A stretch of 64,000 bases of DNA from positions 1,116,001 to 1,180,000 of the forward strand of contig NC_011901.1 in the NCBI RefSeq assembly GCF_000021985.1. Reading direction: 5' to 3'. The notes below the pieces were generated by a model. That model saw nothing but the letters and a program-made list of their open reading frames with translations, made no database searches and was not told the origin of the DNA. Source of the DNA: Thioalkalivibrio sulfidiphilus HL-EbGr7 (GTDB taxonomy: Bacteria > Pseudomonadota > Gammaproteobacteria > Ectothiorhodospirales > Ectothiorhodospiraceae). The position numbers and the translations under genes are program-made. Positions 1-64,000 of this stretch are shown one piece after another. How positions within the stretch are numbered: the first letter of the stretch is position 1; each line of letters opens with the position of its first letter.

Positions 1-272
1 GCGCCCTGCTTCATGGCTTCCACGGCAGAGCGCACGCTGGCATAGCTGGTCATGATCAGCACCGGGGTGTCCGGGCAGGCCTCCACCATGGCGGTGCCCT
101 CGCCGTCGGGCAGGCGCAGATCGCTGATCACCAGGTCCACCCCGTCCTGGCAGGCGGTGCGGGCCTCGCCCAGGGTGGCGCTGGCGCTGACCTGGTAGCC
201 CTCCCGCTCCAGGAGCCGGTGCAGGGCGCGGCGGATGACCTCTTCATCCTCGACGATGTGTATGCGTTTCAT
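1..272 (-). CDS. cbrB: CbrB-like response regulator, N-terminal part (cut by window edge)
   Basis: This is the first 90 codons of a response regulator that runs off the left edge. The receiver domain shows the acidic pair in IVEDEE, the phospho-acceptor Asp in ISDLRLPDG, the switch Thr in MTSYAS and the Lys in AMKQGA. The start is the ATG giving MKRIHIVEDE, 32 bp after the stop of the sensor kinase on the same strand. The pairing with a symporter-type kinase matches the Pseudomonas CbrA/CbrB system, where CbrB is an NtrC-type sigma-54 activator. The AAA+ and DNA-binding domains lie outside the window, so the NtrC class is inferred from the partner. Confidence 0.8.
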   Translation of the reverse strand, partial: MKRIHIVEDEEVIRRALHRLLEREGYQVSASATLGEARTACQDGVDLVISDLRLPDGEGTAMVEACPDTPVLIMTSYASVRSAVEAMKQG

Positions 273-304
273 GGCCGTTCAATGGGTTCGTGCATGGGTG
301 TGTG

Positions 305-3265
305 TCAGCCGCTGGCGCGCAGCCTGGGCGTCGTGCTCAGGGGCAGGCGCAGGGTGAAGCAGGCGCCGCCCTGGGGCAGGTTGTCCACGTACACGGCGCC
401 GCCGTGGTCCTGGATGATGCTGTAGACCACGGACAGGCCGAGCCCGGTGCCCTCGCCCGGCGGCTTGGTGGTGAAGAAGGGTTCGAAGACCCGGTCGAGC
501 AGGGTCTCGGGGATGCCGGTGCCTTCGTCCTCCACCAGGATCTCGGCGAAGCCTGCCGTGGCCTCACCCTGGATGCGGATACGGTCGCCGGGTCCCGAGG
601 CCTGCATGGCGTTGTTGATCAGGTTGACGAACACCTGCAGCAGCTTCTGGTGGCTGCCGCGCACGGTGATTCCCGGGGGCAGGCGGTTCTCGAACAGGTG
701 CGCCCGGGCGGTGTCGCTCAGCTGCACCAGCTGCATGGCCTCGTCCACGCAGATCTTGATGTCCACCGCGCCCATGGCGGTGCTGGGCACCTCGCCGGTG
801 TGGCTGAAGGTGATCAGGCTCTGCACGATGTTGTTGATGCGCCGGGTCTGCTCGAGGATCTGCTGGGCGCTGAGCTCACGTTCCGACTCGTCGGGCTCGT
901 AGTGCAGGTTCTGGGCGAGGGAGGCGATGCCGGTGAGCGGATTGCCGATCTCGTGGGCCACCCCGGCGGCCAGCCGGCCGATGGAGGCCAGGCGGTTGTT
1001 GTGGGCCACTTCGCTCTCCAGGGTGTGCAGTTCGGTGAGGTCCTCCACCAGGATCACGGTGCCGCCCACCACGGCGCCGGGATTGAGGGCACCGGGGGCC
1101 TCGATCTCCGACTTGTGCAGGTTGATCCAGCGGCTGCGGCCCTGGAGGTTGATCTGCAGCTTGTAGAGGTGCTTGTCGTCGCCCTGCAGGAAGCCGCGCA
1201 GGATGCCGTGCCAGGGATCGCCCAGCAGGCGCAGCTCCTGGCCCACGGCGTCGCGGCTGGGGATGCCGGAGATCAGTCCCATGGCGCTGTTCCAGATGAT
1301 GATCTCGCCGCCGGGGGTCAGGGAGCAGACCCCCAGGGGCAGTTCGTGCAGCACCTGGCGGTGGTAGCGGCGCAGGGTGTCCAGCTCCGCCGCCAGGCCC
1401 TGCAGGCGCACGTTGGAGTGCTCCAGCTGCTCCTCCACGAAACGCAGGCTGTCGGCCAGGGCCATCTGGGTGTGGGGGTCCACCCGCAGGCGGTGGTCCA
1501 CGATCATGCGCGAGAGCAGCGGACCCATGAGGCCGGAGAGGTTGCGCTCCAGGCGTTCACGCAGGCGACGCAGTTCACCGGGGTGGGTCTCGTCGGATTT
1601 CAGCCCCAGGTCCGCCAGGGCGCGGCTCACCTCCAGGGCGGCGGTCTGTGGACCCACGGTCTGGGCCAGCTGTTCCTCGAAGTGCTGCACGCTGCGCACC
1701 TCCAGCTGGCCCCGGGGCGGTTCCATCTGCTCGCGGCGGCAGGCGAGTGCCGCCTCGGTCTCCTCGGGGCTGGGCCGGGTGAGCAGGGAGCCGGCCACGA
1801 ACAGCACCGCGTTCAGCGCCAGGGACCAGAAGGTGGCGAAGGCCCAGTGGTTCTGTTCCGTGGCGCGGAACCAGGTCTGCAGTTCCAGCTGCCCGGGCAT
1901 GAGTCCCGACTGCTGCAGCAGGGGCACGATCAGGGCCAGGGCCCAGACGGTGATGCCGCCGGCGAGCCCGGCGATGAAGCCCCAGCGGGTGGCTCGGGGC
2001 CAGAACAGCAGGCCCATGAGGCCGGGCAGGAACTGGGCCACGGCGACGAAGGAAATGAGGCCGATCTGGGCCAGGCTCTGGTGGAATTCCATCAGCCGGT
2101 AGAACACGTAGCCCAGGGCGATGATGAGCACGATCAGGATGCGACGGCCCCACAGCAGCCAGGTGTAGAGATTCTGCCTGGGCAGGGCCTGGTTCTGGTA
2201 GCGGGCAGGCAGGATCAGGTGATTGAGGCACATGGCCGCCAGGGCCAGCGTCGTGACGATCATCATGGCGCTGGCCGCCGAGACGCCGCCGATGAAGGTG
2301 AACAGTGCCCAGCCGTAGCCGTGCTCCACCGACAGGCCGAGCACGTAGTAGTCCGGTACCGTGCCCACCTGGGCCTGCTGACCGGCCCACAGGATCAGGG
2401 GGATGGGCAGGTTGAGCAGCAACAGAAACAGGGGGAAGGCCCAGGCCGCCACGCGCAGGGCCCCCGGTTCCATGTTCTCCACGAAGATCATGTGGAACTG
2501 GCGCGGCAGCAGGAAGGCGGCGGCGAAGGCCAGCAGCATGAAGGTCATCCACGGCCCCTCACGCACCGGCGCGTACAGGGCCTCGATGGCCTCCGGGTGT
2601 TCCAGGAGCCATTCCCCCAGGGCCGCGGGGCCGCCCAGGATGCCGAACAGGGCGAACACGCCCACCATGAGCAGGGCAATGAGCTTGACCGCCGACTCGA
2701 AGGCGATGGCCATCACCAGGCCCTCGTGCTTCTCCCGGGGGGTGATGTGCCGTGCCCCGAACAGGATGGCGAACAGGCTCAGGGTGGCGCAGAAGCCCAG
2801 CGCCAGCAGGTGGGGCGGCGCCTCCTGGGTGAGCACCGCCACGGATTCGGTCACCGCCTTGATCTGCAGGGCGATGTAGGGCAGCACCCCGGCGAGCATG
2901 AACAGGGTCACCAGCACGCCGGTGAACTGGTGCCGGTAGCGGAAGGCGAACAGGTCCGCCAGGGAGGTGAGCTGGTAGTCCCGCACCAGGCGCAGGATGG
3001 GCGCCAGCAGCACCGGGGCCAGGGCGAAGGCCAGGGTCACCCCCAGGTAGATGGTGAGGAAGTTGTAGCCCTGCTCGCCGGCGAAGCCGACGCTGCCGTA
3101 GAAGCTCCAGGAGGTGGCGTAGACGCCCAGGGACAGGGCGTAGACCAGGGGGTGACGCACCAGGGCGTCCGGCAGCCAGCCTTTCTCCGTGGCATGTGCC
3201 ACGAAGAACAGCAACGCCAGGTACGCCACGCCTACCGCATAGAGGATCCCCAGTTCAGCGTTCAT
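305..3265 (-). CDS. cbrA: CbrA-like sodium:solute symporter / sensor histidine kinase fusion
   Basis: The 986-residue membrane protein has an SLC5/SSS-type transporter in about the first 480 residues, with many hydrophobic helices. A PAS-like region follows near residues 630-690. The HisKA motif VAHEIGNPLTG is near residue 770. The HATPase domain has the N-box NLINNAMQASG near 883 and the G2 box EGTGLGLSV near 935. The length and domain order match Pseudomonas CbrA, which controls carbon/nitrogen balance and histidine uptake; the signal here is unknown. It overlaps the upstream small gene by 11 bp and is followed by its probable regulator, so the three likely form one transcript. Confidence 0.88.
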   Translation of the reverse strand: MNAELGILYAVGVAYLALLFFVAHATEKGWLPDALVRHPLVYALSLGVYATSWSFYGSVGFAGEQGYNFLTIYLGVTLAFALAPVLLAPILRLVRDYQLTSLADLFAFRYRHQFTGVLVTLFMLAGVLPYIALQIKAVTESVAVLTQEAPPHLLALGFCATLSLFAILFGARHITPREKHEGLVMAIAFESAVKLIALLMVGVFALFGILGGPAALGEWLLEHPEAIEALYAPVREGPWMTFMLLAFAAAFLLPRQFHMIFVENMEPGALRVAAWAFPLFLLLLNLPIPLILWAGQQAQVGTVPDYYVLGLSVEHGYGWALFTFIGGVSAASAMMIVTTLALAAMCLNHLILPARYQNQALPRQNLYTWLLWGRRILIVLIIALGYVFYRLMEFHQSLAQIGLISFVAVAQFLPGLMGLLFWPRATRWGFIAGLAGGITVWALALIVPLLQQSGLMPGQLELQTWFRATEQNHWAFATFWSLALNAVLFVAGSLLTRPSPEETEAALACRREQMEPPRGQLEVRSVQHFEEQLAQTVGPQTAALEVSRALADLGLKSDETHPGELRRLRERLERNLSGLMGPLLSRMIVDHRLRVDPHTQMALADSLRFVEEQLEHSNVRLQGLAAELDTLRRYHRQVLHELPLGVCSLTPGGEIIIWNSAMGLISGIPSRDAVGQELRLLGDPWHGILRGFLQGDDKHLYKLQINLQGRSRWINLHKSEIEAPGALNPGAVVGGTVILVEDLTELHTLESEVAHNNRLASIGRLAAGVAHEIGNPLTGIASLAQNLHYEPDESERELSAQQILEQTRRINNIVQSLITFSHTGEVPSTAMGAVDIKICVDEAMQLVQLSDTARAHLFENRLPPGITVRGSHQKLLQVFVNLINNAMQASGPGDRIRIQGEATAGFAEILVEDEGTGIPETLLDRVFEPFFTTKPPGEGTGLGLSVVYSIIQDHGGAVYVDNLPQGGACFTLRLPLSTTPRLRASG

Positions 3266-3416
3266 GCCGGTGGGTCACCAGGGCGATCAGGCCGATGAGC
3301 AGGGCCCAGAGGCCGTAGGGCAGCAGCCAGTGGCTCCCCGGCGCGGCCCACCAGGCCACCAGGGGCGAGGCGAACAGCAGCAGGCCGAACAGGAACAGCA
3401 GCAGGGTCTTGTCCAT
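3255..3416 (-). CDS. CbrX-like 53-aa membrane protein
   Basis: A 53-codon frame begins MDKTLLLFLFGLLLFASPLV and ends THRHER. It holds two hydrophobic segments, about residues 4-22 and 31-46, split by a short polar loop with WWAAPGSHW. Its last 11 bp overlap the start of the symporter kinase (ATGAACGCTGA), which suggests translational coupling. In Pseudomonas a small membrane protein, CbrX, sits directly upstream of cbrA and overlaps it. Position, size and topology fit that role; sequence homology was not tested. The overlap, hydrophobicity and codon use argue that it is a real gene. Confidence 0.65.
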   Translation of the reverse strand: MDKTLLLFLFGLLLFASPLVAWWAAPGSHWLLPYGLWALLIGLIALVTHRHER

Positions 3417-3460
3417 GGCGGGCCTGGGAGGGTGGGTGTGTTACGGATTGTAACAATCTG

Positions 3461-3509
3461 AAGTGAGAAGTGAGAAGTGAGAAGTGAGAAGTGAGAAGTC
3501 AGAAGTGAG
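3461..3509. repeat. Seven tandem copies of heptamer AAGTGAG
   Basis: Seven head-to-tail 7-bp units (AAGTGAG, one of them AAGTCAG) lie just upstream of the cbrX-cbrA operon. A 13-bp palindrome, GATTGTAACAATC (3446-3458), sits between the array and cbrX and could be an operator. The array is the cleanest of many 7-bp-periodic intergenic repeats in this window. Confidence 0.9.
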
Positions 3510-3620
3510 AGGAACGAACAACTGCAGTTCACCCCCTCTCCATCAGGGAGAGGGCCCGGGTGAGGGTGGTTTCCTTCCCACTTCCCAATTCCCCCTTCTT
3601 AGTTTGGGAGCGCCCAGTCC

Positions 3621-3812
3621 GTAGGATGGATAAGCACAGCGCATCCGGCGTTCTTCCCCGGCGTTTTGATGTCAACGCAAAGCACGCAAAGACGCAGAGA
3701 ACGCGAAGGATTTTGATCAAGAAAACTCCGCGTTCTCTGCGTCTTTGCGACCTCTGCGTGATCAGATTTGCCGACTTGGAACGCCGGATGCGCTGTGCTT
3801 ATCCGGCCTACG
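3621..3812. repeat. Nested inverted repeat between cbrX and gluQ
   Basis: The outer arms (3621-3653 and 3779-3812) are near-perfect inverted copies built on GCGCATCCGGCGTTC and related sequence. Inside them is a 21-bp perfect inverted pair at 3685-3705 and 3729-3749, starting CGCAAAGACGCAGAG. The right outer arm contains the stop codon of gluQ (3808-3810). The rest of the 3417-3807 gap holds the heptamer array and no gene that I can support. The structure looks like one REP-like element inserted into another, or a non-autonomous mobile element without a clear target duplication. Confidence 0.75.
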
Positions 3813-4659
3813 GGCTGGTTTTGTTGAGCGCGTGGTCCAGGATCTCTTCCGGAGAGCGGACGTCGGCCGGTCGGGGCACCGGCTCGCCCAGGAATTCCAG
3901 GGCGCGGATCAGGGTCGGGACGGGATTCGTGTCATCCACCGCCGGGGCGTGGGTCTGCTTGGAGAGTTTCTCGCCCTCGGGGGTGAGCACCAGCCTGTGG
4001 TGCAAGTACGCGGGGGTCGGCAGCCCCAGCAGGCGCTGCAGCAGGATCTGGCGGGGGGTGGAGTCCAGCAGGTCGGCGCCGCGCACCACGTGGGTGATGC
4101 CCTGGAAGGCGTCGTCCACCACCACCGCCAGCTGGTAGGCGAAGTAGCCGTCGGCGCGGCGGATGACGAAGTCGCCCACCTCCCGGGCCACGTCCTGGCG
4201 GATCGGGCCCTGCATCCGGTCGGTGAAGGTGATCTCGCCGGCTTCGGTGCGCAGGCGCACTGCGCGGGGGGCCTTGCCCGGGGGCAGGCCCGCGCGGCAG
4301 GTGCCAGGATAGACCGGGCCGTCCAGTCCCGGTTGCCCCGCCTCGGCGATCTCCCGGCGGGTGCAGCCGCAGTCGTAGGCGTGGCCCGCGGCGCGCAACT
4401 CATCCAGGGCGGCCCAATAGGTCTCCAGCCGGCTGCTCTGGTAGAGCACCGGCCCGTCCCAGCTCAGGCCGAAGGCCTCCAGGGTGCGCAGGATGGCATC
4501 CGCCGCCCCCGGCACCTCCCGGGGCGGGTCCAGGTCCTCGATGCGCAGCAGCCACCGCCCGCCGTGGCGCCGGGCATCCAGCCACGAGGCCAGGGCGGCC
4601 ACCAGGGAACCGAAGTGCAGGGGGCCGGTGGGGGAGGGGGCAAAACGACCGATGTACAT
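3808..4659 (-). CDS. gluQ: Glutamyl-Q tRNA(Asp) synthetase
   Basis: GluQ-RS attaches glutamate to the queuosine base of tRNA-Asp. The 283-residue protein is a GluRS catalytic core without the anticodon-binding domain. It starts [19 protein letters not shown], with the HIGH-like motif as PLHFGSL, and has the KMSKS-like loop EGEKLSKQ. Zinc ligands are visible in YDCGCTRRE and YPGTC. An upstream in-frame start would add about 22 odd residues encoded by intergenic repeat, so the ATG at 4657-4659 is preferred. It lies downstream of dksA on the same strand, a common gammaproteobacterial order, but an apparent terminator separates them. Confidence 0.92.
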
Positions 4660-4661
4660 AG

Positions 4662-4757
4662 CGGCAAGATACAAGAGGCAAGAGGCAAGAAAAAGAAACG
4701 CCCGGCTGGGCCGGGCGTGAATCAACCTGTCTCTTGTATCTTGGATCTTGTCTCTGG
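4662..4757. repeat. Heptad repeat flanks (CAAGAGG type) around the dksA terminator
   Basis: The left flank (4664-4690) reads as CAAGATA, CAAGAGG, CAAGAGG, CAAGAAA. The right flank (4730-4757) is the complementary type, TCTCTTG, TATCTTG, GATCTTG, TCTCTGG. The dksA terminator hairpin lies between them, so the flanks could extend the stem. Confidence 0.75.
4687..4718 (-). terminator. Rho-independent terminator after dksA
   Basis: A perfect 8-bp GC-rich stem (ACGCCCGG with CCGGGCGT, 5-nt loop) is followed on the minus strand by a T-rich run (4687-4697). It lies 55 bp past the dksA stop. Confidence 0.85.
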
Positions 4758-4772
4758 CTGAGGCCTACGGCC

Positions 4773-5228
4773 TCACGCCATCTGCTTTTCCTTGATCTCC
4801 TGCAGGGTCTTGCAGTCGATGCACAGGGTGGCGGTGGGGCGGGCCTCCAGGCGGCGGATGCCGATCTCGATGCCGCAGGCCTCGCAGTAGCCGTAGTCGC
4901 CGGACTCGATGTCGTTGATCGCCTCGTCGATCTTCTTGATCAGCTTGCGCTCGCGGCCGCGGGTGCGCAGCTCCAGGCTGAATTCCTCTTCCTGGGTGGC
5001 CCGGTCGGCGGGATCGGCGAAGTTGGCGGCGTCCTCCTTCATGTGGCCCACGGTGCGGTCCACTTCTTCCATGAGTTCCTGTTTCCATGCCAGCAGGATC
5101 TTGCGGAAGTGCTCCTTCTGATCCTTGTTCATGTACTCCTCGCCCTTCTTTTCCTTGTAGGGGGCGATGCCGCTGACGGGCAGCGACATGGTGTTGGTCT
5201 TGGCGGCCGTGGTCTTCTTGGAGGCCAT
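4773..5228 (-). CDS. dksA: RNA polymerase-binding transcription factor DksA
   Basis: DksA binds the RNA polymerase secondary channel and, with ppGpp, adjusts rRNA and amino-acid promoters. The 151-residue protein has the coiled-coil region (about 45-110), including the acidic tip [11 protein letters not shown], and the four-cysteine zinc finger CEACG...CIDC near residues 118-142. A GTG two codons upstream is possible, but the ATG at 5226-5228 has an AGGAG about 9 nt away, so it is preferred. The N-terminus contains [11 protein letters not shown], a typical DksA lead-in. It is divergent from the HAD phosphatase, with a MITE-like element between. Confidence 0.95.
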
Positions 5229-5337
5229 GGGCACTATCTCCTGAGTCCTGAAAAGCGTGCTTTATTAACAGAGAACCATGACAGGCGCAAGCACGATGAA
5301 GCCTGGCAAGGCCTTGTGGTACAGTCCCGCCGCCTAG

Positions 5338-5513
5338 CCCGCATATCTCACCACCGTTCGTAGCGAGGGCGTCGAGATGCCGCTGTGACGGGGCGCGCGG
5401 AGCGGAAGACGGCGCCGGCGTAGCCGACACTACGTCAAGCCGGCTGGAGGGAGCACGCCCCGTCACAGCGAGCAGATCGGCGGCCGCAGTAGAAGGGTGG
5501 TGAGATATGCGGG
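5338..5513. mobile_element. MITE-like element, copy 1, flanked by CTAG duplication
   Basis: The 176-bp element has terminal inverted repeats of about 18 bp beginning CCCGCATATCTCACCACC. It is flanked on both sides by CTAG (5334-5337 and 5514-5517). An internal inverted pair (GCTGTGACGGGGCG and its complement) lies within it. There is no transposase. The same ends recur at 37611-37864. A 4-bp YTAR duplication is typical of IS5-group insertions, and TTAA-targeting families such as IS1380 are an alternative parent. It fills the divergent region between dksA and the phosphatase gene; the rest of 5229-5543 holds no gene. Confidence 0.8.
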
Positions 5514-5543
5514 CTAGTGGACAACCCTGCCCCGGAGCCCATC

Positions 5544-6299
5544 GTGAGTGAATTGCGCGCACTGATTTTCGACGTGGACGGTACCCTCGCCGATACCGAG
5601 CGGGACGGCCACCGGGTGGCCTTCAATGCGGCCTTCAGGGAGGCCGGCCTGGACTGGGACTGGGACGAGGCCCTGTACGGCAGGCTGCTGGCGGTGACCG
5701 GCGGCAAGGAGCGCATCCGCCACTACCTGGATCATTACAACACCGCCTTCGAGCGCCCCGCGGCGCTGGACGAGTTCATCGCCGGGCTGCACAAGGCAAA
5801 GACCCGCCACTATCTGGACATGCTCAAGGACGGTGCCATCCCCCTGCGCCCCGGCGTGGCCCGGCTGCTGGCCGAGGCCCGGGCGGCGGGGCTGACGCTT
5901 GCCATCGCCACCACCACCACGCCGGCCAACGTGGTCTACCTGCTGGAATCCACCCTGGGGCGGGAGTCGGTGGAGTGGTTCTCGGTGATCGCCGCCGGTG
6001 ACGTGGTGCCCGCCAAGAAGCCCGCCGCGGACATCTTCGAGTACGCCCTGCGTCACCTGGGCCTGCCCGCCGAGGCCTGTCTGGCCTTCGAGGACTCTGC
6101 CAACGGGGTCCGCTCCTCCGTGGGTGCCGGCCTGCGCACCATCGTGACCGTCAATGGCTACACCCGGGACGAGGACTTCACCGGCGCCCTGCTGGTGCTG
6201 GATAAGTTCGGCGAGCCGGGCAGCCCGTGCACGGTGCTGGCGGGGCCGGCGGTGGAGGGGGGGTATCTCACTGTGGAGCAGATGAAACAGTGGGGGTGA
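5544..6299 (+). CDS. HAD-family phosphatase, CbbY/Gph-like
   Basis: The 251-residue hydrolase has all four HAD motifs: FDVDGTLADTE at the N-terminus (nucleophile Asp), the Thr of ATTTT, the Lys of AKKPAADIF, and EDSANG. A helical cap domain sits after motif I. The family includes CbbY, which removes sugar-bisphosphate by-products that inhibit RuBisCO, and phosphoglycolate phosphatase; the substrate is not settled here. I chose the GTG at 5544 because GGAG lies 7 nt upstream and homologues start near this point. An in-frame GTG at 5517 would use the G of the MITE's CTAG flank. Confidence 0.82.
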   Translation: MSELRALIFDVDGTLADTERDGHRVAFNAAFREAGLDWDWDEALYGRLLAVTGGKERIRHYLDHYNTAFERPAALDEFIAGLHKAKTRHYLDMLKDGAIPLRPGVARLLAEARAAGLTLAIATTTTPANVVYLLESTLGRESVEWFSVIAAGDVVPAKKPAADIFEYALRHLGLPAEACLAFEDSANGVRSSVGAGLRTIVTVNGYTRDEDFTGALLVLDKFGEPGSPCTVLAGPAVEGGYLTVEQMKQWG

Positions 6300-6356
6300 A
6301 GTGCGAAGTGGGAATTTGGAAGTGGGAATGAAAGGCTTTACTTCGCACTTCCCAAT
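6300..6356. repeat. Imperfect inverted repeat of heptad type between convergent genes
   Basis: GTGCGAAGTGGGAATT on the left is mirrored by AATTGGGAAGTGCGAA on the opposite strand. It fills almost the whole gap between the convergent phosphatase and xseA genes and could act as a bidirectional stem-loop. Confidence 0.7.
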
Positions 6357-7700
6357 TCACCCTTCGTACCTGGTCACGACCGTGCAACTCAGTCTTCCCT
6401 TCCCCAGTCTTGCCTCCACCCGGTCGTTCACCTGCACCTGAGACGCGTCCCGGATCACCTGGCCCTCGGCCGTGGTGAGAATGCTGTAGCCCCGGCCCAG
6501 GGTGGCCAGGGGGCTCACGGAATGCAGTGCCCGGCCGGCGGCGGCGAGGCGGGCCTCGAAGCGGTCCAGGCGCCGGCGCAGGGCGCTGTCCAGGCGCAGG
6601 CGCAGCTGGGCTTCGCGGGCCTCCAGGCGCTCCAGTGCCCGGGCGGGGGATCGGTGCTGCAGCCGGTCCTGGAGCCTGGCCAGACGGGATTCCCGGTGGC
6701 GCAGGCGGTGCTGCATGGCGAGTGCCAGGCGGCGTTCCAGCTCGTCCACCCGCTGGGCCTGGTTCTGCAGGCGCCGCTCGGGGTGCTGCTGACGCAGGCG
6801 CCGTTCCAGATTGTCCAGTTTCAGGGCCTGGTGCTGCAGTCCCCGCTGCATGCGTTCCACCAGCAGGCGCCGCTGGCGCTCCACGTGCAGCAGCCATTCA
6901 TCGCGCAGGGGGCTGACCAGTTCCGCGGCCGCCGAGGGTGTGGCGGCGCGCAGGTCGGCGGCCAGGTCCGCGATCGTGACGTCCACCTCGTGGCCCACGC
7001 CGCTGACCACCGGGATCTCGCAGTCGTGGATCGCCCGGGCCACGATCTCCTCATTGAAGGCCCAGAGGTCCTCCAGGGAGCCGCCGCCCCGGGCCAGGAT
7101 CAGCACGTCGCAGTCCTTGCGCGCCGAGGCCGTGCGCAGGGCCTCGGCGATGGCCGGGGCGGCCGCCGCACCCTGCACCGGCACCGGGTAGATGAGCGCC
7201 GGCAGGCCCGGGAAGCGCCGGCGCAGTACGGACAGGATGTCCCGGATGGCCGCACCGGTGGGCGAGGTGATCACCCCCAGGCGTCGCGGGAAGCGGGGCA
7301 GGGGGCGTTTGCGTTCGGCATCGAACAGGCCCTCGCGCTCCAGGCGCTGCTTCAGTTCCTCGAAGGCCCGGCGCAGGGCGCCGTCGCCGGCCTCCTCCAT
7401 GTGCTCCACGATGAGCTGGTAGTCCCCCCGGGGGGCGTAGAGTCCCACCCGGGCGCGCACCAGCACCTGCATGCCGTCGGCGGGTCGAAAGCGCATCAGC
7501 TGGGCCCGGTTGCGGAACAGGGCGCAGCGCACCTGGGCGCCGCTGTCTTTGAGGGTGAAATACAGGTGCCCCGAGGCCGGACGGGACACGCTGGAGAGCT
7601 CACCTTCCACCCAGATGAGCGGGAAGGTCCCCTCCAGCAGGCCCTGCACGGCCTGGTTGAGGCGGGTGACGGTGAAGATGTCGCGATCGGTGACTGCCAT
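6357..7700 (-). CDS. xseA: Exodeoxyribonuclease VII large subunit
   Basis: XseA is the catalytic large subunit of ExoVII, a single-strand-specific exonuclease of mismatch and damage repair. The 447-residue protein has an N-terminal OB-fold (about residues 1-105, with [18 protein letters not shown]), the nuclease domain carrying [13 protein letters not shown] and [14 protein letters not shown], a long Arg/Gln/Leu-rich coiled coil (about 270-390) and a C-terminal segment with LGRGYSIL. The small subunit XseB is not adjacent. The gene is divergent from guaB. Confidence 0.95.
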
Positions 7701-7809
7701 TCGATGCCTCGGGTCATGAGCGCAAAGACTCGAAGGGTTCAGGATACAGGGAAGGGGTATTCATCCTTCAACCTTCCCCCTTCAACCTTCCGGTGCCCGC
7801 GGGTATCGG

Positions 7810-7838
7810 TTTACCCAGGGGGCCTCGATCTTTATAAT
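7810..7838 (+). promoter_or_regulatory. Sigma-70 promoter for guaB
   Basis: A perfect -10 TATAAT (7833-7838) lies 17 bp after a -35 TTTACC (7810-7815), and the guaB ATG follows 37 bp later. The spacing and short leader make it the best promoter for guaB. Confidence 0.65.
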
Positions 7839-7874
7839 TGGCCGATTAACCTCCACTTCCTCACGAGATCGGTT

Positions 7875-9335
7875 ATGCGCATCGTACAGGAAGCCCTCAC
7901 CTTCGACGACGTCCTGCTGCTGCCCGCCCATTCCACGGTGCTGCCCAAGGATGTGGACCTCACCACGCGTCTGACACGGGGCATCACCCTCAACATCCCG
8001 CTGTTGTCCGCCGCCATGGACACCGTGACCGAGGGCCGCCTGGCCATCGCCATGGCCCAGGAGGGCGGCATCGGCATCATTCACAAGAACATGAGCATCG
8101 AGGCCCAGGCCCAGCAGGTGCGCCTGGTCAAGAAATACGAGAGCGGGGTGATCAGCGATCCCGTGACCGTGACCCCCGGCACCAGCATCCGCGAGGTGCT
8201 GGCCATCACCCGGGCACACAACATCTCCGGCGTGCCGGTGGTGGACGGCGTCGACCTGGTGGGCATCGTCACCAGCCGCGACCTGCGCTTCGAGACCCGC
8301 ATGGACGCCCCGGTGTCAGAGATCATGACGCCCAAGGAGCGCCTGGTGACGGTGCGCGAGGGGGCCGAGAAGGAAGAGGTGCAGCACCTGCTGCACAAGC
8401 ACCGCATCGAAAAGGTGCTGGTGATCAACGACAAGTTCCACCTGCGCGGCATGATCACCGTCAAGGACATCCAGAAGTCCACCGACTTCCCCCTGGCCTG
8501 CAAGGACGAGCGGGGTCGCCTGCGGGTGGGCGCTGCCGTTGGCGTGGGCGCCGGCACCGACGAGCGCATCGCCGCCCTGGTGGAGGCCGGTGTGGACGTG
8601 GTGGTGGTGGACACCGCCCACGGCCATTCCCAGGGCGTGCTGGACCGGGTGTCCTGGGTGAAGAAACATTATCCCGACCTGCAGGTGATCGGCGGCAACA
8701 TTGCCACTGCCGAGGCCGCCCAGGCCCTGGTGGCCGCGGGCGCCGACGGCGTGAAGGTGGGCATCGGCCCCGGCTCCATCTGCACCACCCGCATCGTGGC
8801 CGGCGTGGGCGTGCCCCAGATCACGGCGATTGCCAATGTGCGCGAGGCCCTGCGCAACACCGACGTGCCCCTGGTGGCCGACGGCGGCATCCGCTTCTCC
8901 GGTGATCTGGCCAAGGCCATGGCCGCCGGTGCCCATTGCGTCATGATGGGTGGCCTGTTCGCCGGCACCGAGGAGGCGCCCGGCGAGGTGGAGCTCTACC
9001 AGGGTCGTTCCTACAAGTCCTACCGCGGCATGGGCTCGCTGGGCGCCATGCAGCAGGGCTCCTCGGACCGCTATTTCCAGGACAGCGAAAGCAGCGCCGA
9101 GAAGTTCGTGCCCGAGGGCATCGAGGGTCGCGTGCCCTACAAGGGCACCATCGTGGCCATCATCCACCAGCTGCTGGGTGGCCTGCGCTCCTCCATGGGC
9201 TACGTGGGCTGCGCCACCATCGAGGAGATGCGCACCAAGCCCGGCTTCGTGCGCGTGACCAGCGCCGGCATGCGCGAGAGCCACGTGCATGATGTGACCA
9301 TCACCAAGGAAGCGCCCAATTACCGGATGGACTGA
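7875..9335 (+). CDS. guaB: IMP dehydrogenase
   Basis: GuaB oxidises IMP to XMP with NAD+, the first committed step to GMP. The 486-residue protein begins [18 protein letters not shown], has two CBS domains (about residues 92-200) inserted in the TIM barrel, the catalytic loop GSICTTR with Cys near residue 303, and the flap region [10 protein letters not shown]. The length is normal. The ATG at 7875 sits behind a clear promoter. It is followed by guaA on the same strand, giving the usual guanine nucleotide pair, although a 104-bp hairpin-rich gap separates them. Confidence 0.97.
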
Positions 9336-9349
9336 CGTCCATCCGGCAG

Positions 9350-9437
9350 TGGCAAGTCTCAAGTGGCAAGTGGCCAGGGAAGGCCAGTCACTTGTCCTGT
9401 TTTCCTTGCCACTCGCCACTTGAGACTAGCCACTTGT
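9350..9437. repeat. Heptad-type inverted repeat between guaB and guaA
   Basis: The left flank reads GGCAAGT, CTCAAGT, GGCAAGT. The right flank reads CTTGCCA, CTCGCCA, CTTGAGA, CTAGCCA, CTTGTCC, its complement in type. The predicted long stem-loop ends only 2 bp before the guaA start. The same heptamers recur at 43421-43490. Confidence 0.8.
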
Positions 9438-9439
9438 CC

Positions 9440-11011
9440 ATGAACATCCATTCCCACCGCATCCTGATCCTCGACTTCGGTTCCCAGTACACCCAGCTGA
9501 TCGCCCGCCGGGTGCGTGAGTGCGGGGTCTATTCCGAGATCCATCCCTGGGACATGAACCCGGAGGCCCTGCGCGCGTTCGCGCCCAGCGGCATTATCCT
9601 CTCCGGCGGCCCCGAGTCGGTGAACATGGACAACCCGCCCCGGGCCCACGAGCTGGTGTTCGAGCTGGGCGTGCCGGTGCTGGGCATCTGCTACGGCATG
9701 CAGACCATGGCTGCCCAGCTGGGCGGCCGGGTGGAGAGCGCCGATCACCGGGAGTTCGGCTACGCCCAGGTACGTGCCCGGGGCCACACCCGCCTGCTCA
9801 AGGACATCGAGGATCACACCACCCCGGAGGGCTACGGCCTGCTGGACGTGTGGATGTCCCACGGCGACCGGGTCACCGAGATGCCGGAAGGCTTCAAGCT
9901 CATGGCCTCCACGGACGCCGCGCCCATCGCCGGCATGGCCGACGAGGCGCGGCGCTTCTACGGCGTGCAGTTTCATCCCGAGGTTACCCACACGCGCCAG
10001 GGCATGCGCATCCTGTCGCGCTTCGTGCACGAGATCTGCGGCTGCGAAAGCCTGTGGACCGCCGAGAACATCATCGACGACATGACCGCCCGGGTGCGCG
10101 AACAGGTGGGCGATGACCAGGTGATCCTGGGCCTGTCCGGTGGCGTGGATTCCTCGGTGGTGGGCGCGCTGCTGCACAAGGCCATCGGCGATCAGCTCAC
10201 CTGCGTGTTCGTGGACACCGGTCTGCTGCGCCTGCACGAGGGCGACCAGGTGATGGCCACCTTCGCCAAGCACATGGGCGTGAAGGTCATCCGCGTGGAC
10301 GCCGAGGAGCGCTTCCTGAAGGCACTTGCCGGTGTCACCGACCCGGAGGCCAAGCGCAAGATCATCGGCGGCCTGTTCGTGGAGGTGTTCGACGAGGAGG
10401 CCGGCAAGCTTTCCAACGCCAAGTGGCTGGCCCAGGGCACCATCTACCCGGACGTGATCGAGTCCGCCGGCTCCAAGACCGGCAAGGCCCACGTGATCAA
10501 GTCCCACCACAACGTGGGCGGCCTGCCCGAGCACATGAAGATGGGCCTGGTGGAGCCGCTGCGGGAGCTGTTCAAGGACGAGGTGCGCAAGATCGGCGTC
10601 GAGCTGGGCTTGCCCAGCGAGATGGTCTACCGCCATCCCTTCCCGGGCCCGGGCCTCGGCGTGCGCATCCTCGGCGAGGTGAAGAAGGAATACGCCGACC
10701 TGCTGCGCAAGGCCGACCACATCTTCATCGAGGAACTGCGCAAGGCGGAACTCTACGACCAGGTCTCCCAGGCCTTCGTGGTGTTCCTGCCGGTCAAGTC
10801 CGTGGGCGTGATGGGCGACGGGCGCAAATACGACTACGTGGTGTCCCTGCGCGCCGTGGAGACCATCGACTTCATGACCGCCCGCTGGGCACACCTGCCC
10901 TACGAGTTCCTGGACACCGTGTCCCGGCGCATCATCAACGAGGTGAACGGGATCTCCCGGGTGACCTACGACATTTCCGGCAAGCCGCCGGCGACGATCG
11001 AGTGGGAATGA
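9440..11011 (+). CDS. guaA: GMP synthase (glutamine-hydrolysing)
   Basis: GuaA aminates XMP to GMP. The 523-residue enzyme has the class-I glutamine amidotransferase domain ([16 protein letters not shown]; catalytic Cys near residue 84 in GICYGMQ; His/Glu in FHPEV), the ATP-pyrophosphatase P-loop LSGGVDSSV, and the C-terminal dimerisation domain with [16 protein letters not shown], ending KPPATIEWE. The ATG directly follows the heptad repeat, which leaves no usual Shine-Dalgarno sequence; initiation may depend on the structure or be leader-poor. Confidence 0.97.
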
Positions 11012-11056
11012 AGGAAGGCGCTAGACTAGACGCGACCCGGCCCTGACCGTGCAGAG

Positions 11057-11581
<525 letters not shown>

Positions 11582-11623
11582 TCATACTACGCCCCATTCC
11601 ACTTATAACGGGCTTATTCGGGC

Positions 11624-12487
11624 GTGAGCAGCGGGAAAGATAGCAAAGAAATCGTCGATGACTTCGTGGGGAAGCTCAAGGCTGACCTGCAGAACAACGG
11701 CATTCAGATTCCGACCCTGCCCGACCTCTCCCTCCAGGCCCTGTTCACCATCAACCGGGACGACAGCTCCATCGACGACGTCACCGCCGTGGTGGCCCGG
11801 GATACGGCCATGGCCACCCGCCTGGTGCGCTATGCCAACAGCCCCGCCTACCGGGGCCTGACCCGCTGTGCCACCATCAAGTCCGCCATCACCCGCCTGG
11901 GCCTGCAGAAGACCAAGAACATCCTCCTGACCATGTCCATGAAGGAGGTGTTCAAGACCGGTCACCGCAGCATCAAGGAGCGCATGGAACAGCTCTGGGA
12001 GCACAGCATGGAGGTGGCCGCGCTCAGCATGCTCATCTCCCTGCGCCACCGCCACCTGGACGGCGAGGTGGCCCTGCTGGCAGGCCTGGTGCACGACATC
12101 GGCGTGATCCCCATCCTCAACAAGGCCAAGGATGTGGACGAGATCGTTCAGAATGACGAACAGCTCGGCATGATCATCGCCTCCCTACACGGCGCGGTGG
12201 GCAAGGCAGTGCTCAAGGCCTGGAACTTCGAACCCGACCTGATCGCGGTGGTCGCGGAACACGAAAACCTCAAGCGCGACCCGGGCGACGACGTACCGGT
12301 GGACTACGTGGACGTGGTCCAGGCCGCCAACGTCGAGAGCTACCAGGCCACCCGCCACCGCCTGGGACGCATCAACCGCCTGCACATCCCCGCCTACCGC
12401 CGCCTCGGCTACACCGCCGAGGACCCCGATCTGCATTGGGACCAGAGCATGAAGGGCATGGAGTTGGTAAGCAGAATATTCCTGTGA
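11624..12487 (+). CDS. HDOD domain protein
   Basis: The 287-residue cytoplasmic protein is built on an HDOD domain (about residues 27-220), with IPTLPDLSLQALFTIN at the front, VRYANSPAYRG and the degenerate HD-like LVHDIGVIP. HDOD proteins are signalling scaffolds related to HD hydrolases, often tied to c-di-GMP or stress control; no output domain is attached here. It starts with GTG 50 bp from the divergent tadA start. It is the last gene before the lower-GC island. Confidence 0.85.
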   Translation: MSSGKDSKEIVDDFVGKLKADLQNNGIQIPTLPDLSLQALFTINRDDSSIDDVTAVVARDTAMATRLVRYANSPAYRGLTRCATIKSAITRLGLQKTKNILLTMSMKEVFKTGHRSIKERMEQLWEHSMEVAALSMLISLRHRHLDGEVALLAGLVHDIGVIPILNKAKDVDEIVQNDEQLGMIIASLHGAVGKAVLKAWNFEPDLIAVVAEHENLKRDPGDDVPVDYVDVVQAANVESYQATRHRLGRINRLHIPAYRRLGYTAEDPDLHWDQSMKGMELVSRIFL

Positions 12488-12788
12488 GCGCGAAGTGCTC
12501 ACAGGGCAGAGACAAGAGGCAAGATGCAAGAGACAGGAAAAAGCCTTTCACTTGTCTCTAGCTAGCGCCCTCATTCCCGCTCAATCATCATCGATGGCTT
12601 TAACCCATTGAAAATATGGGCTTCATGAACGACTGATTTTGGGCTTTACCGTCGCTTATACTGCCAGAATCACCAGATCTTTGTTTCCGCCGATGATGCG
12701 GCGATTTTTCAGACCATGATCAACCAAAAGAATGTCTGATTAACTCTCATCTGGAAATCGCGCATCCAATGGGGAATGCACCATCTCT
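12488..12788. other. Island left border: heptad repeat and gene fragments
   Basis: The first part (12509-12560) has heptad-type repeats (GACAAGA, GGCAAGA, TGCAAGA and a complementary tail). Base composition then drops sharply. On the minus strand a 25-codon tail ends NGLKPSMMIERE. On the plus strand a 36-codon tail ends FQTMINQKNV. Both look like remnants, but neither is long enough to name. No complete gene is visible. Confidence 0.5.
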
Positions 12789-13574
12789 CTACGACGACAG
12801 CAAGATCGAGATGCGACCTTCGAAATTTCGGATGATCTGCACCAAGCTGCCGTGGGGAATCAGCGCAGGCCCATGCTCTTTCTGAATCCACAGATTTCCA
12901 GCCTCATCGCGGACAGTCCATACTCCAGCGACACCGAACTGATCCTCGACCTGAATGTTCCCCACCGGCAGCCCACAGCCACGTGGGATGCGTAAGCAGT
13001 TGTCAATCGCCGAGAACCGAGCGAATCCTATGCTGTGGGCTCTTACGAATAGTCGGCCTTCCACTTCATGCGCTGTTCGTCCATTACGGTCCTGATAGAC
13101 AGACACCGTCAAATACTGCGTATCAACAGCGCTGAGCTTTGTTGCCCAGGTCGAGTCGGGCAGATTGCCGACAACGGCAACATAGCGCGGAATGTAGCTC
13201 AAAAGATCCTTGGCTTGTTCTCGGGTCAGATCTCCAAAAGCCCGTACCAAGCTCGTAACACAAGAGTCCTCTGGGTCACCATAGCGAAAGCAGCGAACTT
13301 GAGGCAGGACGTGGTGTTCCAGCGAATGACCTGCCAGCTCAACCTCGACGACGAACCAATGCGATAAAGTCTTGTGAACAAGCGCCAGGTCCGCAACGCG
13401 ACGCTCGCCCTCCAGGACGAACGCTCCAGCGAACACGCCGCAACGGTATTCCGGCATCAAACACGATAGCGCTTTAACGACCTCAGCCTCGAAGTCACCC
13501 TCGACATATGTCGTTGGATCAACAAGCTGAAAAATGTTTTCGGGATGGCATTCGCCGGCCAATAGCATTCTCAT
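12789..13574 (-). CDS. Putative PD-(D/E)XK-like nuclease subunit of the island system
   Basis: I do not recognise this 261-residue protein by name. Residues 31-95 have the layout of a restriction-endonuclease-like core: Glu near 31, Asp62 in RVADLALVH, then the strand WFVVEVELAG with Glu77 and Glu79 in place of D/E-X-K, followed by a His-rich helix HSLEHHVLPQV. The C-terminal third has no clear motif. The ATG at 13572-13574 overlaps the helicase stop as ATGA, so it is translationally coupled and is the last gene of the minus-strand set. Base composition is lower-GC, like its neighbours. Nuclease function is inference from residue layout and context. Confidence 0.55.
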   Translation of the reverse strand: MRMLLAGECHPENIFQLVDPTTYVEGDFEAEVVKALSCLMPEYRCGVFAGAFVLEGERRVADLALVHKTLSHWFVVEVELAGHSLEHHVLPQVRCFRYGDPEDSCVTSLVRAFGDLTREQAKDLLSYIPRYVAVVGNLPDSTWATKLSAVDTQYLTVSVYQDRNGRTAHEVEGRLFVRAHSIGFARFSAIDNCLRIPRGCGLPVGNIQVEDQFGVAGVWTVRDEAGNLWIQKEHGPALIPHGSLVQIIRNFEGRISILLSS

Positions 13575-14728
13575 GCCCGGCTCCACGTCACGGTTGCTAC
13601 GCCCTCAAGGCGCTCCTCTTCCTCTTTGAGGCGCTGAATTTCTAGACCGGTCGCAACGAGCGTATAGATTGAAGCACGGTTTTTTCCCTTCGCGGGTCGC
13701 ACGACCCGACCGAGTCGTTGGATACGCTGGCGCCGCGTCGCCGTGCTAGCAGCAATGATACCGATTTCAGTTTCGGGCACGTTGAAGCCTTCGTCGAGCG
13801 CACGACACGTTACCAACACATCGATCTCACCGCGTCGGTACTGTCCCAACATCGCGGCTTTCGCGCGGAGCGGCAGCTTAGAGTGATACACGCCACTCTT
13901 GACGCCGTTTTCGGATAGCACGCCGTGGATCAGATCGCAGGCTTCGATATCTTCATGAAAGATCAGGGTACGCTTGCCGCGATTTGCAGCCACCAACTTA
14001 AGCGCCAAGCGAATTCGGTTCAGGCTGAGATTCAAGACGCGGGCTCGCTTCAGGAACAGTGCAATCGTTTCCTCAGCTTCGGTGCCATGCTGGCTGATGG
14101 AGCGCGCTATGGCTCGGCTGAGCTTGTCATATTCGGCTTGTCTGCCTGCTTCCAACTCGAAGACGATGTTCTTCAGTTCGAAGGGCACGATTACACCGTC
14201 ACGCAGTGCATCTGTGTAGTCATAGCTGTAGATGATCTCGCCGAGTGCTGGAACGAGCACATCCTTCAGGCCGTCGTCATATTGCCGTTCAGGAGTTGCC
14301 GAAAGGCCCAAAGACGCGAAGGTTGGAACTTGAAGTGCCGAACGAAACTGTTCAGATGCAGCCTTGTGACACTCATCGACTATTAGGAAGCACTTATGCT
14401 GCTCCTGCATGCGTTCAGGCAACTTGGCGGCCGTGTTGAGCACTGCGATGTTAATCGCCCCAAGGCGGAAGCGCAGGCTCCCAGTGATGATGTTTATTTC
14501 ATCAAGATCAAGATCGAAGTAGCTTGCTGCCTCTTCCCACCATTGCTCAAGCAACGCCGAGGTCGGGACGACGATGAGTGTCGCGACCGGCCGAATGCGG
14601 TCGACGCATGACAGCGCAAACACCGTCTTACCGCCGCCCGTAACGACACTTACGATGCCGCGATGGTTAGCTTGTTCCCAATTAGCGAGCGCATCGACTT
14701 GCCAGCCTCGCGGCGTCAATTTTGGCAT
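13571..14728 (-). CDS. SF2 DNA helicase of the island system
   Basis: The 385-residue protein is a compact superfamily 2 helicase of the XPB/ResIII type. Walker A is TGGGKT (30-35), the DExx box is DECH (118-121), motif III is SATP (143-146), motif V is RALDEGFNVPE and motif VI is QRIQRLGRVVRP. There is no extra nuclease or specificity domain. It follows the GHKL ATPase gene by 11 bp and overlaps the next gene by 4 bp. In restriction systems this type of motor moves on DNA for a partner nuclease; the role here is inferred from context. Confidence 0.88.
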   Translation of the reverse strand: MPKLTPRGWQVDALANWEQANHRGIVSVVTGGGKTVFALSCVDRIRPVATLIVVPTSALLEQWWEEAASYFDLDLDEINIITGSLRFRLGAINIAVLNTAAKLPERMQEQHKCFLIVDECHKAASEQFRSALQVPTFASLGLSATPERQYDDGLKDVLVPALGEIIYSYDYTDALRDGVIVPFELKNIVFELEAGRQAEYDKLSRAIARSISQHGTEAEETIALFLKRARVLNLSLNRIRLALKLVAANRGKRTLIFHEDIEACDLIHGVLSENGVKSGVYHSKLPLRAKAAMLGQYRRGEIDVLVTCRALDEGFNVPETEIGIIAASTATRRQRIQRLGRVVRPAKGKNRASIYTLVATGLEIQRLKEEEERLEGVATVTWSRA

Positions 14729-15347
14729 TCCACGCCTCTTCAGCTCTGGTCTGAAGCGGGATCGATTTTATTCCCGAATAGATCTTCCTCAGCCTGCGCG
14801 CGAACCTCAGCATCCGCGTTGTCGAGTTGTGTCGCCCGCGCTCTCAGCAAGTCATTCTTCAGACGGCGCACGCTGTCTGGATTGACGCGAGAGAGCAACT
14901 TACTAGTCTTGAACTCTGCAACTGCATCAAAGATGTACTGCTGCACGCATTCGAGTATTGCGTCCTTCGCTTCTAGCGTCTGGTAGTAAGGATGCAAGCC
15001 ATTGATGATGACATGGAGAGTACTGTGGTCTGCGCCTGGTACAAACGTGACGTGCGGCTCCCACTCGCTGGCCTCCTTCAGCGACATCACTACTTTCAAA
15101 TCCGGAAGAATATCGAATGTGACCAGCTCCTCTTCGGCGGTAAGCGTCTTCAAGATCTGCTGGTTGTTGGCCGCGGTAGTTTCAGGCGGTGGCAGGGCAG
15201 CGTTGTTCAGCGCGTCCTTGAACTCATTGCTCGTGAATTCGCTTTGCATGCTCATGGCGAACTCGCGCACTTGTTCCTTCGACCATTTTTGCCGCCCGCT
15301 GCCTCGCCGGCTCTTGGCGTACTCTGCATAAGCTTTGGTCTCGTTAA

Positions 15348-16511
15348 GGCATCTCTGAATAACCCAGCCTGATGCCAAAAAAATCTGCTTCCGCAGTCTA
15401 GTCGTTCAAATTTCGATCAATGCTACCCCCCAAAGGGGCTCATTCCGCCCATTTCCCGCCGGTTTGGGGTGGAAAACAGGCGTACTACCCCTACGCGAGC
15501 ATGTAGGGTTCCGCCCGCAGCAGGTTTGTAAACCCTGCCAGCAGGTACAGTCGGCTCGTGTTCTTGGCCAGGCCACGATAGCGAACCTTGGCATAGCCAA
15601 ACATCTGCTTGATGCGCTGGAACACATGCTCCACCTTTGCGCGCATGCTCGCCTTGTTCTTCTCGATCTTGTGCAAGGGCGATCTCTTCGGCAGCGCCGC
15701 GCGCTTGCCTGGCCGCATCGCGATGCGCCAGTCCACCCGGCGATCTTGATGCTCTTCGCGCCTCTCGATGCCCTGATAGCCGGCATCGGCCCACACCACT
15801 TTTTCCTCACCATGCAGCAGTTTGTCGGCCACGTTGATATCGGCTTCATTGGCGGGCGTCGTCTCCAGGCTGTGGATCAGGCCCAGCGTGTCATCCACGC
15901 CCACATGCACCTTCATGCCGAAATGCCAGGCGTTGCCCTTCTTGGTCTGGTGCATCTCCGGATCGCGCTCGCCAGACGCATTCTTGGTCGAACTCGGCGC
16001 CGACAGAATGCTGGCATCCACGATCGTGCCCTCCTTCAGCATCAAGCCCTGCTCAGCCAGAGTCTGGTTGATCTCCTTGAACAGCTTCGCTGCCAGGTTG
16101 TGGCGTTCCAGCAGGCGTCGAAAGTTCAGGATCGTCGTCTCATCGGGGATCCGGTCCAACTTCAAGCCGGCGAAGCGGCGCATCGACTCCACTTCGTACA
16201 GCGCGTCCTCCAGCCCCGGATCACTCAGGTTGTAGAACAACTGCAGGCAGTGCACGCGTAGCATGGTCGGCAACGGGTAGGCAGGCCGACCGCCCTGCGG
16301 ACCGGCCTTGGCGTAGTAGCGAATGATCTTCTTCTCCAGCCGCTTCCACGGAATCAGCCCTTCCATCCGCTCCAGGAACAACTCACGCCGGGTCTTGTGC
16401 TTCTTGTTCTCGTATTCGGCTTCTGCGAAAGTCAGCTGGCTCATGGCGAATGGCTCGGGTTGGATGCGATGCCGGGATTATGCCAAATGGGCTGGGTTAT
16501 TCAGAGATGCC
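15348..16511 (-). mobile_element. IS5-family insertion sequence with TTAA target duplication
   Basis: The 1164-bp element has 22-bp perfect terminal inverted repeats starting GGCATCTCTGAATAACC. It is flanked by TTAA on both sides (15344-15347 and 16512-16515), a YTAR-type 4-bp duplication. It carries one intact transposase gene and lies inside the GHKL ATPase gene. Perfect ends and duplication suggest a recent insertion. Confidence 0.96.
15491..16444 (-). CDS. IS5-family transposase
   Basis: The 317-residue transposase starts MSQLTFAEAEYENKKHKTRR. It has the N-terminal DUF772-type region (about 30-110) and a DDE catalytic core with Asp143 (IVDASILSAP), Asp220 (VWADAGYQG) and Glu272 (RAKVEHVFQRIK, with the R and K of the Y-(2)-R-(3)-E-(6)-K pattern). 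The frame is complete. It sits wholly inside the IS boundaries and is transcribed in the same direction as the interrupted ATPase gene. Confidence 0.95.
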   Translation of the reverse strand: MSQLTFAEAEYENKKHKTRRELFLERMEGLIPWKRLEKKIIRYYAKAGPQGGRPAYPLPTMLRVHCLQLFYNLSDPGLEDALYEVESMRRFAGLKLDRIPDETTILNFRRLLERHNLAAKLFKEINQTLAEQGLMLKEGTIVDASILSAPSSTKNASGERDPEMHQTKKGNAWHFGMKVHVGVDDTLGLIHSLETTPANEADINVADKLLHGEEKVVWADAGYQGIERREEHQDRRVDWRIAMRPGKRAALPKRSPLHKIEKNKASMRAKVEHVFQRIKQMFGYAKVRYRGLAKNTSRLYLLAGFTNLLRAEPYMLA

Positions 16512-17560
16512 TTAACGAGAAATTGCTCCAGCTTGTCCTCTTCGTCTCCCTCAAAAAGGATCGCATCCTTCGTATGGGACACAACGAAACCATCGAGTTT
16601 CAGGACACCAGTGAGTCGCTGCGCAACGAGGTTATTGGCGCCTTCGTCATCGACACCGCCATAAATGGCCTTAGGCTTCCAGGCATTCGGAAAACCCTGG
16701 ATTTGACGATTATTCTGGAAGAGAGAAAAACCACCGAATTTTCGACCACCCTTGCGCAACACACCGATCCAGCCCATAACCTTCTTGCCATCGATGTCGA
16801 GTTCCGGCAGATCGCGGCGCATGACCGTGCCAGACGGGTCGGTATCCCAGTCGCTGTCCTGGGGCGGCGCCACTTCCTCGCCGTTATAGGTCAACTTCAG
16901 TGCTACCTGGCCCTTGTCGTCTGGTCTCAAGTCGAACATGTACATCGAACCCAAATAGGTCTTGATGGTCTCTTCGGAGCGCTTCTGAATCACGCGGCGT
17001 AGGTCTGTGATCGTGATGCGCGTGTAGTGCGCATCTTTGCTCACTGACTTCATAGTCAACGGGACCTTCGCGCCATGGTTCGCAATCGCGTTGACATCGA
17101 CCGTAGCGGTCCATTCTTCGCCGCTGCCCCATTCGCATGTCGTCACCGACCATTTCGCGCCGATCCAGCATGCGGCCGTTTTCATTCCCATGCCATATTT
17201 CGATCGGCCCTTGCTGTCAGCTGTTGGGTTAGCGATCTTCAGCGCGGCGATCAAGTCTGCCTTAGTCATCCCTATCGAGTTGTCCTCGATCGTGATTTCC
17301 TTGGTCTGTCGGTTGTGCACGATGGATATCGTAAGCGGTTGTCCTTCTGACTTCAGCAGATCATTGACAAGCGTTCCATAGTTAAGGCGCGACTGGGTCG
17401 AGTTGTCTACGAACTCGGCTAGCGCGAACCACATCGTGTAGCTCAGACGGCTGTAGGCATCGATCGCCTTTGGGCCGACACTCAGCTCGGCTTCGTCAAT
17501 GTTCTGCGTCATTCGTTAGCTCCCCCAGGTTGAAAAACATGCCCAACATTCGTCGGCGGA

Positions 17561-18553
17561 TTAGAATACTGAAAACGAATCTAGGGTTATGCCATTGCCA
17601 AAGCGACCGCGGGATCCTTTAATGTATTCCTCAGATGCCTCGATGCTGATCCAAAACCGCTCAAGATTCTCTGCAGCGCAACCCGTAGTGTTGCTGCCAC
17701 CGAATGGGTCCAAGACAATATCACCCGGCTCAGTAAGAAACTTGATAAAGAACTTCGCTAGATCGCTTGGCATCCGTGCAGGGTGCAGTTGGAATTGGTT
17801 GTTCCGGCAATACGTTTGATATGCGTCGGAGGCTAGTGTGTTTGCATACGTCAGGACGTTCGACGGAATCGCACCGCCATTGTTTTTCAGGAACGAGGTC
17901 TCTCCGATGTCATGTTCCGACGGGCGCTTGCCGGCGTTGTACGAGCCTTTTTTCAGCAAATCCTTCATGGATTTGCTGTATTCCTGGAGCACACGCTGAT
18001 TGCTCGCCTTGGGTTTTTCGTTTGGTGACAGCCACCACAGCTTCGTGAAACTATCTTTCACCCGAATACGTTCGACATTGACCCACTGTGCCGGTGACGG
18101 CAATTTCGCCGGGTTTTGCCAGATAAACTCTTGGCAGAGGTAAAGATCGTTCTTGGACTGAAATTCAAGAAGCGCGCGTAGTGCCAGTGTGGACATTACT
18201 GGCGAGCCAGGCTCCCAAGAGTTTCCCATCTCGATCACGATAGATCCGTCCGGTGTGAGCATTTTCTTGAAGAGCGGGCCGAACGTACAAAGCCAGCGGA
18301 TATAACTTTCCCCCGTCTCATTGCCATAGCGCTTTTTACGATTCAGTGGGAAAGGCGGTGACGTGAAGATCAGGTTCACCTTGCCTTCAAAACGCGCCAG
18401 AGATCCGTCGCTAAGAATTTCGTCGGATTTGCCGTGAAGCATGCGGCCCCACGCAGTTGCATAGGCAACGTTGGATGGCGGTCGCCCCATGAACGGGTTC
18501 ATCAGCCGCGCACTTGCATCTTCTCCGGTGGTTACTAGTGTAGTTGTCGGCAT
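17561..18553 (-). CDS. DNA methyltransferase (beta-class, N4-cytosine/N6-adenine)
   Basis: The 330-residue enzyme has motif IV TSPPF (64-68) before the SAM-binding motif I DPFGGSNTTG (282-291), the order of beta-class amino-methyltransferases. TSPP is more usual in N4-cytosine enzymes, but N6-adenine is not excluded. The variable middle part (about 150-250) probably recognises the target. It is the first intact gene of the island set and appears fully functional. The 76-bp gap upstream leads to a broken HTH gene. Confidence 0.9.
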   Translation of the reverse strand: MPTTTLVTTGEDASARLMNPFMGRPPSNVAYATAWGRMLHGKSDEILSDGSLARFEGKVNLIFTSPPFPLNRKKRYGNETGESYIRWLCTFGPLFKKMLTPDGSIVIEMGNSWEPGSPVMSTLALRALLEFQSKNDLYLCQEFIWQNPAKLPSPAQWVNVERIRVKDSFTKLWWLSPNEKPKASNQRVLQEYSKSMKDLLKKGSYNAGKRPSEHDIGETSFLKNNGGAIPSNVLTYANTLASDAYQTYCRNNQFQLHPARMPSDLAKFFIKFLTEPGDIVLDPFGGSNTTGCAAENLERFWISIEASEEYIKGSRGRFGNGITLDSFSVF

Positions 18554-18629
18554 GCGGGCCTGTGGTTCTACTTGAATGCTGTTAACGATGGATAATTCGA
18601 ACTTAGTGATAATGCGACACAGTGTGCCG

Positions 18630-18875
18630 CTATGCGGCGATGATCTCTAGCCCATGCTTTTGCACGAGGTGCAGCAACTTCAAGGCGGTACCTGCGGGCC
18701 TCTTCTGACCGATCTCCTACTCGTGCACAGTGGAGACGCTGATGTTGAGCATGCGTGCAAACACGGCTTGGCTGACGCGCGTGTCCTCTCTGATGAGCTT
18801 GATTTCATCCGCTTTGTGCGTCGAGGCCGGAGGCACGCTCAGATGATCGAACTCGCGGAGCGTGATCTGATCCAT
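18630..18875 (-). pseudogene. XRE-type HTH regulator with in-frame TAG
   Basis: The frame starts MDQITLREFDHLSVPP and carries a helix-turn-helix, VSQAVFARMLNISVSTVHE, followed by TAG (18717-18719) where a Trp codon is expected. The same frame then continues EIGQKRPAGTALKLLHLVQK to a natural stop at 18630-18632. Read through, it is an 81-codon protein of the NadS/HigA antitoxin or C-protein type. Upstream of the methyltransferase on the same strand, it could have been the system's regulator or the antitoxin of a lost toxin-antitoxin pair. The truncated form keeps most of the HTH and might still bind DNA. Confidence 0.75.
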
Positions 18876-19276
18876 CGCGCCGGCTCTGCTTGGGCATCTA
18901 ACGGTCCTATACGAAGTTTCTAAAGGTGAGACTTGGTTTTTCGCCTGACCTTCCTTTGTCCGATCAATGGCCACGTCGAGCAGGATCACTGGCCTCCATA
19001 AAAGCCGAAGCAATTTTATAGCGCCAGGTGATACCTGCGCAAACACAGATCGACACTAAAAGCATAGTCGCCACCAGAGTGTCCCCGATTGACCGCCATG
19101 GAACCGGTCGGCAGCGTACCGAGATGGCCAATCGGTACGCCCTATCTTGCCACAGCAGGTTGTCGTGATCGCCACAGATAGCCACCATGACACTCATTGC
19201 GAACACCATGGAATCTGGGCGATGGCTGCCTCGGGCCCGCTCAGCACCTTAGCACGACCCAATGCTTCCCTAGGCG
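18876..19276. other. Island right border, no supported gene
   Basis: This stretch has lower GC than the flanks up to about 19.2 kb. A minus-strand 81-codon frame (18964-19209) has no recognisable family or start signal. No integrase, tRNA or clear attachment repeat is visible. Confidence 0.4.
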
Positions 19277-21031
19277 TCAGTCTCCCGCCAGCCGGATACT
19301 GCCCTTGCCGGCGGCCTTGGCGGCGTACATGGCGGCATCCGCGCCGGCCATCAGTGTCTCTGCGGTCTCGCCATGCTCGGGGGACACGGCGATGCCGATG
19401 CTGATGCCCACCGAGACTTCTGCGGCAGCCAGCGCGATGGGTGCGTTGATGTCCTTAAGCAGCTTGCCGGCGACGGCGACCGCCTCCTCGGCATCGTTGA
19501 GATCCTCAAGGAGCACCACGAACTCGTCACCGGCCAGGCGTGCGGCCACATCACTGCGCCGGATGGCACCCTTGAGTCGACGTGCCGTGTGTATGATCAC
19601 CTGGTCGCCGGTGGCGTGACCATGCCGGTCGTTGATGGCCTTGAAGCCGTCCAGGTCGCAGAGCATCACCGCCAGTTTCTTGCCCGAGCGGCTAGTCCGC
19701 TCCAGGGCCTGATCCAGGAGGGCCCGAAACAGGTTTCGGTTGGGCAGGGCAGACAGGGGGTCGTGGTGAGCCAGGTGCCAGAGTTGTTGCTGGATGGCGA
19801 TGTCTGCGGTGATGTCCCGCACTGTGCCCAGCATGCGGACAGGCTGGCCGGTACTGTCACGGGTCACCTCGGCTTCCTCGCGCACGTGCCGGATCTCGCC
19901 ATCGGGCCTGACGATGCGATGATCCACCTGGTAGGGCGCGTCGCCGGCCAGCGCCCTGTCCACCGCCTGTTGCAGTATCTGCCGGTCATCCGGGTGCACA
20001 GCCGCCATAAAATGTTCGTAGGACGCAAGCTCGCCCTGTCGGGGCAGACCGAACAGTTGGTAGATGCTGTCCGACCAGTGCAGGCGGCCCCGTTCGATAT
20101 CCCAGTCCCAGTGCCCAACCCCCGCGATGCGCTGGGCATCCTCCAGCCGTGCGGTGGTCTCCCGCAGGGCGGCGGTGCGTTCCGCCACGCTGCGCTCCAG
20201 GCCCTCCTGGGTCTCGCGCAGCAGGGCCTCGGTCCGGCGGCGTGCTTCGACCTCGGATAACAGATCCTCCTGCTGGCGCTGGATGCGGCCCGTCACGTTC
20301 AGGGCGATGATGAAGATGAGCAGCGTGGCCACCATGGCCGTGAGCAGGAAGGTGCGCCGGGTCTGCTCCCGGGTCTGTGCCAGCTCATCCAGCGCCTGTT
20401 GGTAGGCCTGCTGGAAGGTGTCGAGGATCAGGTCCATGTGCGCCATGACCCGTTCCTGCTTGGGCAGGGATTGATCGAGCAGCACGGACAGGGCGAGTTC
20501 CTGCTGATTCTCCAGACCTGCCTCCACGACGCTGACCATGATGGGTGTGCCCAGGGCGTTGAGGCGGCGCAGCTCCTCCAGCAGGGCGACTTCCGTGGGC
20601 TCCGTGGTCAGGCGTTCCACGTCCGCCCGGGCCGCCATGAATTCCCGTGCCAGGGCGCCGAACTCCTGGGCGTATTCATCGCGCAGGAACGGGTCATCGG
20701 TGCTCACGATCAGGCTCATGCGGATGAAGCGTTCCCGCACGATGCTGCGCATCCGGTGCATGCGATCCAGCTTTTCCGCATGCCGCTGGGTGAGGTGGTC
20801 CATCTGGGTATGTAGCGCCTCCACCCGGATCCAGCCCAGGACGGCCACCACCAGCATCAGGATGATGACCAGGGTGAACGCGGCGGCGAGATAGGGTGTG
20901 GCGCGTGTGTGTGGCAAGGCGTCTGACCGTCCGTGCGATGGGTGCACTGCGGTCATCTTAACCGAGTCGTCAGGGCCTAAGTACCGAGCCCCGTCAGGGG
21001 AATGTTGCGCTGGATCGCCGGCCGGATTCAC
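19277..21031 (-). CDS. Membrane PAS-GGDEF diguanylate cyclase
   Basis: The 584-residue inner-membrane protein has TM1 at about 45-70, a helical periplasmic sensor region (about 75-240), TM2 (about 240-262), a coiled coil, a PAS domain (about 295-410) and a GGDEF domain whose signature is AGDEF in ARLAGDEFVVLLED. The AGDEF variant is still found in active cyclases, so c-di-GMP synthesis is likely but not certain. There is no EAL domain. The GTG start overlaps the NUDIX stop as GTGA; an ATG about 25 codons later (MTAVHPSHG) would remove a polar leader and is also possible. Confidence 0.88.
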   Translation of the reverse strand: MNPAGDPAQHSPDGARYLGPDDSVKMTAVHPSHGRSDALPHTRATPYLAAAFTLVIILMLVVAVLGWIRVEALHTQMDHLTQRHAEKLDRMHRMRSIVRERFIRMSLIVSTDDPFLRDEYAQEFGALAREFMAARADVERLTTEPTEVALLEELRRLNALGTPIMVSVVEAGLENQQELALSVLLDQSLPKQERVMAHMDLILDTFQQAYQQALDELAQTREQTRRTFLLTAMVATLLIFIIALNVTGRIQRQQEDLLSEVEARRRTEALLRETQEGLERSVAERTAALRETTARLEDAQRIAGVGHWDWDIERGRLHWSDSIYQLFGLPRQGELASYEHFMAAVHPDDRQILQQAVDRALAGDAPYQVDHRIVRPDGEIRHVREEAEVTRDSTGQPVRMLGTVRDITADIAIQQQLWHLAHHDPLSALPNRNLFRALLDQALERTSRSGKKLAVMLCDLDGFKAINDRHGHATGDQVIIHTARRLKGAIRRSDVAARLAGDEFVVLLEDLNDAEEAVAVAGKLLKDINAPIALAAAEVSVGISIGIAVSPEHGETAETLMAGADAAMYAAKAAGKGSIRLAGD

Positions 21032-21588
21032 CGGGGCAGGGCGGAGCGCATGCGCCGGGTCTTCTCCACCATGCGCCAGGTGGAGCGGCTGTTGTTGTAG
21101 CGGGAGACGGCGGTCAGGGGGACCCAGATGACCTGGTGGGACTCCTCGTTGCCGGGCACGGGCAGACGGTCATCGATCTCCACCAGGAAACGGATGTCGA
21201 TGTGCTCGTGGCTGGCGTCTTCGGCGGTGGGTTCGGTGATGTGGATGTCCACGTCGAACACGTCATCGGTCATCAGGCGCAGATGCTCGTAGCCCAGGCC
21301 GGTCTCCTCGTGGGCCTCCTTGAGGGCCACCTGCAGGATATCGTGATCGCCGTCCGCATGTCCGCCGGGCTGGAACCACTGGTTGAGCTTGCGGTGGTGC
21401 ATGAGCAGCACCCGGTCGCGGCCCGGGTTGACCACCCAGGTGGAACCGGTGACGTGGGTCGGGATGTCGCGCTGGAAGCAGTCCGGGTGACGGGAGACGA
21501 AGTCGTAGGCGCGCCGGACGAAGGCCGCCTCCTCGATGAAGGGGGTACGGTGCAACACCAACAGGCTGAGCAGTTGCTGGCGATGCAT
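21028..21588 (-). CDS. NUDIX hydrolase
   Basis: The 186-residue protein has a NUDIX fold with the box running from GGHADGDHD through KEAHEETGL (about residues 76-98), carrying the metal-binding Glu residues of REUXEE. Substrate is unknown. It starts 3 bp after the CsoS1D-like gene and overlaps the diguanylate cyclase gene by 4 bp, so the three genes are probably one transcript. A link between nucleotide hydrolysis and the shell protein is not obvious. Confidence 0.85.
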   Translation of the reverse strand: MHRQQLLSLLVLHRTPFIEEAAFVRRAYDFVSRHPDCFQRDIPTHVTGSTWVVNPGRDRVLLMHHRKLNQWFQPGGHADGDHDILQVALKEAHEETGLGYEHLRLMTDDVFDVDIHITEPTAEDASHEHIDIRFLVEIDDRLPVPGNEESHQVIWVPLTAVSRYNNSRSTWRMVEKTRRMRSALPR

Positions 21589-21591
21589 GGC

Positions 21592-22206
21592 TCAGGTGCC
21601 CGCAGGTCTTTCCAGGGCAGCCAGGGCCGCGGCGGCCGCCTCGTCCACGTCGGCCTCCCGGCCCGCCAGGGTCAGGCGGCCGAAGGCACCCACCGCCTTC
21701 ACGTCGATGATGGTGATGTTGGCGGCCTTCTCTGCCTGGTTGGCGGCGTAGATGATGTAGCCGGCGGGCTCCACCTCCAGGATGAACATGCTCTGGTCCG
21801 GCAGGATCATGGAGCCGCGACGGTTCTGGCGGTTGATGAGCACCGTGTGATCCGGCGTCATGCCGCGGATGATCTCCTGCCAGGTGATGCGCGGCGCCTG
21901 GCGCTCGTGCCAGTCGGCGCCCATGCGCGAGAGCAGCACCCGGCCGGCCTCCTGAACGTCGCTCTGGTCCCGGTAATGGATCACCATGGAGCCGTATTCG
22001 CGCTCGATGACCTGCTGGGCCAGGTGCACCCGGGTGGCCTTGAGGGCGATGTCGGTGAGCCGATGAACCGCCATGCCCGGGGAGACCTCCACCCACAGGC
22101 AGGCATCCCCGGGGACCGGCAGGAATCCCTGGGACACGGTGGCCATGTATTCCGCCAGCTGGGGCTGGAGGGAATCCATGTAGACGTAGGTTCGAAGTTT
22201 GATCAT
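21592..22206 (-). CDS. csoS1D: CsoS1D-like tandem BMC-domain shell protein
   Basis: The 204-residue protein contains two BMC folds: an N-terminal one (about 4-100, [18 protein letters not shown]) and a C-terminal one (about 105-195, [18 protein letters not shown] then [11 protein letters not shown]). This resembles CsoS1D, the trimeric shell protein with a gated pore in alpha-carboxysomes. The pair Glu68-Arg69 falls where the gating Glu-Arg of CsoS1D is expected, allowing for the missing N-terminal extension. No other carboxysome gene is in the window. It is first in a run with a NUDIX hydrolase and a diguanylate cyclase. Assignment is from recalled family sequence. Confidence 0.78.
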
Positions 22207-22401
22207 CAGCCTGCCGGTATCACCTGCGCGACAGTCTCTCTGTCACGCCCACTATTGAACACGCGGAGCACCGCGCCGGGAACAGGGCATCCGGCGGATC
22301 GGGCTCAAGCTCACGCGGTGGTTGTGTCAGACGGGGCCCCGGATCATGACCGCCGATCCGGTGGAGTCCCTCTGGTTCTAGTTATGTACGGGGCGGGGTT
22401 T

Positions 22402-22747
<346 letters not shown>

Positions 22748-22946
22748 AGGTCGACTGCTTCTTCTAGCCGCGGCCCGCGACGCGCCGTCGAGACCGCCCA
22801 GCTCGGCCGCGCCGGAGCCTTCCAGGGGCATCAGCCCGGCCAGGAAACTCTCAAGCGGGATGCCGGTCCAAAAACAACCGGCCACGGCAGGCAATTGCGT
22901 ATTATAAGTTCAAATGCCGGCCCACTTATAGCCCCGCAGACCCCAG
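22748..22946. other. Upstream region shared by tRNA-Ser and mltF
   Basis: This 199-bp divergent gap must hold promoters for both genes. A TATAAT reads on the minus strand at 22901-22906, but it lies about 150 bp from the tRNA and has no good -35, so it is only a weak candidate. Confidence 0.3.
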
Positions 22947-24395
22947 TTGAAACTCTACCGCCGACAATTGACGGACATGCAGCACCTGGAACTGCTGGGA
23001 TTCCTGATCCTGGTGGCCATCACGTTGCTGTTTGCCTTCAACAACCCCCGCAGCGCCCTGGACCGGGTGCTGGACCGGGGTGAGCTGGTGGTGGCCATGC
23101 GGGTGGGGCCGACCACCTATTTTTCCGGTCCGGACGGGGTGACGGGCTTTGAGTATGAGCTGGCCCAGGCCTTTGCCGAGCGCCTGGGCGTGCGCCTGAG
23201 GGTGGTGGTGCCGGATCGCTTCGAGGAGATCCTGCCCATGGTGGAGCGTGGGCGGGTGGACCTGGCGGCGGCGGGGATCACGGTGACCGAACAGCGTCGC
23301 CAGCAGGTCCGCTTCGGCCCGGCCTACAAGGAGGTCACCGAGCAGCTGGTGTATCGCATGGGCAGGGAGTCACGCCCCCGGACCCTGGCGGACCTCAACG
23401 GCCAGACCCTGGGGGTGCTCCCGGGCAGCACCCATGCGAGCCGGCTGAGCGAGCTGCAGTCGGAGTTCCCGGAGCTGAACTGGCAGGAAACCGCCCACGG
23501 TGACATCAAGAGCCTGCTGCGGGAGGTCTGGCGCGGTGGCCTCGAGCTGGCGGTGGCGGACTCGGTGGAACTGGCCTCCCTGCAGCGCTTCTATCCCGAA
23601 TTGCGAGCGGCCTTCGACATCTCCGAACCCCGGTCCCTGGCCTGGGCCCTGCCCAGGGTGCGGGATGACAGCCTCTACGACCAGGTGCTGGCCTTCTTCG
23701 AGGAGATCCGGGAGAACGGCTGGCTGGAGCAGCTGCTGGAACGGCATTTCGGTCATGTGGAGGTGCTGGACTATGTGGGTACGGTCACCTTCGTTCAGCA
23801 GGTGGACGAGCGGCTCTCCGAGTACCTGGACCTGTTCAAGGAGGCTGCCGAGCTCCATGGCATGGACTGGCGCCTTCTGGCGGCCATCAGTTACCAGGAG
23901 TCCCACTGGAACCCCCGGGCGGTCTCACCCACCGGCGTGCGCGGCATGATGATGCTGACCCAGAACACCGCCGCTCAGCTCGGCGTGAGCAACCGCATGG
24001 ATCCCCGGGAGAGCGTGATGGGAGGCGCGGAGTACTTCAGGCACATGCATTCACGTATCCCTGACCGTATTCCCGAGCCGGATCGCACCTGGCTGGCCCT
24101 GGCGGCCTACAACGTGGGGCTGGGACACCTGGAGGACGCCCGGCGCCTCACCGAGGGGCAGGGACGCAACCCGGACCGCTGGATGGACGTGATGGCGCAC
24201 CTGCCCCTGCTGGCCCAGGAAAACTGGTACCGGCGCACCCGCTTCGGTTACGCCCGGGGCTGGGAGCCGGTGATCTACGTGCAGAACATCCGCAGCTATT
24301 ACGACCTGCTGGTGTGGATGACTGATGAGTCCGGCGGCCGTCCCCCGCCCCTGCCCAAGATCGAACCGCTGAACATCCTGCCCCCGGGCCTCTGA
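22947..24395 (+). CDS. mltF: Membrane-bound lytic murein transglycosylase F
   Basis: MltF cleaves peptidoglycan glycan strands to 1,6-anhydro products. The 482-residue protein has an N-terminal signal/anchor (LLGFLILVAITLLFAF), a periplasmic SBP_bac_3-like regulatory domain (about 45-270) and a C-terminal SLT lysozyme-like domain with catalytic Glu in ISYQESHWNP, GVRGMMMLTQNTA and YNVGLGHLEDA. I kept the TTG start because it adds a positively charged n-region (MKLYRRQ); an ATG at 22977 is the alternative. A lipoprotein hydrolase gene follows after 16 bp. Confidence 0.93.
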   Translation: MKLYRRQLTDMQHLELLGFLILVAITLLFAFNNPRSALDRVLDRGELVVAMRVGPTTYFSGPDGVTGFEYELAQAFAERLGVRLRVVVPDRFEEILPMVERGRVDLAAAGITVTEQRRQQVRFGPAYKEVTEQLVYRMGRESRPRTLADLNGQTLGVLPGSTHASRLSELQSEFPELNWQETAHGDIKSLLREVWRGGLELAVADSVELASLQRFYPELRAAFDISEPRSLAWALPRVRDDSLYDQVLAFFEEIRENGWLEQLLERHFGHVEVLDYVGTVTFVQQVDERLSEYLDLFKEAAELHGMDWRLLAAISYQESHWNPRAVSPTGVRGMMMLTQNTAAQLGVSNRMDPRESVMGGAEYFRHMHSRIPDRIPEPDRTWLALAAYNVGLGHLEDARRLTEGQGRNPDRWMDVMAHLPLLAQENWYRRTRFGYARGWEPVIYVQNIRSYYDLLVWMTDESGGRPPPLPKIEPLNILPPGL

Positions 24396-24411
24396 GGCTG
24401 GACCAGTCGCC

Positions 24412-25449
24412 ATGAAGCGCGCCGCCATCCTGTGCCTGTGGGTCCTGCTGCTTGCCACCGGTTGTGGCGGCCGGGTCGCGCCGGCCCCACCGTCCGCCGA
24501 GCCTCCCGGCCTGTATCCCTCGTACGTCATCACCCCGGACGGCTATCGTCTGCCCCTGCATCACTGGGCCCCGGAGGGGGAGCCCCGGGGCGTGGTGCTG
24601 GCACTGCATGGCTTCGGCGATCACGGTGCCTCGTTCGAGGCCCTGAGCGCGCCGCTCACGGAGGCGGGCTTCAAGATCTACGCGCCGGACCAGCGGGGCT
24701 TCGGGGCCACGTCCAGGCCCGGGATCTGGGCCGGGCAGGCGGCCATGACCGCAGACGTGCGCACCCTGACGGGCTGGCTGCGCGAGCGCCATCCCGGGCT
24801 GCCCGTCTTCCTGGTGGGCAAGAGCATGGGTGGCGCCGTGGTGCTGGCCACCCTGGGGGCGGATGAACCGCTCCAGGTGGACGGGGCGGTGCTGATCGCC
24901 CCGGCGGTCTGGGCGCGGGAGACTATGCCCTGGTACCAGCGTCTCGGCCTGTGGGTGATGCTGCGCATCGCCCCCGGCATGAACCTCTCCGGGGACACGG
25001 TCCATGACCTGGGCATCCGCCCCACCGACGACATCGAGGTGGCCCGTGCCCTGAGCCGGGACCCGCTGGTGCTCAAGAAGGCGCGGGTGGACACCGTTCA
25101 CGGTCTCACCGAACTCATGGGCCAGGCCCTGGAGGCCAGCGCCCATTTGCCGGGGCCGGCCCTGATCCTCTACGGGGGCAATGACCAGGTGATCCCGGCG
25201 CGGCCGGTGTGCGCCATGCTGGAACGCCTGCCCGAGCAGGATTCAGTCCCCTGGCGCATGGCCTTCTATCCCGAGGGCTATCACATGCTGACCCGCTACA
25301 CGGGCGCGGCCCAGACTCACGCGGACCTGGCCGCCTGGCTCACGGATGTATCCGGCAGCCTGCCCTCGGGCCGGGAAGCGAGCCGTTCCGAGGTTTTTGA
25401 GGTCCTGTGCGCCGGCCGGGCGCGTTCGGACGACGAACCGCAGGGCTGA
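24412..25449 (+). CDS. Lipoprotein alpha/beta hydrolase (lysophospholipase-like)
   Basis: The 345-residue protein has a lipoprotein signal ending LLLATGC, then a serine hydrolase fold of the monoglyceride lipase/PldB type. LALHGFGDHG carries the oxyanion region, VGKSMGGAV the nucleophile Ser, YGGNDQVIP the Asp and EGYHMLTR the His. It is predicted to act at the periplasmic face of a membrane on lysophospholipid or monoacylglycerol; substrate is unproven. It is just downstream of mltF and likely cotranscribed. Confidence 0.85.
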   Translation: MKRAAILCLWVLLLATGCGGRVAPAPPSAEPPGLYPSYVITPDGYRLPLHHWAPEGEPRGVVLALHGFGDHGASFEALSAPLTEAGFKIYAPDQRGFGATSRPGIWAGQAAMTADVRTLTGWLRERHPGLPVFLVGKSMGGAVVLATLGADEPLQVDGAVLIAPAVWARETMPWYQRLGLWVMLRIAPGMNLSGDTVHDLGIRPTDDIEVARALSRDPLVLKKARVDTVHGLTELMGQALEASAHLPGPALILYGGNDQVIPARPVCAMLERLPEQDSVPWRMAFYPEGYHMLTRYTGAAQTHADLAAWLTDVSGSLPSGREASRSEVFEVLCAGRARSDDEPQG

Positions 25450-25476
25450 ACCCCGTGTCTTGCGCCCCAACGGCTT

Positions 25477-26079
25477 CTATTGGGCTTCCCTGCGGCGCAG
25501 GATGCCGCCGACGCCGAGCACGTCCAGGACCTCGCCGGTGGACTCCAGTACCCGGATCACCTGGTCCTCGGTCTCCATCAGGATGGTGCCTTCGGGCTGC
25601 TCGGGCAGACGGCTCAGGAGATCGTCCGCGGGACGGCGGCCATGGCGCACCTGTTCCTGGCTGAGCACCTGTCCGGCCTCCACCTTGCGCTGCCAGCCCG
25701 GTGGCAGGTCACCGCGACGTTCCATCCTGCGCTGAAGGCCCGGGGGCAATTCCCGCTGTCCCTCGGCCACGCCGGGCCGGGGGCGGGGATGGTTCTGATA
25801 CCACGTCCGCACGGCCTCGCTTTCCTCGGGCCTGAAGCGGTAGCGATCGGAGTCCCGCACCCGTTCCTGCTCGGTCCGGTGCCGGGGATCACGGGCGTCG
25901 ATGCGGTCATCGCGCTGCGGGGTGGACTCACGCTGGCGCCCCGGCGCCTGCTCCACCGGCTTGCCCCGGGGGCCGTCGGCGCCGTTGCCCAGCTGTACCG
26001 GCGGCGGTTGGGCATGCCCGGTGTGGAAGGCCAGCAGCAGGGTGCTCGCGAGCATCAGGGTAAGGGCATATCGTGGCAT
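25477..26079 (-). CDS. Secreted CigR/RcnB-like protein
   Basis: The 200-residue protein has a signal peptide (MPRYALTLMLASTLLLAFH...HAQ), a long charged disordered middle rich in Arg, Asp and Gln, and a C-terminal region with the repeated pattern LPPGLQRRMERRG and LPPGWQRKVEAG. That pattern is typical of CigR/RcnB-type periplasmic proteins. Function is unknown. The start ATG at 26077-26079 follows an AGGAG-containing stretch. It is convergent with the hydrolase gene and divergent from the MliC-type lipoprotein. Confidence 0.7.
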   Translation of the reverse strand: MPRYALTLMLASTLLLAFHTGHAQPPPVQLGNGADGPRGKPVEQAPGRQRESTPQRDDRIDARDPRHRTEQERVRDSDRYRFRPEESEAVRTWYQNHPRPRPGVAEGQRELPPGLQRRMERRGDLPPGWQRKVEAGQVLSQEQVRHGRRPADDLLSRLPEQPEGTILMETEDQVIRVLESTGEVLDVLGVGGILRRREAQ

Positions 26080-26160
26080 CGCGGATTCCTCCTGGTGGCG
26101 AGCTTTATGGCAAAGTCTGAGTCTACCTGACAGGGTCAACAACTGCGTGAGGGTGCGTCG

Positions 26161-26844
26161 ATGAATCGGGTTCCGTCTGTTGTGCTGATCCTGGTGCTGC
26201 TTGCCGGGCTCACCGCCTGTCAGCGGTCGCCACACCAGGATCCGTGGCGAGACGGTCCTAGTGTCCTGAGTCAGAGTTCTCTGACTCAGGACACTCGCTA
26301 CCAGTGTGCCGAGCAACGGGTGGAGACCCGCCTGGGCGAGCATCGCATGCAGTTGCGCCTGCCCGAGCGGGACCTGGTGCTCGACGCGGTGGTGTCCGCC
26401 TCCGGCGCCCGCTACGAGGATGCCGATGGCAACGGTTTCTGGAGCAAGGGGCCGAGCGAGGCCCTGCTGCGCCTTCAGGGTGGTGCCTGGGTGAACTGCG
26501 AAGTTACCGAGGCCCGCTCCCCCTGGGTGGCGGCCCGGGACCGGGGCGTGGTCTACCGCGCAGTGGGCCAGGAGCCCGGCTGGGTGGTGGAAGTGTGGCC
26601 CGGCGAGGCCCCGGCCATCATCCTGGTGATGGATTACGGACAGCGGCGCCTGGAGATCCCCCGCGCCCGTCGCCTGGAGGGTGACGCGGGCTATGCGGGG
26701 GAAGCTGGCGATGTGGCGGTGAGCCTGCACATCCTGCGCGAGGCCTGCACGGACGTGATGAGTGGCGAGGTCTTTCCCACCCGGGCCGAGCTGCGGCTGG
26801 ACGGAAGCGTCTACCGGGGCTGCGGACATGAGCTGTCACCATGA
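26161..26844 (+). CDS. Lipoprotein with MliC (lysozyme inhibitor) domain and COG3650-like tail
   Basis: The 227-residue protein has a lipobox (LLAGLTAC) and a MliC-type domain (about residues 45-110, YQCAEQRVETRL, YEDADGNGFWSKG, ALLRLQGG). A second domain of the COG3650 type (about 120-222) contains AVGQEPGWVVEV and HILREACTDVMSG. MliC proteins block C-type lysozymes at the cell surface. A 36-bp hairpin-forming palindrome lies between the lipobox and the MliC domain in coding sequence. The stop overlaps the next start as ATGA. Confidence 0.78.
   Translation: MNRVPSVVLILVLLAGLTACQRSPHQDPWRDGPSVLSQSSLTQDTRYQCAEQRVETRLGEHRMQLRLPERDLVLDAVVSASGARYEDADGNGFWSKGPSEALLRLQGGAWVNCEVTEARSPWVAARDRGVVYRAVGQEPGWVVEVWPGEAPAIILVMDYGQRRLEIPRARRLEGDAGYAGEAGDVAVSLHILREACTDVMSGEVFPTRAELRLDGSVYRGCGHELSP
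26260..26295. repeat. Perfect 17-bp inverted repeat with 2-nt loop inside a CDS
   Basis: The arms 26260-26276 and 26279-26295 (AGTGTCCTGAGTCAGAG and its complement) are perfect, with only TT between them. It codes the linker SVLSQSSLTQDT and keeps the frame, so it may be an in-frame palindrome insertion. Confidence 0.93.
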
Positions 26845-27488
26845 GCACCGGCGTCACGCTCTACTATGTCCACGATCCCATGTGCAGCTGGTGCTGGGGT
26901 TTTGCCCCGGTGCTGGCGGAGCTGGAGTCGCGCCTGCCCGCTGAGCTGCCCGTGCGGCGCCTGCTGGGTGGCCTGGCGCCGGACACCGACGAGCCCATGC
27001 CCGAGGCCATGCGCGGCTACATTCAGGATGCCTGGCGGCAGATCCAGCGGCGCATACCCGGCACCGAGTTCAACTTCGAGTTCTGGCAGCGCTGCCGGCC
27101 CCGGCGCGCCACCTATCCCGCCTGCCGGGCCGTGATTGCCGCCCGGCGCCAGGGTGCGCAGTACGACCGGGCCATGACCCGCGCCATCCAGCTCGCCTAC
27201 TACACCCGCGCGCTCAACCCCTCCGAGGACGAGACCCTGCTCGGGCTCGCCGCTGAACTGGGTCTGGATGTGGCACGTTTCGCCCGTGATCTCAAGGCAC
27301 CGGAGGTGCAGGAGGCACTGGAGGCCGAGATCGCCCTCGCGCGTTCCCTGGACGTGGAAAGCTTTCCGAGCCTGGTGATCGAGACCCGCACGGGGCCGCA
27401 TCCCATCGCGGTGGATTATCGCGACAGCAGCCCCATGCTGGAACGCATCCTGAAGCTCTGGGAGACGGCGCGGCAGAGGGATGCATAA
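26841..27488 (+). CDS. DsbA-family (FrnE-like) thioredoxin-fold protein
   Basis: The 215-residue protein begins YYVHDPMCSWCWGFAP, with the CXXC-like pair Cys15/Cys18. It has the helical insertion and a cis-Pro region VESFPSLVIE of DsbA/FrnE thiol oxidoreductases. There is no signal peptide, so it is cytoplasmic, unlike DsbA itself. Its start overlaps the lipoprotein stop by 4 bp. The partner substrate is unknown. Confidence 0.87.
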   Translation: MSTGVTLYYVHDPMCSWCWGFAPVLAELESRLPAELPVRRLLGGLAPDTDEPMPEAMRGYIQDAWRQIQRRIPGTEFNFEFWQRCRPRRATYPACRAVIAARRQGAQYDRAMTRAIQLAYYTRALNPSEDETLLGLAAELGLDVARFARDLKAPEVQEALEAEIALARSLDVESFPSLVIETRTGPHPIAVDYRDSSPMLERILKLWETARQRDA

Positions 27489-27562
27489 TTCACAATTCAA
27501 GATTCAAAATTCAAAATTCAAAGGGGACACCGGTTTCCTTTGAATCTTGAATGTTGAATTGG
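27488..27562. repeat. Heptad-type inverted repeat (ATTCAAA) between convergent genes
   Basis: The left flank reads ATTCACA, ATTCAAG, ATTCAAA, ATTCAAA, ATTCAAA. The right flank reads TTTGAAT, CTTGAAT, GTTGAAT. The complementary flanks, separated by about 17 bp, fill the whole gap between the DsbA-like gene and truC. Confidence 0.85.
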
Positions 27563-27564
27563 AT

Positions 27565-28272
27565 TCAATGCGCAAACGCCGTCCACCCCAGCCGCTGCAA
27601 CAGCACGCTGAAGGCCTCCGGCAGCGGGGCGTGCAGGTTCAGTGCCTCACCCGTTGACGGGTGTCGCAGGGAAAGGTGGCTGGCGTGCAGCAGCAGGCGC
27701 TCCACGCCGAAGTGCTCCCGGAACAGCCGGTTGTGCCGGCCCTCGCCGTAGGTGGTATCACCCGCCAGGGGATGGAAGATGTGCTTGAAGTGGCGCCGGA
27801 TCTGGTGACGCCGGCCGCTGCGCGGCCAGACCTCCAGCAGTGAATAGCGGGCCACGGGATAGCGCCCCACCGGGATGTCCAGCTCCACGGTGGCCAGGCG
27901 CCGGTAGCGGGTCACGGCCTGCTGCAGGCCGCGGCCGTCTTCCGATTCCAGCGGGTGATCGATCTCACCCGATTCCTCGGTGTAGCCGCGCACCACGGCC
28001 AGATAGCGTTTGTGTACCTCGCCGGCCTCGAACTGTCGCGCCATGGCGGTAGCCGCTGCGGGGTGCAGACCGAACAGCAGCACGCCGGAAGTGGGGCGGT
28101 CCAGGCGGTGCACCGTGTACACCCGCTGGCCGAGTTGATCGCGCAGACGCTGCAGCACGAACACCTCGTCCCGGGAGATGGGGCTACGGTGCACCAGCAT
28201 CTGCTCCGGCTTGTTGATGGCCACCAGGTCGTCGTCCTGGTGGAGGATCGTGAAAGGCGCTGGGGCGTGCAT
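27565..28272 (-). CDS. truC: tRNA pseudouridine(65) synthase
   Basis: The 235-residue protein is an RluA-family pseudouridine synthase without an S4 domain. The catalytic Asp is in VHRLDRPTSGVLLFGL, and the C-terminal part has GRRHQIRRHFKHI. Length and the PTSGVLLF variant fit TruC, which modifies U65 of tRNA-Ile and tRNA-Asp. A strong stem-loop ends 7 nt before its ATG, leaving no room for a Shine-Dalgarno sequence. Confidence 0.88.
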   Translation of the reverse strand: MHAPAPFTILHQDDDLVAINKPEQMLVHRSPISRDEVFVLQRLRDQLGQRVYTVHRLDRPTSGVLLFGLHPAAATAMARQFEAGEVHKRYLAVVRGYTEESGEIDHPLESEDGRGLQQAVTRYRRLATVELDIPVGRYPVARYSLLEVWPRSGRRHQIRRHFKHIFHPLAGDTTYGEGRHNRLFREHFGVERLLLHASHLSLRHPSTGEALNLHAPLPEAFSVLLQRLGWTAFAH

Positions 28273-28279
28273 GGGGAAA

Positions 28280-28305
28280 CCGGCACGGCCTTGCGGCCGT
28301 GCCGG
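28280..28305 (-). promoter_or_regulatory. 11-bp perfect stem-loop immediately before truC
   Basis: CCGGCACGGCC pairs perfectly with GGCCGTGCCGG over a 4-nt loop. It lies between the qmcA stop and the truC ATG. There is no T-run on the minus strand (GTTTCCCC follows), so it is a poor terminator. It could block the truC start or protect the qmcA mRNA end. Confidence 0.7.
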
Positions 28306-28314
28306 CGAGGGGCA

Positions 28315-29253
28315 TCAGGACTTGCTCGTGCCCACGTTCTGCAGGATCTGGGACAGGCCCGCCACGGCGCCGCCGATGTTGCTCAGCTCCGCGGGCAGGA
28401 TCAGGGTGTTGCCTTCCTTGGCCAGTCGTCCGAATTCGCGCACGTACTGCTCGGCGATGCGCAGGCTCACCGCTTCCTTGCCACCGGGCTGGTTGATGGC
28501 GGTGGCGATGCGCTCGATACCCTGGGCGGTGGCGGCGGCCAGCATCTGGATCTCCCGGGCCTTGCCCTCCGCCTCGTTGATCTGCTTCTGCTTCTCCGCC
28601 TCGGAGAGGTTGATGATCTGCGCCTTCTCGCCCTCGGAGATGTTGATCTTCTCCTGACGCTCACCCTCGGAGCGGGCCACCACGGCGCGGCGCTCGCGCT
28701 CGGCGCGCATCTGCTGTTCCAGGGCGTCGTTGATGGTGGTGGGCAGCAGGATGTCGGCGATCTCGTAACGCATCACCTTCACGCCCCAGGGCTGGGCGGC
28801 GTCGTCCACCGCCTTGACCACCTCCTCGTTGATGCGCGCGCGCTCCTCGAAGGTCTTGTCCAGCTCGATCTGGCCGATGATGGACCGCAGGGTGGTCTGG
28901 GCCAGGCTCATGGCGGCGAAGCGGTAGTCGGAGATGCCGTAGCTGGCGGCCTGGGCGTCGAGCACCTGCAGGTACAGCACGCCGTCCACGGACACGGTGA
29001 TGTTGTCCTTGGTGATGCACTGCTGCTTGGGCACGTCCAGGGCCTCTTCCTTCAGGGTCTGCCTGTAGGCCACCCGGTCGATGAACGGGATCAGGATATG
29101 AAAGCCGGCGTCCAGGGTGCGCGAGTAGCGGCCCAGGCGCTCGACGATGTAGGCGGAACGCTGGGGCACGATCTGCGCCGTCTTGACCAGCGCCACCACC
29201 ACGATGGCGAGGATGATCAGGGAAATGATGGTCGTGATGCTGATGCCGTCCAT
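28315..29253 (-). CDS. qmcA: SPFH/stomatin-family membrane protein (paraslipin, QmcA-like)
   Basis: The 312-residue protein has one N-terminal TM (ISIITIISLIILAIVVVALV type), a PHB/SPFH domain (about 25-200) starting VPQRSAYIVERLGRYSRTLD, and a C-terminal charged coiled coil (about 200-265, EKQKQINEAEGKAREIQ). SPFH proteins form membrane rings that associate with proteases or organise microdomains. It is preceded by an NfeD-family gene, its standard partner, 45 bp upstream. Confidence 0.9.
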   Translation of the reverse strand: MDGISITTIISLIILAIVVVALVKTAQIVPQRSAYIVERLGRYSRTLDAGFHILIPFIDRVAYRQTLKEEALDVPKQQCITKDNITVSVDGVLYLQVLDAQAASYGISDYRFAAMSLAQTTLRSIIGQIELDKTFEERARINEEVVKAVDDAAQPWGVKVMRYEIADILLPTTINDALEQQMRAERERRAVVARSEGERQEKINISEGEKAQIINLSEAEKQKQINEAEGKAREIQMLAAATAQGIERIATAINQPGGKEAVSLRIAEQYVREFGRLAKEGNTLILPAELSNIGGAVAGLSQILQNVGTSKS

Positions 29254-29298
29254 GTAGCGGATCCTTTTGGCGTGTTGAAGTGAGATGTTGTTGTGTGA

Positions 29299-29760
29299 TT
29301 ACTGGCCGGGCGGGCGCGGGCTGACCTGAAGCACCAGTCCGCGACGTCCCGTGATCCAGACATGCTGTCCGGCGCTGACCGGCTCGGCGGACTCCGCGTT
29401 CCAGCGGGCGCCGCTGTAGTGCACCAGTCCGCCGCCATCGACGAAATCCTCGCTGGCCACCACCTGGGTGCCGATGGGCAGCACCTCCACCCCGTGCTGA
29501 CCTTTGCTGGACGCGCCCTGGAACCAGGCCTTGAGCCGGTTGCGGGTGAGCAGCAGCAGGACCGCGCCCAGGGCGGCGAACACCAGGATCTGCACGTTGA
29601 AGGACAGATCGAAGCCCAGGAACAGGATGATCGCCACCACGATGGCCGCGGCGCCGAAGAAGATGGCGATGATGCCGGGGAAGACGAATTCGGAGAAGAT
29701 CAGCAGTACGCCCAGCAGGAACCAGAGCGATGCGGGTGTGACAGTCCAGTCGATGTTCAT
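29299..29760 (-). CDS. NfeD-family membrane protein
   Basis: The 153-residue protein has an N-terminal TM, two closely spaced TMs (about 30-75, GIIAIFFGAAAIVVAIILFL and neighbours) and a C-terminal OB-fold (about 90-150, GTQVVASEDFVDGGG). This is the short NfeD1b type that pairs with paraslipins. I chose the ATG giving MNIDWTVTP, since the upstream extension lacks family sequence. It forms an operon with the SPFH gene. Confidence 0.88.
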   Translation of the reverse strand: MNIDWTVTPASLWFLLGVLLIFSEFVFPGIIAIFFGAAAIVVAIILFLGFDLSFNVQILVFAALGAVLLLLTRNRLKAWFQGASSKGQHGVEVLPIGTQVVASEDFVDGGGLVHYSGARWNAESAEPVSAGQHVWITGRRGLVLQVSPRPPGQ

Positions 29761-29876
29761 GGGGCCGGGTCCCTGGGAATTGAATGAGGCCCGGGCATTA
29801 TCCTGTGGAGCTGCGCGCCCGACAACCACCCGGACGGGGTGGGTCGGACGGGCTCGCGGGCATCAGTCCCTGCGGA

Positions 29877-30098
29877 TCAATGCTTGTGACGGTAGCTGAT
29901 GCGACCCTTGGTCAGGTCGTAGGGCGACATCTCCAGCTTCACCTTGTCGCCGGTCACCACGCGTATGCGGTAGCGGCGCATCTTGCCGGAGGCATAGGCC
30001 TGCACGTGCATGCCGTTGTCCAGTTCCACGCGGAAACGCTGGTCGGGCATCACGTCGGTGACGGTACCTTCCATTTCGATCAGGTCTTCTTTGGCCAT
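29877..30098 (-). CDS. infA: Translation initiation factor IF-1
   Basis: IF-1 binds the ribosomal A site during initiation. The 73-residue OB-fold protein starts [20 protein letters not shown] and ends with the conserved [11 protein letters not shown]. It starts at an ATG 7 nt after AGAGGAG. The interior [11 protein letters not shown] is slightly diverged from E. coli IF-1, but length and motifs fit. A strong promoter lies about 195 bp upstream, leaving a long leader. Confidence 0.95.
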
Positions 30099-30297
30099 GA
30101 AATCTCCTCTCGCGTAGCGGGCTTCCTGCACACCGTGTGCCCCTACGTGCTGGCTTGGATGAATGGACGGGCCCGGCGTCGCAATGCCTGGCCTGTGTGA
30201 GCGCGTCACCTCGCGGATGACGCCCTGGACTGACAGTCCTGTGGAGCTGTCGATGAAGCGGTGTGCTGATGAATGCGGGTGTAACTATCAGCGGAGC

Positions 30298-30326
30298 ATT
30301 ATACATGATTCGGGGTGCCCTTTCAG
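30298..30326 (-). promoter_or_regulatory. Sigma-70 promoter reading toward infA
   Basis: On the minus strand CTGAAA (30321-30326) and TATAAT (30298-30303) are exactly 17 bp apart. Transcription would begin near 30291, giving infA a leader of about 190 nt. The rest of 30099-30474 shows no gene I can support. Confidence 0.65.
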
Positions 30327-30474
30327 GCCCGGCCCGGATGCATGGCAGGCGGATGCACTTGTGCCGGCCGTGGCCGGTACTGAAAACCCTGATCCGGACG
30401 GCAACGCTGATGCGGGGTTCGCGCTACTATTCAACGAGGTTATCCGTGAACCCGTTTCACCGAGGTGTCCTTCC

Positions 30475-31413
30475 ATGCAGACCGGGGCCTTACATCCGGA
30501 GCCTGTTGACCGGGGCCGTCGCGCGGCCCTCAAACTCATGCTGGCGGTCGCGCTGGCGCCACGGGTCGTGCGGGCGGAAGGCCATCCGCGGATCGGCCTG
30601 GCCCTGGGCAGCGGCGGGGCCCGCGGACTGGCCCATGTGCTGGTGTTCGAGGTGCTCGACGAACTGGGCCTGCGTCCCCATCGCATCGCCGGGAGCAGCA
30701 TCGGCGCGATCATGGGTGCGCTCTATGCCTCCGGCATGTCGGCGGCGGATATCCATGCACGCATCGACCGGCTCACGGTGTCACCTGAAGAGACCTGGTT
30801 CCATTCCCTGCTGGAAGAGGATCTGTCCCGCTGGCTGGGATTCTTCAGGCCGACCCTGGGCAGCGGCGGCTTGATCGGCGCCGATGCCTTCCTGGCGTAC
30901 CTGAGTGAGACCACGGGGCGCACCGCCTTCGAGGAACTGCGCATCCCCCTGCAGGTGGTGGCTACCGACATGTGGACCCGCGAGTCGGTGGTGCTGGAGG
31001 CGGGTGAACTCTGGCCGGCGGTGCAGGCCAGCATGGCCGTGCCCGGGCTGTTCCCGCCGGTGAGTCTGGGCGAGCGATACCTGGTGGATGGTGGCCTGAC
31101 CAATCCGCTGCCCTATGACCTGCTGCTTGCGGATTGCGACCTCACCATCGCCGTGGACGTGCTCGGCACCCGCACCGTGGACAGTTCCCGGGATCCTTCC
31201 TATTTCGATACCAGCTTCAACACCTTCCAGGTGATGCAGATGGCGATCCTGGAAGAAAAGCTCAAGCGTCTGCAGCCGGATTTCCTGGTGCGTCCCGATA
31301 TCAAGGACGTGCGGGTGCTGGAGTTCTATCGCTTCGCCGAGATCTTCGAGCAGGCGCGCCCCGCCCTGGAGACATTCAGGCGTGATCTCGCCCTGCGCCT
31401 GGAGAGATCATGA
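30475..31413 (+). CDS. Patatin-like phospholipase with Tat-type signal
   Basis: The 312-residue enzyme has a twin-arginine-like signal (DRGRRAALKLMLAVALAP, cleavage near VRA), then the patatin fold: oxyanion loop GSGGARG, nucleophile GSSIG and catalytic Asp in DGGLTNPLP. The C-terminal part is helical. It is a lipid acyl hydrolase predicted to be exported. The ATG at 30475 follows a GAGG. Its last 38 bp overlap the tail of the convergent yaeQ gene. Confidence 0.87.
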   Translation: MQTGALHPEPVDRGRRAALKLMLAVALAPRVVRAEGHPRIGLALGSGGARGLAHVLVFEVLDELGLRPHRIAGSSIGAIMGALYASGMSAADIHARIDRLTVSPEETWFHSLLEEDLSRWLGFFRPTLGSGGLIGADAFLAYLSETTGRTAFEELRIPLQVVATDMWTRESVVLEAGELWPAVQASMAVPGLFPPVSLGERYLVDGGLTNPLPYDLLLADCDLTIAVDVLGTRTVDSSRDPSYFDTSFNTFQVMQMAILEEKLKRLQPDFLVRPDIKDVRVLEFYRFAEIFEQARPALETFRRDLALRLERS

Positions 31414-31939
31414 GAGTGACCGGCTCCACCTGCAGGGTGGTCTCGCCGCTGGTGAACCAGACCACGCCATCCTGAAGGCTGCACTGGATCTGCATGCTGC
31501 GTTCGGCCAGGGCCGCCAGTGCCTGGGTGGTCTCCTGGGGCAGCCACAGCACGGTGAGGTTGCTGAGCTTTTCGAGCTTGTCCAGGTTCAGGTTCCACCA
31601 GGTCTGCGCCGTGCGCCCGTAACTCAGCACCACCACCTGCGAGGCCCGTCCGCAGGCCTTGCGCAGATCCCGTTCATCCGGCGTGCCCACGTCGATCCAG
31701 CGCTGAATCAGTCCGGTCAGATCCTGCTCGTAGAGGTCCGCCTCGTCGTCCGTGGACAGGCCCTTGCCGAATTGCAGCCCTTCACTGGCAAACAGCGCGA
31801 AGGCCAGCACCCGCACCATCATGCGCTCGTCGGTCTCGGAAGGGTGGCGCGCCAGGGTCAGCGCGTGTTGCCCGTAGTAGTGCCGGTCCATGTCCGAGAC
31901 CTGCAGTTCCGCCTTGAAGATCGTGGCCTTGAGTGCCAT
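31376..31939 (-). CDS. yaeQ: YaeQ family protein
   Basis: The 187-residue protein starts MALKATIFKAELQVSDMDRH and has the YaeQ pattern, including RHPSETDERMMVRVLAFALF, VDVGTPDERDLRKAC and the SYG/WW region. YaeQ has a PD-(D/E)XK-like fold and an unclear role. The upstream in-frame extension to 32080 lies in repeat sequence, so the internal ATG is preferred. It overlaps the convergent patatin gene by 38 bp at the 3' ends. Confidence 0.9.
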   Translation of the reverse strand: MALKATIFKAELQVSDMDRHYYGQHALTLARHPSETDERMMVRVLAFALFASEGLQFGKGLSTDDEADLYEQDLTGLIQRWIDVGTPDERDLRKACGRASQVVVLSYGRTAQTWWNLNLDKLEKLSNLTVLWLPQETTQALAALAERSMQIQCSLQDGVVWFTSGETTLQVEPVTLMISPGAGRDHA

Positions 31940-32145
31940 GGGTTTCTTTCCGTGTTGATTGTTTGTGTTGTCGTGACCTGAAAAGCCTGACCACGGAGTC
32001 ACATCGGGCGGGCCGTGTGCCCGCCGCATCGGCATTGAGCGAGGGCCAGCGGCGCCCACGGGGCGCCCTATGCCTGCCAAGCAAGTTAATGATTTGCTTT
32101 GCGTCCTTCGCGCCTTTGCGTCTTTGCGTTGAATCTTGTTTCGAG
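31940..32145. repeat. Mixed REP-like and CGCAAAG-type repeats
   Basis: The gap between spmAB and yaeQ contains a GC palindrome (GGGCGGGCCGTGTGCCCGCC, near 32009) and its relatives. A stretch near 32100-32132 reads as spaced copies of CTTTGCG, the complement of CGCAAAG. The latter matches the inner arms at 3685-3749. No gene is visible. Confidence 0.6.
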
Positions 32146-33468
32146 TTACATCACCGCCTGCCCGAACAGGAAGCTCACCGCGAACACCGCCGCGATCACG
32201 GCCACCAGGTCGGCGGTCAGCGCCGCGGGCAGGGCATGGCGCAGGCGACGGATGCCCACGGCGCCGAAGTACACGGCGAGCACGTAGAAGGTGGTCTCGG
32301 TGGAGCCCTGCAGGGTGGTCACCAGCAGGCCCACGTAGCTGTCCGGGCCGATGGCCGGGTCATTGATGATGGAGGCCATCACCCCGTAGGCGCCGGAACC
32401 GGACAGCGGCCGCAGCAGGGCCATGGGCAGGGCCTCCGCCGGCAGTCCCAGGGGGCCGGTGATGGGCCCGAGCAGGGCCACGAAGGCGCCCAGTGCGCCG
32501 CTCGCCCGCAGCATCCCCACCGCCACCAGGATGGCCACCAGGTAGGGGATGATGCGCACCGCCACCTGGAAGCCGTCCTTGGCGCCTTCCACGAACACCT
32601 CGTAGATGCGCACGCCGCGCAGCAGGCCGAAGGCGAGAAAGCCCATGACCAGGCTCGGGATGATCCAGGGTGCTATCGCCTGGCCGTAGAGCACCGAGAG
32701 CGGGATCAGGGCCACGAAGCCCAGCAGCGCGAGTCCCGAGACCCAGGCCGGATAGGCGCGTCCGTCGTCCTCGGCAAGCGGTGTGTCGTCGGTACTCTCC
32801 GGCAGGGCCTGATCCGGTGTCGAGGGTGTTTCCTGTTCCGCCGCAGGCGCAGCGGGCAGAGGCGGCAGGGGCGCGAAACGCCGGTACAGGAACGCAGCGC
32901 TGATGCCCGCGACGGTCGCGCACAGGGTGGCGAACAGGGTGGTGGGCAGGATGGCCGCCGGATCCGAGGAGCCGGCGGCGGCGCGGATGGCGATCACCCC
33001 GGTGGGCAGCAGGGTGACGCTGGAGGTATTGATGGCCAGGAACAGCACCATGGAATCGCTGGCCACGCCCGGGCGTGTGTTGAGCTGATTGAGCGCCTGC
33101 ATGGCGCGGATGCCGAAGGGCGTGGCCGCGTTGCCCAGGCCCATCATGTTGGCGGAGAGATTCAGGATCATGGCTCCCATGGCCGGGTGATTGGGCGGCA
33201 CGTCCGGGAACAGGCGCACCATCAGCGGCCGGATAAGCCGTGCCAGGATCGCCAGCAGGCCGCCGGCCTCCGCCACCTTGATCAGCCCCAGGAACAGGGT
33301 CATGACGCCGATCAGGGCGATGGCCAGTTCAACGGCGCCGCCCGCGGCGTTGATCACGCCACTGGTGAGTTGCGCCATGGGCGCCTCGCCCGCACCGTCC
33401 CAGCGCAGCTGGTGCCAGGCGGCGCTGGCAAAGGCGATGGCCACCAGGGCGAAGAAGATGATGTTCAT
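32146..33468 (-). CDS. SpmA-SpmB-type fused membrane protein (nucleoside-recognition domains)
   Basis: The 440-residue integral membrane protein has two gate/nucleoside-recognition domains: an SpmA-like half (1 to about 200, with MMGLGNAATPFGIRAMQ and NTSSVTLLPTG) and an SpmB-like half (about 255-440, with AVRIIPYLVAILVAVGM and PLSGSGAYGVMASI). A polar Pro/Ala/Glu-rich linker joins them. In Bacillus the halves are separate spore-maturation proteins; in non-sporulating proteobacteria the fused form has no assigned role. It is divergent from yajD. Confidence 0.88.
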   Translation of the reverse strand: MNIIFFALVAIAFASAAWHQLRWDGAGEAPMAQLTSGVINAAGGAVELAIALIGVMTLFLGLIKVAEAGGLLAILARLIRPLMVRLFPDVPPNHPAMGAMILNLSANMMGLGNAATPFGIRAMQALNQLNTRPGVASDSMVLFLAINTSSVTLLPTGVIAIRAAAGSSDPAAILPTTLFATLCATVAGISAAFLYRRFAPLPPLPAAPAAEQETPSTPDQALPESTDDTPLAEDDGRAYPAWVSGLALLGFVALIPLSVLYGQAIAPWIIPSLVMGFLAFGLLRGVRIYEVFVEGAKDGFQVAVRIIPYLVAILVAVGMLRASGALGAFVALLGPITGPLGLPAEALPMALLRPLSGSGAYGVMASIINDPAIGPDSYVGLLVTTLQGSTETTFYVLAVYFGAVGIRRLRHALPAALTADLVAVIAAVFAVSFLFGQAVM

Positions 33469-33509
33469 GGCGTGGGATTATACTTGGGCATGAGACAAGG
33501 AGATCGGTG

Positions 33510-33869
33510 ATGGCAGACTCAAAGCTGGATCGTGTGGTGGCCCAGGCGCGGCGTGAGGCGCTGGAGCGGGGGCAGGGGTATCGGGAACAGGCACTCAAGA
33601 TGTACCCGTGGGTGTGCGGGCGCTGCGGGCGCGAGTTCACCCGGGCCAATGTGCATGAACTGACCGTGCATCACCGCAACCACGATCACGACTTCAATCC
33701 GCCCGATGGCAGCAACTGGGAACTCTTGTGTCTCTACTGCCACGACAACGAGCACCAGCGTCTGCTGGAGGCGGCGGCCAATCCCACGAGTGTGAAGGGC
33801 GGCAAGGCATCGGGCGCCACCCATTCGCCCTTCGCCGGACTGAAGGATCTGTTGAAGAAGGACGAGTAG
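33510..33869 (+). CDS. yajD: HNH nuclease YajD family
   Basis: The 119-residue protein has a zinc-bound HNH fold: [28 protein letters not shown] and [11 protein letters not shown] give the two CXXC pairs and the HH/N/H residues. It is probably a DNA endonuclease of unknown role. The ATG at 33510 has AAGGAG 7 nt upstream and is chosen over the overlapping GTG at 33507. Confidence 0.92.
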
Positions 33870-33966
33870 GAGGCCCGACCTCGGACCGAACCCGGTCGCT
33901 TGTGCGGTCTGCGGCGTTCGCGGCGGGGTCGCCGCTCCTACGGGCAAGCCGACAATGAGACGATCT

Positions 33967-34350
33967 ATGAATCACGAACCCTGTCCCTGCGGCAGCGGCA
34001 AGGCGTACGAGGCCTGCTGCGGTGCTTATCACGCCGGCGAGGCCTTGCCCGAGACGGCGGAGCAACTGATGCGCTCGCGCTACAGCGCCTTCGTGCGCGG
34101 TGACGCGGACTACCTGCTGGCCACCTGGCACAGCAGCACCCGGCCGGCGAGTCTGGATCTGGATGCGCGGGTGAAATGGCTCGGGCTCAAGGTGCACGCG
34201 GCGACGGCAGGTGGTCCCGGCGATGAATCAGGGACCGTGTCCTTCGTTGCCCGCCACAAGATCGGTGGGCGCGCCTACCGGCTGGAGGAGACCAGCCGCT
34301 TCGTGCGCGAGGCGGGGCGCTGGGTGTATGTGGATGGGGATGTATCCTGA
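33967..34350 (+). CDS. YchJ-like SEC-C motif protein
   Basis: The 127-residue protein begins with a SEC-C-type zinc motif, [14 protein letters not shown], followed by the UPF0225/YchJ domain ([20 protein letters not shown], then [20 protein letters not shown]). It may be an NTF2-like fold of unknown function. It follows yajD by 97 bp. Confidence 0.88.
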
Positions 34351-34552
34351 CCGATAGGGCGGGCCGTGCCCGCCGCCCGGAGATCCGTTCGGGTGCAGAA
34401 CGGCGGCCATGGGCCGCCCTGCGGGTGAGTGGATCCTGCAGCGATTCTCATCCAGTCGCCCCGTAGGTCGGGCTTCAGCCCGACAGCGAGGCCATGTGCG
34501 AGCTCCGACGTCGGGCTGAAGCCCGACCTGCCCTGGCTGGCGGCGCCGTGTA
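34351..34552. repeat. Two REP-like palindrome families between ychJ and cheV
   Basis: The first (34353 on) is built on ATAGGGCGGGCCGTGCCCGCC, with a partial inverted partner near 34405-34425. The second is an inverted pair of GTAGGTCGGGCTTCAGCCCG (34463-34483) and its complement (34510-34530). It lies between convergent genes, a usual REP position. Confidence 0.8.
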
Positions 34553-35476
34553 TCAGGCCGATGTATCGGCGCCGATGCGCTCCTGCACCGCGCGGGCCAG
34601 GTCATCCGGGTGGTATTTCTGGATGAATTTGTTGGCGCCGGTGCGCTTGACCATGTCCACGTTGAATACGCCGCTGATGGAGGAGTGCAGCAGTATGTAG
34701 AGGTCCTTCAGTTGCGGCTGCTGGCGGATCCAGGTGGTGAGCTGGTAGCCGTCCACCACGGGCATCTCGATGTCCGAGACCACCATGGTGAAATGCTCAC
34801 TCACGTCCACGCCGTCGGCCAGCATCTTCTCCAGCAGCCGGATGGCGTGCTGACCGTCGGGCACCTGGGTGCACTGGATGCCCAGCTGCTCCAGTGCACG
34901 GCTGATCTGGTTGCGGGCCACGCTGGAATCATCCACCACCAGCACGTGGCGGTTGCCGGCATCGATCTGGGCGCTCAGGTCGGCGGACACATGGGTGCTG
35001 GCACGCACCACCTGGTCCAGTACCTTCTCCACGTCCAGGATCTCCACGATCTTGTCGTCCACCATGGTCACGGCGGTGACGTAGGCATTGCGTCCCGTGG
35101 CCTTGGGCGGGGACTGCACCTTGTCCCACTGGGTGTTGATGATGCGGTCCATGCGCCGGATCAGGAAGCCATGCACCGAGCGGTTGTACTCGGTGATGAT
35201 GATGTAGCCGTTTTCCGGGTCCTTCATGGCGGGGCCGCCGATGGCCCGGGACAGGTCCATGATGGGCATGGTGACACCGCGCAGGGTGGCCACACCGCTG
35301 ACCATGGGGTGCGAGCCCGCCAGCCGGGTCAGCTTCTTGAAGGGGATGACTTCCTGGACCTTGAACACGTTGATGCCGTAGAGCTGGTGACCTTCCAGCT
35401 GGAACAGCAGCAGCTCCAGGCGCGTGCCGGCGGCCTTGTTGGATTCGAGGCTCGAGCCCCAGCTGTTCGTACTCAT
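34553..35476 (-). CDS. cheV: Chemotaxis protein CheV
   Basis: The 307-residue protein has a CheW-like domain (about 20-160, LLFQLEGHQLYGINVFKVQE) and a C-terminal receiver (about 175-300) with VVDDSSVARNQ, phospho-Asp in VSDIEMPVVDG and Lys in GANKFIQK. CheV couples chemoreceptors to CheA and adapts the array through phosphorylation. It stands alone here. The ATG giving MSTNSWGSSL is chosen because the longer frame adds non-conserved residues. Confidence 0.93.
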   Translation of the reverse strand: MSTNSWGSSLESNKAAGTRLELLLFQLEGHQLYGINVFKVQEVIPFKKLTRLAGSHPMVSGVATLRGVTMPIMDLSRAIGGPAMKDPENGYIIITEYNRSVHGFLIRRMDRIINTQWDKVQSPPKATGRNAYVTAVTMVDDKIVEILDVEKVLDQVVRASTHVSADLSAQIDAGNRHVLVVDDSSVARNQISRALEQLGIQCTQVPDGQHAIRLLEKMLADGVDVSEHFTMVVSDIEMPVVDGYQLTTWIRQQPQLKDLYILLHSSISGVFNVDMVKRTGANKFIQKYHPDDLARAVQERIGADTSA

Positions 35477-35586
35477 GGCGGCATCCTGGCTGTGTTGACG
35501 AGTGTGCATGTTAGCTGAAGCACGCAGGGGCATGACCGACGTCCGTCGGACATGCCTCTACGCCGGTCCGTTTGAGATACGCCGGA

Positions 35587-36447
35587 TCAGGCGTGGCCGC
35601 TCATACGGGCCTTGCTGCGCACCAGTCGTCCGGACTGGTAGTCCTGGAAGGCCTGCTCGATCTCCTCGCGATGGTTCATCACGAAGGGTCCGTACTGCAC
35701 GATCGGTTCGCCGATGGGCTGCCCGGCCACCAGCACCAGCCGCGCGCCATGATCGCCGGCCTTGAGGGCAACGCCATCGCCGTGCTCGAGCACCGCCAGC
35801 TGGTGCTGTTCCAGCGCCGTGCCCTGGATGTCCACCGAGCCCTCGTAGACATACACGAAGGCGTTGTGCCCGACGGGCAGGGCATGCTCGAAACCGGCAC
35901 CGGGTTCCAGGTTCACGTCCAGGTAATGCACCTGGGTGATCGGGTCCTCGATGGGCGCGCGGGCATCACCGTGTTCACCCATGAGCACCTTCACCCGGGT
36001 GCCCGCGCTGTGTACCTCGGGGAAGGCGCCGGGGCCGTATTCCTGATAGGCGGGGTCGGTCATCTTCTCCCGGGCGGGCAGGTTGATCCACAGCTGGAAG
36101 CCGCGCATCAGGCCCTCGGTCTGGCGGGGCATCTCCGAATGGATCACGCCGCTGGCGGCCTTCATCCATTGGGCGCCTCCGCTCTTGAGATCGCCCTGGT
36201 TGCCCATGCTGTCCTTGTGCTCCATGTGGCCGTCCAGCATGTAGGTGAAAGTGATGAAGCCCCGGTGCGGGTGGTCCGGGAAACCGGCCACATAGTCGTC
36301 CGGGTCATTGCTGGAGAAGTGGTCCAGCATCAGGAACGGATCCAGGTTCTTGAGTGCCGGCGAGCCGATGCTGCGGCGGAGCATCACGCCGGCGCCGTCG
36401 GAGGCGGGCATGCCGGGGATGCGGGTCTTGACGGTGCGTGCCTTCAT
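35587..36447 (-). CDS. Pirin family protein
   Basis: The 286-residue bicupin has the pirin metal site in FPDHPHRGFITFTYMLDG and the partner ligands in ASGVIHSEMP. It continues LWINLPAREKMTDPAYQEY and has a C-terminal cupin with VLVAGQPIGEPIVQYGPFVM. Bacterial pirins include quercetin 2,3-dioxygenases and redox sensors; substrate is unknown. It is divergent from a Tat-exported reductase, with a perfect palindrome between them. Confidence 0.92.
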   Translation of the reverse strand: MKARTVKTRIPGMPASDGAGVMLRRSIGSPALKNLDPFLMLDHFSSNDPDDYVAGFPDHPHRGFITFTYMLDGHMEHKDSMGNQGDLKSGGAQWMKAASGVIHSEMPRQTEGLMRGFQLWINLPAREKMTDPAYQEYGPGAFPEVHSAGTRVKVLMGEHGDARAPIEDPITQVHYLDVNLEPGAGFEHALPVGHNAFVYVYEGSVDIQGTALEQHQLAVLEHGDGVALKAGDHGARLVLVAGQPIGEPIVQYGPFVMNHREEIEQAFQDYQSGRLVRSKARMSGHA

Positions 36448-36511
36448 GATGAAGTCCTCCAGTCGGTCCTTGAGAATAGACCAGGTCAGTGTGTAGTCAT
36501 TGTCGTTGTTT

Positions 36512-36528
36512 ATTTATTCGGAATAAAT
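36512..36528. promoter_or_regulatory. 17-bp palindrome between pirin and aldo-keto reductase genes
   Basis: ATTTATTC-G-GAATAAAT is a perfect AT-rich palindrome 65 bp upstream of pirin and 150 bp upstream of the reductase. It is a good operator candidate for a regulator outside the window. Confidence 0.5.
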
Positions 36529-36677
36529 GCCTTGAATCGCAATCATGGGTTCTGTATTTCGGAACGAATAGCGCATTGCCGAGCGGGTGACTTTTCCCGT
36601 CCGCGCGTTGTCCATCAACATGGGGGCAGGCGCTGTCCTGAATCCCCCGTGAACCTGAGAGACCGCCGGAGCTCGCC

Positions 36678-37610
36678 ATGATTCCCCGTCCCAAGCACCT
36701 GTCCCGCCGCCGTTTCCTGACCTGGCTCGGGGGTGCCAGCCTGCTGCCGTTGCTCCCGGGTGTACCGGCCGGGGCGAATCCCGCCGAGATCCTCACCCGC
36801 CCCATCCCGTCCTCGGGTGAAGCGCTCCCGGTGATCGGCATGGGCACCTGGCTGACCTTCGACGTGGGCGAGAACCGCGCCCGCCGGGACGATCGGACCC
36901 AGGTGCTGCGCACCTTCTTCGAACACGGCGGCCAGCTGGTGGACTCCTCGCCCATGTACGGTTCCGCCGAGGCGGTGCTGGGTCATGCCCTGGAGCAGAT
37001 TCCGTCGCCGCCGCTGTTCTCCGCCACCAAGGTCTGGACCTGGGGCCAGCGGGCCGGAGAGAGCGAGATGGAGCGTTCCCGGCAGCTGTGGGGCGTGGGG
37101 CGCTTTGATCTCATGCAGGTGCATAACCTGCTGGACTGGGAGGCCCACTTGGAGACCCTGCTGCGCTACAAGCAGGAGGGTCGTATCCGTTACCTGGGCA
37201 TGACCACCTCCCACGGCCGGCGCCACGACACTCTGGAGAGAATCATGCTGGGGCACGATCTCGACTTCGTGCAGTTCACCTACAACATGCTCGACCGGGA
37301 GGCGGAGGACCGTCTGCTGCCGCTCGCCCGGGAGCGGGGCATCGCGGTGATCATCAACCGGCCCTTCCAGCGCGGCGGTCTGTTCCGGCGCGTGGAGGGT
37401 CGCCCGCTGCCGGGCTGGGGTGCGGAGATCGGCTGCGAGACCTGGGCCCAGGCCTTCCTCAAGTTCATCGTCTCCCACCCGGCGGTCACCTGCGCCATCC
37501 CCGCCACCACCCGGGTGGAGCACATGATGCAGAACATGGGCGCGGCCTACGGGGCGCTGCCCGACGAGGCCCTGCGCCGGCGCATGCTGGTGGACTTCAA
37601 TGTGGCTTAA
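36678..37610 (+). CDS. Tat-exported aldo/keto reductase
   Basis: The 310-residue protein has a twin-arginine signal (SRRRFLTWLGGASLLPLLPG, cleavage near AGA) and then an AKR TIM barrel. GMGTWLTFDVG is followed by the catalytic Tyr in SSPMYGSAE, Lys in SATKVW and His in QVHNLLDWE. Export of a probable NADPH-type enzyme is unusual, and some Tat AKR-like proteins have lost the usual cofactor. The stop TAA is also part of the TTAA flank of a MITE-like element. Confidence 0.87.
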   Translation: MIPRPKHLSRRRFLTWLGGASLLPLLPGVPAGANPAEILTRPIPSSGEALPVIGMGTWLTFDVGENRARRDDRTQVLRTFFEHGGQLVDSSPMYGSAEAVLGHALEQIPSPPLFSATKVWTWGQRAGESEMERSRQLWGVGRFDLMQVHNLLDWEAHLETLLRYKQEGRIRYLGMTTSHGRRHDTLERIMLGHDLDFVQFTYNMLDREAEDRLLPLARERGIAVIINRPFQRGGLFRRVEGRPLPGWGAEIGCETWAQAFLKFIVSHPAVTCAIPATTRVEHMMQNMGAAYGALPDEALRRRMLVDFNVA

Positions 37611-37864
37611 CCCGCATATCTCACCGGGATCGCGGGAGCAGGCGAAGGATTCGCGTTCGTAGGCGCCGCTCTGGAGCGAAACCCATAGCCGTAGCTATGG
37701 GTTGAGTGAAGAGCAAGCCTACGGACGCGAAGACGAGCCTGAACCGCGATAGGACACCGGCGGGAACAGAGTGTGATGCTGAGCTCGGCGACCATTTCAG
37801 TGTATTCCACTTACGTTTCAGCCCGTTACGCGCCCGCCGGTGTCCGACCGGTGAGATATGCGGG
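37611..37864. mobile_element. MITE-like element, copy 2, flanked by TTAA duplication
   Basis: The 254-bp element has 17-bp terminal inverted repeats (CCCGCATATCTCACCGG), flanked by TTAA at 37607-37610 and 37865-37868. It shares the first 15 bp of its ends with the element at 5338-5513 but differs inside, where further inverted pairs occur (ACCCATAG/CTATGGGT and GACACCGGCGGG with its complement). No transposase is encoded. Confidence 0.82.
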
Positions 37865-37925
37865 TTAACGCTTGCGCCTGATGCAGGTGCCAGGGGTCTG
37901 CTTGCATTTCTGCGGGATTGGTTGA

Positions 37926-37948
37926 AAATATGACCATGTGGTCATTTT
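37926..37948. promoter_or_regulatory. Operator-like palindrome upstream of the antitoxin gene
   Basis: ATGACCA-TG-TGGTCAT (37930-37945) is a perfect 7-bp inverted repeat set in A/T flanks, 16 bp before the antitoxin start. Autorepression by the toxin-antitoxin complex at such a site is the rule for this class. Confidence 0.65.
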
Positions 37949-37961
37949 GAGGGCTTGTTCC

Positions 37962-38198
37962 ATGCGCACCGTGCAGATCGTTGAGGCCAAGGCCCGTTTC
38001 TCCGCCTTGCTGGCGGCAGTCGAGGCCGGCGAAGAGATCGCCATCACCCGCCATGGCAAGGTGGTGGCGCGCCTGGTGCCGGATCGCCCGCGCATGGCCT
38101 CGGAACTGTTTCGCCCCATGTGGGATCACGCCGATGAGATGGACCTGGAGGCGCCGGCCGACCTGATCCCGGAGCCTGTGTCCGAATCCCTGGACTGA
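37962..38198 (+). CDS. Phd/YefM-family antitoxin
   Basis: The 78-residue protein starts MRTVQIVEAKARFSALLAAV and has the Phd/YefM fold signature (GEEIAITRHGKVVARLVPD). The acidic C-terminal tail would wrap the toxin. It is 1 bp upstream of a PIN-domain toxin gene. A Phd-type antitoxin with a VapC-type toxin is a common pairing. The ATG at 37962 fits better than the longer frame, which begins in the operator. Confidence 0.9.
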   Translation: MRTVQIVEAKARFSALLAAVEAGEEIAITRHGKVVARLVPDRPRMASELFRPMWDHADEMDLEAPADLIPEPVSESLD

Positions 38199-38199
38199 C

Positions 38200-38604
38200 A
38201 TGCCCTATCTGCTGGATACCAACATCCTCATTGCGGCGATGAAGGGGCACCCGCAGGTGCGCGAGCACCTGGAGGTTACGCCGTTGCAGGAGATCGTGTT
38301 GTCTCCGGTGGTGCTTGGCGAACTCGAACTGGGTGTGGCCAAGAGCCGGTATCGGGACAAGAACGCGGCCCGTCTTGCCGAATTGGTCCGAGGCATTGCG
38401 CTGCAACCCATCGATGCCGAGGTGGCGCGCCACTACGCCCGCATACGGGCCGCACTGGAGCAGGCGGGTACGCCCATTGGCGCCAATGACTACTGGATCA
38501 CGGCTCAGGCCCTGGCCCAGGAACTGATCCTGGTGAGTGACAATGTCCGGGAGTTTTCCCGCGTGGGTGGACTGAAACTGCAAAACTGGATGGCGGCGCC
38601 ATGA
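38200..38604 (+). CDS. vapC: VapC-type PIN-domain toxin
   Basis: The 134-residue PIN ribonuclease shows the acidic residues Asp6 (LLDTNIL), Glu41 (VLGELELG), Asp97 (GANDYWI) and Asp114 (LVSDN). VapC toxins cleave tRNA or rRNA when released from the antitoxin. The key residues are intact. Its stop overlaps the HIT gene start as ATGA. Confidence 0.93.
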   Translation: MPYLLDTNILIAAMKGHPQVREHLEVTPLQEIVLSPVVLGELELGVAKSRYRDKNAARLAELVRGIALQPIDAEVARHYARIRAALEQAGTPIGANDYWITAQALAQELILVSDNVREFSRVGGLKLQNWMAAP

Positions 38605-39014
38605 ACCCATTCGAACTCGATGCCCGCCTCGCGGCAGACACCCTCGCCCTCGGTGAATCCGAGTTGTGCCTCTATCGCCTCATGGACGATGCCCGCTGGC
38701 CCTGGGTGATCCTGGTGCCCAGGCGTGCCGGCGTGACCGAGATCCACGACCTGAACGATACCGACCACGACACCCTGTGGGCGGAGTCCCGCGCCGTGGC
38801 CCGCGCCCTCGCCGAGGCGTTCGATGCCCGCTCCATGAACGTGGCCAAGCTCGGCAACGTGGTGTCCCAGCTGCACCTGCATCACGTGGTGCGCCAGGAG
38901 GGCGACCCGGCCTGGCCCGGCCCGGTGTGGGGTTTCGGGCAGCGGGTGGCCTATGAAGGGCGGGCGCGCGAGGAGATGGTGACCCGGTTGAGGGATTGTT
39001 TGGGGTTGGGTTGA
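38601..39014 (+). CDS. HIT-family hydrolase (Q-x-H-x-H variant)
   Basis: The 137-residue protein has a HIT fold with ARWPWVILVPRR near the start and VSQLHLHHVVRQ as the active-site strand. The first His of the usual triad is Gln, a known subfamily feature. It probably hydrolyses a nucleotide ester. It overlaps vapC by 4 bp, so it may be translated with the toxin-antitoxin pair. Confidence 0.87.
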   Translation: MNPFELDARLAADTLALGESELCLYRLMDDARWPWVILVPRRAGVTEIHDLNDTDHDTLWAESRAVARALAEAFDARSMNVAKLGNVVSQLHLHHVVRQEGDPAWPGPVWGFGQRVAYEGRAREEMVTRLRDCLGLG

Positions 39015-39046
39015 GGTTGGTGCTTTGTGCTTTGTTGATCCAAGTT

Positions 39047-39153
39047 GTAGGCCGGACAAAGCGTAGCGGTGTCCGGCATAAGTTGCCCGATACCGCTTGC
39101 GCTCTATCGGGCCTACAGATCTTTGTTTATCCAAGTACCAAGTACCAAGTACC
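39047..39153. repeat. REP-like palindrome plus three AAGTACC heptamers
   Basis: GTAGGCCGGACA at 39047 is mirrored by a GGGCCTAC ending at 39116, with inner complementary stretches. Three tandem AAGTACC units follow at 39133-39153. They fill the gap between the convergent HIT and radical SAM genes. Confidence 0.75.
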
Positions 39154-39157
39154 GCTT

Positions 39158-40123
39158 TTAACTCAACGCCCCGCCGCAACTCGACCCCTGCCCGGCGGTG
39201 CACCCGAAACAGTGATCCGCCACGGCGATCTCCCGGCCTTCCAGATCCACCTCCATCAGCGCCCGCAGATGGTTACGGGCCGTGCCGCCCCCCAGGGGCA
39301 TGCGCAGCATCTGGTTGAAGTCGCAGTCGTGGACATAGCCCTGCCAGTCCACGCTGATCAGCGAGCGGCACATCACCGCCGCCAGGTTCTCGTCCCGGTG
39401 GGCGCCTTTCAGCAGGTCCAGGTATGCCTCCAGCCGCCCCTCCTTGCGCAGCTGCTTGCCGAAGCGGTGGATGGGCATGTTGGCGATGGTGAACAGCTGG
39501 TTGAACACCACGCCGTACTGTTCGCCCAGGTGGCGCTTGTAATCCGCCTCCAGCGGCCCCTGGGGCGGCGGCAGGCTGGGGCCCTGGGGGTTGAAGACCA
39601 GGTCCAGTACCAGGCCGCTGCCCGGTTGTCCGTAGCCCCGGGCGTTGAGCTGTTGCAGGCCCCGGATGCTGGCCTGGAAGACCCCGTCGCCCCGCTGGGC
39701 GTCCACGTTCTGCTCCAGGTAACAGGGCAGGGAGGCCACCACCTCCACCCGGTGCTCGGCGAGAAACGCCGCCAGGTCATCCTGGCCGGGCTGCTCCAGG
39801 ATGGTGAGATTGCAGCGGTCCATGACCTTCACCCCCAGGCGCCGGGCCTCGCGCACGAGGTCACGGAAATGGGGATTCATCTCCGGCGCGCCACCGGTGA
39901 GGTCCAGGGTCTTCGCCCCCGAGGCGCGCAGGTAATCGAGCACGAGGTCCACCGTGTCCCGGTCCATCACCTCCCGGCGGTTGGGGCCGGCATTCACGTG
40001 ACAATGAAAGCAGGTCTGGTTGCACACGTAGCCCAGGTTCACCTGCAGGGTCTCGAGCCGGCCACGGCGGATGGCCGGGAAGCGGGTGTCGTGCAAGGGG
40101 ATCAGGGGCTGGGTTGCGGACAT
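39158..40123 (-). CDS. arsS: ArsS-like radical SAM protein
   Basis: The 321-residue protein has the radical SAM cluster motif CNQTCFHCHVNAG near residue 34, DLTGGAPEMNPHF, and a C-terminal DUF3641-type cysteine region (CDFNQMLRMPLGG, then CFGCTAGQGSSCGG) that may hold an extra Fe-S cluster. This matches the family named ArsS, tied to arsenosugar synthesis. No arsM gene is in the window. It is followed, 8 bp apart on the same strand, by the end of a disulfide reductase gene. Confidence 0.83.
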   Translation of the reverse strand: MSATQPLIPLHDTRFPAIRRGRLETLQVNLGYVCNQTCFHCHVNAGPNRREVMDRDTVDLVLDYLRASGAKTLDLTGGAPEMNPHFRDLVREARRLGVKVMDRCNLTILEQPGQDDLAAFLAEHRVEVVASLPCYLEQNVDAQRGDGVFQASIRGLQQLNARGYGQPGSGLVLDLVFNPQGPSLPPPQGPLEADYKRHLGEQYGVVFNQLFTIANMPIHRFGKQLRKEGRLEAYLDLLKGAHRDENLAAVMCRSLISVDWQGYVHDCDFNQMLRMPLGGGTARNHLRALMEVDLEGREIAVADHCFGCTAGQGSSCGGALS

Positions 40124-40131
40124 GGGTGTTC

Positions 40132-41571
40132 CTACGGTATGAGACGTTGAATCCAGCGTACCAGACGTCGGGTGGCGGGGCCGAAAAGCCTCGGGCTGTA
40201 GGCGGTATTGACCGCGCGGCGATGGATTTGTGCCAGGGTGGGGTAGGCGTGGATGGTGGCGGCGATGCGGCTCACGGGGATCTTCGCCTGCATGGCGAGC
40301 GCCAGTTCGTGGATCAGCTCGCCGGCCCGGGGGCCCAGCAGGGCGGCGCCCACCAGCCGCCCCTTGCGCACCAGCAGTTTCGCCTCGCCCGCGGTCTCGC
40401 CCTCGGCCAGGGCCCGGTCCACCTGGCTGAAGGGGAAGCGCAGCACCTCCACCTCAAGCCCCTGCTCACGGGCCTCCCGTTCATTGAGCCCGACGCGCGC
40501 CAGTTCCGGGTCGCAGTAGATCACCCGGGGCAGCACCCGGTAGTCGGCCTTTCGGGGCAGGCGGAATACCGCATTGGTAATCACGATGCCCGCCTCATAT
40601 TCGGCCGCGTGGGTGAAAGGGTAGGGCGTGTCGCAGCAGTCGCCGCAGGCATAGATGTGTTTGGCGCTGCTGCGCAGGCGCCGGTCCACGCGGATGCCGC
40701 GTGCGCCGAAGTCCACCCCCGCCGCCTCCAGGCCCAGGTCCTCCACGTTGGGCCGGCGCCCCGTGGCCACCAGGATCGCGTCGACTTCCAGTGTCCGGGA
40801 ACAAGCGTCCTGTACGTAGTCGAGGCGTTTCACGGCATCCAGGCAGCTTACGCCGGTCACCTGCGCGCCGAGCCGGATCTCCAGACCTTCCCGATCCAGG
40901 ATGGCCTTCAGCGCCTCGCCGGTGTCCGGATCCTCGCCGGGCAGCAGGCGAGCTGCAGCTTCCAGGATCGTGACCCGGCTGCCCAGCCGGGCCAGGGCCT
41001 GGCCCAGCTCCAGCCCGATGGGCCCGCCGCCGAGCACCGCCAGGCGGCGGGGCAGGCTGCGCTGGGTCCAGAGGCTGTCGCTGGTGAGACAGCCGGCCTC
41101 ATCGAGGCCGGGGATGGCAGGGATGGCAGGCCGTGAGCCGGTGGCAATGACAAACCGCCGCCCGGTGATGCGCCGGCCCTCCACCATGAGATCCCGGGGG
41201 GCGGTGAAACGGGCCTGGCCGAAGATCACCTCCACCCCGTAGCCCCGGAAGCGTTCCGGGTCGTCATGGGCCTGGATGGAGTCGATGACGCTGCGTACCC
41301 GGTCCATGACGGCGCCCAGGTCCACGCGGGGATCGGCCGCCGGCAGCCCGAACTCGCCGGCCCGACGCATCAGGGAGGCCACTTTGGCGCTGTGGATCAG
41401 GGTCTTGCTGGGCACGCAGCCGGTGTGCAGGCAATCGCCGCCCAGTTTCGGGCCTCGCTCGATCAGGGTGGTGCGCACCCCCAGCTGGCCCGCCACGCTG
41501 GCCGTGACCAGCCCGCCCACGCCGCCGCCGATGATCACCAGTTCCGGGTTGTCTTGCTGTCGGGGACTCAT
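40132..41571 (-). CDS. FAD-dependent pyridine nucleotide-disulfide oxidoreductase (mercuric reductase-like)
   Basis: The 479-residue flavoprotein has the FAD motif VIIGGGVGGLVTASVAG, the redox-active pair in GGDCLHTGCVPSK, the NAD(P) motif AVLGGGPIGLELGQ and a C-terminal dimerisation domain with IHAYPTLAQIH. It lacks the N-terminal metal-binding domain and the C-terminal Cys pair of true MerA. It is upstream of the ArsS-like gene on the same strand with an 8-bp gap, so they are probably cotranscribed. The ATG giving MSPRQQD is chosen; one three codons earlier is possible. Confidence 0.87.
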   Translation of the reverse strand: MSPRQQDNPELVIIGGGVGGLVTASVAGQLGVRTTLIERGPKLGGDCLHTGCVPSKTLIHSAKVASLMRRAGEFGLPAADPRVDLGAVMDRVRSVIDSIQAHDDPERFRGYGVEVIFGQARFTAPRDLMVEGRRITGRRFVIATGSRPAIPAIPGLDEAGCLTSDSLWTQRSLPRRLAVLGGGPIGLELGQALARLGSRVTILEAAARLLPGEDPDTGEALKAILDREGLEIRLGAQVTGVSCLDAVKRLDYVQDACSRTLEVDAILVATGRRPNVEDLGLEAAGVDFGARGIRVDRRLRSSAKHIYACGDCCDTPYPFTHAAEYEAGIVITNAVFRLPRKADYRVLPRVIYCDPELARVGLNEREAREQGLEVEVLRFPFSQVDRALAEGETAGEAKLLVRKGRLVGAALLGPRAGELIHELALAMQAKIPVSRIAATIHAYPTLAQIHRRAVNTAYSPRLFGPATRRLVRWIQRLIP

Positions 41572-41618
41572 GGGTATCATTACGGGGCCAGGCGCGCATC
41601 GGATGCAAGGCACGGCAA

Positions 41619-41643
41619 CAAAAAGGGGGCTTCATCGCCCCCT
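41619..41643 (-). terminator. Rho-independent terminator of the diiron oxygenase gene
   Basis: AGGGGGC/GCCCCCT form a 7-bp stem with a 6-nt loop. On the minus strand it is followed by a T-run (TTTTTG), 24 bp past the gene's stop. Confidence 0.85.
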
Positions 41644-41666
41644 CTCTGCGTAGTGATCGGCCTCTG

Positions 41667-42530
41667 TCAGCGCCAGTTGAGCTTGAGCCCGTGGTCCTCC
41701 AGGACCCGCAGGGCCGATTCCACGCAGCGGTCCACGAAGGCGGTGCGCTGGGTGTTCTGGCGTGCCAGGCGCGCCCAGCGGCGGCCGTCGGACAGCCCGG
41801 CCAGCTCATAGATGCGAGGGCGGGGATAGTAGAAGGCGTGCACGAACTGGCTGAACACCGCGTTCATCACCGGCCGGAACAGGGCGCGCTGCAGGGGCGA
41901 GAGCTGATCCACCATGCCCCCCAGGGTCTCCCGGGCGTGGGCGATGTGGCGCGCCTCGTCGATCACGTGCACGGTGATCATGTCGTAGATGGTGGGGCAG
42001 ATGTCGTCCCGGTGCTTGCGGATCAGCCGGTTCATGCGATCCGGCACCTCCTCGCCGATCAGCACCGCGATCCAGAAGGCCGGGGACTCGTAGGGTGCGT
42101 GGCGGCCCAGCAGGTTGGCCAGGTTGAAGCGCCGGAAGCGGGTGCGCGGCATGGGCAGGCGGGAGCGGCGCATCAGCTCCAGGAACATCAGGCTGTGGCC
42201 GGCCTCCTCGCGCAGCTCGTGCAGGCGGTAGGTGGCCCGGGACAGGTCGCCGCCCAGGTGCCCCATGGAGCGGCTGATGCGCTCCATGAACAGGCTCTCC
42301 AGCCACAGCGCCCCCTCGATGAAATTGATGAACTCGTACTGGGACAGGGCCTGGCGGCGTTCCAGGGGCAGGGCGTCGAACTCCGGGATGCCGTGCAGGG
42401 ACACGGCCTCCTCGGGCAGCCAGAAGCTTTCCAGACTGAGCGCTTCCCAGTCCACCCGGGCCAGCGGGTCCAGGTAGGGGGTGCTGTTGCGGCTCAGGTG
42501 CTCCAGGAGTTCGGAAGAGGGCTGGGTCAT
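41667..42530 (-). CDS. AurF-type diiron oxygenase family protein
   Basis: The 287-residue all-helical protein has ferritin-like diiron ligands: Glu in FIEGALWLESLF, EEAGH in LREEAGHSLMFLE, Glu in GEEVPDRMNR, and DEARH in VIDEARHIAHAR. The pattern fits the AurF/para-aminobenzoate N-oxygenase-like family. Substrate is unknown. It has its own terminator and is not part of an obvious operon. Confidence 0.78.
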   Translation of the reverse strand: MTQPSSELLEHLSRNSTPYLDPLARVDWEALSLESFWLPEEAVSLHGIPEFDALPLERRQALSQYEFINFIEGALWLESLFMERISRSMGHLGGDLSRATYRLHELREEAGHSLMFLELMRRSRLPMPRTRFRRFNLANLLGRHAPYESPAFWIAVLIGEEVPDRMNRLIRKHRDDICPTIYDMITVHVIDEARHIAHARETLGGMVDQLSPLQRALFRPVMNAVFSQFVHAFYYPRPRIYELAGLSDGRRWARLARQNTQRTAFVDRCVESALRVLEDHGLKLNWR

Positions 42531-42693
42531 GGCCTTGATCGGGTCTTGATCCGTGGCTGCAAAACCCCAGATTCGTCACTGCTGCCGGGGTCTGCCGGAA
42601 ATTAGCATTTGCTTAATAAGCGGTGAATGATAGCCGCTTGTCACGAGCGGGTAAAATATCCTTCACCGACACCTATGCGGAGCCCCATGGGCC

Positions 42694-43029
42694 ATGAGTC
42701 GCAGAAAGAGCATCTACAAGGTCAGTTTCATCAACCAGGGCAAGGTCTACGAGGTCTTCGCCCAGAAGGTCTACCAGGCCGACCTTTACGGTTTCGTGGT
42801 CATCGAGCAGCTGATCTTCGGCGAGCGCAGCACCGTGGTGGTGGACCCGGGCGAGGAGCGGCTCAAGAGCGAGTTCGAGTCCGTGCGCCGCAGCTTCGTA
42901 CCCATGCACGCCATCATCCGCATCGACGAGGTGGAAAAGGAGGGTGTGGCCAAGATCCACGAACTGGGCGCCAACGTCACCGCCTTCCCGCCCACCCTGC
43001 CGCCCCCGGGCGGGCGCCGGGACGGCTGA
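42694..43029 (+). CDS. DUF1820 family protein
   Basis: The 111-residue protein starts MSRRKSIYKVSFINQGKVYE and contains FVVIEQLIFGERSTVVVDPG, PMHAIIRIDEVEKEG and a Pro-rich tail. This is the DUF1820 family, widespread in gammaproteobacteria and of unknown function. The compact beta-rich N-terminal half has no transmembrane segment. A tRNA-Ser gene follows. Confidence 0.88.
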   Translation: MSRRKSIYKVSFINQGKVYEVFAQKVYQADLYGFVVIEQLIFGERSTVVVDPGEERLKSEFESVRRSFVPMHAIIRIDEVEKEGVAKIHELGANVTAFPPTLPPPGGRRDG

Positions 43030-43150
43030 AAAGGCCCCGCGGGGTATTTGCAGAAGTCCCGCATCTGGGGTAACCTTCCGCCCCTTGCCCGGCCCCGGAT
43101 GGAGCCCGGCAGCCCGCCCAGCATGAGTCCTCGGGGCGGAAACATCCAGC

Positions 43151-43241
43151 GGAGAGGTGGCCGAGTGGTTGAAGGCGCACGCCTGGAAAGTGTGTATACG
43201 GTAACCCCGTATCGAGGGTTCGAATCCCTCCCTCTCCGCCA
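43151..43241 (+). tRNA. tRNA-Ser (anticodon GGA)
   Basis: The 91-nt cloverleaf has acceptor GGAGAGG/CCTCTCC, a long variable arm (TATACGGTAACCCCGTAT), a GGTTCGAATCC T-arm and an encoded CCA. The loop CTGGAAA gives anticodon GGA for UCC/UCU. Confidence 0.96.
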
Positions 43242-43296
43242 TATTCCCCATGCCTTTTGCACGCCCGGATCGGCTTGATTTTCCCGCACGTTCAAT

Positions 43297-43411
43297 GGTG
43301 ACCCGCATCGGTCCCCTCGCGACAACAAGCTGTGAACCCCGCCAGGCCCGGAAGGGAGCAACGGTAACAGTGGACTTGGGCGCCGGGGTGTGGCTGGTGC
43401 GGGTTGCCACC
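43297..43411 (+). ncRNA. ffs: 4.5S signal recognition particle RNA
   Basis: GGTGACCCGCATC pairs with the 3' end GGTGCGGGTTGCCACC to form a long stem. The apical domain has the conserved GCCAGGCCCGGAAGGGAGCA with the GGAA tetraloop and the internal loops that bind Ffh. It lies between tRNA-Ser and dnaX, as in many gammaproteobacteria. Confidence 0.95.
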
Positions 43412-43420
43412 TTTTAAGGC

Positions 43421-43490
43421 AGTGGCAAGTCTCAAGTGGCTAGTGGCAAGGAAGGTCAACGGACGGTTTCCCTTGCCACTTGCCACTGTT
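43421..43490. repeat. Heptad-type inverted repeat between ffs and dnaX
   Basis: GGCAAGT, CTCAAGT, GGCTAGT, GGCAAGG on the left face CCTTGCCACTTGCCACT on the right. The left arm is almost the same as the one between guaB and guaA, so it is the same repeat type at two sites. Confidence 0.8.
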
Positions 43491-43561
43491 CCATTGAGCC
43501 AAGGGAATGTGCCTGCGGTATCATGGTCCCACCATGCTCACCCAGATCACGTAGCTTCCCA

Positions 43562-45223
43562 ATGTCCTATCAGGTTCTTGCCCGCAAATGGCGTCCGCGC
43601 AGTTTCGAGGAGATGGTGGGCCAGCCCCACGTGGTGCGCGCCCTCTCCAATGCCCTGCGCGACCAGCGCCTGCACCACGCCTACCTGTTCACGGGGACCC
43701 GCGGCGTGGGCAAGACCACCGTGGCCCGGGTGCTGGCCAAGTGCCTGAACTGCGAGACGGGGGTGACCGCCACCCCCTGCGGCCAGTGCAGCGCCTGTCG
43801 TGAGATCGACGAGGGGCGCTTCATCGACCTGATCGAGGTGGATGCCGCCTCCCGCACCAAGGTGGAGGACACCCGCGAACTGCTCGACAACGTGCAGTAC
43901 GCCCCCACCCGGGGCCGCTACAAGGTGTACCTCATCGACGAGGTGCACATGCTCTCCACCCACAGTTTCAACGCGCTGCTCAAGACCCTGGAAGAGCCGC
44001 CGCCCCACGTGAAGTTCCTGCTGGCCACCACGGACCCGCAGAAACTGCCGGTCACCATCCTGTCCCGCTGCCTGCAGTTCAGCCTCAAGGCCATGCCCGC
44101 GGACATGGTCGGCGCGCACCTGAAGAAGGTGCTGGAGCAGGAGGGGGTGGATTTCGATCCGCCTGCCATCATGCGCCTGGCCCGGGCCGCCTCGGGCAGC
44201 ATGCGCGATGCCCTCAGCCTGCTGGACCAGGCCATTGCTTATGGCAGCGGCGCCCTTCGCGACGACGACGTGCGCGAGATGCTCGGTGCCATCTCCCAGG
44301 ACCACCTGGAGCGCATGCTGCAGGCCCTGGCGGCCGGTGACGGACCCGCCCTGATGGGGGCCGTGGATGACCTGGCCCAGCGGGCCCCGGACTACAACGC
44401 GATACTTGGGGAACTGGTGTCCCTGCTGCACCAGGTGGCCCTGGCCCAGCAGGTGCCCGAGGCCCTGGACGAGGGCGCGGTGGACGTGGCGGCGGTGCAG
44501 GCTATGGCCCGGAGCCTGGCCCCCGAGGACGTGCAGCTCTATTACCAGATCGCCCTGCTGGCCCGGCGCGACCTGCCCCTGGCCCCCGATCCCCGGGCGG
44601 GCTTCGAGATGGCCCTGCTGCGCATGCTGGCCTTCCGGCCGGCGGGTGCCGGGGAGGCCGCGACAGCCTCGTCAGTGCGCAGCCGGCCAGCGCCGGAACC
44701 CCGCAGCGAGACCCAGACACGGGCACCGGTCGGGCACGCGCGCAGCGCGACGACACCGGAGCCGGCACCTGCGGTGCGCGAACCCCGCATGCCCGAACCC
44801 GCAGTCTCTCGTCCGGCACCGGCCCCGACCTCGACGGCGGCCCCCGGTGGGCTCGACTGGGTGGCCACGGTGGCGGCCATGGGACTGGCTGGCCCGGTCT
44901 TGAACCTGGCCAACCACTGCGCCGTGGGCCGCCACCAAGATGGAGAACTGGTGCTGAGCCTGGCCTCCCGGCACGAGACCCTGAAATCCGCAAACAGCGA
45001 ACGGCGCCTGATCGAGGCGGTCAGACAGTATCTGGGTGAAGACCTCAAGGTACGTATCGAGATCGGCGAGCCCACGGCGGAGACCCCGGCACAATCCCAG
45101 GTGCGCGCCTCGGAGGAACGTCAGCGGGCGGCGGAGGCGGCGGTGGCTGGCGATGAACTGACCGCCCGTCTGGGCGAGGTCTTCGGTGCCCAGGTGGTGC
45201 CGGGCTCCGTGAAACCCGTGTGA
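43562..45223 (+). CDS. dnaX: DNA polymerase III subunit gamma/tau
   Basis: DnaX is the clamp-loader motor. The 553-residue protein has Walker A GTRGVGKTT (about 45-53), the zinc-binding cysteines CLNCETG...CGQCSAC, Walker B DEVHMLS and sensor SRC. The AAA+ and collar domains end near residue 370. A Pro/Ala/Arg-rich linker and a short tau-like C-terminal domain (LDWVATVAAMGLAGP on) follow. I see no obvious A-rich slippery site for the gamma form. ybaB and recR follow in the usual order. Confidence 0.95.
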   Translation: MSYQVLARKWRPRSFEEMVGQPHVVRALSNALRDQRLHHAYLFTGTRGVGKTTVARVLAKCLNCETGVTATPCGQCSACREIDEGRFIDLIEVDAASRTKVEDTRELLDNVQYAPTRGRYKVYLIDEVHMLSTHSFNALLKTLEEPPPHVKFLLATTDPQKLPVTILSRCLQFSLKAMPADMVGAHLKKVLEQEGVDFDPPAIMRLARAASGSMRDALSLLDQAIAYGSGALRDDDVREMLGAISQDHLERMLQALAAGDGPALMGAVDDLAQRAPDYNAILGELVSLLHQVALAQQVPEALDEGAVDVAAVQAMARSLAPEDVQLYYQIALLARRDLPLAPDPRAGFEMALLRMLAFRPAGAGEAATASSVRSRPAPEPRSETQTRAPVGHARSATTPEPAPAVREPRMPEPAVSRPAPAPTSTAAPGGLDWVATVAAMGLAGPVLNLANHCAVGRHQDGELVLSLASRHETLKSANSERRLIEAVRQYLGEDLKVRIEIGEPTAETPAQSQVRASEERQRAAEAAVAGDELTARLGEVFGAQVVPGSVKPV

Positions 45224-45298
45224 GCCCCGAATTCGGGGCGGCAAGCGAGAGGGCCTTGCCGCCAACTAACGAACAACCCCAGCAAGACAGGTGATGAA

Positions 45299-45625
45299 AT
45301 GATGAAAGGTGGACTTGGCAACCTGATGAAGCAGGCCCAGAAGATGCAGGAGCAGATGGCCCGCGCCCAGCAGGAGCTGGCCAACATGGAGGTGACCGGG
45401 CAGTCCGGCGGCGGGCTGGTGAGCGTGGTGATGACCGGCAAGCACGAGGTGCGCCGGGTGGCCATCGATCCGAGCCTGCTGGCGGACGACAAGGACATGC
45501 TGGAAGACCTGGTGGCCGCGGCCATCAACGATGCCGTGCACCGCGTCGAGGAGACCACCAAGGAGCGCATGGCGGGCCTGACCGCGGGCATGAGCCTGCC
45601 CCCGGGTTTCAAACTGCCGTTCTAG
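45299..45625 (+). CDS. ybaB: YbaB/EbfC nucleoid-associated protein
   Basis: The 108-residue DNA-binding protein has [20 protein letters not shown] as the N-terminal coiled helix, [20 protein letters not shown] as the central sheet and LPPGFKLPF at the end, very close to E. coli YbaB. It lies between dnaX and recR, 8 bp before recR, as is usual. Two adjacent ATGs are possible starts. Confidence 0.95.
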
Positions 45626-45632
45626 TCGCTGC

Positions 45633-46226
45633 GTGAAATCTTCACTGCTGGACGAACTGATCGACGCCCTGCGCTGCCTGCCGGGCGTGGGGCCCAAGTC
45701 CGCCCAGCGCATGGCCCTGCACCTGCTGGAGCGGGACCGCCCGGGCGGCGAGCGCCTGGCCGCCGTGCTGCAGGACGCCATGGCGCGCATCGGCCACTGC
45801 AAGGTGTGCCGCACCCTCACGGAGCATGAGCTGTGCCGGGTCTGTGCCGATCCCGGGCGCCAGCGGGACGTGTTGTGCGTGGTGGAGACCCCCGCCGACG
45901 TGCTGGCGGTGGAGCAGGCCACGGGATTCCGCGGCCAGTACCACGTGCTGCTGGGGCACCTCTCTCCCCTGGACGGGATCGGCCCCGAGGAACTGGGCCT
46001 GGACCGGCTCGAGACCCGTCTGGACCAAGGCGAGATCCGCGAGGTGATCCTGGCCACCAGCACCACGGCCGAGGGCGAGGTCACCGCCCACTACATCGGC
46101 GAACTGGCCCGGGCTCGGGGCATCCGCAGTACCCGCATCGCCCACGGCGTGCCCCTGGGCGGGGAGCTGGAATACGTGGATCGCGGCACCCTGTCCCACG
46201 CCTTCGAGGGCAGGCGCGAATACTAG
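45633..46226 (+). CDS. recR: Recombination protein RecR
   Basis: RecR loads RecA in the RecFOR pathway. The 197-residue protein has the HhH region ([20 protein letters not shown]), a four-Cys zinc finger (CKVC...CRVC) and a Toprim domain with [12 protein letters not shown]. It starts with GTG 8 bp after ybaB. recO lies elsewhere in the window at 61.5 kb. Confidence 0.95.
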
Positions 46227-46232
46227 AAAGGC

Positions 46233-46312
46233 GCAGAGACAAGATGCAAGATGCAAGAGGCAAGAGGGGGTTTCTTTCTTGTCTCTTGTCTCTTGTCACT
46301 TGTCTCTAGGAG
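46233..46312. repeat. Heptad-type inverted repeat between recR and the HIT gene
   Basis: GACAAGA, TGCAAGA, TGCAAGA, GGCAAGA on the left face CTTGTCTCTTGTCTCTTGTC on the right. It separates two genes on the same strand. Confidence 0.8.
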
Positions 46313-46319
46313 TCATGCA

Positions 46320-46664
46320 ATGACGACCTGCATCTTCTGTAAGATCGCCGCCGGCGACATCCCTGCCGAGATCGTCTACGAGGACGACCAGGTGCTGGCC
46401 TTCCGGGATCTCAATCCCCAGGCGCCCCTGCATGCGCTGGTGATCCCCCGCAAGCACATCGCGACCCTCAATGACCTGACTGCCGAGGACGAGGCCCTGG
46501 TGGGCCGCATGTACCTGGCGGCGCGTCAGGTGGCCGGGGAGGCAGGTTTAGCGACGCGCGGCTATCGTACCGTGATGAACTGCAACTCCGAGGCGGGTCA
46601 GAGTGTCTATCATATTCACTTACACGTGTTAGGCGGACGTTCCATGCAGTGGCCGCCGGGCTGA
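46320..46664 (+). CDS. HinT-like histidine triad hydrolase
   Basis: The 114-residue protein starts MTTCIFCKIAAGDIPAEIVY and has the full triad in VYHIHLHVLGGR. HinT enzymes hydrolyse nucleoside phosphoramidates and acyl-AMP adducts. Length and ending (SMQWPPG) match the HinT group. Its start is 8 bp after the heptad repeat. Confidence 0.94.
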   Translation: MTTCIFCKIAAGDIPAEIVYEDDQVLAFRDLNPQAPLHALVIPRKHIATLNDLTAEDEALVGRMYLAARQVAGEAGLATRGYRTVMNCNSEAGQSVYHIHLHVLGGRSMQWPPG

Positions 46665-46757
46665 AGCGACGGGGCAGCGGCGAAGGGATGCGGCGCACCC
46701 AGGGCGACACCGGCAGGGGGGATAGCCCGAGTGGCACCCCGAGGGGAGGGCTGAACG

Positions 46758-47552
46758 ATGAACAAGACGCGGATCTGCGCATGGGCCATGCTGGCCTGTG
46801 TCCTCTGGGGCACGGCGGCCATGGCCGAATCCGAAACCACCGGCTACCAGGTGGGCGTGTTCCTCGAAACCTATCCTGACAGCTGGCAGCTGAGCGGTCG
46901 CCATCACGATCCCCTGCTGACGACGCCCAACAGCCGTACCATCCTCAACGCCCATCTGGACAACTTCCTGCGCGGCGACTCCGGTTACCTGTTTGGCGTC
47001 GATGGTCGCATGCAGTGGGCCAGATCGGACCCCCTGAGTGAGTTGCCCATGCGTCTGGAGGCGGATTTACGTACCCTGCAGTTCCAGGCCCTGGGTGGCT
47101 ATCGTTTCGGGGCCCATGGCGATGCGGTTCGCTACGACCTGCGCATGGGTCTCGGTTACCAGGGGCTGAGCCGGGAAGCGCTGGCCGGCAGTGGCTTGGC
47201 CGATGAGGACCTGGGCCTGCTGTATACCCAGTTCTCCGGCGGCCCCCGGTTCTCCAGCGGCGGCTGGCAGGGTTTCCTGGAACTGGGCGTGCGCATGCCC
47301 CTGTCCCTCACCGACGCCGGCGTGTACGGCGGGGCGGACCCCGCCGAGGCCAATGGACTGCGCAGTTCCGGCTTCATCAGTTTCCAGAACCAGTTCCAGT
47401 TGGGCGACAGCAGCGCCCTGCGCCTCAATCTCTATTACGACAGCCAGCGCTACGGCCTGCCCAACGGCCGGGGCAGCGAGCTTTATGGAGATGACGCCTC
47501 CAACGCCCGGGATCGCGACGTGTTCGGGGTCGAAATGGGTGTGAGGTTCTGA
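46758..47552 (+). CDS. Predicted outer-membrane beta-barrel protein, unknown
   Basis: The 264-residue protein has a signal peptide (MNKTRICAWAMLACVLWGTA, cleavage after AMA). The mature part shows alternating amphipathic strands (YRFGAHGDAVRYDLRMGLGY, GGWQGFLELGVRM, SSALRLNLYYDSQRY) and the C-terminal Phe typical of barrel proteins. I recognise no family. It is alone on its strand, convergent with rsgA. Confidence 0.7.
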   Translation: MNKTRICAWAMLACVLWGTAAMAESETTGYQVGVFLETYPDSWQLSGRHHDPLLTTPNSRTILNAHLDNFLRGDSGYLFGVDGRMQWARSDPLSELPMRLEADLRTLQFQALGGYRFGAHGDAVRYDLRMGLGYQGLSREALAGSGLADEDLGLLYTQFSGGPRFSSGGWQGFLELGVRMPLSLTDAGVYGGADPAEANGLRSSGFISFQNQFQLGDSSALRLNLYYDSQRYGLPNGRGSELYGDDASNARDRDVFGVEMGVRF

Positions 47553-47557
47553 GGGGG

Positions 47558-47604
47558 GAATTCAAGATTCAAAGGTACTTCGCTTCACCCCTTTGAATCT
47601 TGAA
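47558..47604. repeat. Short ATTCAAG-type inverted repeat
   Basis: AATTCAAGATTCAAAGG and CCTTTGAATCTTGAATT are perfect complements around a 13-nt loop, between the convergent barrel and rsgA genes. It may act as a bidirectional terminator-like stem. Confidence 0.88.
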
Positions 47605-47605
47605 T

Positions 47606-48475
47606 TTATTTCTTCATCGCCAGATAACTGCGGTAGCGCTCGCCGCTGATTTCTCCCGCGTCCACCGCCGCCTTGATGGCACAGCCGGGTTCCCGGTCGT
47701 GGTTGCAGTTGTGGAAGCGGCACTGACCCAGGTAGGGGCGGAACTCCACGAAGCCCCGGGCCAGTGCCTCGGCGGGCAGGGGCGGGGGGGTGAAATCCCG
47801 CACCCCCGGCGAGTCTATGAGGTCGCCGCCGCCCGGCAGGTGATACAGGCTCGCGGCCGTGGTGGTGTGGCGGCCTTCTCCGGTGGCTTCCGAGACCTCC
47901 CCGATACGCAGACTTTCCCCGGGCAGCAGGGCCTGGATCAGGGATGACTTGCCCACGCCCGATTGTCCCACCAGGATGCTCGTCCTGTCCTTGAGCTCGC
48001 CACGCAGATCATCGAGCCCCAGGCCGGCACTGGCGCTGGTGTGCAGCATCGGGTAACCCAGTTGCCGATAGCGTTCTTCCATCCCGGGTTGCGGGTCCGC
48101 AGGATCCGGCTCCAGATCGGCCTTGTTGACCACCAGCAATGCGCGGGCATCCAGGTGTTCGATGGCGACCAGGTAGCGGTCCACCAGGGGCCACTGGGGC
48201 GGCGGGCGGCGGGCGATGACCACGACCACCTGGTCCAGGTTGGCGGCCACGGGCCGGGTCTGGCCCCGAGGATCCAGGCGTTGCAGGAGGTTGTGCCGGG
48301 GCAGGATGGCGCTGACCACGTCGTTGCCCGAGTCGCTGGGGCTCCATTCCACCCGGTCGCCGCACACCGCGTCCTGCAGACGGCGACGGCTGGTGCAGCG
48401 TCGGCGCTGGCCCGTCTCGTCCTCGATCACCAGCTCCGCGCCGAAGCGGGTGACCACCCGTCCCGTGTGTGTCAC
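47606..48475 (-). CDS. rsgA: Ribosome small subunit GTPase
   Basis: RsgA matures the 30S subunit. The 289-residue protein has an N-terminal OB-fold, the circularly permuted GTPase order (NKADLE before GQSGVGKSSLIQ, then DSPGVRDF) and a C-terminal zinc region with CRFHNCNHDREPGCAI. It is upstream on the opposite strand from orn; in E. coli the two are also divergent neighbours. Confidence 0.96.
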   Translation of the reverse strand: MTHTGRVVTRFGAELVIEDETGQRRRCTSRRRLQDAVCGDRVEWSPSDSGNDVVSAILPRHNLLQRLDPRGQTRPVAANLDQVVVVIARRPPPQWPLVDRYLVAIEHLDARALLVVNKADLEPDPADPQPGMEERYRQLGYPMLHTSASAGLGLDDLRGELKDRTSILVGQSGVGKSSLIQALLPGESLRIGEVSEATGEGRHTTTAASLYHLPGGGDLIDSPGVRDFTPPPLPAEALARGFVEFRPYLGQCRFHNCNHDREPGCAIKAAVDAGEISGERYRSYLAMKK

Positions 48476-48541
48476 GCGTGATCCGGTCCCTGGGTCTGAA
48501 GGGTTTGGAGGGTGTCGAGACGGGTCACGGGCACGGCAGGC

Positions 48542-48844
48542 TCAGAATCTGTAGAAGTTGCTGTTGAGGTATTCCACCACGGCCATCACGTCCTCATCAA
48601 ACCAGCGCAGGCCCAGCGTGCTCTCACAGCGCCGAACCTGGGCGATGAGCTGATCACGGGAGCCCACCAGGCGGTTGGCGCGGGTGTACAGGGCCGTGCC
48701 GTTGCCGCCCACCATGCTGGTGTGGCAGCTGACGCAGTTGGTGGCATGCAGTTGCTGGCCGCGGTTGACGTCGGCCTGGGCCGAGGCGCCGAACAGCAGG
48801 GCCAGGATGGCGATCACGGCGGTGAGGGTGCGGCTCGGTTTCAT
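48542..48844 (-). CDS. Small periplasmic c-type cytochrome
   Basis: The 100-residue protein has a signal peptide (LTAVIAILALLFGASAQA) and one heme site, CVSCH in HATNCVSCHTSMVGG. The C-terminal helix is DEDVMAVVEYLNSNFYRF; Met there or in TSMVGG could be the sixth ligand. The ATG at 48842-48844 is chosen; the longer frame has no export signal. It lies between rsgA and orn and is transcribed with rsgA. Confidence 0.87.
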   Translation of the reverse strand: MKPSRTLTAVIAILALLFGASAQADVNRGQQLHATNCVSCHTSMVGGNGTALYTRANRLVGSRDQLIAQVRRCESTLGLRWFDEDVMAVVEYLNSNFYRF

Positions 48845-48890
48845 GGGCGGGTCCTCCCGGAAGCGCGTGCAGCCTGCTGACACAGGCATA

Positions 48891-48907
48891 AGTCTTAGTG
48901 TAAGACT
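48891..48907. promoter_or_regulatory. 7-bp inverted repeat between cytochrome and orn
   Basis: AGTCTTA-GTG-TAAGACT lies 47 bp upstream of the cytochrome start and 124 bp upstream of orn. It is a possible operator, but no regulator is identified. Confidence 0.4.
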
Positions 48908-49030
48908 AGGACATTGCTGGTGCCGAGTACACAGCCCGATGCTCTCGGGCCCGTGCCGACCCGCCTCGAACACCCCCGGGGGATGCGTGTACACTGCCTC
49001 CCGAAGCCAAATGCCGCACAAAGGACGTTC

Positions 49031-49576
49031 ATGAATCCCAATCCCGACAACCTGGCCTGGATCGATCTGGAGATGACCGGTCTGGACACGGACAACGACT
49101 ACATCATCGAGATCGCCACCCTGGTCACCGACAAGGACCTGAATATCCTGGCCGAGGGCCCGGTGATCGCCGTGCATCAGAGCGATGCGATCCTGGCGCG
49201 CATGGACGACTGGAATCGGGATACCCACGGCCGCTCGGGGCTCATCGACCGGGTCAGGATGAGTCTCCATACGGAGATCGAGGCGGAGCAGGAGACCCTG
49301 CGTTTCCTGGAAAAATACATCCCCCGTCGCGGATCACCCATGTGCGGCAACAGCATCTGCCAGGACCGGCGTTTCCTGGCCCGCTGCATGCCGGACCTGG
49401 AGGCCTTCTTTCACTACCGCAACCTGGACGTGAGCACCCTCAAGGAACTGGCACGGCGCTGGGCGCCGGGTGTGGCCAACGCCTTCACCAAGGAATCCAA
49501 TCACCAGGCCCTGGACGACATCCGCGCCTCGGTGCAGGAACTGCGGCATTACCGGGAACACTTTATTAAAGTGTGA
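49031..49576 (+). CDS. orn: Oligoribonuclease
   Basis: Orn degrades RNA dinucleotides, including pGpG from c-di-GMP breakdown. The 181-residue DEDDh exonuclease shows [10 protein letters not shown] (Exo I), [12 protein letters not shown] (Exo II) and [17 protein letters not shown] (Exo III His and Asp). The ATG at 49031 gives the normal length and discards a repeat-derived extension. Confidence 0.96.
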
Positions 49577-49609
49577 AGTGGGAATTGGGAAGTGGGAATG
49601 AAAGGCAAG

Positions 49610-49635
49610 AAGGCGAGCTTGGCTCGCCTTTTTTG
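49610..49635 (+). terminator. Rho-independent terminator after orn
   Basis: AAGGCGAGC/GCTCGCCTT form a 9-bp stem over a 3-nt loop, followed by TTTTTTG. A heptad-type stretch (GAAGTGGGAATT) precedes it. Confidence 0.92.
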
Positions 49636-49649
49636 TCAGCGCAGCCCCG

Positions 49650-49797
49650 GTCGTAGGTCGGGATTGTTCGGCGCATCCCTGCGCCTCACCCCAAGGGGGG
49701 CTCGCGCGACGAATCGCTCCCGGCGATTCGTTCAGCCCGACAGCACGGCTTCGACGGACACCGCTGTCGGGCTAAAGCCCGACCTACGGGACAGGTG
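49650..49797. repeat. REP-like palindromes (GTAGGTCGGG type)
   Basis: A GTAGGTCGGG start near 49653 is mirrored by GGGCTAAAGCCCGACCTAC near 49771-49789, with other GC palindromes between. This is the same family as 34463-34530. There is no gene here. Confidence 0.75.
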
Positions 49798-50255
49798 TCA
49801 ACGCGGGGTGCCGGTCTCTACGGGCACATCCGGGGCGTTGCCCCAGTCGGACCAGGCGCCGGGGTAGCCGCGCACCCGTTCGAAGCCCAGGTGCCTGAGC
49901 ATCAGCCAGGTGTGGGCGGAGCGGTGGTGGTCTACTGCCAGACCCACCACCTCCCTGTGGGGGTGATGCCCAGGGCGACCAATTCCTCGCGCAGTTCATC
50001 GGCGGGGCGCAGGCGGAGATTGCGGTGGATGTCCATGGCCCGGGTCCATTCGTAGTGCACGGCACCGGGGATGTGTCCGCCGCGGGCGGCGCGCACGTCG
50101 ATGCCCTGGTATTCACCCACGCTGCGGGTATCCACCAGGCACAGCCCGGGGTCGTTGATGTGCTCGAGAATCCAGGCCCGCTCGGCCACGTCTTCACTGC
50201 TGTACTGCCAGCCATCCCGGGTATGTCTTGTGATCAGAATTGCGCCGGTGGACAA
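49798..50255 (-). pseudogene. Rhodanese-domain sulfurtransferase, frameshifted, with inverted catalytic loop
   Basis: The first part (MSTGAILITRHTRDGWQY on) shows a rhodanese domain with LVDTRSVGEYQG and GGHIPGAVHYEW, then runs into a stop. The rest, in another frame, reads RSAHTWLMLRHLGFERV and GYPGAWSDWGNAPD. The catalytic stretch that should read VVVYCQTHH is present on the opposite strand: the 13 bp at 49931-49943 between GTGGTGG and CCACCAC are flipped. A missing base near the CCCCC at about 49970 also breaks the frame; total length 458 bp is not a multiple of three. It resembles the C-terminal half of a two-domain sulfurtransferase. The Cys is lost, so it should be inactive. Confidence 0.85.
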
Positions 50256-50266
50256 GCAAAAAAATT

Positions 50267-50335
50267 TTTGCCACGGAGGTCACAGAGTCATTAATGCAGT
50301 GGTGTCTCTGTGTCCTCTGTGACCTCTGTGGCAAA
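50267..50335. repeat. Inverted repeat of the CACAGAG type
   Basis: TTTGCCACGGAGGTCACAGA is mirrored by TCTGTGACCTCTGTGGCAAA. The arms are built from CACAGAG-like heptads. It lies at the truncated 5' side of the rhodanese pseudogene and next to the 3' end of nadB. Confidence 0.8.
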
Positions 50336-50352
50336 TCGCTTTTTTGAGTGCC

Positions 50353-51981
50353 TCACCTAGCCAGAGTTGGCTTAAGCACCGTGGGCCTGCCGTCCTGGGC
50401 CGGGTCCCGCTCCGGGTAGTCCAGGGTGTAGTGCAGGCCGCGACTCTCACGGCGCTGCATGGCGCAGCGGATGATGATGTCGGCCACCATCACCAGGTTG
50501 CGCAGCTCCAGCAGGTCGTTGGTGACCCGGAAGTGGCTGTAGTACTCGTCGATCTCCGCCATCAGCAGGTCCACGCGATGCTGGGCCCGCTCCAGGCGCT
50601 TGGTGGTGCGCACGATGCCCACGTAGTCCCACATGAAGCGGCGCAGTTCGTCCCAGTTGTGGGAGACCACCACCTCCTCGTCGGAGTCGGTGACCCGGCT
50701 CTCGTCCCAGGCGGGGATGGTGAGCGCCGGTGGCGTGGCGGTGTCCCGGGACAGGATGTGCTCGGCGGCGGCCCGGGCGAACACCAGGCATTCCAGCAGG
50801 GAATTGCTGGCCATGCGGTTGGCGCCATGCAGGCCCGTGTAGGCGGTTTCGCCGATGGCGTAGAGACCCTCCAGGTCGGTGCGGGCATCCAGGTCCGTGA
50901 CCACGCCGCCGCAGGTGTAATGGGCGGCGGGGACCACCGGCAGGGGCTCCCGGGTCATGTCGAAGCCGAATTCCAGGCAGCGTTCGTGAATGGTGGGAAA
51001 GTGGCCTTTCACGAACTCCGCCGGCTTGTGGCTGATGTCCAGGTAGACGCAGTCGGCGCCCAGGCGCTTCATCTCGTGGTCGATGGCCCGGGCGACGATG
51101 TCTCGGGGGGCCAGTTCGCCCCGGGGGTCGAAGCGGTGCATGAAGGGCTGGCCGTCGGGCAGCAGCAGCCGGCCTCCCTCGCCACGCACCGCCTCGGAGA
51201 TCAGGAAGGACTTGGCCCGGGGGTGGTAGAGGCAGGTGGGGTGGAACTGCATGAATTCCATGTTGGCCACCCGGCAGCCGGCGCGCCAGGCCATGGCGAT
51301 GCCGTCGCCGGTGGAGCCGTCCGGGTTGCTGGAGTAGAGGTAGACCTTACTGGCGCCGCCGGTGGCCAGCACCACGCAGGGGGCCTGGAAGATCTCCACG
51401 CCGTTGGAACGATCCAGCACGTAGGCCCCCACACAGCGGTTGGGGCCGTCCAGGCCCAGCTTCTCGCGGGTGATCAGGTCCACGGCGATGTGCTGTTCGA
51501 ACAGCTCGATGTTCGGGGCGCGCCGGGCCTGGCCCACCAGGGTGTCCTCCACGGCCCGGCCGGTGGCGTCGGCGGCGTGCACCACTCGCCGGTGACTGTG
51601 GCCGCCCTCCCGGGTGAGGTGCAGCTGGATGCTGCCGTCGGCCAGGGTCTCCTCGGTGAACGGCACCCCCAGGTCCTGCAGCCAGCGGATGCTGGCTGGG
51701 CCGTGCTCCACCGTGTAGCGCACCGAGCGCTCGTCACACAGACCGGCACCGGCCGTCAGGGTGTCCCGCACGTGGGCCTCGAGAGAGTCCTTGTCGTCCA
51801 GCACCGCGGAGATGCCGCCCTGGGCATAGAAGGTGCTGCCTTCGGTGATGGGACCCTTGCTGAGCACGGCCACCCGACGGTGGGGGGCCAGGTGCAGGGC
51901 CAGGGACAGGCCCGCCGCGCCGCTGCCGATGATCAGCACGTCATGGTGGTGGACAGCGGACTTGGCTTGAGGCGGGGTCAT
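50353..51981 (-). CDS. nadB: L-aspartate oxidase
   Basis: NadB oxidises aspartate to iminoaspartate for NAD synthesis. The 542-residue flavoprotein has [20 protein letters not shown] (FAD), [13 protein letters not shown] (active-site region), [16 protein letters not shown] and a C-terminal helical domain with [18 protein letters not shown]. It is divergent from rpoE, the order seen in E. coli and Pseudomonas. Confidence 0.96.
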
Positions 51982-52089
51982 GGTTTGAGTTATTTTGTCA
52001 CAGTTTTTGCGGCCTTAGCGTGGCATCCACGGGTCGCGCCACATGGGTTCGCCCGCTCGGGCGGGCATTCATCAGGCAACTATCCGCCA

Positions 52090-52116
52090 GAACTTACCGC
52101 TGGTTTACAGGTCAAT
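52090..52116 (+). promoter_or_regulatory. Possible sigma-E autoregulated promoter of rpoE
   Basis: GAACTT (52090-52095) matches the sigma-E -35 box. GTCAAT-like sequence follows 15-16 bp later (52111-52116), a rough match to the -10. The rpoE ATG is about 45 bp downstream. Confidence 0.5.
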
Positions 52117-52160
52117 CGCAGGTAGGGTACAGGACGTGCCCTGAGAGGGGGAGTGCCCGC

Positions 52161-52736
52161 ATGGGCAAGAAGGTCACCGACGAGGAGCTGGTCAAGCGTG
52201 TTCAGGCCGGAGACAAGAAAGCTTTTGACGCCCTTGTGCTCAAGTACCAGCACAAGATCGTCAATCTTGTCTCCCGCTATGTGCACGACCCCTCTGCCGC
52301 CCTGGATGTCTCCCAGGAGGCCTTCATCAAGGCCTACCGGGGCCTGGCCAATTTCCGTGGCGACAGCGCCTTCTACACCTGGCTCTACCGGATCGCCATC
52401 AACACGGCAAAGAATTACCTCGTCTCCCAGAACCGGCGTACCCCCGACTACGAGGTGGATGCCCAGGACGCCGAGCAGATGGGCGGTGAATCCGCCCTCA
52501 AGGAATATGCAACCCCCGAGGGTGAATTGCTGTCACAGGAGATACAGGCCGCGGTGCAGCGCACCATCGAGACCCTGCCCGAGGACCTGAAGACCGCCAT
52601 CACCCTGCGTGAGCTGGAAGGCATGAGTTACGAAGAGATAGCGCAGACCATGGGATGCCCGATCGGCACCGTGCGCTCACGCATCTTCCGGGCCCGGGAG
52701 GCCATCGACCGGACCCTGCGACCCCTGCTGGAGTGA
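52161..52736 (+). CDS. rpoE: RNA polymerase sigma-E factor (AlgU-like)
   Basis: The 191-residue ECF sigma factor has region 2 (KYQHKIVNLVSRYVHD, DVSQEAFIKAYRGL, FYTWLYRIAINTAKNYL) and region 4 (LPEDLKTAITLRELEGMSYE, IAQTMGCPIGTVRSRIFRAR). It controls the envelope stress response. The ATG at 52161 gives the family length. rseA and rseB follow. Confidence 0.97.
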   Translation: MGKKVTDEELVKRVQAGDKKAFDALVLKYQHKIVNLVSRYVHDPSAALDVSQEAFIKAYRGLANFRGDSAFYTWLYRIAINTAKNYLVSQNRRTPDYEVDAQDAEQMGGESALKEYATPEGELLSQEIQAAVQRTIETLPEDLKTAITLRELEGMSYEEIAQTMGCPIGTVRSRIFRAREAIDRTLRPLLE

Positions 52737-52785
52737 TGCAGGGGACGCCCATGGTTATTTTCAATCGAGTAGAGAGTGTACGCCC

Positions 52786-53376
52786 ATGACCGCCACGAAG
52801 AATGAACGCCTGTCCACCCTGGTGGACGACGAGGCTGACAGCTTTGAGGTACGACGCCTGGTGGATGAGCTTGGCAAGCATCCCGAGGACCTGGCCCAGT
52901 GGGGCCGTTACCACCTGATCGGCGACGCCATCCGCGGCGGTCTGAATCGCTCGGCCCCGCCAGACTTCGCCAGTCGGGTGAGTGCCCTGATCGAGCAGGA
53001 GCCCGCCCTGACGGGTGTGCCCCAGCAGGTCGGCCGAGGCCTGCTCAAGCCGGTCGCCGGCGTGGCCATGGCCGCGTCCGTGGCCGTGGCCGTGCTGGTG
53101 GGTGTCATGAACGTGGGGGGTACCCCGGAGACCATGCCCGCTCCCGCTCTGGCCGAGCGCCCGGTGTCAGCCCCGCTGGCCATGCAGGTGGCTGAGGGTG
53201 AACGACAGCTGGCCTCCGGCAACGCCCAACGGGTCCGCGAGGCATCCGGTTTCAGCCGTCTCGAGACCCCCGATGCCCGACTCAACAGTTTCATCGTCAA
53301 TCACGCCGAACACGCCGGTGGTCAGGGCCTGATGCCCTACGTGCGGGTGGTCGGCTTCGAAACCCCCGGGGAATAA
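52786..53376 (+). CDS. rseA: Anti-sigma-E factor RseA (MucA-like)
   Basis: The 196-residue single-pass protein has a cytoplasmic anti-sigma domain (1 to about 80: ERLSTLVDDEADSFEVRRLV, WGRYHLIGDAIRG), one TM (about 92-108, VAMAASVAVAVLVGVMNV) and a periplasmic domain (SFIVNHAEHAGGQGLMPYVR). It holds sigma-E inactive until stress proteolysis. It lies 49 bp after rpoE and 3 bp before rseB. Confidence 0.94.
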   Translation: MTATKNERLSTLVDDEADSFEVRRLVDELGKHPEDLAQWGRYHLIGDAIRGGLNRSAPPDFASRVSALIEQEPALTGVPQQVGRGLLKPVAGVAMAASVAVAVLVGVMNVGGTPETMPAPALAERPVSAPLAMQVAEGERQLASGNAQRVREASGFSRLETPDARLNSFIVNHAEHAGGQGLMPYVRVVGFETPGE

Positions 53377-53379
53377 GGC

Positions 53380-54354
53380 ATGGGCCTGCGGGGACTCTCC
53401 CGGTACGTCCTGGCCGTGGGGCTGCTGGCCTCCAGCCACGCCTGGGCCGACGATCACCGGGCCGATGCGTTGCTGGATCGCATGATCGAGGCGGTCAGGA
53501 GCCTCAGTTACGAGGGCACCTTCGTCTACATCCACGGGCAGAAGACCGAAACCATGCAGATCGTCCACACCCGGGACGAGCGTGGCGAGCGCGAACGCCT
53601 GTTGTCCCTGACCGGCGAGCCCCGTGAGGTGATCCGCGACGAGGACGTGCTTACCTGCGTCTGGCCCGCCAGTCGTTCGGTGGTGATCGAGCCCCGGCGC
53701 AGTCGACTCGGCGGACTGCCCGCCGCCATCCCGGACCGTAAGTTCGGTCCTGACTCTCCCTACCGCTTCCAGGTGGAAGGGGAGCAGCGCATCGCCGGCC
53801 TGAGCTGCCGCACCCTGCAGATCATCCCCAACGACGATCTGCGCTACGGTCACCGCCTGTGCATCAACGAGGACTCGGGCATGCTGCTCAAGTCCGAGAT
53901 GCTCGATCACCAGGGCAACACCATCGAGCAGTTCATGTTCACCAGCATCCAGTTCCCGGATTACGTTCCCGACGACCGCTTCATCCCGGTCATGAAGGGC
54001 GAGGGCTTCACCACCCACCGGGTGGATGCCCAGAGCGAGATGAACCCGGATCCGGGCTGGAGGGTGCGCGACATCCCCGACGGTTTCCGGGTGGCCTCGG
54101 TGAGCAAACGTCCCATGGCCGCCAATCTCAACCCGGTCCAGCATCTGGTGCTGAGCGACGGGCTGGCCACGGTGTCGGTGTTCATCTCCCGGGCCAGCAG
54201 TCTGGACGACCTCTACATGGGCGTGACCCAGTCCGGTGCCCTGCACGCCATGGCGGTGCCCGCCGGCGAATACCAGGTCACGGTGGTGGGCGAGGTGCCC
54301 GAGGCCACCATCCGCATGATCGCCGACTCCGTCTACCACGAGGCCAGACCGTGA
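53380..54354 (+). CDS. rseB: Sigma-E regulatory protein RseB (MucB-like)
   Basis: The 324-residue periplasmic protein has a signal peptide (GLLASSHAWA) and a LolA/LppX-like lipid-sensing N-terminal domain (LSYEGTFVYIHGQKTETMQI). The C-terminal domain (about 215-320, GWRVRDIPDGFRVASVSKRP, VSVFISRAS) binds RseA. It shields RseA from proteolysis. Its stop overlaps rseC as GTGA. Confidence 0.94.
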   Translation: MGLRGLSRYVLAVGLLASSHAWADDHRADALLDRMIEAVRSLSYEGTFVYIHGQKTETMQIVHTRDERGERERLLSLTGEPREVIRDEDVLTCVWPASRSVVIEPRRSRLGGLPAAIPDRKFGPDSPYRFQVEGEQRIAGLSCRTLQIIPNDDLRYGHRLCINEDSGMLLKSEMLDHQGNTIEQFMFTSIQFPDYVPDDRFIPVMKGEGFTTHRVDAQSEMNPDPGWRVRDIPDGFRVASVSKRPMAANLNPVQHLVLSDGLATVSVFISRASSLDDLYMGVTQSGALHAMAVPAGEYQVTVVGEVPEATIRMIADSVYHEARP

Positions 54355-54824
54355 TCGAGGAGCAGGCCCGGGTCATCAGCGTCGAACAGGGCCATGCCTG
54401 GGTGGAGACCCAGCGCCGTTCCACCTGCGGCAGCTGCGCCGCCAACAAGGGTTGCGGCACCTCCGTGATCGCCAAGATGGTGGGCAACCGGCGCAGCCGG
54501 GTGCGCGCCATCGACCCCGTCGGGGTGCGCCTGGGTGACGAGGTGGTGGTGGGCATCGAGGAGGCCGCCCTGGTGCGTGGCTCCCTGGCGGTCTACACCG
54601 TGCCCCTGATCACCCTGCTGGTGGGTGCCCTGCTGGCCCGCTGGCTGTGGCCGGCGGCCGGTGAGCCGGTGGTGGTGTTGAGCGGCCTGGCGGGACTGGC
54701 CGCGGGACTGGTGTGGCTGCGGCTGTTTGCCGGCCGGGTCAGTTCCGATCCCCGCTACCAGCCCGTGATCCTGCGCCGCCTGCACAGCCTGCATCCCCGC
54801 GCCAATGGTGTTTTGGCCCCCTGA
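54351..54824 (+). CDS. rseC: RseC/SoxR-reducing system family protein
   Basis: The 157-residue inner-membrane protein has a cytoplasmic N-terminal domain with four cysteines (STCGSCAANKGCGTS), two TMs (about 80-120, LAVYTVPLITLLVGALLA and a second) and a short basic tail. RseC/RsxC-linked proteins aid SoxR reduction and sigma-E control. The GTG start overlaps rseB by 4 bp. Confidence 0.9.
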   Translation: MIEEQARVISVEQGHAWVETQRRSTCGSCAANKGCGTSVIAKMVGNRRSRVRAIDPVGVRLGDEVVVGIEEAALVRGSLAVYTVPLITLLVGALLARWLWPAAGEPVVVLSGLAGLAAGLVWLRLFAGRVSSDPRYQPVILRRLHSLHPRANGVLAP

Positions 54825-54868
54825 TTGTCATAATCCCCACTGGGTTTATTCCCCGGACCGGTTTCCAG

Positions 54869-56302
54869 ATGATGGTTTTCTCGCGTAGTACCCTGCCTTT
54901 CGCCCTGCTGTTCCTCACCCTGGTGTTTTCCGCGGCTGCCCAAGGGCGCGCCGCGCTGCCGGATTTCGTCCCCCTGGTGGAGGACAACAGCCCGGCGGTG
55001 GTCAACATCAGCACCACCCGCAATATCGCCCGCGGCGGCCGTGAACCCCCCCAGTTGCGCATCCCCGATATGCCCGATGACGGCGTGTTGGGTGACCTGC
55101 TACGGCGTTTCTTTGGCGAGGGCGGCCAGATGCCCGAGCAGTTCGACACCAGTTCCCTGGGCTCGGGCTTCATCATCTCGCGCGACGGCTACGTGGTGAC
55201 CAATCATCACGTCATCGAGGATGCCGACGAGATCATCGTGCGCCTGAGCGACCGGCGCAGCTTCCCCGCCACCGTGGTCGGTTCCGATCCCAAGAGCGAC
55301 GTGGCCCTGCTCAAGATCGAGGCCAGCGACCTGCCGACCCTCAAGCTGGGTAACTCCGAGCAGCTCAAGGTGGGCGAGTGGGTGCTGGCCATCGGCTCTC
55401 CCTTCGGCTTCGACCATTCCGTGACCGCGGGTATCGTAAGCGCCAAGGGGCGCAGCCTGCCCACGGAGAACTACGTGCCCTTCATCCAGACCGACGTGGC
55501 CATCAACCCGGGCAACTCCGGCGGGCCGCTGTTCAACATGAAGGGCGAGGTGGTCGGCATCAATTCCCAGATCTACAGCCGCACCGGCGGTTTCATGGGC
55601 CTGTCCTTCGCCATCCCCATCGAGATGGCCATGGAAGTGGTCGAGCAGCTCAAGACCCAGGGCTACGTGAGCCGGGGCTGGCTGGGTGTGCTGATCCAGG
55701 AGGTCACCCGGGAACTGGCCGACTCCTTCGGCATGAGCCGTCCCACCGGAGCCCTGGTGGCCCGGGTGCTGCCCGACAGCCCTGCGGAGAAGGCCGGTGT
55801 GCGGGTGGGCGACGTGATCCTGACCTTCAACGGCGAGGAGGTCACCCGCTCCAGCGCCCTGCCGCCCCTGGTGGGGCGTGCCCCGGTGGGCAAGGACGCC
55901 CGGGTCGAGATCCTGCGCGACGGTCGCAAGCAGACCCTGCGGATACGCATCGCGGAACTGCCGCCGGACGACGAACTGGCCAGCCGCGCGCCGGCCGAAT
56001 CAGTGGCCCCTTCGGCAGCTGAAAATCGCTTCGGCATGACCCTGGAGCCGGTGCCCGCCGAGTTGCGCGAGGCCCTGGACCTGGAGCAGGGCGGTGTCCT
56101 GGTGGCCGGGGTCGGCGAGGGCGCGGCACGGGATGCGCGCATCCAGCGCGGCGACGTGCTGGTGATGATCAACAACCAGCGCATCGAATCTCCCGCGCAT
56201 TTCGCCGAGCTGGCGGGTAAACTCACCCCCGGCAGCAGGGTCCCCGTGCTGGTGCAGCGTCCCCAGGGTCCGGTCTTTCTGGCACTGAAGGTGCCGGATT
56301 GA
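54869..56302 (+). CDS. mucD: Periplasmic serine protease DegP/MucD
   Basis: The 477-residue protein has a signal peptide (LPFALLFLTLVFSAAAQGRA). The trypsin-like domain has catalytic His in TNHHVIED, Asp in SDVALLKI and Ser in NPGNSGGPLFN, followed by two PDZ domains (about 285-370 and 395-475). It degrades misfolded envelope proteins and acts downstream of sigma-E. Its position after rseABC matches algU-mucABCD. Confidence 0.95.
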   Translation: MMVFSRSTLPFALLFLTLVFSAAAQGRAALPDFVPLVEDNSPAVVNISTTRNIARGGREPPQLRIPDMPDDGVLGDLLRRFFGEGGQMPEQFDTSSLGSGFIISRDGYVVTNHHVIEDADEIIVRLSDRRSFPATVVGSDPKSDVALLKIEASDLPTLKLGNSEQLKVGEWVLAIGSPFGFDHSVTAGIVSAKGRSLPTENYVPFIQTDVAINPGNSGGPLFNMKGEVVGINSQIYSRTGGFMGLSFAIPIEMAMEVVEQLKTQGYVSRGWLGVLIQEVTRELADSFGMSRPTGALVARVLPDSPAEKAGVRVGDVILTFNGEEVTRSSALPPLVGRAPVGKDARVEILRDGRKQTLRIRIAELPPDDELASRAPAESVAPSAAENRFGMTLEPVPAELREALDLEQGGVLVAGVGEGAARDARIQRGDVLVMINNQRIESPAHFAELAGKLTPGSRVPVLVQRPQGPVFLALKVPD

Positions 56303-56306
56303 CCCC

Positions 56307-56541
56307 GTGGCACGGACGCTGATCCTCTACAGCCGGGTCGGATGTCACCTGTGCGAGCAGATGCACGCGCAGCTTGCCGCCATTGATTTCCCGGATGATG
56401 TTTCCCTGAAGACCGTGGATGTGGACGCGGACCCCGCGCTGCGCGCGCGTTTCAACGTCAAGGTGCCGGTGCTGGCCCTGGATGACGAGATCCTGTGCTG
56501 CCATTTCCTCGATGAAACCGAATTGCGACAGGCCTTGAGTG

Positions 56542-56549
<8 letters not shown>
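56307..56549 (+). CDS. Glutaredoxin-like (DUF836) protein
   Basis: The 80-residue thioredoxin-fold protein starts [15 protein letters not shown] with a CXXC site (GCHLCE) and has the cis-Pro motif VKVPVLAL. It matches the small DUF836 glutaredoxin-like family. The GTG start lies 4 bp after mucD, and its end overlaps lepA by 8 bp. Confidence 0.85.
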
Positions 56550-58356
<1,807 letters not shown>

Positions 58357-58406
58357 GCACAGGCAGCCGAGAACTGCCGGGCTGAAAGACTTAAGGGGAG
58401 CAGTGC

Positions 58407-59210
58407 ATGACCTTCGATCTTGAACTGGTGCTGGTGCTGGGCACGCTCGTCACGGGTGTGGTCTGGCTGCTGGATGCGCTGTGGTGGAGCAAGGCCAGGC
58501 AGGCGCCGGTGCCCGTGGAGGGGGAGAGCCGCAACGCGCGTCCCCCCGAGCCCTGGTACGTGGAGTACTCCAAGTCCTTCTTCCCGGTGCTGATCATCGT
58601 GCTGGTGCTGCGCTCCTTCGTGGTGGAGCCGTTTCGCATCCCCTCCGGGTCCATGATGCCGACCCTGCTGGTGGGCGACTTCATCGTGGTCACCAAGTAC
58701 AGCTACGGTATCCGCCTGCCGGTAACCCGTCAGCTGATCATCCCCACTGGTCTGCCCAAACATGGTGATGTGGCGGTATTCCGCTATCCTGAGAATCCCA
58801 GAGAGGACTACATCAAACGGGTGGTGGGACTGCCCGGGGACCGGGTGGCGTTCTACAATAAGACCCTGTTTATCAACGATCGCGCCGTGACCCAGCGGGA
58901 GATCGGGACCTACGAGGGCGTAGGCTCCGGGGACGTGATGACCGGCGCGACCCTGGCCGAGGAGACCCTCGGTGACGTCACCCACCAGATCCTGATCTGG
59001 CCCAACCGACCGTCGGTGCAGGGCGAGATCGTGGTGCCGGAAGGACACTATTTCGTGGTGGGTGACAACCGGGACAACAGCAACGACAGCCGCTACTGGG
59101 GATTCGTGCCCGAGGAGAACCTGGTGGGCAAGGCGGTGATGATCTGGATGCACTGGGATTTTGCTGACAGTTCCTCGGACCTGGGTCGGATCGGGACGCG
59201 GATACGTTAA
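58407..59210 (+). CDS. lepB: Signal peptidase I
   Basis: LepB removes Sec signal peptides. The 267-residue protein has an N-terminal TM (FDLELVLVLGTLVTGVVWLL), a second hydrophobic stretch (SFFPVLIIVLVLRSFV), the Ser nucleophile in PSGSMMPTLLVGD, the Lys base in YIKRVVGLPGD and GDNRDNSNDSRYWGFV. It lies 50 bp after lepA. Confidence 0.97.
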   Translation: MTFDLELVLVLGTLVTGVVWLLDALWWSKARQAPVPVEGESRNARPPEPWYVEYSKSFFPVLIIVLVLRSFVVEPFRIPSGSMMPTLLVGDFIVVTKYSYGIRLPVTRQLIIPTGLPKHGDVAVFRYPENPREDYIKRVVGLPGDRVAFYNKTLFINDRAVTQREIGTYEGVGSGDVMTGATLAEETLGDVTHQILIWPNRPSVQGEIVVPEGHYFVVGDNRDNSNDSRYWGFVPEENLVGKAVMIWMHWDFADSSSDLGRIGTRIR

Positions 59211-59232
59211 TCACGTCAAGGGGGAGATGAAC

Positions 59233-59631
59233 ATGAACCACCTGTCTGCCAAGCGCCTGCATGCCCTGGCCTTCCGCAAAGAGCGGGGCATCGCGCTCAT
59301 TCCGCTGCTGTTCGTCGCGGCGGTGCTGGTGATCTTCGGTACCGTGGGCCTGCGCCTGTTTCCCATCTACCAGGAATTCATGACGGTCAACTCCGTGCTC
59401 AAGGACGTGGCCGCCGAAGGTGCCGCCAACCGCAGCATGCGCGAGATCTGGGGGGCGACCAGCCGGCGCTTCCAGGTCAACAGCGTGGACAATGTGCGCC
59501 AGGAGCACCTCAAACTGGAACAGCGGGGTGACAAGCGCGTCATCGTGCTCGACTATGAAGTGCGCACCAAGATGATCTCCAACATCGATGCGGTGGTCAG
59601 CTTCAAGCGGGAATATCCCCTGGGTCCATGA
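59233..59631 (+). CDS. DUF4845 membrane protein
   Basis: The 132-residue protein has one N-terminal TM (IALIPLLFVAAVLVIFGTVG) and a periplasmic domain (FPIYQEFMTVNSVLKDVAAE, LDYEVRTKMISNIDAVVSFK). It belongs to the DUF4845 family that usually sits between lepB and rnc; function is unknown. The ATG at 59233 is 6 nt after GGGGAG. Its stop overlaps rnc as ATGA. Confidence 0.9.
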   Translation: MNHLSAKRLHALAFRKERGIALIPLLFVAAVLVIFGTVGLRLFPIYQEFMTVNSVLKDVAAEGAANRSMREIWGATSRRFQVNSVDNVRQEHLKLEQRGDKRVIVLDYEVRTKMISNIDAVVSFKREYPLGP

Positions 59632-60314
59632 GCCGGATTCCGCTTCACGATCTCCTGCCCGAGGGGCTGCACGATTCCGAACTGCTCACCGAGGCGCTCA
59701 CACACCGCAGCGCCGGGAGCCCCAACAACGAGCGCCTGGAATACCTGGGTGACGCGGTGCTGGGCATGGTGATGGCGGAGCATCTGTTCAAGGCCCACCC
59801 GGAGGCCAGCGAGGGTGACCTCAGCCGGCTTCGCGCCACCCTGGTGAACAAGGACAGCCTGGCCGTGATCGGCAAGGCCCAGGGCCTTGGCGGGCACATC
59901 AACCTGGGCCAGGGGGAGCTGAAAAGCGGCGGCGCCCGGCGCAACTCCATCCTGGCCGATGCGGTGGAGGCGGTGATCGGCGCGGTCTACCTGGACAGCG
60001 GTTTCGATGCCGCGCGGCGTTTCGTGCTGGCGCTCTACGCTGATCGGCTGGAGAGTCTGCCCGCGCTGGACGCCCTCAAGGATCCCAAGACCCGGCTCCA
60101 GGAATGGCTGCAGGGCCGCAGCCGGGAACTGCCCGTCTACGAGGTCACCTCCGTGACCGGCAAGGCCCACGAGCAGCGTTTCCGCGCCCTGTGCCGTGTG
60201 GGGGACCAAGAGTACCCGGGTGAAGGCACCAGCCGTCGGCGCGCCGAGCAGGCCGCGGCGGAATGCGCATTGAAGGCGCTGGAGACCAGTGGCAAGAGGC
60301 AAGAGGCAAGTTGA
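59628..60314 (+). CDS. rnc: Ribonuclease III
   Basis: The 228-residue dsRNA endonuclease has the signature NERLEYLGDAVLGMVMAEHL, acidic residues in DAVEAVIGAVYLDSG, and a C-terminal dsRBD (PKTRLQEWLQGRSRELPVYE, ending RRRAEQAAAECALKAL). It processes rRNA. Unlike the usual overlap, 224 bp of repeats separate it from era. Its last codons (SGKRQEAS) run into the repeat, so its tail may have been altered by the insertion. Confidence 0.95.
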   Translation: MSRIPLHDLLPEGLHDSELLTEALTHRSAGSPNNERLEYLGDAVLGMVMAEHLFKAHPEASEGDLSRLRATLVNKDSLAVIGKAQGLGGHINLGQGELKSGGARRNSILADAVEAVIGAVYLDSGFDAARRFVLALYADRLESLPALDALKDPKTRLQEWLQGRSRELPVYEVTSVTGKAHEQRFRALCRVGDQEYPGEGTSRRRAEQAAAECALKALETSGKRQEAS

Positions 60315-60516
60315 AAGCAGCCTACATTTGTCCGCCACGCCATAGCGTCAAGTATTCTTGTATCTCGTCATTTTTCTCTGGTAGCCATAGGGCGGGCCGT
60401 GCCCGCCGTCAGCCGGCCGTCCTGGAATCTGGGGCTGATGGCGGGCACGGCCCGCCCTATGAGCTAGCCCCAAGCGTCATGTTTTCTTGTATCTTGTATC
60501 TAGTCACTTGTCTCTA
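60286..60516. repeat. Composite repeat between rnc and era
   Basis: The left side has GGCAAGA, GGCAAGA, GGCAAGT heptads that begin inside the rnc 3' end. In the middle are the inverted REP copies ATAGGGCGGGCCGTGCCCGCC (near 60388) and its complement (near 60440-60462). The right side has TTCTTGT, ATCTTGT, ATCTAGT, CACTTGT heptads. No gene is visible. It interrupts a normally tight operon. Confidence 0.82.
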
Positions 60517-60538
60517 GCGCCTTCCTGGAGCCCCCATC

Positions 60539-61441
60539 ATCGAAACCCAGTCCCCATCCCGCTGCGGCTACATCGCCATCGTCGGACGCCCCAACGTGGG
60601 CAAGTCCACGCTGCTCAATGCCCTGGTGGGCGAGAAGATCGCCGCCACAACCCGCAAGCCCCAGACCACCCGTCATCGCATCCTGGGCATCGTCACCCGG
60701 GGCGCTGATCAGCTCATCCTGGTGGATACGCCGGGGATCGATACCCGCTCCGAGAAACTGCTCGGCCGGGTCCTGAACCAGGCCGCCCAGGCCGTGTTCG
60801 CGGACACGGACGCGGTGCTGTTCGTGGTGGAGGCGGACCGCTGGGAGAGCGGCGATGCCCAGATCTTGGAGATGCTCAAGCAGGCCGGCGTGAAGAAGCT
60901 GGTGCTGGCCATCAACAAGGTGGATCGTCTCGAGCGCAAGGAGGCCCTGTTGCCCTTCATCGAGCGGCTGCAGGGCCTGCACGCGTTCTCGGACATCGTG
61001 CCCATCTCGGGGTTGCGCGGCGTGAACCTGGAGCCCCTGGTGGACGTGCTCCAGGGCTTCCTGCCCGAAGGTGTGCACCTGTTCCCGGAGGATGAACTCA
61101 CCGATCGCAGCCAGCGCTTCAGGGTCACCGAGGTGATCCGCGAGGAGCTGCTGGAACGCCTCGGGCAGGAGGTGCCCTATGCCACGGCGGTGGAGGTGGA
61201 GTCCTGGAAGGACACGCCCACGGTCACCCACATCGACGCGGTGATCTGGGTGGAGCGCGACAGCCAGAAGGCCATCGTGGTGGGCAAGGGCGGTCGCATG
61301 ATCAAGAGTGTTGGCACCGCCGCGCGCCACACCCTGGAGCAGATGCTGGAGCGCAAGGTGATGCTGCGCCTCTGGGTGAAGGTCCGGGAAGGCTGGCAGG
61401 CGGACGTGGACTCCATCCGGCGCATGGGGATTGATACTTAG
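60539..61441 (+). CDS. era: GTPase Era, apparently with ATC start
   Basis: Era is a ribosome assembly GTPase that binds 16S rRNA. From ATC 60539 the protein is 300 residues, the normal length: ETQSPSRCGYIAIVGRPNVG (P-loop), DTPG, NKVD and the C-terminal KH domain with IVVGKGGRMIKSVGTAARH. Upstream of the P-loop the frame has no ATG, GTG or TTG back to the stop at 60515. GGAG (60527-60530) lies 8 nt before ATC 60539 and 5 nt before ATC 60536. A GTG at 60596 would cut into the P-loop and cannot be the start. Confidence 0.85.
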   Translation: METQSPSRCGYIAIVGRPNVGKSTLLNALVGEKIAATTRKPQTTRHRILGIVTRGADQLILVDTPGIDTRSEKLLGRVLNQAAQAVFADTDAVLFVVEADRWESGDAQILEMLKQAGVKKLVLAINKVDRLERKEALLPFIERLQGLHAFSDIVPISGLRGVNLEPLVDVLQGFLPEGVHLFPEDELTDRSQRFRVTEVIREELLERLGQEVPYATAVEVESWKDTPTVTHIDAVIWVERDSQKAIVVGKGGRMIKSVGTAARHTLEQMLERKVMLRLWVKVREGWQADVDSIRRMGIDT

Positions 61442-61535
61442 AATTCAACATTCAAAGGGGGCAGCTATGCTGGAGATTCAGGCCGTACGGCCCTGCTCAG
61501 CCCCTTTGAATTTTGAATTTTGAATCTCGATTTTA
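61442..61535. repeat. ATTCAAA-type inverted repeat between era and recO
   Basis: GAATTCAACATTCAAAGGGG on the left faces CCCCTTTGAATTTTGAATTT on the right. It separates two same-strand genes and leaves recO without a clear Shine-Dalgarno sequence. Confidence 0.82.
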
Positions 61536-61542
61536 TTACCCC

Positions 61543-62244
61543 GTGAACAGAGTCCACACCACAGGCTTCATCCTGCATGTGCGTCCCTACCGGGACAACA
61601 GTCACATCCTGGATCTGCTCACCGAGGCCGAGGGACGCACCGCCTGTCTGTTCCGCGGCCGCAGCCAGAAGGCGCGCAGTTTTGCACGCTACGAGCTGGC
61701 CTGGCAGGGACGGGGCGAGCTCAAGACCCTCAGCCTGCTGGAGGAGCAGTCTGCCGTGGTGCTGGCCGCGCAACGCCTGGCCTGCGGCTTCTATGTCAAC
61801 GAACTGGCCCTGAAGCTGTTGCCGCGCCAGATTCCCCTGGAGGGTTTTTTCGAGGACTACGCCCACACCGTCGCGGCACTGGCCCGACCGGACGAGGACC
61901 TGGAACCGCTGCTGCGGGGCTATGAGCGCAGCCTGCTGCATTACCTGGGTGAGGGGCTGGAAAGCATCGACCTTGCGGCGCTGGAGCCCGAGGACTGCTA
62001 TGTGTACGAGGCCCAGCGCGGCTTGCGGCTTGCCGGACCCGGGGAGCGATCCCGGGGCCCCTGTGTCCATGGCGAGACCCTGCGTGAGCTGCTGGGCGGG
62101 GGTGTGCAGACGCCAAGGGGGCGCCAGGAGGCCAAGCGCCTGCTGCGCGGCTTGCTGGACCATCATCTCCAGGGCCGAAGGATCATGAGCCGCGCGCTGT
62201 TTCCCGGCGCAGCGGGACAGAGACAAGAGAACCAAGAACCATGA
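61543..62244 (+). CDS. recO: DNA repair protein RecO
   Basis: RecO anneals DNA and loads RecA with RecR. The 233-residue protein has an N-terminal OB-fold ([38 protein letters not shown]) and a helical C-terminal domain ([20 protein letters not shown]). I chose GTG 61543 because the longer frame begins in repeat sequence. It overlaps pdxJ by 4 bp. Confidence 0.93.
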
Positions 62245-62981
62245 ACACGCAAACCGCCCTGCGACTGGGCGTCAACATCGACCACATCGCCACCATCCGC
62301 CAGGCCCGGGGCACGCCCTATCCGGATCTCGTCGAGGCGGTGCGCATCGTCGAGGAGGCCGGCGCGGACATCATCACCCTGCACCTGCGCGAGGATCGTC
62401 GTCACATCCAGGACCGCGATGTGGAAATGCTGCGCGAGCGCATCACCACCGGCATGAACCTGGAGATGGCCGCCACCGAGGAGATGCAGGCCATCGCCCT
62501 GCGCATCCGCCCCCAGGCCTGTTGCATCGTGCCCGAGCGGCGCGAGGAACTGACCACCGAAGGGGGGCTGGATGTGCTGGGTCAGGAGGCACGGCTCAAG
62601 GCCTTCTGCGCGCCGCTGCTGGCCGCGGGCATCGAGGTGTCCCTGTTCGTGGAGCCCGACCTGGCGCACCTGGATGCCGCGTTGCGCATCGGTGCGCCGG
62701 TGGTGGAACTGCATACCGGTGCCTATGCCAGTGCAGCGCCGGGGCCGGATCGCGAGGCGCATCTGGAGCGCATCGTGGCCGCCGCCGCCCACGGCCACGC
62801 ACGGGGCCTGGTGGTCAATGCCGGGCACGGCCTCGACTACGAGAACGTCCTGCCCATCGCGGCGATCCCGGTGATGCATGAACTCAACATCGGCCACGCC
62901 ATCGTCGCCCGTGCGCTGTTCACGGGGATCGGCGAGGCGGTGCGCGCCATGCGTGCCGCCATGGACCGGGCACGGCGGTGA
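62241..62981 (+). CDS. pdxJ: Pyridoxine 5'-phosphate synthase
   Basis: PdxJ joins 3-amino-2-oxopropyl phosphate and deoxyxylulose phosphate to make pyridoxine phosphate. The 246-residue TIM barrel has [43 protein letters not shown] and [13 protein letters not shown] with the catalytic His and Glu residues. It overlaps recO by 4 bp, and acpS follows. Confidence 0.97.
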
Positions 62982-63370
62982 ACCCGGCCATGAGGATCCT
63001 GGGTATCGGCACCGACCTGGCCAGCATCCCGCGCATGGCGGGGCTGCTCGAGCGCCACGGCGAACGCCTCGCCCGGCGCATCCTGCATCCCGTGGAATGG
63101 CCCGGGTATCACAGTAGCGCCGCCCCGGCGGCCTTCCTGGCCCGCCGCTTCGCCGCCAAGGAGGCGGCAAGCAAGGCGCTGGGCGTGGGGGTGGGCGCAC
63201 ACATGCGCTTCATGGACGTGGGCGTGGATCATGATGCGCGGGGGCGCCCGCTGCTGGTCTTCTCCGGGCGCGCCGCCGAGACCGCCGGGCGTCTCGGGGT
63301 GAAGGAATCCCACATCAGCATCACCGACGACCGGGATTACGCGCTGGCCTTCGTGATCCTGCAGGGCTGA
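62978..63370 (+). CDS. acpS: Holo-[acyl-carrier-protein] synthase
   Basis: AcpS transfers phosphopantetheine from CoA to acyl carrier protein. The 130-residue protein has [14 protein letters not shown] and [14 protein letters not shown] with the Mg-binding Asp and Glu, then [17 protein letters not shown]. The GTG at 62978 overlaps pdxJ as GTGA; the ATG at 62990 is an alternative start. Confidence 0.95.
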
Positions 63371-63424
63371 TCGTTTTTCTTCCCGGATCCCCCAATAACG
63401 GGCTGTCTCGGCCTGCCTTGCTTG

Positions 63425-63643
63425 CATAGGGCGGGCCATGCCCGTCGACACCCACAGAAGCCATAGGGCGGGCCGTGCCCGCCGTCACCCGAAGCCATAG
63501 GGCGGGCCGTGCCCGCCGACACCCGAAGCCATAGGGCGGGCCGTGCCCGCCGTGAGCACCGGGTTCGCCGTCAGCAGGCGGCCACGGGCCGCCCTATGGG
63601 CATGCGAGATCGTTTTCCTCGTATAGGGCGGGCACGGCCCGCC
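63425..63643. repeat. Cluster of six REP-like palindromes
   Basis: Four direct copies of ATAGGGCGGGCCGTGCCCGCC begin near 63425, 63462, 63496 and 63530. Inverted or variant copies lie near 63578-63598 and 63623-63643. The short spacers (CACCCGAAGC type) are similar to each other. It fills the gap between the convergent acpS and kinase genes; no gene is visible in 63371-63674. Confidence 0.9.
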
Positions 63644-63674
63644 GCATCCGGATGGCCTTGGTGAAATAGCCGGG

Positions 63675-64000
63675 CTAGGTCTTCGGGCTGCCCAGTGATT
63701 CCAGCAGGCTGTCCCCGCCCTCGGTCAATGCCTTCAGTTCCTGTTTCCAGGCCTCCAGCAGGGTGGGGACGTCGTCCGTGCGCCCGTCCTTGAGGGCCGC
63801 TTCCAGGGCCTGGCTGCGGGTATTCAGACGTGGTGTGCCGCAGTAGCGTGAGCCGCCGTGTATGCGGTGCACCAGTTCCAGCAGGGCCTCGTTCCCCATG
63901 GATGTCTCAGTGATCTGCTCCAGGGCCTTCTGCGCATCTCGGATCAGCATGTCCAGCATGTCCCGGGCCAGCTGAGGATTGCCGCCGGCCCTTTGCAGGG
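63675..64000 (-). CDS. Hybrid sensor kinase C-terminal Hpt domain (BarA/GacS-like, partial)
   Basis: The last 108 codons of a larger gene enter from the right edge. They form a histidine phosphotransfer domain with the active His in LVHRIHGGSRYCG and an Hpt helical pattern before and after it (LARDMLDMLIRDAQKALEQI). The H-x-H-G-G-S-x-x-C-G type and the position after acpS suit BarA/GacS, but the kinase part is outside the window. Confidence 0.75.
   Translation of the reverse strand, partial: LQRAGGNPQLARDMLDMLIRDAQKALEQITETSMGNEALLELVHRIHGGSRYCGTPRLNTRSQALEAALKDGRTDDVPTLLEAWKQELKALTEGGDSLLESLGSPKT

Follow-up and report, generated by a model that had tools for sequence, protein, structure and literature searches.

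In eukaryotes, ATPases of the MORC family compact DNA and silence it; what ties their prokaryotic relatives to restriction is mainly gene neighborhood. Iyer, Abhiman and Aravind (2008; PMC2292703) described MORC-linked type 1 operons, which place a GHKL gene beside a Rad25/XPB-like SF2 helicase, an RE-fold nuclease, and a methyltransferase (MTase), are sporadic and horizontally spread, and commonly carry the helicase and an RE-fold or HKD nuclease as a single fused protein. In the C5-MTase–MORC–Z1–PD-(D/E)XK (DUF4420) operons and in mzaABCDE (MORC/MutL, Z1, AIPR; Gao et al. 2020), which one paper calls validated, a MORC-family GHKL protein stands between MTase and helicase and is followed by a PD-(D/E)XK protein. 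The CglI and NgoAVII systems, which have been dissected biochemically, combine a MTase, an SF2 ATPase that is a protein of its own, and a nuclease bearing a B3-like domain at its C terminus, with no GHKL protein; the nuclease cuts only with that ATPase and an unmethylated site (PMC4267653, PMC5737866). Among repair machines, archaeal XPB-Bax1 pairs an SF2 motor with a PD-(D/E)XK nuclease, and bacterial MutL-MutH-UvrD joins a GHKL clamp, an RE-fold nuclease, and a helicase.

Here, we analyzed a 64,000-nucleotide stretch of Thioalkalivibrio sulfidiphilus HL-EbGr7 DNA (the window), which carries a module of four minus-strand genes for a MTase, a GHKL ATPase, an SF2 motor, and a nuclease (Table 1). 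Compared with the text description of type 1 operons (PMC2292703), the module has a Rad25-like helicase, as expected, but lacks the fusion: its nuclease is encoded in trans and carries a B3-like domain, and its MTase is M.PvuII-like. Its layout is that of CglI/NgoAVII, but a PD-(D/E)XK nuclease replaces the PLD nuclease, an XPB-like motor replaces the DEAD-Z1 ATPase, and a MORC-type GHKL protein, the putative clamp, is added. This combination appears to be new, and for it we infer the mechanism set out below. Unlike the two repair machines, the module has both a dedicated MTase and a B3-like domain.

Table 1. Features of the locus (window coordinates)
Feature	Position	Strand	Basis or remark
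Low-GC island	12560..19269 (6.7 kb)	.	GC; no counterpart in same-genus genome
Endonuclease, 260 residues: PD-(D/E)XK domain (~20-160) and B3-like DNA-binding domain (~174-260)	12789..13571	-	AF2 model
XPB/Rad25-like SF2 helicase or translocase, 385 aa, no fused nuclease	13571..14728	-	Pfam and archaeal XPB match
GHKL ATPase, C-terminal part, open frame	14740..15345	-	Continues relatives' C-part
IS5-family insertion, 31-nt inverted repeats	15339..16520	-	Splits GHKL gene
IS5-family transposase	15491-16444	-	NCBIfam transpos_IS5_4, E 2e-101
GHKL/MORC-like ATPase, N-terminal part (Bergerat fold and S5-like region), truncated by IS	~16520..17512	-	HATPase_c_3
M.PvuII-type DNA methyltransferase, 330 aa	17561..18553	-	Pfam, M.PvuII, and PADLOC matches
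HTH antitoxin-like gene	about 18639..18876	-	In-frame TAG

Components of the module

The original prediction placed five linked genes in a low-GC setting, and most of this picture holds. GC content is 0.549 inside the island and 0.664 across the remaining window; the island has no match in the same-genus genome G044 (locus L027), where the sequence from window position 19270 onward directly joins a segment matching 11016-12559, inverted there. Linked MTase, GHKL, SF2 helicase, and nuclease genes were all found, with Pfam profile matches for the first three, whereas the fifth, an HTH gene, proved not to belong to the core. The predicted protein classes also stand: the MTase is beta class and can be refined to M.PvuII-like, the GHKL ATPase carries MORC/MutL-like motifs, the helicase can be specified as XPB/Rad25-like, and the putative PD-(D/E)XK nuclease agrees with its modeled fold and invariant site and gains a C-terminal B3-like domain. 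The nuclease ATG start at 13571 overlaps the helicase stop (ATGA); a listed GTG start at 13586 lies five codons upstream of this ATG. A promoter scan of the locus returned no sigma-70-like site, fewer than expected by chance, an uninformative result.

The MTase matched Pfam N6_N4_Mtase (E 7e-37) and PADLOC MTase_II (E 3e-86), and its profile matched M.PvuII (1boo) at E 4e-87. Direct comparison of the window protein with M.PvuII (8.5e-74) gave 127/286 identical residues (44%), with TSPPF in both, and homology to M.PvuII-type N4-cytosine enzymes runs end to end. Motif IV (TSPPF, or SPPF) precedes motif I (DPFGGSNTTG, or FGGSNTTG), the order of the beta class. Because the MTase is specifically M.PvuII-like, it is predicted from sequence to be a cytosine-N4 enzyme, and its target is probably CAGCTG or a related site; M.PvuII-type enzymes modify the inner C of CAGCTG. 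PvuII restriction is carried out by a single small ATP-independent endonuclease, whereas the module has three putative ATP-linked restriction proteins.

The N-terminal part of the GHKL protein matched HATPase_c_3 (E 5e-30), and its Bergerat motifs AEFVDNS (N-box), DNSIGM, and GMGMKTA are invariant or nearly so among relatives; the C-terminal part was matched by positions 332-526 of profile A5 (E 2e-83). A model of a relative, of low confidence (pLDDT 61), resembled Hsp90/TRAP1 in fold (Z 15-17) and matched Morc3 (5ix2) at E 5.6e-9. The S5 motif of module members, GFS[LM][FY]Q(N/H)XRQI, fits the MORC-specific GhXhhpXXRhl except for Q in place of a hydrophobic residue after R; Z1-linked GHKL relatives fit it fully (e.g., GLALFRRKRLI), and the module proteins may belong to either the MORC or the paraMORC group. 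MzaB matched weakly (E 0.0017), and a plasmid search with the GHKL protein returned two distant Z1-linked relatives only. The element that splits the gene has identical inverted repeats (15339-15369 and 16490-16520, 31/31 nt), and its transposase is present in four identical copies in the genome.

The helicase matched Pfam ResIII (E 2e-19) and Helicase_C (E 5e-15), and its profile matched archaeal XPB (2fwr) at E 1e-40; motifs GGGKT, DECH, SATP, and QRIQRLGR are invariant in 10 sequences. Among PADLOC defense profiles it is closest to PbeA (E 1e-74), at profile positions 250-643 only, a span that covers the helicase half and leaves the HKD nuclease region outside.

For the nuclease, searching the PDB with its sequence profile gave nothing usable, and fold comparison alone revealed its two domains. 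In the AF2 model (pLDDT 85), the N-terminal domain resembles NucS (2vld, Z 9.3) and EndoMS (5gke, Z 9.0), while the C-terminal domain resembles the B3 domains of VAL1/LEC2 (Z 8.2-8.6, Foldseek E 3.5e-4; for VAL1, Z 8.6 over 83 residues, rmsd 2.4) and that of BfiI (2c1l, Z 6.3). E24/E28, D61, E76-V-E78, H82, H87, and Q91 are invariant in 10/10 sequences, and the catalytic pattern is kept across proteins 41-75% identical to the window copy. The fold and the invariant E28, D61, and E76xE78 place the protein among PD-(D/E)XK enzymes, with an E-D-ExE site in which E stands where most have K; such an ExE is known from BamHI. This pair of domains points to an endonuclease that would read its target sequence through the B3-like domain of the model and whose motor is a separate protein. 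No relatives were found in viral contigs by protein or profile search, nor in plasmids.

Conservation and comparison with described systems

The identical four-gene order recurs in eight other complete loci from Proteobacteria and Acidobacteriota, with unrelated flanks, as the expectation of a conserved gene set required. Because loci in such distant taxa share content and order, the set is no chance association. In a ninth relative locus the contig ends within the GHKL gene, and in a tenth, from Variovorax, the MTase is the sole missing gene; the MTase is thus kept in 10/11 loci, the window included. In nine loci, pairwise identities of one gene segment correlate with those of the others (five segments, r 0.72-0.94), and the module genes have low dN and mostly saturated dS (omega 0.04-0.08 where computable). 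Intact copies exist in cultured bacteria, e.g., Solimonas soli (L012). In the 398 genomes of the phylum, a clear nuclease match was found only in the window genome and one other (G078), and M.PvuII-family genes occur in only four, in two of which they are part of the MORC-linked module.

The likeness to the neighborhoods of Iyer, Abhiman and Aravind (2008) that had been proposed for this locus is upheld: a MORC/MutL-like GHKL protein, SF2 helicase, RE-fold nuclease, and MTase share one conserved operon. The accompanying remark that few or none of these have been tested applies in part, for the four-gene module itself seems untested to date, but mzaABCDE has been called validated and CglI/NgoAVII have been dissected. 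As anticipated, none of the fully described systems compared fits. DISARM was rejected because Pfam found no DUF1998 DrmB, DrmA, or PLD DrmC, and no Drm protein was among the best PADLOC matches listed; BREX, because Pfam and PADLOC found no PglZ or BrxC and the helicase matched BrxHI/BrxHII only weakly (E 1e-4); and Dnd, because the TIGR04095 match scored 192 bits against a cutoff of 600. MZA was rejected since no module gene matched Z1 or AIPR in Pfam or PADLOC. Other MORC loci in our survey have a C5-methyltransferase and a Z1 helicase instead, and the module nuclease showed no detectable homology to the one DUF4420 member compared (hhalign probability 0.2%). Membership in CglI/NgoAVII fails on the PLD nuclease and DEAD-Z1 ATPase, although the C-terminal B3-like domain is present. 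PbeABCD (with a CxC ABC-ATPase) has an HKD nuclease domain, an ABC ATPase, and DndE, none of which is in the module; it was rejected because the motor matches only the helicase half of PbeA and the operon lacks PbeC and a DndE-like PbeD.

Proposed mechanism and alternatives

We put the probability at roughly 60% that the module is a MORC-linked, ATP-dependent restriction-modification system. The MTase would mark host sites with N4-methylcytosine, and the nuclease would read the unmodified site through its B3-like domain and cut only when licensed by the two ATPases, with the GHKL/MORC dimer closing on DNA as a clamp and the XPB-like motor pumping or distorting DNA; its role would presumably be anti-phage. 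The logic would be comparable to that of MutL-MutH-UvrD, and the layout to CglI/NgoAVII. The latter support this reading, as their B3 nuclease is known to need a separate SF2 ATPase, and XPB-Bax1 supports the pairing of motor and nuclease. Further support comes from Variovorax, where the linked MTase is missing and the contig carries an M.PvuII-family gene (E 6e-99) at a distance of 24 kb; this is weakened because that gene adjoins PbeA/PbeC genes and may serve them. The restriction reading is also weakened by the ExE site, by the reported non-cutting action of PbeABCD, by the low confidence of the GHKL model, and by the broken window copy. That the clamp is obligatory, closing on DNA and licensing the nuclease together with the motor, is a claim we advance only tentatively.

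A mechanism like that of PbeABCD, which reportedly stops viral DNA from replicating but does not cleave it, is unlikely. Methylation would mark self, the PbeA-related motor and the GHKL protein would block replication of foreign DNA uncut, and the PD-(D/E)XK protein would mainly bind or nick. PbeA is indeed the closest defense profile to the motor, and ExE instead of ExK would suit such a protein; however, the alignment leaves out the HKD nuclease, the operon has neither PbeC nor DndE, the catalytic pattern is invariant across divergent proteins, and Kaur et al. argued for cleavage by PbeA systems. We regard abortive infection as still less probable: here, the GHKL protein and motor would sense phage DNA or replication intermediates, the nuclease would attack host DNA, and the MTase would only set the threshold. 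Abortive action is common among GHKL and nuclease defense systems, and AIPR genes are frequent in related MORC operons, but the module keeps a dedicated MTase in nearly every locus, and its conserved genes include none for an AIPR protein, toxin, or membrane effector. The folds near NucS and Bax1 and the XPB-like motor would also suit a unit for DNA repair or housekeeping, on the lines of XPB-Bax1 or MutL, a reading made very improbable by the sporadic distribution, the low-GC island missing from the congener, the linked M.PvuII-type MTase, and the unrelated flanks.

The window locus itself is likely a relic in decay whose only remaining function, if any, is methylation, a reading compatible with restriction as the function of the family. 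Since the IS splits the GHKL gene, restriction is probably off in this genome, and the HTH gene carries a stop; all other frames are open, though, and relatives are intact. Methylation may persist despite the split.

If the clamp is indeed obligatory, DNA compaction or clamping by a prokaryotic MORC relative could be assayed directly, in combination with a methylation read-out. The module is compact, with four genes, a predictable M.PvuII-like MTase, a nuclease expected to read its own site, and intact cultured-host copies; it is therefore a practical system in which to study the role of a MORC-like clamp in a machine that cuts DNA. Its components are separable, and CglI/NgoAVII provide a close clamp-free comparison.

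The accompanying HTH gene

The original prediction counted a broken HTH protein within 12789-18553. The break is real, an in-frame TAG, but the gene lies outside that range and is no core member, since it occurs in only 3/11 loci and a RelE toxin gene (PF06296, E 1e-46) adjoins its homologue in L013. A role as restriction controller was rejected on the same grounds. Intact homologues occur only in L011 and L013, and the window gene is probably the remnant of a RelE-HTH toxin-antitoxin pair.

Organization and conservation of the gene set

Five gene segments on the minus strand make up the module, one gene being split. The methyltransferase and GHKL genes are separated by 48 nt and the GHKL and helicase genes by ~11 nt, and the helicase and nuclease genes overlap at ATGA. 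A 6.7-kb island (12560-19269; GC 0.549 versus 0.664) encloses the set. In the same-genus genome G044, the left neighbour segment is inverted and followed directly by the right flank from 19270. This HDOD-gene segment (11016-12559), opposite in orientation in G044, carries ~50-nt repeats at its ends, one being 12508-12559; further copies occur within the window, e.g., at 46233-46309.

Features of the module (window coordinates)
Feature	Position	Strand
DNA methyltransferase	17561-18553	minus
GHKL ATPase, N-part	~16520-17512	minus
GHKL ATPase, C-part	14740-15345	minus
SF2 helicase	13571-14728	minus
Small protein (nuclease)	12789-13571	minus

With the GHKL part as the query, a search of 84,980 species genomes yielded nine close relatives (67-87% identical). 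Their contigs bear the labels Beta-, Gamma-, or Alphaproteobacteria, Acidobacteriota, or Planctomycetota, or belong to an unassigned bacterium; these labels are uncertain because several are metagenome bins. A tenth relative (G078) came from a phylum search with the nuclease as the query. All four genes occur in identical order in 8 of the 10; in L013, the contig stops within the GHKL gene, and the Variovorax locus L014 lacks solely the methyltransferase. Surrounding genes vary between loci. When nine loci were compared in pairs, the five gene segments gave correlated identities (r, 0.72-0.94), which fits a module moving as a unit, with common ancestry a further contributor. The gene set is conserved.

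Predicted functions of the components

Neither Pfam nor the PDB sequences gave a match for the nuclease. In an AlphaFold2 model built from ten homologues (pLDDT 85), residues ~20-160 resemble NucS/EndoMS (Z, 9.0-9.3), with Bax1 and restriction nucleases at lower Z. Residues 174-260 resemble the B3 DNA-binding domains of plants, with Z reaching 8.6 and a Foldseek E of 3.5e-4; BfiI and LlaJI, through their B3-like domains, are weaker matches. E24, E28, D61, E76-V-E78, H82, H87, and Q91 are invariant. On these fold matches and residues, the protein is predicted to be an endonuclease of PD-(D/E)XK-B3 type whose site reads ExE, a replacement of K by E also present in BamHI. The family reaches beyond the module with another C-terminal domain, since a lone protein near ATP synthase genes in G134 (L021, 7003-8007) shares the motif D...IEVEL..HS..HVLPQ and ends in DUF5655.

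The profile of the motor matched archaeal XPB/Rad25 (1e-40), and ten sequences showed no variation in Walker A, DECH, SATP, or motif VI. PbeA was its best defence profile (1e-74), the alignment covering the helicase half only. In the GHKL protein, ATP-binding motifs are conserved. The S5 motif that Iyer et al. gave for MORC fits at all but one position, so the protein may be either a MORC or a paraMORC member. The model of an intact relative is weak (pLDDT 61); its N-terminal half matched Hsp90/TRAP1 (Z, 15-17), with Morc3 among the matches.

The methyltransferase family profile matched M.PvuII (1boo) end to end (E, 4e-87; next structure, 5e-14), with 127/286 residues of the window protein identical and TSPPF common to both. 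M.PvuII produces N4-methylcytosine within CAGCTG; thus, N4-methylcytosine is the likely product here, and CAGCTG may be offered as a testable guess at the target. Among 398 genomes, four had genes of this family, and in two of these four the gene is part of this module. In Variovorax, one lies 24 kb off on the same contig (49% identical to the window's), a hint, from one post hoc case, that methylation matters to the module. Since that gene also adjoins PbeA and PbeC genes, it may serve these instead. The Pbe system there (G444:C27; L040, L023), ~24 kb from the MORC trio, comprises a PbeC-like ATPase, a McrB-like AAA gene, and the adjoining M.PvuII-like base methyltransferase; Dnd modification genes were not recognised in the stretch read.

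Relation to described systems and proposed action

Four other MORC relatives in the 398-genome survey (G420, G425, G391, and G053) all adjoin DNA methyltransferase-like genes. Pfam confirmed a C5 methylase, Z1 helicase, and DUF4420 nuclease in G425; neighbours in G391 match the latter two in size and order, and the G420 contig stops soon past the GHKL gene. The window module differs from these in methyltransferase, motor, and nuclease alike, and fits best as a variant within the Rad25-type MORC operons (Iyer et al. 2008, PMC2292703). A relative in the window genome's family (G010; L005, 68-3060) has a C5-methyltransferase paired with MORC, of the more frequent Z1-linked type. MZA, PbeABCD, DISARM, BREX, and CglI were each rejected as the module's identity by the features tested. 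CglI/NgoAVII is closest in layout; there, cleavage by the B3 nuclease requires its own SF2 ATPase, ATP, and a site that is unmethylated (PMC4267653, PMC5737866).

What the analysis shows is anatomy and conservation; ATP-dependent restriction is the most likely reading of the module's function. The B3 domain would locate an unmethylated site, the GHKL dimer would clamp, the XPB-like motor would drive, and the nuclease would cut.

State of the window copy

An IS5-family element with perfect 31-nt inverted repeats splits the GHKL gene. Its transposase has four identical copies in the genome; the insertion is therefore probably recent. A stop lies in the HTH gene upstream. With the GHKL gene split and this stop, the restriction side is probably off, while the methyltransferase still has an intact frame. 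The interest of the module lies in a small MORC-containing nuclease system with separable parts, not in activity of this copy.

The original prediction read the locus well. It counted the HTH gene in the set. That gene recurs in L011 and, in L013 (2951-3629), an HTH antitoxin-like gene and a RelE toxin (PF06296) lie directly upstream of the methyltransferase. The HTH gene is not a core part but probably a remnant, its counterpart in L013 being the partner of RelE.
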